Assembly (NCBI GenBank): GCA_947311625.1
Contig: CAMZKW010000001.1
Coordinates: forward strand, 79,776-117,912
DNA: 38,137 nucleotides
DNA from: Candidatus Campbelliibacteriota bacterium
GTDB lineage: Bacteria; Patescibacteriota; Minisyncoccia; Phycocordibacterales; GCA-2747955
Direction: 5' to 3'
Shown here: positions 1 through 38,137 of the stretch, in pieces
Position numbering within the stretch: position 1 is the stretch's first letter
Layout of the letters: each line of letters starts with the position of its first letter
Translations under genes and position numbers: made by a program
The notes under the pieces: generated by a model
Databases searched by the model: none
The model's input: only the letters and a program-made list of their open reading frames with translations
Told to the model about the DNA's origin: nothing

Positions 1-1
1 C

Positions 2-1162
2 ATTGAAAGTAGATTAAGAAAGGTTTTTGGTAGTAAAACCATGTCTCAAAGAATTTTAGATATCTACTTTAAAAAGTATGGACATAATTCCATTGGAGAT
101 ATGGGGACTTTGATGTTTTCAGTGGAAGGGTTATCTATGAAAGGAGCTTTTCATTTAGTAGAGCATCAACTTTTTAATGGACAAGAGGCTTCAACGAGAT
201 ATTTAAATTTTTCAGAAATGGGATTTCTCCCGATATCTAATGAAGTAGATACTCTATCTTCTCAATCTATGGACTTATATAAAAAAGTATTAAGTTCTGA
301 GATGAAAAGAAATATTGAAATTTTGGGTATGTCTGAAAAAGATGCAGAACCAAAAGCTTTTGATGTGGCAGGGGCATATCTTCCAATTTCAGCGAGAACA
401 AACGTTTTTTGGATAGGTTCTATACGAACTTATATAGGAAAAATTCGTGAACTGAGAAGTATGGGTAGAGAAGAAAAAGAGATTGGTGAAGCCATGTCTC
501 TAATTTTCGATAAGATTTGCCCTAATTCTCAAAGAGATGTGGGGGAAAATTACATGGAGGAAGAGTTGCTATTTGAAGCTGGTATTAAATCATCCCAAGA
601 AAGTCTTTTCAAAGGAAAAAAAGAAAAGGTTAACTTTAATGGATTTAACTCCACATGGTTCAAATTTGTTAGAGGTGAAAAGGAAAAAATTCAACACTTT
701 TCTCCAACTTTGGGTTTGTTTGGTTCTATATCATCTAAATTTGAATTTGATTTTAGATCTGCCAGAGATATACATAGACACAGAGCATTCGATATAAATT
801 CTGTTATAGATTGGAGACCTTTGGGTTTTGAAAAATTTTACAGAGAGCAGGTATCCGATAAGGAATTACTTGATGAAATAAAAAAACTTCAAGGAGATTC
901 ACTAAAACTCTATGAAAAAATTGGACATGAATCTGTCTATGGGATGCCCATGGCAATGAAATTTCAATATTTTATGGCTGGACCACTTCAGGCATGGTTG
1001 TATTTTTTAGATCTCCGTTCTGGACCAAAGGTTCATCCAACGGTTATTAAATTAGCCCAGGATATTGGAAAAGAAATAGAGGAAGAGTTATGCATAAAAG
1101 AGGTTTATCAAAGGGGTGGTGCTGATTACGGTATCCGCTCCAAAGATTTAAATAAAATTTAA
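2..1162 (+). CDS. thyX: FAD-dependent thymidylate synthase, tandem ThyX type (5' truncated by window edge)
   Basis: Flavin-dependent methylation of dUMP to dTMP is the family function. The frame is open to the window edge upstream of the first ATG (position 41), so the N-terminus is probably missing. The visible 386 codons look like two tandem ThyX-like units. The first carries GHNSI followed by EGLSMKG, and a degenerate signature in which RHR is replaced by EHQ while ASTRY is kept. The second carries RDIHRHRAF, with the basic RHR motif, and an AWLYFLDLRSG segment like the FLELR region of ThyX. Long double ThyX proteins of over 500 residues are known, for example in chlamydiae, so the missing part is probably about 150 residues. 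All four Trp codons I see are TGG. The gene ends in a strong terminator. Family assignment is good; activity is inferred. Confidence 0.8.
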   Translation: MESRLRKVFGSKTMSQRILDIYFKKYGHNSIGDMGTLMFSVEGLSMKGAFHLVEHQLFNGQEASTRYLNFSEMGFLPISNEVDTLSSQSMDLYKKVLSSEMKRNIEILGMSEKDAEPKAFDVAGAYLPISARTNVFWIGSIRTYIGKIRELRSMGREEKEIGEAMSLIFDKICPNSQRDVGENYMEEELLFEAGIKSSQESLFKGKKEKVNFNGFNSTWFKFVRGEKEKIQHFSPTLGLFGSISSKFEFDFRSARDIHRHRAFDINSVIDWRPLGFEKFYREQVSDKELLDEIKKLQGDSLKLYEKIGHESVYGMPMAMKFQYFMAGPLQAWLYFLDLRSGPKVHPTVIKLAQDIGKEIEEELCIKEVYQRGGADYGIRSKDLNKI

Positions 1163-1166
1163 TATA

Positions 1167-1202
1167 TAAATCTGAGGTCTTTTGCCTCAGATTATTTTTT
1201 TG
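1167..1202 (+). terminator. Rho-independent terminator after thyX
   Basis: A perfect 9-bp stem AATCTGAGG/CCTCAGATT (1169-1177 with 1185-1193) is followed by a T run. Confidence 0.9.
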
Positions 1203-1214
1203 ATTTTTTAAATA

Positions 1215-1223
1215 TGGTATAAT
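1215..1223 (+). promoter_or_regulatory. Extended -10 promoter of gatA
   Basis: TGG-TATAAT with six bases between the hexamer and the ATG, so the predicted transcript starts at the A of the start codon (leaderless). Confidence 0.75.
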
Positions 1224-1229
1224 GTAAAT

Positions 1230-2639
1230 ATGAATATAGATTTTGAAAATTTAGATATAAAAACAGCACATAAATTGCTGATTGAAAAAAAAATTACAGT
1301 TAGAGAGTTAACAGATTTTTATTTAAAAAATATTAAAGAAAAAAATGAAAATTTAAACGCCTATTTATCAGTTTTTGAAAATATTGATGAACAGGTTAAA
1401 AATGCTCAGAAAAAAATTGATGAAGGAGAAGGAAGTTTACTTACGGGAATTCCAGCTGGAATTAAGGCAAATATTTTAATTGAAGGTGAAAACTCATCTG
1501 CTGCTTCAAAAATTTTAGAAAATTACAAAGGAACCTATAACGCTTTTGTGATTGAAAAATTAAAAAAAGAAGGAGTTATCTTTTTAGGTTATTTGAATAT
1601 GGATGAATTTGCCTGTGGTGGTTCAACCCAAAATTCAGCCTACGGGGTGACAAAAAATGCATTAGATAATGAAAGAGTTGCAGGTGGCTCTTCTGGTGGT
1701 TCTGCAACAGCAGTGGCATCTAATATGGCGATGTTTACTTTGGGAACTGATACAGGTGGTTCTATTAGACAACCAGCGTCTTTTAATGGAATTGTTGGTT
1801 TTAAAGGTTCCTACGGTTCTGTTTCTCGTTCTGGTGCAATTGCCATGGGTTCATCTTTAGACCAGATTGGACCATTGGCAAAAACGGTGGAAGATGTGGA
1901 GATTATTTTCAATGCTATTCGTGGAAAAGATACGAGAGATATGACTTCTTTTGATGAAAATAAAAATGATAAAAAAGAAATAAAAAAAATTGCTATTATT
2001 CCAGAAATGTTAAAAGATTTAAAGGAGGATTTTAAAGAAGTATTCTTAAGTTCAGTAGAAAAAATAAAAGAAGATGGAATTGAAGTTGTTGAAATAGAGT
2101 TTCCAGAATTAAAGTTAGCATTACCAGTTTATTATACTTTAATGCCAGCTGAGCTTTCTTCAAACTTAGCCAAGTTTGATGGTATTAGATATGGAAATAC
2201 AAAGGAAGGTAATAATCTTTTAGATACTTATTTAGAAACAAAAGAGCAAGGATTTGGAGATGAAATAAAAAGAAGAATTATTTTAGGAACTTATGTTTTA
2301 TCTGCTGGATATGCAGGTGATTTTTACGCCAAAGCTCTTGGTTTAAGGGAAGAATTAAAAAATATCTTTAGAGAAAAAATGAAAAAAGTTGACGCTATAA
2401 TTTTACCAACATTTCCAACTTTAGCTCCAAAAATTGGAGAAGTAACAAATCCAATAGATGAGTATGTTGCTGATATATATACTGTTTCAGCTAATATTAT
2501 TGGAATACCGGCTATCTCGATACCAACTAAAAAAGTAATAGAAAATCTTCCAATTGGAATTCAGATCTTAGCTAATTATAAAAATGAAAATGGATTAATT
2601 GGATTTTCTAAAAAAGTGGAAAAGTTTTTGCTAAAATAG
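1230..2639 (+). CDS. gatA: Aspartyl/glutamyl-tRNA(Asn/Gln) amidotransferase subunit A
   Basis: Amidase subunit of the GatCAB complex, which frees ammonia from glutamine to convert Glu-tRNA(Gln) or Asp-tRNA(Asn) to the correct amidated form. The 469-residue length is normal for GatA. The amidase-signature Ser-cisSer-Lys triad is fully present: Lys79 in GIPAGIKAN, cis-Ser154 in AGGSSGGSA and nucleophile Ser178 in TDTGGSIRQP. A conserved DQIGPLA follows. GatB and GatC are not in this window, so the complex is not encoded as one operon here. The gene has its own promoter directly before the ATG. It contains no Trp and no in-frame TGA. The start is chosen because the ATG follows the -10 element by 6 nt and the N-terminus aligns with the family. 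Confidence 0.95.
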   Translation: MNIDFENLDIKTAHKLLIEKKITVRELTDFYLKNIKEKNENLNAYLSVFENIDEQVKNAQKKIDEGEGSLLTGIPAGIKANILIEGENSSAASKILENYKGTYNAFVIEKLKKEGVIFLGYLNMDEFACGGSTQNSAYGVTKNALDNERVAGGSSGGSATAVASNMAMFTLGTDTGGSIRQPASFNGIVGFKGSYGSVSRSGAIAMGSSLDQIGPLAKTVEDVEIIFNAIRGKDTRDMTSFDENKNDKKEIKKIAIIPEMLKDLKEDFKEVFLSSVEKIKEDGIEVVEIEFPELKLALPVYYTLMPAELSSNLAKFDGIRYGNTKEGNNLLDTYLETKEQGFGDEIKRRIILGTYVLSAGYAGDFYAKALGLREELKNIFREKMKKVDAIILPTFPTLAPKIGEVTNPIDEYVADIYTVSANIIGIPAISIPTKKVIENLPIGIQILANYKNENGLIGFSKKVEKFLLK

Positions 2640-2647
2640 AAAAAATA

Positions 2648-2656
2648 TGTTAAAAT
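2648..2656 (+). promoter_or_regulatory. Extended -10 promoter of the sigma4-HARE gene
   Basis: TGT-TAAAAT, seven bases before the ATG at 2664; a leaderless transcript is predicted. Confidence 0.65.
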
Positions 2657-2663
2657 AATTATT

Positions 2664-3707
2664 ATGACTATGAAAAAAGAAATTAAAACAAATGAACTTA
2701 TAGAAAAGTTGTTATCTAATTTAGGAAAGAGATCAAAAGATGTTGTTGAAAAAAGATTTGGTTTAAAAAAGAAACAAGGTAGAAATACACTTGAAAGTAT
2801 AGGAAAAGAATATGGTATAACAAGAGAAAGAGTGAGGCAAATAGAAAATGCTGCTAAAAAAGTAATTTTAGAAACTAACACCTATAAAAAAGAATCAAAG
2901 AAATTAGTTGATTTGTTAAAAAAAGAAATTGATAGATTTGGTGGTGTTATCTCTGAAAAAGAATTTTTATCATATTTAACAGATGATAAAGACACTCAGG
3001 ATCATCTACATTTCCTTTTACATATTTCAGAACCATTTTTTGATGAAAAGAAAAAAGAGTTTAAAGATAAAGTATGATTTACTGATAAGAATTCATATGA
3101 GGCTTTTGAAAAATCTTTAGATAAATTATATAAAGATTTAAACACTGATGAATTACTTACGGAAAAAGAAATTATTGAAAAATTTACTATCAGGCTAAAA
3201 GAACATACTTCTAATAAAAAACTTTTACAAAATGATACTGTAAAAAGATTAATGAGTATTTCTAAAAAGATTTCATCTAATGACCTAGATCAATGAGGGT
3301 CAACAGATTCAAGGAATATAAAAACTAAAGGTGTGAGAGATTATGCATACTTAATTTTAAATCAAATTAAAGAACCTTTGCATTTTAGAGATTTATCTTC
3401 TGAAATTACAAAACAATTTAATAAAAAAGTTAATATAGCTACAGTTCACAATGAACTTATAAAAGACGACAGATTTATTCTTGTTGGTAGAGGGATGTAT
3501 GCTTTGGGAGAATGAGGTAGGTTTAGTGCTGGAACAGTATCTGATGTTATTAAAGATATTCTAAAATCTTCAAAAAAAGCTATTGATAAAAATGAAATTA
3601 TTAAAAAAGTTTTAGAAAAAAAACAAGTTAAAGAACAAACTATTTTAATAAATTTGGCAAATAGAGATTTTAAAAGAACTAAGGATGGTAAATATAAACT
3701 AGCTTAG
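2664..3707 (+). CDS. Sigma-70 region 4-like / HARE-HTH domain protein
   Basis: A 347-residue protein once three in-frame TGA codons (3075, 3294, 3513) are read as Trp. Residues about 27-70 form a sigma-70 region 4 helix-turn-helix, with LESIGKEYGITRERVRQIE, which is the -35-recognition helix signature. No sigma region 2 is present, so it is not a complete sigma factor. Residues about 224-283 (RDYAYLILNQIKEPLHFRDL and GRGMYALGEWG) resemble a HARE-HTH domain as in the RNA polymerase delta subunit. A second partial HARE-like unit (IKDILKSSKKAIDKNEIIKKVL) ends the protein. Proteins with this architecture are known to me from CPR bacteria and are presumed transcription factors; the target is unknown. 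It has its own promoter and a terminator that overlaps its stop codon. Confidence 0.8.
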
Positions 3708-3716
3708 TTTTTTTCT
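3694..3716 (+). terminator. Terminator overlapping the stop codon of the sigma4-HARE gene
   Basis: AAACTA-GCT-TAGTTT hairpin (3696-3710) followed by Ts; the stop codon TAG (3705-3707) lies in the 3' arm. Confidence 0.7.
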
Positions 3717-3735
3717 GTAAATTTTTTTTATATTT

Positions 3736-3744
3736 TGTTATAAT
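3736..3744 (+). promoter_or_regulatory. Extended -10 promoter of the solute-binding protein gene
   Basis: TGT-TATAAT, nine bases before the ATG at 3754. Confidence 0.7.
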
Positions 3745-3753
3745 AATGTATAT

Positions 3754-5067
3754 ATGAAACAAAATAAAACAATATTTCAAATAGCTATAGCATTAATTTT
3801 TGGAGTTATGCTTATGATAGGTTTTGTACTTTTTGCAACTTACAAACCAGTTGGTGAAAAAGATAAAAAGATTATAGGTAATGTTGTAGTTTGGGGGACT
3901 ATGGATAGAAATATAATAGAAACTTTATTGAAAAATATGAGAGAAAAAGATGAAAGATTTAAAAATATTACTTACATAGAAAAATCAAAAGCAACTTATA
4001 ATCATGATATCTTAGAAGCTTTAGCTTCTCAAAAATCACCAGATTTAATTTTATTATCTAATGATAATTTTTTAAAAAACAGAAACAAACTTTTTGTTAT
4101 TCCTTCTCAGAATCTTTCCAAGAGAAGTTATTATAATTCTTTTGCTGATGCATTTTCTATTTATGTTTCTAATGAAGGAGTATTAGGCATTCCTTTTGTT
4201 ATAGACCCCATGGTTATGTATTATAATAAAAATATGTTTTCTAGTAATAGAGTAGTTTTACCTCCAGAATCATGAGAAGAATTTGAAGACCCAAATGGTA
4301 TAAATATAAAGATAAGGTCTTTAGATAATTCTGGAAATATTTTGAAAACAGCAATAGCTTTTGGTGAATCATCAAATGTTAAAAATTTTAAAGAAATATT
4401 ATATACATTATTTTTCCAAAAAAATAATAATATAATAAAAGAAGAAAAAGAGTTTTATAAATCAGATAGAGTGGGATTTGAAAAATCAAGTGATGTGATA
4501 AAATTTTACAATCAATTTTCAAATCAATCTAATAAAATTACCTATGCTTGGAATAAATCTATGATTAATTCAGAAGAATCATTTTTATCTGAAAACTTAG
4601 CAACATATTTTGGTTTTTCTTCGGAAATAAAAAAAATAAGATTAAAGAATCCAAATTTAAATTTTGATGTAGCAGAGATACCAACTTTTAAAAATTCTAC
4701 AAAGAAAACTGTCTATGCTAAAACTTGAGTTTTTTCAATACCAAAAGCTTCAAAAAATAAAGTTGGTGCTTTAGCGACAGCTTTAAAATTTTCATCAAAA
4801 GATGTTCAAAGTGTATTAACCCAAAAAATATATCTTCCGCCTGTAAGAAAGGATATGCTCAATATAAGGCCAAAAGATTTATATATGGATATATTTTATA
4901 GAGAAGCTATATATGCTAATTCAATTTTAGAACCAAATTCTAATACAATGAAACAATTATTTTCAGAATATGTTAATAATGTTAATACAGGATTTAAACA
5001 ACCTAAAGAAACAACAATTATATTATCAGGTGAGATAGATAATTTGTTATCAAGTTTTGATTTTTAA
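3754..5067 (+). CDS. Extracellular solute-binding protein (family 1-like), membrane anchored
   Basis: A 437-residue protein with TGA read as Trp at 4273 and 4726. An N-terminal hydrophobic helix (about residues 9-31) is followed by an extracytoplasmic domain. No lipobox is visible, so the helix is probably an uncleaved anchor. The pattern VVVWGTMD near the start, DLILLSNDN, GVLGIPFVIDPMVMYYNK, LPPESWEEF and VFSIPKASKNK follows the bacterial family 1 solute-binding fold (maltose-type). The Trp in PESWEEF sits at the usual 'P-T-W-x-E-F' position and is encoded by TGA. No ABC permease or ATPase gene adjoins it, so the transporter partner and the ligand are unknown. It is a single-gene unit bounded by a promoter and a terminator. 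Confidence 0.7.
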
Positions 5068-5090
5068 ATTAAAACTTTTTTTTTTTCTTA
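5052..5090 (+). terminator. Terminator after the solute-binding protein
   Basis: AAGTTTT (5052-5058) pairs with AAAACTT (5071-5077), followed by about a dozen Ts; the stop codon is in the loop. Confidence 0.65.
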
Positions 5091-5095
5091 TATTT

Positions 5096-5104
5096 TGGTA
5101 ATAT
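5096..5104 (+). promoter_or_regulatory. -10 promoter of the 55-residue membrane protein gene
   Basis: TGG-TAATAT, six bases before the ATG at 5111. The hexamer is weaker than its neighbours but the spacing is typical of the window. Confidence 0.5.
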
Positions 5105-5110
5105 ACTGTT

Positions 5111-5278
5111 ATGAATACAAAAAATAATAAAGGAATTATAAATAAACATTTTTTAACATCATTAGTTTTATTTATAGCTATTATTATAGTGGTAACAACC
5201 TTCACATCTTTTTTAAAGGATGCTCAAAAAAATGATAAGAGTTTAAATAAAATAGATAAAAAACAAGTTAAAATATAG
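5111..5278 (+). CDS. Small single-pass membrane protein, unknown function
   Basis: A 55-residue ORF with a hydrophobic helix (about residues 15-34, LTSLVLFIAIIIVVTTF) flanked by lysine-rich ends; the C-terminal tail is charged and probably cytoplasmic or disordered. It has a -10-like element six bases before the ATG, the spacing used by most genes here, which argues that it is real. It sits between the solute-binding protein and two further membrane-anchored proteins. I do not recognise a family. Confidence 0.5.
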   Translation: MNTKNNKGIINKHFLTSLVLFIAIIIVVTTFTSFLKDAQKNDKSLNKIDKKQVKI

Positions 5279-5355
5279 TTTTTTAAAAATGTCAAGATAT
5301 TAACAACTTTTCAACATTTATTTTTTTTGTTATTTACAAAAATTAATTTATATAT

Positions 5356-5361
5356 TATAAT
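5356..5361 (+). promoter_or_regulatory. -10 promoter of the peptidoglycan-binding protein gene
   Basis: TATAAT, nine bases before the ATG at 5371; no TG extension. Confidence 0.6.
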
Positions 5362-5370
5362 AGTTATATT

Positions 5371-5910
5371 ATGATAAAAAATAAAAAACAATGAATTTTT
5401 ATAATTATGGGTATATTTTTAGTTTGAATAATAGGTTCAGCTTATATATATACTTGTGTTTTAAAAGGATTTTGTCAAAATCAAGATAAATATCAAGTTA
5501 AGAATAATCAAGTTATTAAAGAAGATGTATCAATAAATTATAATGATGACAAAAATATTATAACCAAAACATTTAAAGAACCTTTAAAACAAGAAAATAT
5601 TGAAATTAAAACAAATACAAAAGAAGTATCTTCTTTTAAAAGAAGAACTATAAAATGTTATACACATATAAATTCAATTATTAAAATTAATTCAAATAGA
5701 AATATTGAATCAGAGGTTGTAAAATTAGAGAATTTCTTTAATGATTATTATGGTGAAAAATTAAATATTGATGGCTATTTTGGAAAAGAAGATATGGATG
5801 CTGTTAAAAGATTTCAAAAAAATAAAAATTTAGATATAGATGGTATAGTGGGGCCAAAAACATTAGAAATAATTAATGCAGTTTATTGCGTTAAAAATGA
5901 GAAAAAATAA
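5371..5910 (+). CDS. Membrane-anchored peptidoglycan-binding domain protein
   Basis: A 179-residue protein; TGA codons at 5392 and 5425 read as Trp, both next to or in the N-terminal transmembrane segment (about residues 8-28). A polar lysine- and asparagine-rich linker leads to a C-terminal PG_binding_1-type domain (about residues 115-172). The marks are NIDGYFGKEDMDAVKRFQK and DIDGIVGPKTLEII, the paired 'DG-x-x-G-x-x-T' turns of the fold. It probably tethers the membrane to the cell wall. Three cysteines lie outside the domain core (around the anchor and before the repeat), so a disulphide is possible. Under the standard code this gene would be missed or badly truncated. Confidence 0.75.
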
Positions 5911-5914
5911 TTAA

Positions 5915-5920
5915 TATAAT
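5915..5920 (+). promoter_or_regulatory. -10 promoter of the helix-hairpin-helix protein gene
   Basis: TATAAT only 5 nt after the upstream stop codon and ten bases before the ATG at 5931. Confidence 0.55.
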
Positions 5921-5930
5921 AAAAAATACT

Positions 5931-6410
5931 ATGAAAATTACAGAAACATATACAGGAAGTGATGCGACTTTAGAAATATTAATAATGCTATTGGGGGCAT
6001 TTATTCTAGGGTGAATTTTAAGATGACTTTACGATACATATTTATTTGAATATGTAGATGAAGTTGTTGAAGATAAAGAACAAATCATAAAAATAGATAA
6101 AAAAGAAACTATTAATGATAATAAAATAGTAGAAGAGATAATTGATACAAATAAAGAAGATGATTTAAAATTAGTTGAAGGTATAGGTCCAAAGATTGAA
6201 TCTTTATTAAAATCTTCAGATATAAAAACATTTAAAGATTTATCAGAAGTAACACCTGAACAAGTAAGGAGTATTCTTAGAGAAAAAGGTGGGGAAAGAT
6301 ATGCTTTTCATGATCCAACAACATGACCAGACCAAGCTAAATTAGCAGATGAAAATAGAATGGATGAATTGAAAGAGTATCAAGATTTTTTAAATGGCGG
6401 AAGGGTATAA
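5931..6410 (+). CDS. Membrane-anchored helix-hairpin-helix protein
   Basis: A 159-residue protein read through three TGA codons (LGW, LRW, TTW). An N-terminal transmembrane helix (about residues 14-32) is followed by an acidic linker. A helix-hairpin-helix unit follows (DDLKLVEGIGPKIESLLKSS, about residues 78-97) with a second helix pair (KTFKDLSEVTPEQVRSILRE). The 'EGIGPKIE-L' signature is the DNA- or protein-binding hairpin found in DUF4332-type and ribosomal S13-like folds. Such a protein could anchor nucleic acid or another complex at the inner face of the membrane, but there is no direct evidence. It follows the peptidoglycan-binding protein by 20 nt and has its own -10. Confidence 0.65.
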
Positions 6411-6440
6411 AAAGCCTTTTTTTATTTTTTTTTAAAAAAA

Positions 6441-6449
6441 TGTTAAAAT
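6441..6449 (+). promoter_or_regulatory. Extended -10 promoter of the UvrD-like helicase gene
   Basis: TGT-TAAAAT with six bases to the ATG at 6456; leaderless geometry. Confidence 0.7.
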
Positions 6450-6455
6450 TAAATT

Positions 6456-9400
6456 ATGAAAAATAATTTTAAAGAAGAATATAATAATAAATTTCAAAAG
6501 GCTTTGAATTTTTTAAATAAAGAGCAAAGAGAAGCAGTGGAACAGACAGAAGGACCTGTGGTGGTAATTGCTGGACCAGGAACAGGTAAGACTCAAATTC
6601 TAACTTTAAGAATTGCAAATATAATTGATAAAATGGGGGCAGAATTTGCTCCAAATATTTTAGCCTTAACTTTTACTAACGCTGGTGTTTTTACTATGAG
6701 AAAAAGATTGGCAGAATTTATAGGGACAGAATTAGCTTACCAGGTTGGAATTTATACTTTTCACTCTTTTGCTGAAGAACAGATAAAAAGTAATCCAGAA
6801 GTTTTTAAAAGATTTGCTTTTTCTCGAGCAATTTCAGATATTGAAAAAATTGAAATTATAGAAGAAATTTTGAATAAAGGTAAATGAAAAAAAATGCAAA
6901 CTTTTGCTTCAGAGTATCATTATACTCAAAAAATAATTTCTGCCATTGATGATTTAAAATCAGATGCTATCTCCCCAGAAAAATTTGAAGAGAGTTTTGC
7001 TTTCATTGAAAAAAGAATTTTAGCTAAGGAAGGTGAAGGAGCTTTTTATAAAACCAATCGAGGAGAAAATAAAAAAGGAGATATAAAAAAAGATGTTTTG
7101 AAAAAAATTACAGAGCAAAAAGAAAAACAAAAAGAGTTATTAAAAATTTATATTGAATATCAAAATCAATTAAAAGAAAGACGGCTTTATGATTTTTCAG
7201 ATATGATTTTATCAGTGGTTCAGGAGGCTGAAATAAATAAAGATTTTAGAACTTCTCTTCAAGAAAAATATTTATATCTTTTAGTTGATGAACATCAAGA
7301 TACTAATGAGGCACAAAATAGAATTATAGAATTGATTGCTGATGCAGATATCAATGAAGCTAATCCAAATGTTTTTACTGTGGGTGATGAGAAACAGGCA
7401 ATTTATAGATTTCAAGGTGCATCCTTAGAAGCTTTTAATAATTTTAAGAAAAAATACAATGAGGTTAAAATAATAAACTTAAAAAATAATTATCGTTCAT
7501 CTCAAAATATTTTAGATATCTCAGCTTTAATTTTGAAAGCTGAAAATAATTTAGAGGCAAAAAATAAAGAATTTTTAAATATAAAAGAAAAGGTAAAGGT
7601 TGGAGAATCCCAGGATAGAAAATCTGAAATAATATTTTTAGCTGAAGATATAAAAAAGAAAATTGATAATGGGGTTGATCCAAATGAAATTGCAATTTTC
7701 TATAAACAAAATAAAGAAGTTTCAGATATTAAAGATATATTAGAAAAATATAAGATTCCTTATAAAATAAATTCTAAAGAAAATATTTTAGATAATAAAG
7801 AAATTAAAAAAATAATAATTCTTTTAAGAGCAATTGATGATCCTTACAATAATGAAAAATTATCAAAATCTTTATTTATAAACTTTTTAAATTTTGATAC
7901 CTATGATATTTTAAAGATTTTTGAAAAAATGAATAATAGAAGAGGTGAGCAAATTAAAAATAAATCAATTTTAAAAATAATTTCTTCCAAAGAGATACTA
8001 GATAGGATTGAAGTAAATGAGGTTGAAAAATTTTTGAATTTTGTGAAATTTATAAGAGAAATAAATAAAAATGAAAAAGAATTAGATTTTGGAGAATTTT
8101 TTGAAAAATTTATAAATGATTCTAGTTTCTTGAAATATATTTTAAAATTGAAAGATAATATCTTGCCAATTAAAAGATTAGAAAAAATTTTTAATGAAGT
8201 TAAAAATCAGATTGAAATAAAGAAAAATTATTCTTTAAAAGATTTTTTAAATTATATTGATATTTTAGAAAAGTATGATTTAAAAGTAGAAGTGGGAAAA
8301 AATGAATTACTTGATGGAGTAAATTTAATGACCGCTCATGGGTCTAAAGGTTTAGAATTTGAATATGTTTATATAACAAATTTTATAAATTCTCTTTGAG
8401 GTAAAAGTAGAAAGATGACTAATAATTTTATTCTGCCAACAACTAAAACACAGGGGGGTGAAGATGATGAGAGAAGACTTTTTTATGTAGCTTTAACTCG
8501 TGGAAAAAAAGAAGTTAAAATTTTATATTCAAAAATAAAAGAAGATGGAAAGGAAAATGCGGCATCATTATTTTTAGATGAAATTAAAGATGAAGTTGAA
8601 TTTTTAGATATTCAAGAAAAAGATTTTAGTGAAAAAATAAAAATATTATTTTCAGAAAAGGAAGAAAAAATATTATCAATTTTTGATAAAGAATATATTA
8701 AAAAATTATTTTTAGAGAATACACTTTCAATTTCAGCTTTAAATAATTATTATCGATCTCCCATAAAATATTTTTTCAGAAATTTAATTAGGTTACCATC
8801 CAGTCAGACTAAACCTTTAATTTTTGGAAATATTATTCATAACAGTTTAGATATTTATTTTAAAAAAGGAAAAGAAGAAAAGAGAACTCCAAGTAAAAAA
8901 GAACTTTTAGAAATTTTTCAATCCTCATTGAAAAAATTTACAATCCCAGAGAAACATTTTGATGAGATAGAATCTCATGGAAGAGAAATTTTAGAAAAAT
9001 ATTATGATAGATATTCAAATGAATTTAACTTTAAGGTAGAAACGGAAAAGAAAATTTATTCAGAAATTAAATTAAATGGGGGTGAAAAATTAAAATTGTA
9101 TGGGATTGTGGATAAGTTGGAATTACTTGATGGCAATAAAATAAGGGTTGTGGACTATAAAACTGGAAAAACTTATGAGGAAAAAACAAAGGAAGATAAG
9201 GCTAATTTAGATAGACAATTAGTATTTTATAAATTACTTATAGATAAGTATTTTGATGCAGATAGGGTGGAAGAAGCTATGCTAGATTTCGTTGAAGAAA
9301 GCAAGAAAACAGGGGAATATAGTCGCCAGCGACGATTTATTCGTCGTCAGGAGGTTGATGGGTTAGAAAAAGATATTCAAGATTTTGCTCAGGATATTAT

Positions 9401-9497
9401 TTCAGGAGAATTTCTCGAAAGAGAATATGAAAAAAATAAACAAAATGAAGAGTATTTTGAACTCTGAGAATTGTTAAAAAATGGAGAAAAGGAATAA
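6456..9497 (+). CDS. UvrD/Rep-family DNA helicase with C-terminal PD-(D/E)XK nuclease
   Basis: A 1013-residue superfamily 1A helicase-nuclease after reading three TGA codons as Trp (GKWKK near 6885, SLWGK near 8397, ELWEL at 9465). Motif I is AGPGTGKTQ (about residues 39-47), motif Ia is ALTFTNAG, motif II is VDEHQDTN (Asp278-Glu279), motif III is VGDEKQAIYRFQGA, motif IV is NLKNNYRSSQ, and motif V/VI is MTAHGSKGLEFEYV and RRLFYVALTRGKK. The C-terminal domain has LSISALNNYYRSP and VVDYKTGK (Asp900, Lys902), the catalytic core of RecB/AddB-type nucleases. The cysteines that bind an Fe-S cluster in AddB are absent. It probably acts in double-strand break processing or repair. A strong terminator follows. 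Confidence 0.92.
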
Positions 9498-9542
9498 TTT
9501 TCTTGTAATTTTTTTAAAAAATTAATTCAAAATATATAAAAT

Positions 9543-9583
9543 AAAAAAGGTGGAAAGATGCTTCGCAGCTTTCCACCTTTTTT
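9543..9583 (+). terminator. Terminator after the helicase gene
   Basis: GGTGGAAAG/CTTTCCACC stem (9549-9557 with 9569-9577), inner TGC-TTC-GCA hairpin, flanked by A and T runs, so it could act in both directions. Confidence 0.85.
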
Positions 9584-9675
9584 GCACTTTTTTTTATATT
9601 TTAATATAAGATATAAGAACTATAATATATTATTAGATTTTTTTGATGGTTCTTTAAAATATTATTAAAAACAAA

Positions 9676-9727
9676 GTTAGAAAATATAGTCGTTTAAACA
9701 AAACAAAAAAACTCCTTATTTTCTAAC
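9676..9727 (+). promoter_or_regulatory. Inverted repeat in the 5' leader of the cadherin-like gene
   Basis: A perfect 11-bp inverted repeat, GTTAGAAAATA (9676-9686) and TATTTTCTAAC (9717-9727), with a 30-nt loop that contains CTCCTT. It ends 23 nt before the ATG. A TATAAT near 9626-9631 could start a leader of about 115 nt. The rest of the 9584-9750 interval shows no gene. Confidence 0.4.
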
Positions 9728-9750
9728 ATAACAAATTAATTAAAAAAAAT

Positions 9751-11118
9751 ATGATTAAAAAATTAATTAAATTATCAACAATTTCTATTTTGGGATTTTT
9801 TGCCATTGCGGGAATGACTTTTGCAGCATCACCTGAAATTACTTCAAATGGGAGTGGTGCTAGTGCATCTGTCAATGCAGATGAAAAGCAAACTGCTGTT
9901 ACAACTGTGGCAGCAACTGACCCTGAAAATGATACCATTACTTATGGTATTGTTGGTGGAGCTGATTCTGCAAAATTTTCAATTGATTCACCTTCAGGGA
10001 TTTTAGCCTTTATAGCAGCTCCAGATTTTGAAGACAAACAGGATATGATAATACAGATGGTATTTATGAAGTTCAAGTTAGTGCATCAGATGGTCCACTT
10101 CAAGACACACAGATAATTTCTGTTACAGTTGTTAATGTAAACGAAGCACCAACAGATATTGCATTGTCAAACAATAATATAGATGAAAATCAAGCTCATT
10201 ACGAAGTAGGATTATTAACAGCTACAGATCCAGATGCAACAGGGAATGACCATCTAAATTGGTATTATCTCTCTGGACATGGTTTTGCTTGTACAGCTCA
10301 TGGAGCAGATGAGGGACTTTTTGAAATTAATGGTATTAATCAAATAAGAGTTACTGGTACAGCATTAGATTATGAAAATCCAGTAGATTCAGATCAAGAT
10401 GGTCATTATGAAATTTGTATTAGAGCAACGGATGATGCAGGATTATTCTTTGATAAGAATTTCACAATTACAGTTAATGGTGTAAATACTACACCAACAA
10501 ATATTTCTTTAGATTCAACTTCAGTAGCTGAAAACCAACCAGTGGGAACAGTAGTCGGAAACTTAGGAAATACAGATGATGGAGATATGATATTGGAGTA
10601 AATCCACCAACATACGCTTATACTTTAGTCGCTGGTAATGGAAGTACAGATAATGCATCAATTATACTGAAGTATTTACAATTACAGTTAATGATGTAGC
10701 TGAAGGACATTCAGGAAAATCTCACAAAACTTCTTCAACTAAAAAAGTATGTAAAGATTCAAAAGCTACAAATTTCTCAAATGTTGGACAACATAATCAA
10801 TCTCTATGTAAATATGCAAAAATAGGAGAAGAGAAAGCAGAAGAAAAAAAAGATGAAGTAAAAGAAGAAGGTTCTAAAGTTACTGGGAAATGTTCTATGG
10901 TTGTAGAAGTTAAAAATCTTTTAAGATTTGGTTCAAGAGGGCAAGCAGTTAAAGATTTACAAAATTATTTAAAAGAACAAGGAATCAATCCAGGACCAGT
11001 AGATGGAATTTTCGGAAAAATGACAGCAAAAGCTGTAAAAGAATTACAAGCTAAATCGGGAGTGGTTGTAGATGGAATTGTTGGTTCTCAAACTAGAGGA
11101 AAAATTGCTTGTGAATAA
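9751..11118 (+). pseudogene. Secreted cadherin-like repeat / peptidoglycan-binding protein, broken by three frameshifts
   Basis: The first frame begins with a clear signal peptide (residues 1-25, cleavage likely after MTFA). Two to three cadherin-like/surface repeats follow (SPEITSNGSG, ATDPENDTITYGI, DFEDKQD, then in the next frame DGIYEVQVSASDG, NVNEAPTDIALS, ENPVDSDQDGHYEICIRATD, TDDGD). A Lys/Glu-rich spacer and a PG_binding_1 domain (LLRFGSRGQAVKDLQNYL, PVDGIFGKMTAKAV) close the protein. The coherent reading needs a -1 step (or one missing base) near 10045, again near 10588, and again near 10660, after which the frame is the original one. Near the third site much of a repeat also seems missing. 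The product would be a cell-surface wall-bound adhesin-like protein. Decay, assembly collapse of repeats or a phase-variable gene are all possible. No in-frame TGA; the one Trp is TGG. Confidence 0.7.
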
Positions 11119-11140
11119 AAAAATACCTTTTGGTTTTTTT
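11117..11140 (+). terminator. Probable terminator after the cadherin-like gene
   Basis: A-run, ACC-TTTT-GGT and T-run form a short hairpin with one bulge. Confidence 0.5.
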
Positions 11141-11154
11141 AAAAAAAAGAAAAA

Positions 11155-11163
11155 TGTTATAAT
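11155..11163 (+). promoter_or_regulatory. Extended -10 promoter of the M3 peptidase gene
   Basis: TGT-TATAAT with six Ts to the ATG at 11170; leaderless geometry. It also supports this ATG over the later one at 11314. Confidence 0.75.
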
Positions 11164-11169
11164 TTTTTT

Positions 11170-13116
11170 ATGAAAACTTTTGAATGAATTAAATGAGATC
11201 AAAAAAGATTAAAAGATGAATTAAAAAAATATCTTTCAGAAATTAAAGAGAATATAAAGAAAATTAAAAAGATAAAAAGGGAAGATAGGAATTTAAAAAA
11301 TTCTGTTTTAGCTTTGGATTATCTTTCAGGGGAATTTCATAATTTACCGAATATTTTGGAAGTTTTGGTTTTACTTTCTCCAAAAAAAGAAATTAGAAAA
11401 AAAGCCAATGAACTTTCTGCAAAACTTTCCACTGAAACAACAAAACTTATTCGGGATAAAAAATTGTATGAAATAGTTTCGGAATATAAAAAAAATAAAA
11501 AGGAAAAATTAGATAAAGATGAAGAAAAATTTTTAAATGATACAATTTTTGATTTTGAAAGAATGGGTTTTGCTTTAAAAGGGAAAAAAGAAAAAAAATT
11601 GTTGAAAATTTTAAAAGAACTTTCAAAATTAGAATTAAAATTTTCATCAAATATTGCTGAGTATCAGGGTTTTATTGAAATTGAAGAAAAGGATTTGGAA
11701 GATTTACCGGAGAATTTTAGAAATACTTTGAAAAAAGAAAAAAATGGAAAATATAAAATTTCCATTGAATATACCCAAATGCTACCATTTATAGAAAATT
11801 CTACAAACCAAGAAAAAAGGAAGGAATTGATTGTTAAAGCTTCAAAAAAGGGAGGTCAAGAAAATCTTGATTTGTTGGTAAAAATTTTAGATTTAAGAAG
11901 GGGGAAGGCAAAACTTTTGGGATATAAAAATCATGCTGAATTTGTTTTGGCTGGCAGAATGGCAAAAAAACCAGAAGTGGTTGAAAAATTTGAAAATGAT
12001 TTAGTAAAAAAAATTAGAAAAAAGGCAAAGGATGAAATGAAAGAATTAGTTGAATTTAAAAATAAATTAGTTGGCGGAAAAAAAGAGAAAATCAATTTTT
12101 ATGATTTTGCTTTTTATGCTAAAAAATTTGAGTTAGAAAAATTTTCCTTTGATGAAGAAAAAATCAGAGAATATTTTGCATTGGAAAAAAGCAGACAAAA
12201 AATGTTTCAACTTTTTGGTGGTATTTTTGGTTTAGAATTCAAAAAGAAAAAGGCGAGTCTTTGGGAAAAACCCGTTGAACTTTTTGAAGTTTTTGATAAA
12301 AAGAGCAAGGAGAAAATTTCAGAAATTGCCTTTGATTTATTTCCAAGAGAGGGAAAACACCCAGGGGCTTTTATGACTCCGATTATAAACCCATTTTTAA
12401 AAAATGAAAAGTATCCTGTTATAGTTATTTCGGCAAATTTTAGAAAAGCAACGAAAGAAATCCCTAGTCTTTTGTCATTAAGTGATTTAGAAACTCTTTT
12501 TCATGAATTTGGTCATACTTTACACGGTGCTCTTTCTAAGGTTAAAATTCCATCTCAGTTTGGGACTGCGGTAAAGTGAGATTTTGTGGAAACACCTTCT
12601 CAACTTTTAGAAAATTGGTTAAATGATGAAAAAATTTTGAAGGAAATTTCTTCCCATTGGAAGAGTGGAAAAAAAATAGGAAAAAAAGATTTGGAAAATA
12701 TAGTGATGTCAAAAAAATTCTTAAAGGCAAATGGAAATTTGAGACAATTGGAATTTGGAATTTTAGATTTTGTCTTACATACAAAGGGAAGTAAAAAACC
12801 AGAAAAATTGTATCAAAAAAAACAAAGGGAAAATAATTTTTACATAACAGAGAATAAAGAATCTTTGTTTCCAGCTTCATTTGGGCATTTGATGGGCTAT
12901 GATGCTGGGTATTATTCATATATGTGAGCATTAGTTATGGCAGATGATATTTTCTCAGTGTTTAAAGATAAAGGATTGAAAGATAAAAAAATAGGAATGA
13001 AATACAGAAAAGAAATTTTGGAAGTTGGTTCAAGTCGTACTGAGTTGGAATCGGTGGAAAAATTTTTAGAAAGAAAATTTTCTAATAAGGCTTTTTTGAA
13101 AAAGATTTTGGAATAA
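11170..13116 (+). CDS. M3 family zinc metallopeptidase (oligopeptidase A/thimet-like)
   Basis: A 648-residue cytosolic peptidase that degrades short peptides. Four TGA codons are Trp: two at FEWIKWD near the N-terminus, KWDFVE at 12577, and YMWALV at 12926. The zinc site is HEFGH (His445, Glu446, His449) with the third ligand Glu474 in WDFVETPSQLLENW, a conserved M3A-type pattern. The substrate-binding loop FGHLMGYDAGYYSYMWA is also typical, with the Trp at the expected position. Without recoding, the gene splits just after the zinc motif and loses the third ligand. The start is at 11170 because the -10 lies 6 nt upstream and the intervening residues are in frame; starting at 11314 would require ignoring three TGA-Trp/ATG-proximal codons. 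Monocistronic. Confidence 0.9.
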
Positions 13117-13227
13117 GAATTTATATTTTTTAAAAAGTGACTTTTGAGAATTTGAAAAATGAAAAAAGACTGAAAACTAACTTACAAAAAAAATTATATT
13201 ATTTTTCTAAAAAACTAATATATAGTA

Positions 13228-13233
13228 TATAAT
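13228..13233 (+). promoter_or_regulatory. -10 promoter of the alpha/beta hydrolase gene
   Basis: TATAAT, eight bases before the ATG at 13242. Confidence 0.6.
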
Positions 13234-13241
13234 ATATTGAT

Positions 13242-13961
13242 ATGAAAGAAAAATATATCAATTTAAAAATGATAGATGGTGGGGAAATAAGTGGTAGATT
13301 ATCAGAATTAGAAAATAATAAAATAATTATTTTTGTTCATGGGCTAACTGGAAATAGTGGGGAAGTTCAATTCTATGAAGCAAAAAAATATTTTCCAAAA
13401 AGAGGTTATGATACATTGAGTTTAGATCTATATTCATTTGAAGAAAAGGATAAAAGGTTTTTGTGAAATACTTCCATAGAACAACATACAAAAGACCTAG
13501 AAAATGTTATAAGAAAATTTTCTAAAAAGTATAATAAAATATTTTTAGTTGGCCATAGTATTGGTGGGCCAGTAATTTATTTATCAGATTATATAAACAA
13601 ATCAAAAAAAGTGAAATCAGCTTGTCTATGAGAACCAACAATAAACCCTAAGAATGTTGAAAATGATTTTATTTATGATAAGAGGTTGAAAAAATATTTT
13701 TCTTTTGGATACTTTATGTCTAAAAAATTTGTCAATGAACTGATGACTCTAAAAAGTGGAAAGATATCAAAATTTAGAAAACCATTAAAGATTATTTTAA
13801 ATAAGAATGGTATTTTAGTTGAAAATTGAAAAGAGGCATTTAATTTTATAAAAGTAGACTATGAGGTTTATAAAATTAAAGATTCAAATCATGATTTTTC
13901 AAACAATAATTCAATGAATATTTTATTAAGAGAAACAAAAAAGTTTTTTGATAATTTTTAA
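13242..13961 (+). CDS. Alpha/beta hydrolase, unknown substrate
   Basis: A 239-residue cytosolic protein with TGA-Trp at FLWNTS, CLWEPT and ENWKEA. An oxyanion-hole segment IIIFVHGLTGN (about residues 28-38) is followed by the nucleophile elbow LVGHSIGGPV (G-H-S-I-G, Ser about 106). The late His is in KDSNHDFS near the C-terminus. The catalytic Asp is not certain. The overall pattern fits the serine esterase/lipase-like alpha/beta hydrolases, perhaps monoglyceride lipase- or BAAT-like. Neighbours give no clue: it stands alone between the M3 peptidase and a bidirectional terminator shared with RNase J. Confidence 0.8.
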
Positions 13962-13970
13962 AATTTATTA

Positions 13971-14006
13971 AAAAAAAGAGTGTTCCGAAGGAACGCTCTT
14001 TTTCTA
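13971..14006. terminator. Bidirectional terminator between the hydrolase and RNase J genes
   Basis: AGAGTGTTCC-GAA-GGAACGCTCT stem with one G-U pair, flanked by A and T runs, between convergent genes. Confidence 0.9.
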
Positions 14007-14032
14007 ATATTTATTTTTTAATTATTTATTAT

Positions 14033-15889
14033 TTAAACAACCAAAACAACTGGAATTATTATTGGATTTTTACCAGTTTCTCTAGTTAGATATCTATAAA
14101 CTTTTTTAGAAATATTTTCTTTTAGTTTATCAACATCAATCTGTCCTCCTTTTTCAATCTCTTCCTGAGCTAAATCTGAAACTATTTGTCTTGTTTTATT
14201 TAATATATCTTGAGAATCTCTTAAATATATAAAACCTCTAGAAAGAATATCTGGTGATTTTTGTATTTTTCTCTTTGCCATATTTATTAAAACAACAATA
14301 TTTACAAAACCATCGGTTGATAAATTTTTTCTATCATCCAGAACAGCCTTGTTCATTTGCATTATTGAAGTTCCATCTACCATTATTGGTGATGCTGGAA
14401 CTTTTTCTCTCAACATCTTAATATCATCTTTTGATTTTATCTCAATTATTGATCCATTATCTGGAACAATAACATTTTCTCTTAAGACACCTCCTTTTTC
14501 TATGGCAATTTCTTTATGTTTCTTAAGCATTGAATGAAATCCATATCCAGGAATAAAATATTTTGGATGAGACTTTTTTATAATTCAACCTAATTCTTCG
14601 GCATTACCATGTCCAGTTGAATGAACATCAGAAGTTCTATAGGTTATAACTTTAGCATTTGTTCTTGCAAGTAAATCCAGTAAACCTCTAACGGCAATTT
14701 CGTTACCAGGAATAACGGATGAAGATAAAATAACAGTATCTCTTTCATTTAACTGAACAAAAGGGTGGTCTTTTCTAGCCATTCTAGGAAGGGCTGCAAA
14801 TTCTTCACCTTGACCTCCGGTAGAAATTATTAAAATTCTATCGGATGGGTAATTATCAATCTCTTTAGCTGATATAATTGTATCTTTTTTAGGAACAAAA
14901 TATCCAGATTCTCTAGCTATATCTAAATTAGTTCTCACAGATCTTCCTTCAAGTACAACTTTTTTACCAAGATTTTCTGCGACTTGGATAAAATTAAACA
15001 TTCTTTCAAATTGAGATCCAAAAGTTGCAATAATAACTCTAGAAGGTGCATTTCTAATTAAATCAGCAATTGTAGCCTCTATTTCTTTCTCTTGAATTGA
15101 TCAACCTGGGTTTTCACAGTTTGTTGAGTCAGAAATCATTAATATATTTTCACCTTCACCAACTCTGCTTCATGTTTTTTCTTCGTAGGGAACAGGAACT
15201 CCATTCTCATGTCTTAGTTTTAAATCTCCTGTAAAAACAAGTTGCCCGTGGGGAGTTTTTACTAAAATACCCATTGAGTCAGGGATTGAGTGTGTTACAT
15301 TGAAAAATTCAAATGATAAATCACCAATTTTAATTTGGTCACCAGGTGCAACTAAAGTTATATTTAGAGCAGGGTGTGATTTAAATTCTTCCATTCTTTT
15401 TCTAATGAGATGTGATGTTAATTCTCTTGTATACATTGGTGGGTTTCCTAATTTTTGCATTAAAAATGGTATCCCCCCAATGTGATCTAAATGTCCGTGA
15501 GTTATTATAACTCCTTTAATTTTTTGTTTTCTTTCTTCTAAATATTTTATATTTGGAAGCATAAAATCGATTCCTGGAGTTTCGACTTCGTTAACAAATT
15601 GAAATCCCATATCAAATATTCAAATATTATCTTTATACTCCACAGCATACATATTTGAACCAACTTCTTCAAATCCACCTATTGTTATAACTCTAACAGT
15701 CTCTCCCTCGATATTTGTATTTTTCTTAATAAATTTTGTAAAAGTTTTTCTACCATTATTTTTATTATGATGGTTTGAAAAATTATTTTTTTTATGAAAA
15801 TTATTTTTATTTCCATGATTATGAACTGGTTTTTTTGGACCAGTTTTTTTATCCACATTTCCTGTGGATTTAATTTTAAAATTATTCAT
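14033..15889 (-). CDS. rnj: Ribonuclease J
   Basis: A 618-residue metallo-beta-lactamase/beta-CASP exo- and endoribonuclease for mRNA turnover and rRNA maturation. Four TGA codons are Trp (DNIWIFD, KTWSRV, PGWSIQ, LGWIIK). The metal site is THGHLDHIGG, with later His residues in VTHSIPDS and the FTGDLK Asp. Beta-CASP features include SDSTNCENPG, IIATFGSQFERM, STGGQGEEFAALPRMA and DVHSTGHG. The first 50 residues are an unusual low-complexity extension rich in His, Asn and Lys, ending just before the KFIKKN segment; it may bind RNA. It is the last gene of the secG / binding-protein / rnj minus-strand group, about 130 nt after the previous stop, and has its own weak -10. Confidence 0.95.
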
Positions 15890-15899
15890 ATTTTTTTTT

Positions 15900-15905
15900 A
15901 TTTTA
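15900..15905 (-). promoter_or_regulatory. Possible -10 promoter of rnj
   Basis: TAAAAT on the minus strand, ten bases before the ATG; no TG extension. Confidence 0.4.
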
Positions 15906-15971
15906 AAATTCTAAAATAGACTTTGTCACAAGCTAGAATTTTTTTATAATTTATATACTGTCTTAACAACA

Positions 15972-16019
15972 GTAAGTCCTCAAAATTTTATTTAAAGACT
16001 TACATTTGCCAAGCAAATG
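15972..16019. other. Two short inverted repeats in the gap before rnj
   Basis: GTAAGTC/GACTTAC (15972-15978 with 15997-16003) and CATTTGC-CAA-GCAAATG (16003-16019) lie just after the stop of the OppA-like gene on the minus strand. There is no T run on either side. They could be mRNA-end or processing structures. The rest of this gap shows no gene. Confidence 0.35.
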
Positions 16020-16020
16020 A

Positions 16021-17619
16021 CTATTTTTTTAAAATAGGTAAAACTTTTTCTTTCAAAACAACTCAATTTTGAATATTTCAAAATCTATTTTCTCCAGAAT
16101 TTATTTTTTCTAAATCTAAATTATCAATATTTTTTGATAAATAGTAAAAAGATTTATTCTTTTTTAAATCTAATATTAGATAATAATTTTTTATCTCTTT
16201 ATTTAATTCTTCTTTTTTTAATTTTCTATCCTTTTCTGGTAAATTTTTTGTTAAATCTATAATTAAATTATTTATCTTTTGAGAATTAAATTGAGCAATA
16301 TTTGTTCCAGGGTCATTTTTCTGAGAAGAATGATGGTAATAAAATAAATATTTTTCATCATCGTGGTATCCAGATATAATTGATTCAAAATTCCTATTTC
16401 TATATTTGGTAATAAAATCTTTTGAACTAGCTTTTTTTAAATTTATATTAACACCTGAAATTCTTAATTTATTCTTTAATTTCTCAGCAATTTTTAAAAG
16501 AGATTCGTCTTGGTTTATTCCCGTTAGAACTGAAAAAGATATTATTTCCTTTTTATATTTTAATAAATTATTTTCTTCATCATAATTAAAATTTTTATCT
16601 TCCAGAATATCTTTTCTTAAATAAGTTAATTCTTTTTTATTTTTTGAATTTCAACTATCAAAAATGTATTTTCTTATTTTTTTAATATTTAAAAACTTAT
16701 TTGAGTTATTATTTTTTATTGTTAATTTAAAATTAACTAATTCATTTATTTCTTTTTTATAAAATTTTTTTTCCAATTCTTTTATTTGATCATAATTAAA
16801 AATATTTATATTTTCTATATTTGGATCCAGAGATGAGTTTAAAAAAGTATTTTGTGTCTCAAAGAAATTAAATTTTATTTCATTTAAAAATATTCTCCCT
16901 TTTCAATAACTTTCATTTTTGATTAATCTTATTGATTCAATTCTTTTATTTTTTTCATCATTTTCTCATTTTATTTCTTGAATTTGAAAAGGTCCAGAAC
17001 CAATGGGGTTTAAATTTCTATCATCTAAATTAAAATATTCAATATTCTTTCAAATATGTTTTGGTAGTATATACAAAGATAATGATTTTTTAAAATAATA
17101 ATTAACTTTGGGTAAAATGATATCTAAATTATAATTATCTATTTTTTTTAATTTTATACCTACTCATTCAGGTCGATAAAATGAATTATTCTTTGGATTT
17201 TGTATTTGTTCAATGGTGTATATAATATCATCGGTTGTCATTTCCTGTTCATCGGAAAATTTAATCCCTTTTTTTAATTTTATAGAATAAGTTTTTCCAG
17301 TATTATTAATTTTATAGGAAGCTATATTTTCTATTAAATCTCCATTATTATCAGTCTTAAAAAGAGGGGAATATATTAATGAAATTAAAGATTTATCAAT
17401 ATTTGAAATTCCCAAAACAGGATTAATAAATCTTGGTTTATCTTTTATTACAACTTCATTCACAACACCTCCTTCTTTGGGTATTTCTATTAAAAATTTA
17501 TCACTTAAAATTGATAGAATAATTAATGAGAATATTAAAAAAACTATAAAGAATGATAAGAATTTTTCTTTTTTTATTTTTCTGATTAGAAGGTTAATTA
17601 TTTTTTTTAGTATTTCCAT
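16021..17619 (-). CDS. ABC transporter substrate-binding protein, peptide/oligopeptide type (OppA-like, SBP_bac_5)
   Basis: A 532-residue protein, open when at least seven TGA codons are Trp (RPEWVG, KHIWKN, IKWEND, SYWKGR, DSWNSK, RFWNIQNW). An N-terminal transmembrane segment (about residues 21-39) anchors it; no lipobox is evident. The family 5 signature is clear: INPVLGISNIDKSLISLIYS, LKKGIKFSDEQEMTTDDIIYTIEQ, NPIGSGPFQI and IRLIKNESYWKG. In this family the protein binds peptides or similar ligands for an Opp/Dpp transporter. No permease or ATPase gene is adjacent. It lies 31 nt after secG and is probably co-transcribed with it; a role in collecting peptides from a host or surroundings is inferred only. 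Confidence 0.85.
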
Positions 17620-17650
17620 TTTTTAAAAAATAAAATAATTTTTAGTTATT

Positions 17651-17890
17651 TTATTTAATTAATAAAGCTAAAATTGCTGAAAGGAAAAATAAAACTGATA
17701 GATAGATAGATACTTTTAATAAAGTTTTTTCTAAACCTCTCCTTGTTGAAGCTGTGTTGTTATCTCCGCCACCGAATGCTCCTCCAGCTCCCACAGCTGC
17801 TCCTGTTTGTTGTAATAAAACAGAAATAATTAATAAAATTGAAATTGTTATTTGCACGTAAGGTAGTGCATTTGAAATTGTTTCTAACAT
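17651..17890 (-). CDS. secG: Preprotein translocase subunit SecG
   Basis: A 79-residue two-helix membrane protein of the SecYEG channel. The helices are about residues 10-27 (VQITISILLIISVLLQQT) and 57-78. The conserved Gly-rich loop GAAVGAGGAFGGGDNNTASTRRG between them is typical, as is the LLKVSIYLSVLFFLSAILALL second helix. It is the first gene of the minus-strand group with the OppA-like protein and rnj, and it has an extended -10 nine bases before the ATG. Confidence 0.93.
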   Translation of the reverse strand: MLETISNALPYVQITISILLIISVLLQQTGAAVGAGGAFGGGDNNTASTRRGLEKTLLKVSIYLSVLFFLSAILALLIK

Positions 17891-17899
17891 ATAAACAAT

Positions 17900-17908
17900 A
17901 TTTTAACA
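17900..17908 (-). promoter_or_regulatory. Extended -10 promoter of secG
   Basis: TGT-TAAAAT on the minus strand, nine bases before the ATG (gap 17891-17899). Confidence 0.65.
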
Positions 17909-17960
17909 TTTTGGAGATAAAAAGCAAATGTAATTTTAGAATTTTAGTTATTTTTTTATA

Positions 17961-17996
17961 AAATGTGGTCGGCGCGAAGCGCCGACCACATTTTTT
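17961..17996. terminator. Long GC-rich hairpin between divergent promoters of secG and ileS
   Basis: A perfect 15-bp stem (17961-17975 with 17979-17993) with a GAA loop and a T run to the right. It looks like a terminator, but no gene ends here: secG runs left and ileS runs right. Confidence 0.7.
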
Positions 17997-18028
17997 ACAT
18001 AAAAAACTTTCTAAAAATAATAAAAATA

Positions 18029-18037
18029 TGATAAAAT
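18029..18037 (+). promoter_or_regulatory. Extended -10 promoter of ileS
   Basis: TGA-TAAAAT, ten bases before the ATG at 18048. Confidence 0.65.
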
Positions 18038-18047
18038 TCTTTTATCT

Positions 18048-21000
18048 ATGAATAATAAAAAAGAAATAAAAAAATCCCCAACATCAATGGATGAAGAAAG
18101 GATTTTAGAAAAATGAAATAAAGATGATACTTTTAAAAAGAGTGTTGAACAAAGAGAGGGTTCTAAGGAATTTATTTTTTATGATGGACCTCCTTTTGCT
18201 ACTGGTTTACCACACTATGGACATTTACTTCCTGGAACGATTAAAGATGTAATTCCGAGGTATAAAACAATGAGAGGTTTTAAAGTGGAAAGAAATTGAG
18301 GTTGAGATACTCATGGATTGCCAATAGAAAATTTAATTGAAAAAGAATTAAAATTAAATTCAAAAGCAGAAATTGAAGATTATGGAATTGATAAATTTAA
18401 TGAATCTGCAAAGGATTCAGTTCTAAGATATGATAAGGAGTGAAAAGAAATAATTCCTCGTTCCGGTAGATGAGTGGATATGGAAAAGCCATACAAGACT
18501 ATGGATTCAGATTATACCGAATCTCTTTGGTGGGCTTTTTCAGAATTAAATAAAAAAGGACTGGTAAAAAGAGATTTTAAACCGATGCATATCTGTCCGA
18601 GATGTGAGACAACTTTATCAAATAATGAGGTAACCGATGGTTATAAAGATTTAAAAGATTTGACTCTAACTGCAAAATTTGAGTTAGCAGAAGAACCAAA
18701 AACTTTTATTTTAGCTTGAACAACAACTCCTTGAACTTTACCAGGAAATGTTGCCTTGGCAGTGGGTCCAGAAATTGAATACGTAAAAGTTAAAGTGGGG
18801 GAAGAAAAATATATTTTAGGAAAGGAAAAAATGGAAGAAGTTCTATCTCAAGAAGGAATAGAAAAATATGAAATTGTTGAAGAATTTAAGGGGCAAGATT
18901 TAGTGGGAAAGGTTTACAAACCAGTTTTTGATTACTACCAAAATTCTAACTTAGAAAATATTGAAAATGCTTGAAAGATATATATAGCAGATTTTGTAAC
19001 AACGGAAACGGGAACGGGTATTGTTCATATTGCTCCAGCCTTTGGTTCCGATGATTTAGAATTAGGAAGAAAAAATAATTTACCATTTATCCAACATGTT
19101 TCAATGAATGGAGAATTTAAACTAGAGGTTAAAGATTTTTCTGGTATTAAGGTGAGAAAATTAGAAAATCATTCTGAATCTGATATAGAAATTATTAAAA
19201 ATTTGGCACACAGAGGGCTATTATTTCACAAAGAAAAAATTGAACATTCATATCCAACTTGTTGGAGATGTAAAACCCCACTTTTAAACTACGCAACTGA
19301 TTCATGATTTATTGAATCACCTAAAATAAAAGAAAAATTGATTTCTGAAAATAAAAAAATAAATTGAATTCCAAAACATATTGGTGAAAAAAGATTTCAT
19401 AACTGACTAGATAGCACTAGGGATTGAGCAGTTTCAAGGTCAAGATATTGAGGTGCGCCATTACCAGTTTGAAAAAATACTCAAAAAGATGAATTTGAAT
19501 TTATTTCTTCTTTAGAGGAATTAAAAGGTAAAACTCATTCTAAAAATAATTTTATTTTAATGAGACATGGTGAGTCAGAATCAAATGTAAAAGATATGGT
19601 ATCTACAACCAGAGGATTGAATGGTGACAGACTTACTCTTAATGGAAAAAAACAAGTTGAGGAAAATTTAAAAGAAATAGATTCTATTCTTAAAAAAGAA
19701 GCTAAAAATAATAATGGAAAAAATATTGATATTATCATATCTTCACCATTTACTAGAACTTTGGAAACAGCTGAAATTTTAAAAGAAAAATTAGATTTCA
19801 AAGGTGATATTATTACCGATGAAAGAATAAGAGAAAGATCTTTTGTTGATTTTGACGGAAAAACCTATGAATCATATTGAAAAGAGAATTCTGAAAATGG
19901 AGAAGTTGGTTTAGATTATTTTGATGTTAAAACAAAAAATGGAGAATCAAAAAGAGAAGTGAGAAATAGAGTTATGAATTTTTTCTATGAAATTGATAAA
20001 AAATATCAAGGAAAAAATATTCTTGTAATTACTCATTTTGACCCATTATTTACAGCATTTTCAGCTTTGAATGGAATGAATGAAAAACAAGTTCATAATT
20101 ACAGAAAGGAATGAGGTGAATCAAGAAATGCCTTTCCATTGTATTTTGATTTTTCACCTATACCACATGATAAAGATTATATTTTAAATTATCATAGACC
20201 TTATATTGATAAAATATCTTGAGTAAATAAAAATGGAGATAAGTTCGAACATGTTAAAGAAGTCTTTGATTGTTGATTTGAATCTGGATCAATGCCATTT
20301 GCATCAAAGCATTATCCTTTTGATAAAACAAAATTTAATCCTGAAAAATCTATTGGTTATCCTGCAGATTTTATCGCAGAAGGACAAGATCAAACAAGGG
20401 GTTGATTCAATACAATGCTTGTTTTATCAGTTGCTCTATTTGGAAAAGCTTCATATAAAAATGTTGTTGTCAATGGTATTGTTTTAGCCGAAGATGGAAA
20501 AAAAATGTCAAAATCTTTAAATAATTATCCACCTATAAATGAATTTATGGATAAATATGGTGCCGATGCTTTAAGATTAGTGTTGATGTCATCTCCTGCT
20601 GTTAGAGCAGAATCATTAAATCTTTCAGAAAAATCTTTGAGTGAGGTCGTTAGTAAAGTGATAATGAAAGTTAAAAATATTATCTCTTTTTATGAATTAC
20701 AAAAAGATTATTTTGATGAAAATATAAATCCAAAAAAATCAAAAAATATTTTGGATAAATGAATTTTAATAAAAATTTCTAATCTACATAAAAGTGTTAC
20801 TGATAATTTAGACAATTATGAAATAGATAAAGCATCTAGAGGTTTTACTGATTTTATGGAAGAATTTTCCTCTTGATACATTAGAAGATCAAGAGATAGA
20901 TTTAAAACTGATAATGATGAGGATAAAAAGAATGCTGCCGCAACAATTAATTTTGTTTTAAGGGAATTGGCAAAAATAATGGCACCTTTTACACCATTTC

Positions 21001-21617
21001 TTTCTGAAATAGTTTGAGAAAAAATCTCAAGAGAGGGTGATAAAAAATCAGTTCATTTAGAAAATTGAAGCGAAGAAGAAGAAGGTTTGATTTCAAAAGC
21101 TTTTAATTCTTTGAACCCTCTGGAAGAAGATATGAATGTTTTAAGAGATATGGTTACTCTTGGTCTTGAATCAAGAGTTTCCACTGGGTTTAAAGTAAGA
21201 CAACCTTTAAGAAAAATTGTTTTTATTGGTGATAGATTTAAAAATATTGATAAATCTGAAGAGTTAAAAGAAATTTTACTTGATGAATTAAATATAAAAG
21301 AAATTGAAATACAAAAAGGTGAAAAAGAGAAAGCTGAACTAGACACAAAACTAGATGATGAATTAATAAAAGAAGGAAAATATCGTGAATTTTTAAGAAT
21401 AGTTCAATCAATGAGAAAAAAAGCAGGGATGTCCGTTGAAGAAATAGCTGAATTAAAAATTGATATTGAGGAAACCAAAAGAGATTTTATTGATGATAAT
21501 CTGGAGAATTTAAATAAAGTAGCTGGAATAAAAAATATTAACTATTCTTCCATAGAGGGGGAAGATGATTTACAAAAAGTAAATGATATTGAATTCAAGA
21601 TAATTTTAATTAAATAA
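18048..21617 (+). CDS. ileS: Isoleucyl-tRNA synthetase with inserted histidine-phosphatase domain
   Basis: A 1189-residue class I synthetase that charges tRNA-Ile. I count 23 TGA codons read as Trp against three TGG, many at invariant positions: [70 protein letters not shown]. The HIGH motif is HYGH (residues 56-59) after DGPPFATG; the KMSKS motif is at 819-823. The CP1 editing region (TTTPWTLPGN, STRDWA) and an anticodon-binding region ([22 protein letters not shown]) are present; the long acidic C-terminal half resembles the archaeal/eukaryotic-like IleRS type 2. Between PLPVWK and HRPYIDKI, normally about 40 residues apart, lies an extra domain of about 190 residues (see next entry). Monocistronic, closed by a GC-rich terminator. 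Confidence 0.96.
19530..20190 (+). other. Histidine-phosphatase (phosphoglycerate-mutase-like) domain inside IleRS
   Basis: About residues 495-714 of the synthetase. The catalytic motifs are complete: [11 protein letters not shown] (Arg506, His507, Glu509), [11 protein letters not shown] (Arg570), [14 protein letters not shown] (Glu596, the likely proton donor) and [10 protein letters not shown] (His663). This is a branch-1 histidine phosphatase-type signature. TGA-Trp codons occur inside it (SYWKEN, KEWGES), so it is integrated with the host gene's code. Substrate unknown; a role in proofreading or in nucleotide turnover is speculation. Confidence 0.88.
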
Positions 21618-21631
21618 TTTTTTAAAAAAAT

Positions 21632-21664
21632 AAAGGTCGCGCCAAAGGCGCGACCTTTTTTTAA
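21632..21664 (+). terminator. GC-rich terminator after ileS
   Basis: A perfect 12-bp stem AAAGGTCGCGCC/GGCGCGACCTTT with an AAA loop, followed by Ts. Confidence 0.9.
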
Positions 21665-21687
21665 AAATTGAAAAAGAAATATTTTTT

Positions 21688-21696
21688 TGATATAAT
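21688..21696 (+). promoter_or_regulatory. Extended -10 promoter of greA
   Basis: TGA-TATAAT with six bases to the ATG at 21703; leaderless geometry. Confidence 0.75.
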
Positions 21697-21702
21697 GTTT
21701 TT

Positions 21703-22158
21703 ATGACTTATTACTTGACTAAAGAAAAAAAGAAAGAATTAGAAAAAGAATTAAAAGAACTGATAGGGAAAGGTAGAAAAGATATTGCTGAAAGATTGGA
21801 TGAGGCAAAAGAATTAGGCGACTTAAAGGAGAATGCCGAATATCATCAAGCCAGAGAAGACCAAGGTAAAATGGAAGCACGAATTGAGGAGATTGAAGTT
21901 GTCCTAAAGGAATCAGAAATTATTCAACATAAAAATAAAGATATTATAGAAATTGGATCAAAAGTTGAATTAAAAAAGGACGGAAAAAAGAAAAATTTTG
22001 AAATAGTTGGAAGACAGGAAGTAGATATTTTACTTGGAAAAATAGCTTTTGATGCACCTCTATCTAAATATCTACTTGGTAAGAAGAAGGGGGATAAATT
22101 TATTTTTGAAGCACCAAATGGTGATAAAGTTAATTATGAGATATTAAAAGTTTCATAA
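21703..22158 (+). CDS. greA: Transcription elongation factor GreA
   Basis: A 151-residue factor that rescues backtracked RNA polymerase by stimulating transcript cleavage. The N-terminal coiled coil (about residues 5-75) carries the conserved tip RLDEAKELGDLKENAEYHQA with the Asp and Glu of DLxEN that coordinate the catalytic Mg. The C-terminal FKBP-like domain ends PLSKYLLGKKKGDKFIFEAP, which matches the family 'SPLGRALLGKKVGDEV' region. Length is normal. No Trp. Single-gene unit with promoter and terminator. Confidence 0.96.
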   Translation: MTYYLTKEKKKELEKELKELIGKGRKDIAERLDEAKELGDLKENAEYHQAREDQGKMEARIEEIEVVLKESEIIQHKNKDIIEIGSKVELKKDGKKKNFEIVGRQEVDILLGKIAFDAPLSKYLLGKKKGDKFIFEAPNGDKVNYEILKVS

Positions 22159-22177
22159 TTTTTTTAATTGAAAAAAT

Positions 22178-22257
22178 AAAAAAACAATAAATATATTTTG
22201 TAAATAAATAATGTAGTAAAAATAGTATATCCATGTACTCTATTTTTATTGTTTTTT
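22178..22257 (+). terminator. Long AT-rich hairpin region after greA
   Basis: ACAATAAA near 22184-22191 can pair with TTTATTGT near 22245-22252, and AAAAATAG (22218-22225) with CTATTTTT (22240-22247). The two stems share the 3' arm, so they are alternatives; a T run follows. Confidence 0.55.
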
Positions 22258-22267
22258 TATTAAAATA

Positions 22268-22276
22268 TGTTATAAT
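22268..22276 (+). promoter_or_regulatory. Extended -10 promoter of the rpsB-tsf operon
   Basis: TGT-TATAAT about 78 nt before the rpsB ATG, so this transcript has a real leader. Confidence 0.7.
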
Positions 22277-22282
22277 TTTTCC

Positions 22283-22354
22283 ATATTAATTCAGTTAATA
22301 AAAGGGATTGGACTGAGATTAATAATTAAAATATAATCCCTGAATATAAAAAAT
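22283..22354 (+). promoter_or_regulatory. Structured 5' leader of rpsB (candidate autoregulatory element)
   Basis: The outer arm ATTCA (22289-22293) pairs with TGAAT (22341-22345) and the inner arm GGGATT (22304-22309) pairs with AATCCC (22335-22340), with a bulge on the 5' side. Ribosomal protein leaders often bind the encoded protein; that role here is inferred. Confidence 0.45.
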
Positions 22355-23023
22355 ATGACAAAAAATATTATAGATGAGTTATTTTCAAAAGGAGCACATT
22401 TTGGATACTCAAAAACAAGAAGACAGCCTTCAGCTAAAGAATTAATTTTTGGAACAAAAGAAGGTTTAGATATTATTAATTTAGAAAAAACTGCTTTGGC
22501 AATAGAAGAAGCAAAAACTAAATTAAAAGATATTACTTCAAAAGGAGGTAAAATTATTTTCGTAGGAAATAAAGCGGAAATTAAAGACTTAACTCCAGAA
22601 TTATCAAAATCAGGTTCAATTTTTTACGTAAGTAATAGATGAATTGGTGGAACTTTAACTAACTTTAGAGAAATACAAAAAAGAATTAAAAAATTAGCTC
22701 TTTTAATTAAAGATTCTGAAACAGGTGAATTTGCAAAATTTACTAAAAAAGAGGCTCTTAGAAAAGAGAAAGAAATTATTAAATTAAAGAAGTATTATGA
22801 AGGTTTATTAAATATGTTTGATAAACCAAAAGCAATTGTTGTTGTTGATGCAGCTGAAGAATCAATTGCCGTTGAAGAAGCTAAAAAAATTGGTATTCCA
22901 GTAATTTCAATTTCAAATACAGACAACGATATTTCAAATATTGAATTTCCTATTTTGGCAAATGATAGATCAAGATCAACAATCAAATTTATTATCGAAG
23001 AATTATTTTCAGTTATTAAATAA
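22355..23023 (+). CDS. rpsB: Small ribosomal subunit protein S2
   Basis: A 222-residue S2, on the short side of the family. GAHFGYSKTRRQPSAKELIF, the KGGKIIFVGNK strand, SNRWIGGTLTNFREIQ and DAAEESIAVEEAKKIGIPVISI are all standard S2 blocks. The Trp of RWIGG (TGA at 22640) is the near-universal S2 'RWLGG' Trp, and so is an independent proof of the code change. No Shine-Dalgarno precedes the ATG. It is followed 20 nt later by tsf, the classical rpsB-tsf operon. Confidence 0.97.
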
Positions 23024-23043
23024 TAAAATTAAATAAAATATAT

Positions 23044-23808
23044 ATGACAGATATTTCAATAGACTTAGTAAAAGAACTAAGAGCAGTAACTGGAGTTTCA
23101 ATTATGCAATGTAAAAAAGCATTGGTGGAAGCAGAAGGTGACATGGAAAAAGCAAAAATTGCTTTAACAAAAAAATCAGGTGAAGTGGCTGCTAAAAAAG
23201 GGGATAGAGAATTAGGAGCAGGAGCTATAGTGGTTAAAAAAGATAATGGAAAAACAATTTTACTTGAATTTTCATGTGAGACAGACTTTGTCGCTAAAAA
23301 TGATGACTTCAAAGAGGTTGCAGAAAAAGTTGCTTTAGCTGTTTTGAATGGAGAAGATACTAAAACTTTAATTTCAGAAGCTACTTTAAAATTTGGTGAA
23401 AGATCAGAAATTACTCGTTCAGAAATTTTTGAATCTGAAAACTTAGGTGTTTATGTTCATTCAGGTGGGGTAGGAACAATTGTAGAATTTTCATCTTCAG
23501 TGGATGAAGATTTTGGAAAAGATATTGCAATGCATATAACTGCACAAAATCCAAAATATTTATCTAAGGATGATATCTCTCCAGAAGAAAAAGAAAAAAC
23601 TACAGATACTTTAAGAGAGGAGGTTGCAGATAAACCAGCAGAAATGCAAGATAAAATTTTAGAAGGAAAAATAAATGCTTTCTTTAAAGAAAGAGTTCTT
23701 TTTACTCAAGGTTTTATTAAAGACCCATCAAAAACAATTGAAACTTTACTTTCAGAAAAAGGAGTTGAGATTGTAAAATTTGTGAGGTTTGCAGTTGGTG
23801 AAATATAA
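23044..23808 (+). CDS. tsf: Translation elongation factor EF-Ts
   Basis: A 254-residue guanine-nucleotide exchange factor for EF-Tu. The N-terminal UBA-like domain is ISIDLVKELRAVTGVSIMQC, ending KKALVEAEGDMEKA, and the conserved EFSCETDFVAKNDDF motif that contacts EF-Tu is intact. The dimerisation/core region includes VYVHSGGVGTIVEFS, HITAQNPKYLS and FFKERVLFTQGFIKDPSKTI. No Trp. Co-transcribed with rpsB across a 20-nt spacer that lacks a Shine-Dalgarno. Confidence 0.97.
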   Translation: MTDISIDLVKELRAVTGVSIMQCKKALVEAEGDMEKAKIALTKKSGEVAAKKGDRELGAGAIVVKKDNGKTILLEFSCETDFVAKNDDFKEVAEKVALAVLNGEDTKTLISEATLKFGERSEITRSEIFESENLGVYVHSGGVGTIVEFSSSVDEDFGKDIAMHITAQNPKYLSKDDISPEEKEKTTDTLREEVADKPAEMQDKILEGKINAFFKERVLFTQGFIKDPSKTIETLLSEKGVEIVKFVRFAVGEI

Positions 23809-23856
23809 AAAAATGTGGAAAAACTATATATTTAACTTGAATTTTTTAAAAGTTTT

Positions 23857-23864
23857 GATATAAT
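23857..23864 (+). promoter_or_regulatory. -10 promoter of the tRNA-Thr transcript
   Basis: TG..TATAAT (TATAAT at 23859-23864) places the start near 23871, about 125 nt before the tRNA. Confidence 0.6.
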
Positions 23865-23865
23865 A

Positions 23866-23900
23866 GTTTCACTTCACCAGAATAGCTTAAGTTTGTAGAA
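23866..23900 (+). repeat. Partial copy of the tRNA-Thr 5' end and its flank
   Basis: This stretch matches 23987-24020 closely over about 35 nt: GTTTCACTTC, then CCAGAATAGCT, then AGTT-GTAGA with few differences. It covers the tRNA acceptor 5' arm and D arm plus 10 nt of upstream sequence. Confidence 0.75.
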
Positions 23901-23975
23901 GGAGAAAATAATTTATTTTATTTTCGAGTCACCTTAAGGCGTCTGCTGTATTTTAAGTTAGAGGAACGACTGGTT
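23871..23975 (+). ncRNA. Candidate structured RNA in the tRNA-Thr leader
   Basis: ACCAG (23876-23880) can pair with CTGGT (23970-23974), TAGCTTAA (23883-23890) with TTAAGTTA (23953-23960), and GAAAATAA (23904-23911) with TTATTTTC (23918-23925). The fold would be a closed multibranch structure ending just before the tRNA. It includes TTCGAGTC, a T-loop-like string. It may be a degenerate tRNA or a leader element; the function is unknown. The remaining part of the gap from 23809 to 23856 shows no gene. Confidence 0.35.
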
Positions 23976-23996
23976 TAAAAATTTTCGTTTCACTTC

Positions 23997-24069
23997 GCCA
24001 GAATAGCTCAGTTGGTAGAGCAACCGCCTTGTAAGCGGTAGGTCTCCAGTTCAAATCTGGATTCTGGCT
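23997..24069 (+). tRNA. tRNA-Thr (anticodon UGU)
   Basis: A full cloverleaf: acceptor GCCAGAA/TTCTGGC, T8-A9, D stem GCTC/GAGC, anticodon stem ACCGC/GCGGT with loop CTTGTAA (anticodon TGT at 24030-24032), T stem TCCAG/CTGGA with loop TTCAAAT, discriminator T. CCA is not encoded. Confidence 0.97.
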
Positions 24070-24076
24070 CAAAAAT

Positions 24077-24107
24077 AAAAAAACTCTTTAATTAGAGTTT
24101 TTTTTAT
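24077..24107 (+). terminator. Terminator after tRNA-Thr
   Basis: AAAAACTCT/AGAGTTTTT stem (24079-24087 with 24094-24102) followed by Ts. Confidence 0.85.
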
Positions 24108-24120
24108 TTTATTTAAAAAA

Positions 24121-24129
24121 TGTTATTAT
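24121..24129 (+). promoter_or_regulatory. Extended -10 promoter of the HAD hydrolase gene
   Basis: TGT-TATTAT with six bases to the ATG at 24136. Confidence 0.55.
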
Positions 24130-24135
24130 AAAATT

Positions 24136-24729
24136 ATGAAAAATATTAAAAATATAATTTTTGATTTTGATGGTGTTTTGATAAAAAATACTAAAATTCT
24201 TTTAGAAACTCACAGAAAAACTTTAGGTCCTTTTTCCGAAGAAAATTTTAGAAAATTATTTAATGGTAATACGGCGGAAGAACTAGAAAAACATAAAATA
24301 AAAAATATGAATTTATTTTGAGATGAATGAAAGAAAATTTTAGAAAATTGAATTATAGACCAGGAAACTTTAAATTTTTTAAAAAATAATAAAAAAAATA
24401 ATTTTATAATTTCTTCAAATAAAGAATATATTTTAAATAAAATTTTAGAAAATTCAAATATAGAAAATTTATTTTTAGATGTTCTTGGTTCAGAAACTCA
24501 TAAATTAAAAACTAAAAAGTTTATTTTATTAAAAGAAAAATTTAATTTAAATTTTAAAGAGACAGTATTTATAACTGATTCTTTGGGTGATTTAAAGGAA
24601 GCATCTGAATTTCCTGAATTAAAAACCATAGGAGTCACCTGAGGTGTTCATTGTAGAAAAAATTTAAAAAAAGGGATTCCTGATTTTATTTCTGATTCTT
24701 GAGATGAAATTAAAAAAATATTAAATTAA
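24136..24729 (+). CDS. HAD-superfamily hydrolase
   Basis: A 197-residue phosphatase-like protein with five TGA-Trp codons (LFWDEWKK, ENWIID, VTWGVH, DSWDEI). Motif I is FDFDGVLIKN (Asp10 and Asp12 nucleophile/acid), motif II is FIISSNKEY, the motif III Lys region is HKLKTKKFILLKEK, and motif IV is VFITDSLGDLKEA. GVTWGVH near the end matches the phosphoglycolate-phosphatase-like 'GVTWG' turn and again places Trp at a TGA. The cap domain is small and helical. Substrate unknown. Single-gene unit between tRNA-Thr and atpG. Confidence 0.85.
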
Positions 24730-24865
24730 AATTACTGGAATTTAAAAATTAGTTTATTCAAAACTTAAATTTTGCAAACTAAATAATTTATATTAAAAAG
24801 AAAAATTTGTGGAGACTAGGTTCAAGATTTAATCTAAGATTTTACTTTTTTTCATTATAAAAAAA

Positions 24866-24874
24866 TGATATAAT
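24866..24874 (+). promoter_or_regulatory. Extended -10 promoter of atpG
   Basis: TGA-TATAAT, twelve bases before the ATG at 24887. The preceding gap (24730-24860) has a weak TTAGTTT/AAACTAA inverted repeat and no gene. Confidence 0.7.
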
Positions 24875-24886
24875 TCTGAATATATT

Positions 24887-25825
24887 ATGGCCAATTTAAA
24901 AAAATTAAAAGAAAAAATTTCTTCTTTCAATAAAACTGCTAAGGTTACAAAGGCGATGGAATCTATATCAGCTATTAAAATGAGAAAGGCTCAACAGGAA
25001 ACTGTAGAGGCAAGATTCTATGCATTTAAGATATTTGGAATTCTAAAGAGGCTTTCCCATATAATTAGTGAAAATGTTGATTCTGTTTTTCAATCAGTAT
25101 TACCTAAAGATGGAAGAATTTTAATATTATTTATAACACCAGATAAAGGATTAACTGGTGGAATGAATACTTTTTTAAATAAAAAAGTATTAGAGGTTGT
25201 AGATGCAAAAAAAATAAACAAGGAAGAATTAGACTTTATTGTTGTTGGAAAAAAAGGATATGAATTTTTAAAAAGAGAAAATTTCAATGTTATTAAATAT
25301 TTTGAAGATATTAATGAAAAATCAGATTTAGAAAATATTTCAGAAGTTTCTAATTATATTAAAAAATTATATAAAACTAAACAAGGGGAATACAAGAAAG
25401 TTATTTCAATATATACTGAATTTATAAATACTTCAGAACAAAAAACTATTTCAAAAACGATATTGCCTGTTATTTATGAAAATGTAAAAGAAATTGTTAA
25501 ATCAATTAGGCCAACAAAGGGAAAGTACTCTAATTTAGATGAGATTATTATTGATGATAAAGATGTCCCAGCATATATTTTTGAACCAAATATTGAAGAA
25601 GTTTTGAAAAAATTAATTCCCTACATTTTAAATATTGAGGTATACTATTCTCTTTTAGAATCTTTCGCTTCGGAACATTCTGCTAGAATGGTAGCTATGA
25701 AAAATGCAACTGAAAAAGCTCAGGAAAAAGCTGAAGATAGTAGAAAGCAATTCAACAGAGAAAGGCAGTCAAAAATTACTCAAGAAATCTCAGAAATTGT
25801 TTCAGGAATGGAGTCTATGAAATAG
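24887..25825 (+). CDS. atpG: F1F0 ATP synthase gamma subunit
   Basis: A 312-residue rotor shaft subunit of the F1 sector. The N-terminal helix KISSFNKTAKVTKAMESISA and the C-terminal helix LLESFASEHSARMVAMKNAT, ending EKAEDSRKQFNRERQSKITQEI, are the conserved coiled-coil parts of gamma. The middle (ILILFITPDKGLTGGMNT) is the typical 'DRGLCGGLN' strand. No Trp. Unlike the usual atpAGD order, atpA is not adjacent, gyrA follows, and atpD lies about 7.5 kb downstream; each has its own promoter. The stop codon is inside a terminator hairpin. Confidence 0.95.
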   Translation: MANLKKLKEKISSFNKTAKVTKAMESISAIKMRKAQQETVEARFYAFKIFGILKRLSHIISENVDSVFQSVLPKDGRILILFITPDKGLTGGMNTFLNKKVLEVVDAKKINKEELDFIVVGKKGYEFLKRENFNVIKYFEDINEKSDLENISEVSNYIKKLYKTKQGEYKKVISIYTEFINTSEQKTISKTILPVIYENVKEIVKSIRPTKGKYSNLDEIIIDDKDVPAYIFEPNIEEVLKKLIPYILNIEVYYSLLESFASEHSARMVAMKNATEKAQEKAEDSRKQFNRERQSKITQEISEIVSGMESMK

Positions 25826-25850
25826 TTATATATAACTATTTTTTATTTTT
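25821..25850 (+). terminator. Terminator containing the atpG stop codon
   Basis: A perfect 20-nt palindrome AATAGTTATA/TATAACTATT (25821-25840) followed by Ts; TAG is at 25823-25825. Confidence 0.8.
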
Positions 25851-25866
25851 AAAAATAAGTTATATT

Positions 25867-25875
25867 TGATATAAT
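25867..25875 (+). promoter_or_regulatory. Extended -10 promoter of gyrA
   Basis: TGA-TATAAT, nineteen bases before the ATG at 25895, giving a short leader. Confidence 0.65.
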
Positions 25876-25894
25876 AAGTTTATAAAAAATAATT

Positions 25895-28354
25895 ATGAAA
25901 GAAGAAAATAATGAGAAAAAAATGAATGAAATGGGAGAGAGAATTTTAGGAACTTCCATTGTGGACCAAATGAAACAATCTTACATTGATTATGCCATGT
26001 CAGTTATTACAGATAGGGCATTACCTGATGTAAGAGATGGAATGAAACCAGTTCATAGAAGGGTGGTTTATGCAATGCATAAAAATGGACTTTATTCTAC
26101 TGCTAAATTTCAAAAGTCAGCCAGGGTTGTCGGAGATGTAATTGGTAAATATCACCCTCATGGAGATACCGCTGTTTATTTAACTATGGTGGGGATGGCT
26201 CAGGATTTTACTTATAGATATCCTATTGTTTGAGGTCAGGGAAACTTTGGTTCTATTGATGGAGATTCTCCAGCGGCTCATAGGTATACTGAAGCAAAAA
26301 TGCAAAAAATCGCCAATTCTATTTTGGCAGATATTGAAAAAGATACTGTTGATTTTCAACCAAATTATGACGGAGTTGAAACTGAACCAACTGTTTTGCC
26401 AACCAGAGTTCCACTTTTACTTTTAAATGGTGGTCTTGGAATTGCTGTGGGTATGGCCACAAATATTCCTCCACATAATTTAAGAGAAGTGGTGGGAGCA
26501 ACAAAGGAATTAATTGATAATCCAGATGCATCCATAAAAGATTTATTAAAACATATAAAAGGACCTGACTTTCCATTGGGTGGAACAATCTTTAATCAAA
26601 AAGATATTCAAATTGCCTATGAGTCTGGTAGGGGTGGAATAGTAGCAAGGGGTGATGCTGAAATTGAAGAAACATCGGGGGGTGCTTCACAAATAGTTAT
26701 AACTTCACTTCCTTTTAGGGTCAATAAGTCTAATTTTGTTGAAAAAATAGCTCAATTATTTAGAGATAAAAAATTGATTGGATTAAAGGATTTAAGGGAT
26801 GAGTCCACTGCTGATATTAGGGTTGTTGTGGAATTAAAAAGGGGTGCATTTCCTCAAAAAATTCTTAATACAATTTATAAAAATACTCAATTGGAGGAAA
26901 AATTTAATTTTAATATAGTTGCCCTTGTAGATGGTGTACCAAGGACATTAAATTTAAAAGATATTCTTGAAGAATTTATAAAACACAGAAGAAATGTTGT
27001 TACGAGAGCAATAGAATTTGATTTGAAGAAAGCAGAAGCGAGAGCTCATATTTTAGAAGGTTTGAAAAAAGCTCTGGATAATATTGATGAGGTAATTAAA
27101 ATTATTAAAAAATCAAAAGATGTCCCAACTGCTTCTAAAAATTTAATTGATAAATTTAAATTTTCTGAAATTCAAGCAAAGGCTATTTTAGAAATGAGAC
27201 TTTCAAAATTAGCAAACTTGGAAAGACAAAAAATTGAAGATGAATTAGCTGAACTTTTAAAATTAATAAAAGAATTAACTTCGACACTTGCTTCTCCTAA
27301 AAAAATAATGAATATTGTTAAGGAACAAATGGATGAAGTTGTTGAAAAATATGGAGATGAAAGGAGAACAAAAGTTAGTCCAACAGCCGTGGGAGATTTT
27401 AATGCCGAGGATTTAATTGCAGATGAGCAAAGCACTTTAGTTTTAACTGAAGGCGGATATTTAAAAAGAACAAATCCATCTGAGTTCAAATCTCAAAAGA
27501 GAGGAGGTAAAGGTGTTTCAGATATGAATACAAAGGATGATGATGTTATTTCTGAATTTATTACAGCTTCAACTCACTCAGATATTTTATTCTTTTCATC
27601 TAAAGGTAAAGTTTATAGAACAAAAATGTATGAACTTCCAGAAGGTAAGAGGAGTACGAAGGGAAAATTTATTTCTAATTTCTTACCACTTGAAGATGGA
27701 GAAAAAGTAACTTCTGTTCTTGCTCTTACAAAAGACCAGAAAGATAGTGTTGATTCTCTTATGATGGTTACAAAAAATGGTTCTATAAAAAAAACAGAAG
27801 CAAAATCATTTTTTGAGGTTAGAAAAAATGGATTGATAGCAATTAATTTAAAAGATGATGATGAGTTAATTGATGCCAGATTTATTAAAGATATAGACAC
27901 TGTTCTTTTGGCTTCAGCTGATGGTAAAGGTATTCACTTTAAAACAGATGATATTAGAGCAATGGGGAGAACAGCTGGTGGTGTTAGAGGAATAAAACTA
28001 GCAAAGGCTGATAAAGTTGTTTCTATGACAATTATTTCTCCCGAAGAAAAAGAAAATGAAATGTTAATTATTTCTCAGCATGGATACGGAAAGAAGACAA
28101 AAATTTCTGAATTTAAGATTCAAGGTAGAGGTGGTTCTGGTATAAAGATAATTAAAGTTACAGAAAAAACTGGGGCTTTGGTTGGGGCAAAACTTTTAAA
28201 AGAAGATCATTCTGAAGTAATTGCTATGTCGAAAAATTCTCAAGTAATTAGAACTTCTTTGGATTCAATCTCAACTCTTGGAAGAGACACTCAGGGCGTG
28301 AGAATAATGAAATTAAAGGATGATGATTCAGTTGTTTCATTTGTTAGGTTTTAA
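25895..28354 (+). CDS. gyrA: DNA gyrase subunit A
   Basis: An 819-residue subunit that cuts and rejoins DNA in negative supercoiling. One TGA-Trp (26231, PIVWGQGNFGS). The breakage-reunion domain has [32 protein letters not shown] and the catalytic Tyr131 in AHRYTEAKM. The C-terminal pinwheel has the GyrA-box-like QKRGGKG (after EFKS), which marks gyrase rather than ParC. In the quinolone-resistance region the sequence is [10 protein letters not shown]: Thr replaces the Ser83 equivalent and Leu replaces the acidic Asp87 equivalent. Gene gyrB is not in the window. The terminator follows directly. Confidence 0.96.
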
Positions 28355-28383
28355 AAAAAATACTTTTAAAAAGTATTTTTTTA
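28354..28383 (+). terminator. Terminator after gyrA
   Basis: AAAAATACTT (28356-28365) pairs with AAGTATTTTT (28371-28380), followed by Ts. Confidence 0.85.
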
Positions 28384-28395
28384 TATTTTAAAAAA

Positions 28396-28404
28396 TGTTA
28401 AAAT
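28396..28404 (+). promoter_or_regulatory. Extended -10 promoter of the pilin-like/GH19 gene
   Basis: TGT-TAAAAT with six bases to the ATG at 28411. Confidence 0.7.
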
Positions 28405-28410
28405 TAAACT

Positions 28411-29568
28411 ATGTTAAAAAAAATATTTACAATAATAACTATTATATTTTTTAGTTTGAGTTTTAGTAATTTTATTTTTGCTGGTAATATAGGTGATTCT
28501 AATTATCAAAAAAAAAATAGTATCTTCCTCGAAAACCTCCCCGGTCTAGAAAATCTAGAATCTGAAACAAAAACTGCTTTCAAAGAAGGAGGAAACACAG
28601 CAAAACCATTAAGAATGTATATAAACTGAATAATAAAAACATCAGTAATACTAGGTTCTATGTTAGCAGTAGCTCTAATAATATATGGAGGTATAAAGTA
28701 TATGACCAGTGTAGCTTTTACAGGAAAAACAGAAGGAAAAGAATATCTAACAAATGCCCTGGGAGGTTTAATATTCCTCATAGGAGGTTATATAATATTT
28801 ATCCAAATAAATCCCAATATACTTAAATTAAATTTCAATGCAGCCGCAGCAGCTATAAACATAGAAGTTAGTGATCAATATTTGAATATGGGGGAGGCGG
28901 AGGAGCCAGATTTGAGTAGTGTTAATGCTGGAGATATAACAGAAGGATCTGTTACCTTTAATCCTTCATCTATAAAACCAACACTCCAGGAAGTTCTTGC
29001 TGTAGCTGAGATAAATACTCCTTTAAGATTTGCTCATTTTATGGCGCAATCAGATCATGAAAGTGCTGGTTTTACATTGTTAACAGAACGTTATCACAGC
29101 TGTACATCTGCAAAGAGGACATGACCTAAACGAATATCTCAAATTAATAATGTGTGTTCTAATTGTAGTGGAAAAATAGATTGTGGTAGAAAAATATTTA
29201 ATGCAGTCTACGGTAATAGAATGGGTAATGGTTCCCCATCAACCGGTGATGGAAATAAATATAGAGGAAGAGGTATCTTGCAAGCCACAGGCAAAAGTGA
29301 GTATTCCTATATTACAAGACAATATTCAAAATATTTTCATACAAGTAAAGATTTTATAAAAAATCCAGATCTCTTAGGACAACCAGAAGATGGTATAAGG
29401 TCGGGTGTTTTAATTTGAATACAAAAAGGAGGGAATGCTAAAGCTGATAGAGGGGCTACAAGAAGTGCAGTTGAGGCAGTAACAAAAGCAATAAATGGTG
29501 GGCAGAATGGTATAGAGAATAGATGAAAATTATTTCAAAAATATTGCAAAGAAGTTAATTGTAATTAA
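28411..29568 (+). CDS. VirB2/TrbC-pilin-like membrane module fused to a GH19 chitinase/lysozyme-like domain
   Basis: A 385-residue protein with four TGA-Trp codons (INWIIK, RTWPKR, LIWIQK, NRWKLF). A signal peptide (about residues 1-24) precedes a mature segment with two transmembrane helices (about 74-92 and 110-128, with YGGIKYM between helix and loop). This helix-loop-helix is like TrbC/VirB2 pilins and similar CPR proteins. Residues about 190-380 are GH19-like: FAHFMAQSDHESAGFTLLTERY with the likely catalytic Glu217 and Glu226, and GDGNKYRGRGILQATGKSEY. GH19 enzymes cleave chitin or peptidoglycan glycans. Several cysteines lie in the catalytic part (SCTSAK, VCSNCSGKIDCGRK) and may form disulphides. 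The DksA/TraR-type gene starts 5 nt after the stop. Domain calls are firm; the pilin role is tentative. Confidence 0.78.
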
Positions 29569-29572
29569 AAAT

Positions 29573-29932
29573 ATGAAAATAGAAGAACAAAAAGAAAGAC
29601 TTCTTGAAGAAAAAAAAATACTTTTGGAAGAATTAAAAAAAATATCTGTAAAAGATTCAAAAGATAAATACTCTGCAAAGGAAGTTTTGGAGAATAACGA
29701 TGTTAATGATTTAGAAGATCAGGCTTTGGAATTAGCTGATTTTGATAATAATTTAACTATTACAACTGAACTTCAAAAACAACTTCAGGAAGTTGAAATT
29801 ACTTTGGAAAAAATTGAGAAAGGTGAATATGGTTATTGTGAAGTCTGTGGAGAAAAAATTTCAGATCAAAGATTAATGGTTTTACCATCAGCCTCAACAT
29901 GTAGAGAACATATGGAGATAGATGTAGAATAA
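29573..29932 (+). CDS. DksA/TraR-type zinc-finger protein
   Basis: A 119-residue protein with an N-terminal coiled coil (about residues 1-75, LEEKKILLEELKKI and TTELQKQLQEVEITLEKIEKGE) and a C-terminal zinc finger GYCEVCGEKISDQRLMVLPSASTCREHM. The finger keeps the CxxC pair and the third Cys, but the fourth ligand is His (TCREH) instead of the usual Cys. DksA/TraR proteins enter the RNA polymerase secondary channel to modulate initiation; GreA, which uses the same channel, is also in this window. It is 5 nt downstream of the GH19 gene, so probably co-transcribed, and it shares a bidirectional terminator with valS. No Trp. Confidence 0.85.
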   Translation: MKIEEQKERLLEEKKILLEELKKISVKDSKDKYSAKEVLENNDVNDLEDQALELADFDNNLTITTELQKQLQEVEITLEKIEKGEYGYCEVCGEKISDQRLMVLPSASTCREHMEIDVE

Positions 29933-29960
29933 AAAAAATAATCAAAGATTATTTTTTTTA
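29931..29960. terminator. Bidirectional terminator overlapping the stop codons of the zinc-finger gene and valS
   Basis: A perfect 13-bp stem (29931-29943 with 29947-29959) with an AAA loop and A/T runs on both sides. Confidence 0.88.
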
Positions 29961-32159
29961 ATTTCAATTTTCCACCATTAATAAATCTTTATTTTCTTTA
30001 GGGAAATCTTTTCAAATTTCTTCGGTAATAAAAGGCATTAGTGGGTGAAGCATTTTTAAAATTTCCTCTAAAATTTTTAGTATCATATATTGATTATTTA
30101 TATTAGGGCTTTCTGAACTAACAGAGTCTTTAACGTCTTCTATAATTTTATCTGCTACTTCATGTCACACATAGTGATATAATTTTTCGGTTACTAAATA
30201 TAATTTATATTCTGAAAATTCTTGAGTAATTTCTTTTTTAAAATCTTCTAATTCTTTTAACTTATTTTTTTGATAATCTTCAAGGGAAGATGTATCAAAA
30301 TTTTCATAATCAAAATTTTCAGTATTTGTATAAATAAATCTACTTATATTCCAAAGTTTATTTGAAAATTTTTTGTAAGCCCTAACCTTATCTTCATCAA
30401 ATTTTACATCTTGACCAGGAGCAACTCCAACCATTAAAGACATTCTTAGGGCATCTGTTCCATATTTTTCAATCATATCCAAGGGGTCAATAGCATTTCC
30501 AAGAGATTTAGATAATTTTCTATTTTGTTTATCCCTAACAAGTCCATGTAAATAAACGGTTTTAAATGGTATTTCTCCTAAGAGATAAGTCGTCATTAAA
30601 ACCATTCTAGCCACTCAGAAAAATAAAATATCATGTCCAGTTTCCAAAATATCAGTTGGGTGAAATGTTTTTAAATCTTCAGTTTTATTGGGTCAACCTA
30701 AAGTTGAGAAAGTTCATAACCCAGAAGAAAATCAAGTATCTAATACATCTTCTTCTTGAACTCAATCATCACCAGTTGGAGCTTGTATTCCAGAATAAAT
30801 TTCTTCATTTTTGCTATCCTTGTTTTTATATCAAACAGGAATTTGATGTCCGTATCAAATTTGTCTTGATATGGCTCAGTCATGTAAGTTTTCAATTCAG
30901 TGGAAATAAACTTTTTCATATCTTTCTGGTAGAATTTCAATTTGTTTTGTTTTGACCACATGAAGCATAAGTTCTTTCAGAGTTACTTCATCTTCTATGT
31001 TAACTCCTTTAATATTTGATTTTTGAAGTTTAAATCTTTTATTAACATCAATAAATCATTGAACTTTTGGAAGTGGTTCAATAATACCTCCAGATCTTTC
31101 AGCGGTAGAAACATTTTGATTAATTTCTTCCTCTTTTTCCATTAGATTATTTTCATTTAATCACTCAACAACTTTTTCTCTTGCCACAGTAACTTTTAAA
31201 CCATTAACTAAATCACCTGCATTTTCCATTTTGGCATATTCATTGATAACCTTTTTTATTTCTAAATTATGTCTTTCGGCAATTTCTCAATCGGCCTGTG
31301 AATGTGCAGGGGTAACCCCAAGGGCTCCAGTTCCAAATTCTGGGTCTACATGTTTGTCTCCCACAATTTTAATTTTTAATTTTGCTCCAGCAAAATTGTC
31401 AATTTCAAATTCTTTTCCAATTAAATTTTTGTATCTTTCATCGTCTGGATGAACTGCCACAGCTGTATCTCCAACTTTTGTTTCTGGTCTAGTTGTTGAG
31501 ATTGTAATGGGGAAGTCAGAAGAATATTTAAAAGTATAAAATTTTGCCTTTCTTTCTTGATAAATAATTTCGTCATCAGAAATAACAGTTTGACCTTTCG
31601 GGTCTCAATTTATGATTTTGTTGTCACGATAAATAATTTTATCATCAAACATTCTTTTAAAAGCAGTTCTTACGGCTAAATTTCTTTCATCATCAAGGGT
31701 AAAAGATAATCTACTTCAGTCTAGAGAAGACCCCATTTTTTTAGTTTGAGAAATTATAGTTCCCTGTGAATCCATAGCAAAATTATTTACTTCTTTTAAA
31801 AAACCATCTCTTCCTAAATCATTTTTTCTTACTTTCTTTTTTGATAATTCTTTTTCAACTTTAGTTTGAGTTGCAATGGCTGCATGATCAGTTCCTGGTA
31901 GTCATAAAGCTTTTTTTCCAATCATTCTCTGGAATCTAACAATGGAATCTTCGATGGCTAACATATCAGCATGGCCAAGATGTAATTTTCCTGTTACATT
32001 AGGGGGGGGTAGAACTATTGAAAATTTTTCCCTTCTTTCTTCTCCATTTATTTTTGGTAAATTATCTGGATTAAAGTATCCAGATTTTTCTCAAGCATTG
32101 TAAATATCATCTTCATGATTTTTTGCTTCATATCCTTTTAAATATTTATCATTTATCAT
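29958..32159 (-). CDS. valS: Valyl-tRNA synthetase
   Basis: A 733-residue class I synthetase for tRNA-Val, shorter than the usual 850-950 because the C-terminal coiled-coil arm is missing. About 19 Trp codons are TGA and one TGG is visible. HIGH is HLGH (residues 60-63) in LPPPNVTGKLHLGHA; the KMSKS equivalent is KLSKS (548-552). The editing domain TTRPETKVGDTAVAVHP and GVTPAHSQADWEIA are intact. Invariant LDTWFSSGLWTFSTLGWP has three Trp at TGA codons. The ATG is six bases from an extended -10 and gives the standard KGYEAK start. The HIGH-box Pro codons include an 8-C run on the minus strand (plus-strand G8 near 32002), a possible slippage or assembly-risk site. Adjacent DsbA-like gene is upstream on the same strand. 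Confidence 0.95.
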
Positions 32160-32165
32160 TTTTGA

Positions 32166-32174
32166 ATTATATCA
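32166..32174 (-). promoter_or_regulatory. Extended -10 promoter of valS
   Basis: TGA-TATAAT on the minus strand with six bases to the ATG. Confidence 0.75.
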
Positions 32175-32212
32175 TTTTTATGTTTTTTGAGAAAACTATT
32201 TTTTAAGTAAAT

Positions 32213-32247
32213 TAAAAAAAATATCTTAATTATTTTCTAAATAAGAT
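32213..32247 (-). terminator. Terminator containing the stop codon of the DsbA-like gene
   Basis: On the minus strand ATCTTA pairs with TAAGAT, followed by a run of eight Ts. Confidence 0.65.
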
Positions 32248-32942
32248 GTTATAGCATTGTCTAGAATTTCTTTTCCAGGCTTTGCTTTAAATATTTTTTT
32301 ACTCCCTCTAACTTGCACAAAAATAGATGGTGTTGAAGTGATTCCAGCATCATAAGCATCTTGCCATGATTTTTCTATTTTCTTTTTTATTTCATCGGAT
32401 GCAATACATTTTTCAAATTCTTTTTTATTAACCCCTAAACTTTCGGCTAAATTTGATAAATTTTCAACGGGGTAATGACCATCAGATTTTGTTGTTTTAA
32501 AAATTTTATCTTTCATTTCAAAAAATTTTTCTTTTCCCAATAATTTTCCAAGACACTCAGTTGATCTGGCTTCTATTCCTGATGTGGGGTGTAATGGTTT
32601 ACCACCCCCCGGAGTTTTATAAAGAGGAAAATGTCTGAAAACAAATCCAACTCTGGGATTATCAGAATATTTTTTTATTAATTCTTTTTTTACTTTTTCA
32701 AAGGCTTTACACCCCATACATTCTAAATCAGAATATTCTATAATATATATATCTGCTTTTTTAGAACCTTCTATGTGCTCATTTTCAGAGTTAACTCTAG
32801 GTATTTCTAATATATTTTTTTTTATATTTTTTTCATTTGTATTATTATTAGAATTTTTAACTAAAGTTGTTAAGTATATTCCACTGGCTAAAACAATAGA
32901 TGATATTAAGATTGATACGGGTATTAAGTATTTTTCATTCAT
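32226..32942 (-). CDS. DsbA-family thiol-disulphide oxidoreductase, membrane anchored
   Basis: A 238-residue protein with an N-terminal transmembrane helix (about residues 6-27) and an extracytoplasmic thioredoxin-like domain. The active site is DLECMGCKAFEKVK (C-M-G-C, near residue 75), with the FRHFPLY strand and the cis-Pro in GITSTPSIFVQ. This is the Thioredoxin_4/DsbA layout. It probably introduces or reshuffles disulphides in exported proteins, such as the cysteine-rich GH19 fusion here. The single Trp is TGG. It has a -10 eight bases before the ATG. The interval 32943-33297 holds only the tRNA-Lys unit. Confidence 0.88.
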   Translation of the reverse strand: MNEKYLIPVSILISSIVLASGIYLTTLVKNSNNNTNEKNIKKNILEIPRVNSENEHIEGSKKADIYIIEYSDLECMGCKAFEKVKKELIKKYSDNPRVGFVFRHFPLYKTPGGGKPLHPTSGIEARSTECLGKLLGKEKFFEMKDKIFKTTKSDGHYPVENLSNLAESLGVNKKEFEKCIASDEIKKKIEKSWQDAYDAGITSTPSIFVQVRGSKKIFKAKPGKEILDNAITSYLENN

Positions 32943-32950
32943 ATTTATAT

Positions 32951-32956
32951 ATTTTA
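32951..32956 (-). promoter_or_regulatory. -10 promoter of the DsbA-like gene
   Basis: TAAAAT on the minus strand, eight bases before the ATG; no TG extension. Confidence 0.5.
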
Positions 32957-33008
32957 ACTTTTTTTAACTTTTTTTGCAAAATTATTTTCTTGCATTTTAA
33001 ATAAAATA

Positions 33009-33017
33009 TGATAAAAT
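33009..33017 (+). promoter_or_regulatory. Extended -10 promoter of the tRNA-Lys transcript
   Basis: TGA-TAAAAT places the start near 33024, about 133 nt before the tRNA. Confidence 0.55.
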
Positions 33018-33150
33018 ATTCTTACTTTTTATTAAAAAGTAAAAAATATTTTTAACTCAGTTGTTTGACTAGGTAATAAGCAATTTTATAAACTTATCAG
33101 TTTTAAGGTAGATGTATTCATCGATAATTTTAAAAAACTAATCATAAAAC
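33013..33150 (+). promoter_or_regulatory. Structured leader upstream of tRNA-Lys
   Basis: TACTTTTT-ATT-AAAAAGTA (33023-33041) is inside AAAATATT/AATATTTT (33013-33020 with 33045-33052), a terminator-like hairpin at the transcription start. After it come CTCAGTTG (D-arm-like), ATAAG/CTTAT and GATG-TATT-CATC hairpins. Function unknown. Confidence 0.35.
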
Positions 33151-33156
33151 GAATAT

Positions 33157-33229
33157 CCGCTTGTAGCTCAGTTGGTAGAGCAGCAGCCTTTTAAGCTGAC
33201 GGTCGAAGGTTCGAGTCCTTCCAAGCGGA
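33157..33229 (+). tRNA. tRNA-Lys (anticodon UUU)
   Basis: Acceptor CCGCTTG/CAAGCGG, T8-A9, D stem GCTC/GAGC, anticodon arm GCAGC-CTTTTAA-GCTGA (anticodon TTT at 33190-33192; the outermost pair is G-A), T stem GAAGG/CCTTC with loop TTCGAGT, discriminator A. CCA is not encoded. Confidence 0.97.
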
Positions 33230-33279
33230 CAAATAAGAATTTACAGAAATGTATTTTTCTTTTTTTTATATTAAAAATT

Positions 33280-34673
<1,394 letters not shown>

Positions 34674-34736
34674 ATTTAGTATTATCTAAAAATTATCAAT
34701 CTTATGATTAAAAACTTATTAACAATAATTTAAAAA

Positions 34737-34860
34737 AAAGTATTGGTAAAGAAAAAGAAAAAATACTTGTATAACAAGCCCGGTGGGTATATACCAGGGT
34801 TTGTTTTTTTTGGAATGGTTGATTGGCAACTTCATCAATAAGCCAGCTTTTATAACAAAA
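34737..34860 (+). other. Structured intergenic region between atpD and mraY
   Basis: An AAGTATT/AATACTT stem is followed by the strong hairpin AACAAGCCC/GGGTTTGTT (34773-34781 with 34797-34805) with an 8-T tail, then a further TGGC/GCCA inverted repeat. No coding sequence is evident. It could be a small RNA ending at 34810 or a second terminator for atpD. Confidence 0.4.
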
Positions 34861-34924
34861 TATTTTTTAAATTAAATCTCTATATAACATAGATATAAAA
34901 AGAATTTTTTTCTTATAAAAAAAA

Positions 34925-34933
34925 TGATATAAT
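34925..34933 (+). promoter_or_regulatory. Extended -10 promoter of mraY
   Basis: TGA-TATAAT with six bases to the ATG at 34940. Confidence 0.75.
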
Positions 34934-34939
34934 TTTAAA

Positions 34940-35995
34940 ATGTTAGAATTAGTTAAAGTTTTAATACCATGAATAGTTTCATTCTTTTCAGGTTTGGTTT
35001 TTGCACCAATAGTTTTACTTTATTTGTATAAATTTAAAGCTTGAAGAAGAGATGTTAACTCCAAAGGTACCATATTGGATGAGTCGGGAGAAATTTCAAA
35101 AATTATTAATAAAAACGATAAAGATTTAAAGACTCCTAGAATGGGAGGGTTAGTTATAATATTTTCAGTAGTATTTACCATAGTAATTTTTTGGTTAATA
35201 TCATTTGGTTTGTTAGGTAATCCTTCAGGATCATTAGATATACTATCAAGAAAAGAAACATGATTACCCTTAGCAGCTTTTTTGGCTGGGGCATTGGTGG
35301 GATTATTTGATGATTATTTCACCATAAGGAATTCAGGAAAATTTTCGAAAGGGTTACCATTAAAATATAGATTAGTTTTTGTTGCAATATTTGCAAGTTT
35401 TGCTGGATGATGATTTCATGTGAAATTAGGTTTTGATTCAGTTATGGTTCCATTTTGAGGTGATTTTTATCTTGGTAGTTTCTTTATAATATTCTTTATA
35501 TTGGTATTTACATCTGTTTTTGCAACATCAAATATTGACGGTTTGGACGGTCTTTCTGGTGGTATTATGGCAGTAATTTATGCAACCATGGGGTTCATTG
35601 CATTGTTCCAAGATAAGGTAGATATATCAGCATTTGCCTTTGTAGTAGTTGGAGGAATATTAGCATTCCTTTGATACAATATTCCACCGGCAAAATTTTA
35701 TATGACAGAGGTTGGCTATAATGCACTTTCTTTTGCTTTAGTTATTATTGCTTTTATGACAGATACAGTTTTATTATTACCAATAATAGCTTTTCCTTTG
35801 TTTATGACATTGCTAACAACAATAATTCAGATTTTATCCATAAGAATATTTAAAAAAAGAATTTGAAAAATAACACCTATCCACCACCACTTTGAAGCAA
35901 TAGGTTGAGAGGTTCCACAAATAGTTATGAGATATTGAATTGTTTCAATTATATTTGGGATATTAGGTTTGGTTTTGACTATCACTGGAATATAA
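34940..35995 (+). CDS. mraY: Phospho-N-acetylmuramoyl-pentapeptide-transferase (MraY)
   Basis: A 351-residue polytopic membrane enzyme that makes lipid I in peptidoglycan synthesis. About ten TGA codons are Trp. Motifs: LKTPRMGGLVII, LVGLFDDYFTIRN (catalytic Asp pair), TSNIDGLDGLSGG (metal-binding Asp) and KITPIHHHFEAIGWEVPQ (the HHH loop) followed by VMRYWIVS. In the last block both Trp are encoded by TGA at positions that are Trp across MraY. Many hydrophobic helices fit the ten-helix fold. It shows that the cell makes peptidoglycan, in line with the peptidoglycan-binding proteins. No other mur genes adjoin it; it is a single-gene unit. Confidence 0.95.
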
Positions 35996-36020
35996 AATAC
36001 TATTTAAAGTATTTTTTTTA
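35994..36020 (+). terminator. Terminator overlapping the mraY stop codon
   Basis: AAAATACT (35994-36001) pairs with AGTATTTT (36008-36015), followed by Ts. Confidence 0.8.
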
Positions 36021-36030
36021 TATTTAATTA

Positions 36031-36039
36031 TGTTATAAT
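36031..36039 (+). promoter_or_regulatory. Extended -10 promoter of the 168-residue protein gene
   Basis: TGT-TATAAT, nine bases before the ATG at 36049. Confidence 0.7.
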
Positions 36040-36048
36040 TCTGATCAT

Positions 36049-36555
36049 ATGAATAAAAAAAATATTTTAATTTTATTAGTAATTTTACTAGCATTAGTTG
36101 TAATGATTGTCCATTTTGGATTTCATGATAAAATTTTAGGAAAAACAATAAAACTTTCAAATAGTAAAGATATAAAAAAAGAAATGCAATTATGTTTTTC
36201 TAAAAAAAATGGTGAAAATAAAAGAGTTATTCTAATTGCAAAAGACAAAGATGAGTCAGAAACTGCCGGAGGGGATATTTTTATTAAGGGGGAAAAAATA
36301 GAATCAAGTTATGTATTTAAAGGGTTTAGAAAAAATGATATTTTAGATACCTATGGAGAAGAAAATAAAATTTTAAAAGAAAGAATTTATAAGATTTATA
36401 AAAAAGGTATAATGGAAGGTTTTGTTGAAGATAATAATATAAAAAAAACCATAATCGATGGTAAGGAAAGTTGAGGTATAAAAGATTTGACTAAAATTAC
36501 TTTTAATGAAAAATTGATAATTCCTAAAATATCCTGTGATAATGTAGAAAAATAA
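36049..36555 (+). CDS. Membrane-anchored or secreted protein of unknown function
   Basis: A 168-residue protein with one TGA-Trp (ESWGIK). An N-terminal hydrophobic helix (about residues 5-23, ILILLVILLALVVMIVHF) is a signal anchor; no lipobox. The rest is a Lys/Glu-rich polar domain with two cysteines (QLCFSKK, ISCDNVEK) that could form a disulphide and a regular strand-turn pattern (DIFIKGEKIESSYVFKGF, IMEGFVEDNN). I recognise no family. It has its own promoter and a terminator that overlaps its stop codon. Confidence 0.65.
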
Positions 36556-36584
36556 AAAATAAGTAATTTACTTATTTTTTTTAT
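36553..36584 (+). terminator. Terminator overlapping the stop codon of the 168-residue protein
   Basis: AAAAAATAAGT (36554-36564) pairs with ACTTATTTTTT (36570-36580). Confidence 0.8.
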
Positions 36585-36592
36585 TTTTAATT

Positions 36593-36601
36593 TGTTATAA
36601 T
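36593..36601 (+). promoter_or_regulatory. Extended -10 promoter of smpB
   Basis: TGT-TATAAT, eight bases before the ATG at 36610. Confidence 0.7.
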
Positions 36602-36609
36602 ATAAAAAT

Positions 36610-37062
36610 ATGTTATTAATAAAAAATAAAAAAGCTGAATTAGGTTATGAAATATCAAATAAATATACTGCAGGTATTTCTCTTTTTGGCTATGAAGTAA
36701 AATCATTGAAAGCTCAACAGGGTTCATTTTCTGATTCTTTTGTTACCATTAGGAATGGTGAGGCTTTTTTAAAAAATTTTTATATTCCACCTTATCAAGC
36801 AAAAAATACCCCTGAAGGATATGATAAATATAGAGAAAGAAAATTACTTTTAAATAAAAAAGAATTGAAAATTTTAGAGAAAAAAACAAAAGAGGAAAGA
36901 TTAACTTTAATACCATTGGAATTTAATTTAGAAGAAAAGGGTAAAATAAAATTAGTTTTTGCCTTAGCACGAGGATTAAAAAAACATGATAAGAGAGAGA
37001 AGATAAAACAAAAAGATGATAAGAGAAAAATTGATAGAGTTGTTAAAAATTTTAATCGATAA
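36610..37062 (+). CDS. smpB: SsrA-binding protein SmpB
   Basis: A 150-residue OB-fold protein that brings tmRNA to stalled ribosomes in trans-translation. Conserved blocks are NKKAELGYEISNKYTAGISL, FGYEVKSLKAQQGSFSDSFV, FLKNFYIPPYQ and YDKYRERKLLLNKKELKIL. The basic C-terminal tail (LARGLKKHDKREKIKQKDDK and RKIDRVVKNFNR) is the part that enters the mRNA channel. Length is normal. No Trp. The tmRNA itself is not visible in this window. Single-gene unit. Confidence 0.96.
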   Translation: MLLIKNKKAELGYEISNKYTAGISLFGYEVKSLKAQQGSFSDSFVTIRNGEAFLKNFYIPPYQAKNTPEGYDKYRERKLLLNKKELKILEKKTKEERLTLIPLEFNLEEKGKIKLVFALARGLKKHDKREKIKQKDDKRKIDRVVKNFNR

Positions 37063-37069
37063 TTTTTTT

Positions 37070-37110
37070 AAGGTGGAAATTTACTTCGCAAATTTCCACC
37101 TTATATTTTT
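37070..37110 (+). terminator. Terminator after smpB
   Basis: AAGGTGGAAATTT (37070-37082) pairs with AAATTTCCACCTT (37090-37102), loop ACTTCGC, followed by Ts. The stem resembles that at 9549-9577. Confidence 0.85.
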
Positions 37111-37113
37111 TTA

Positions 37114-37122
37114 TGATAAAAT
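37114..37122 (+). promoter_or_regulatory. Extended -10 promoter of the 2-hydroxyacid dehydrogenase gene
   Basis: TGA-TAAAAT with six bases to the ATG at 37129. Confidence 0.65.
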
Positions 37123-37128
37123 TAATTT

Positions 37129-38106
37129 ATGAAAAAAATATTAGTTTTTTATGAATATCCTGAAGTAAAAAAACAATTTTCAAAAAATTTTGAAAAAAAG
37201 GAAATTGATTATTTGAAGGGAGATGTTCAAGATTATAAAAAAGATAAAAAATTTGAAGAAGCTGAAGTTTTGTCAGTTTTTATTTCTTCAATTTTGGATA
37301 AAAAAAATATTGATAAATTTCCAAATTTAAAATTAATTTTGACTCGTTCCACTGGAATGGATCATATTGATTTAGAATATGCAAAATCAAAGGGAATTAA
37401 AGTTAAAAATATTATAAATTACGGAGCTATTTCTGTAGCTGAATACACCATAGCTTTACTTTTTGAAATTTCAAAAAAAATTACTCTAGCAAATTTAGAA
37501 GTTAGAGAAAATAAAAATTTTTCTGCCCGTGGAATTCATAAAATAGAATCCTTTGATTTGGCTGGTAAAAAAATCGGAGTTATAGGGACAGGAATGATTG
37601 GAAAGAATTTAATTAAAATTGCCAAAGGTTTTTCAATGGAGGTATTGGCTTTTGATAAATTCAAAGATGAAAAATGAGCAAAAAAAGAAAAAATTGAGTA
37701 TGTTTCTTTTGATAAGCTTTTAAAAGAGTCTGATATTATTTCTTTACATTTACCACTTTTAAAATCAACTAAGCATATTTTATCAGAAAAGGAATTTAAA
37801 AAAATGAAAGATGGGGTTGTTATTTTAAATACCGCTCGTGGTGGCTTAATTGAAACTGAGGCTCTTTATAAAAATTTAAAAAGTGGAAAAATTTTTGCCG
37901 CTGGTTTGGATGTTTTGGAAAATGAAGATTGTTTAGGTAGAGAATCACACTTAAATCTATGTCAGATTGGAATAAAAAATTTAAATAATAAAATTATAAA
38001 TTTAGAAAATGCAGTGGTCACACCACATAATGCTTTTAATTCCAGGGAGGCAAGTGAAAGAAGGATTTCAATGTCCATTGAAAAAATTAAAGAATTTTTA
38101 AGTTAG
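37129..38106 (+). CDS. D-isomer-specific 2-hydroxyacid dehydrogenase (D-lactate dehydrogenase-like)
   Basis: A 325-residue NAD-dependent reductase of 2-oxoacids; D-lactate formation from pyruvate is the likeliest role in a fermenting cell. One TGA-Trp (DEKWAKK at 37675). The Rossmann motif is VIGTGMIGKN (Gly153-Gly158), followed about 20 residues later by AFDKF (the acidic residue that prefers NAD). The catalytic set is Arg237 in NTARGGLIE, Glu264-region in LDVLENE, and His300 in VTPHNAF. NYGAISVAEYTIAL is the usual 'VAE' helix. Without recoding the gene would split in the middle of the coenzyme domain. Substrate is inferred. Confidence 0.9.
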
Positions 38107-38118
38107 TTTATTTAATGG

Positions 38119-38137
38119 CTCGGCGCTTCGCGCCGAG
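38119..38137 (+). terminator. GC-rich hairpin after the dehydrogenase gene (cut by window end)
   Basis: A perfect 8-bp stem CTCGGCGC-TTC-GCGCCGAG; any T run lies beyond the window. Confidence 0.7.

Follow-up and report, generated by a model that had tools for sequence, protein, structure and literature searches.

A partial 5′ copy of tRNA-Thr in the leader of the intact gene, and related self-copies beside tRNA genes in other genomes of the same order

tRNA genes are common integration sites, and the islands that use them are generally understood to have 3′-end direct repeats around the island as attachment sites. Template switching makes reverse-complement repeats and new RNA hairpins, according to PMC8794818. 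The locus described here resembles an island junction in that a partial tRNA copy stands beside an intact tRNA, but it differs in that the copy is one of the 5′ end, 121 nt away, and in that many of the other copies beside tRNA genes are inverted.

The window, the 38,137-nucleotide stretch of DNA analysed here, belongs to a Candidatus Campbelliibacteriota genome (G000; 22 contigs, 624,325 bases) and encodes an intact tRNA-Thr(TGT) downstream of a gene which we take to be tsf (EF-Ts), the protein product of which had relatives in 58 of the 61 genomes searched. A repeat search revealed two 36-nt copies with 81% identity and a start-to-start distance of 121 nt. The original prediction was of a repeat of about 35 nt, covering flank, acceptor and D arm, 121 nt upstream; this was borne out over 34 nt, as the alignment of the copy with the tRNA-Thr flank and approximately the first 24 nt of the gene scored 50, compared to a mean of 17.8 and a maximum of 26 in 500 shuffles (0/500 as high). 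A promoter-like site directly precedes the copy, and the start of the copy therefore lies close to the expected transcription start, as had also been proposed; the consensus scan found four promoter-like sites in the whole stretch, against 0.9 expected. The unit between the first copied tRNA nucleotide and the real tRNA, which we have designated W, is derived from tRNA-Thr and located in its predicted leader (Table 1). The terminator scan of the stretch reported no site at the terminator-like inverted repeat that follows the gene.

Table 1. Features of the tRNA-Thr locus, in positions of the window
Feature	Position	Strand	Basis
Promoter-like TTGAAT-16-TATAAT, TG before second hexamer	23837–23864	+	Consensus scan, predicted
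Copy of tRNA-Thr 5′ flank, acceptor 5′ strand and D-arm strand	23866–23899	+	Repeat search, alignment
Unit W, 121 nt, from copied tRNA nucleotide 1 to last base before real tRNA	23876–23996	+	
A+T hairpin GAAAATAA-TTTATT-TTATTTTC	23904–23925	+	Folds
ACCTTAAGGCG, anticodon-stem 5′ strand remnant, then its reverse complement; weak in W	23931–23941	+	
Right arm, partly complementary to copied 5′ part (UUUUAAGUUA, CUGGU)	23952–23974	+	Predicted folds, stability within shuffles
Intact tRNA-Thr(TGT)	23997–24070	+	tRNA gene calls; tRNA covariance model covers 23997–24069
A-run/T-run inverted repeat 3′ of tRNA-Thr, terminator-like	24071–24110	+	Inverted repeat search

Beyond the copied strand the resemblance to the tRNA faded. 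The sense match of the inner part of W to tRNA-Thr was equalled by 232 of 500 shuffles, and its antisense match to the 5′ part of the tRNA by 29 of 500 (1 of 100 in the survey scan), with 3 of 25 other tRNAs scoring as high. No Rfam 15 family was found over W at the gathering score, and the tRNA model (RF00005) had no match there at the gathering score or at E values up to 5; the suggestion that W is a degenerate whole tRNA left by tandem duplication was rejected on this result. The copy had further been described as embedded in a fold closed by ACCAG/CTGGT, with a T-loop-like sequence inside it. The ACCAG and CTGGT letters were present (23876–23880 and 23970–23974 respectively), but the predicted fold was no more stable than shuffles, the MFE of 23866–23990 having a z score of 0.44 (131 of 200 shuffles as stable) and that of 23876–23996 a z score of −0.48 (64 of 200). 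Similarly, the T-loop-like letters TTCGAGTC were found between 23923 and 23930, where a short A+T hairpin has its 3′ foot, but a T loop is not conserved, as the same place in the homologous units of a relative reads CTCGGAGTC and TCTGGAGTG; a T loop inside W was accordingly discarded.

These homologous units, A and B, were encoded by a congeneric genome, G002, where they stand in tandem ahead of the same tRNA-Thr, with lengths and spacing of 116 nt and 115 nt. The gene upstream of them is presumably dnaN, a name given from reading, and not tsf. The G002 contig is also available as JAGLGQ010000069.1 (Candidatus Paceibacterota bacterium isolate RS_10_46), and the G002 record (L125) was the sole locus taken from 31 contig loci. 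W, A and B had in common the copied 5′ part, a hairpin, GAGT and CCTT..AAGGC, and diverged from the tRNA sequence at about the same point. All three read GTTTGT where tRNA-Thr has GTTGGT; this variant, common to the units yet absent from the tRNA, argues against independent copying. Following the D arm, the layout consisted of a hairpin and then the anticodon-stem strand in reverse complement, which was distinct in A and B (GCCTT..AAGGCGGTTGC; antisense match 0/500 shuffles as high for each) and weak in W. Alignment of the inner parts gave a score of 69 for A with B and of 40 for W with B (both 0/500 shuffles), and for W with A a score within chance (135 of 500 as high). Within the fold, ACCAG/CTGGT became GCCAG/CTGAC in unit B and had no partner in unit A. 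Hairpin 1 paired in all three units although its arms differed in sequence (CAGATT/AATCTG in A and CGAGTT/AACTCG in B). In G001 and G004 the tRNA-Thr followed closely behind tsf with no upstream unit, and G003 had no tRNA-Thr(TGT) at the cut-off used.

Comparison of these genomes also revealed a difference in codon usage. The IleRS frame of the window (18048–21617) contained 23 TGA and 3 TGG codons, many of the TGA codons standing at sites which we take to be conserved Trp positions. At the NRWIGG site of rpsB, the codon was TGA in G000 and G003 and TGG in G001. Additionally, G000 encoded a tRNA with a TCA anticodon (L190, position 844), called SeC by ARAGORN. From the sequence, TGA reads as Trp over the whole window, and members of a single Paceibacterota genus may not all use the same genetic code.

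The recurrence of such copies was surveyed by masking all tRNAs and searching within 500 nt of each tRNA gene for the host tRNA's own sequence, with a cut-off score of at least 30. The genes were a sample (27 of 32 model matches in G000, 27 of 36 in G001 and 12–30 per genome elsewhere). In the family of the window (f1), 60 of 174 tRNA genes had a self-copy on either flank: 3/27 in G000, 19/27 in G001, 11/21 in G002, 4/12 in G004, 5/21 in G005, 9/25 in G006 and 5/23 in G007, together with 4/18 in G003, a figure which may be inflated because loci L083, L084, L237 and L238 were entered via matches to earlier queries (L081 was reached from the finding). The window tRNA-Thr itself scored 28. Five other families of the order had 16 of 102 (G010 0/20, G043 4/13, G055 7/23, G016 5/16 and G011 0/30). 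The tRNA of a different amino acid used as query gave 29 of 2760, and the same scan of Escherichia coli K-12 gave 0 of 24 tRNA genes. Self-copies are thus common, although unevenly distributed, and each is specific to the tRNA that hosts it.

Upstream copies in register with the host, starting at tRNA nucleotides 1–6, were present at 30 of 275 tRNA genes in 13 genomes (10 of 2750 with swapped queries); W belongs here, being an in-register sense copy of the 5′ part of its host. The distances clustered near 100 nt, with 12 of the 30 at 91–109 nt, and others were approximately double that, some of these being tandem units. Most upstream units (19/30) also contained an antisense match to the 5′ 45 nt of the same tRNA at no more than 5 of 100 shuffles; the remaining 11 were above that level. 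The clearest case was tRNA-Glu of G000 (L198), with a sense arm, a hairpin middle and an antisense arm (MFE z score −10.9). A different arrangement was seen at L220 (G001 contig C37), where an intact tRNA-Ile(TAT) (671–744) stands between the 5′ half (upstream) and the 3′ half (downstream) of a second tRNA-Ile; these flanks are complementary, and the arrangement resembles one tRNA nested within the other's anticodon loop.

Copies of the 3′ end were found downstream of many tRNA genes, and many of these were inverted. Behind many tRNAs, a terminator-like hairpin was followed by the tRNA 3′ end in reverse complement, as far as the T loop, then by a core and finally by a sense copy of the 3′ end. 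Cores of the tRNA-Ile and tRNA-Phe units of G007 were 95% identical, whereas each arm resembled its host tRNA more closely than the other tRNA (left arms, 0.88 against 0.65 and 0.83 against 0.58; right arms, 1.00 against 0.62 in both units). The downstream cores had a GGAG-hairpin-GAG in common. Structure-blind alignment of 18 cores recovered only the outer stem, and a set of seven (from G055, G016, G043 and G006) was used instead; it supported a structure made up of outer stem, 3-bp helix, GGA/GA internal loop and hairpin, with 98.7% of cells paired and a covariation of 0.580, compared to 0.243 in shuffles (0/500 as high). This structure had been named from folds of sequences of the same sort, and the comparison is biased in its favour. 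As the outer stem is tRNA-derived its pairing is trivial, and the independent evidence is that of the inner six pairs, of which four had changed on both sides among the seven sequences.

With a model of this two-hairpin core (R1), 85 sources from G000–G004 and G007 gave 5 matches at E < 0.01, and 100 sources from G005, G006 and the five other families gave 19, of which 7 were the sequences used for training. None of the matches at E < 0.01 was in the window. The best score of R1 within 23500–24500 was at noise level (5.8 bits, E 0.79), and membership of W in the core family was rejected on this score. At the gathering score Rfam found only tRNA on the downstream cores, other matches being weak and far below it. 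A hammerhead-like junction in the core was dropped as it had no Rfam support and the junction lengths did not fit. The cores had no match in phages and plasmids, and a viral origin was also set aside: a strict pattern had no viral matches, and a loose pattern matched 13 viral stretches, none with a tRNA gene, which we judged to be chance hits in coding sequence. The motif TTTTTGAGCTTGCGAAAAATGCCTATT, common to units of different tRNAs, was present (with up to three mismatches) at four places in G000 and four in G001; six of the eight were within approximately 200 nt of a tRNA gene, and the remaining two adjoined the 3′ part of a tRNA that was itself missing. It was absent from G002–G004 and from the window.

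Other arrangements were observed in G001. A second tRNA-Thr (L086, contig C50, 5836–5909) was split in its D loop by a hairpin repeat of approximately 105 nt that recurs beside other tRNAs, and three 3′-end copies followed approximately 60 nt apart downstream of this gene. Downstream units at L228, L231, L222 and L224 contained inverted repeats with ends like CCNAGCACCACTTTTG inside the loops of the unit hairpins, that is, a second palindromic element nested within the first.

The reading that we prefer, to which we give about an even chance, is that W is an inherited fold-back duplication of the 5′ part of tRNA-Thr, decaying or passively kept, that predates the split of G000 and G002. The 5′ flank, acceptor strand and D arm would have been duplicated in an event that turned back near the anticodon strand: a nascent strand would fold back at a hairpin of the tRNA gene, copy the reverse complement of its own just-made sequence, and return to the template ahead of the gene start, leaving a sense part, a hairpin, an antisense part and the whole gene. 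W would now be transcribed as a leader before the intact tRNA, be removed at the RNase P site and presumably lack a function. The wider class would comprise units made from the tRNA's own 5′ part (upstream, often at about 100 nt) or 3′ part (downstream), with one intact gene left. The tandem homologues of G002, which precede the same tRNA behind a different upstream gene, support a fold-back origin; the 11 upstream units above the antisense threshold and the weak antisense part of W weaken it. Downstream units need more than strand switching, since their core is common to different tRNAs and their arms are not.

An account covering both kinds of unit, which we hold tentatively and below even confidence, is that the tRNA genes of this order of Patescibacteria host a class of short structured elements that rebuild their arms from the host tRNA, from the 5′ part upstream and from the 3′ part, around a conserved core, downstream, with one intact gene left and W being a worn member. 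W may be a coreless or worn relative of an arm-re-templating element; no element that rebuilds its ends on the host gene in this manner is known to us.

It is rather unlikely that W is a functional leader, in which a decoy acceptor/D-arm strand and hairpins steer the folding of tRNA-Thr, its RNase P processing or its level. The unit is kept behind a promoter-like site and in both G000 and G002, the EF-Ts proteins of which are 65% identical, a persistence more suggestive of selection than of decay; hairpin 1 can pair in all three units despite its differing sequence, unit B was more stable than 199 of 200 shuffles, and the spacing of upstream units is alike across several genera of the family. 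Against this, the stability of W equals that of shuffles, G001 and G004, two other species of the genus, carry the tRNA without a unit, copy number varies between one (G000) and two (G002), W, A and B are three sequences and too few for covariation, and G000 and G002 were the only 2 of 397 genomes in the order to contain the unit-start pattern.

We consider it unlikely that a short mobile hairpin element, of a kind that enters tRNA-gene loops, left W as its footprint, the cored downstream units being its better-preserved relatives. The near-identical G007 cores between arms matching their own tRNA, the compensatory changes in the downstream cores, the TTTTTGAGCTTGCGAAAAATGCCTATT places beside tRNA genes or 3′ parts in G000 and G001 and the repeat inside the D loop of the second G001 tRNA-Thr would all suit such an element, but W matches neither the core model nor the motif, and no mobilising enzyme tracks the units. 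Five of 10 family genomes had reverse transcriptase matches, one of which looked like a contaminant, and Y1 transposase genes were present in 5 of 5 genomes of the window's genus but in none of G005–G007, all three of which have units; both enzymes were rejected as the mobiliser on this distribution. One reverse transcriptase match was a 518-aa protein with a YRDD motif in G000 (L321, contig C3, 1345–2901, minus strand). In G005, a Ty3-like retrotransposon polyprotein was encoded on a contig of the bacterial genome bin (L319, C22), which is probably eukaryotic Ty3-type contamination.

Remnants of attachment sites from repeated island integration at the tRNA would account for 3′-end copies downstream of many tRNA genes but are very improbable, as W copies the 5′ end with its flank and not the 3′ end and many downstream copies are inverted. 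Equally improbable is that the whole tRNA gene was simply duplicated in tandem and one copy then decayed, which would agree with a direct repeat that takes in the flank but not with the lack of a tRNA-like 3′ half in W or with the departure of W, A and B from the tRNA at one place.

tRNA genes are among the most constrained in a genome, yet up to 19 of 27 sampled in one genome (G001) had self-copies. The lineage has either a mutation process that acts strongly and locally on tRNA hairpins or an element that is adapted to these, and either reading bears on the origin of tRNA pseudogenes, split tRNAs and hairpin RNAs. It also advises caution, as a tRNA-like leader in a genome of this sort does not necessarily have a regulatory role.

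No description of such units was found in the open-licence literature on tRNA-gene palindromes, partial tRNA copies, REP/RAYT, template switching and tRNA repeats of Patescibacteria. REPINs and other palindromic REP/RAYT elements are likewise short non-coding hairpins in several copies, and the genus of the window has Y1 transposase genes; the present units differ in that their arms are copied from the host tRNA and three unit-bearing genomes lack Y1. Archaeal split and permuted tRNA genes, as described in PMC3218864, similarly have pieces of tRNA genes apart from the whole gene order, whereas here an intact gene lies between the pieces and there is no evidence of joining in trans. Closest to fold-back duplication are the template-switch mutations of PMC8794818, which are also short reverse-complement copies that lie beside the original and form stems. 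Those were described at microRNA and rRNA loci, whereas here tRNA genes are affected repeatedly, with copies that combine the flank with part of the gene.
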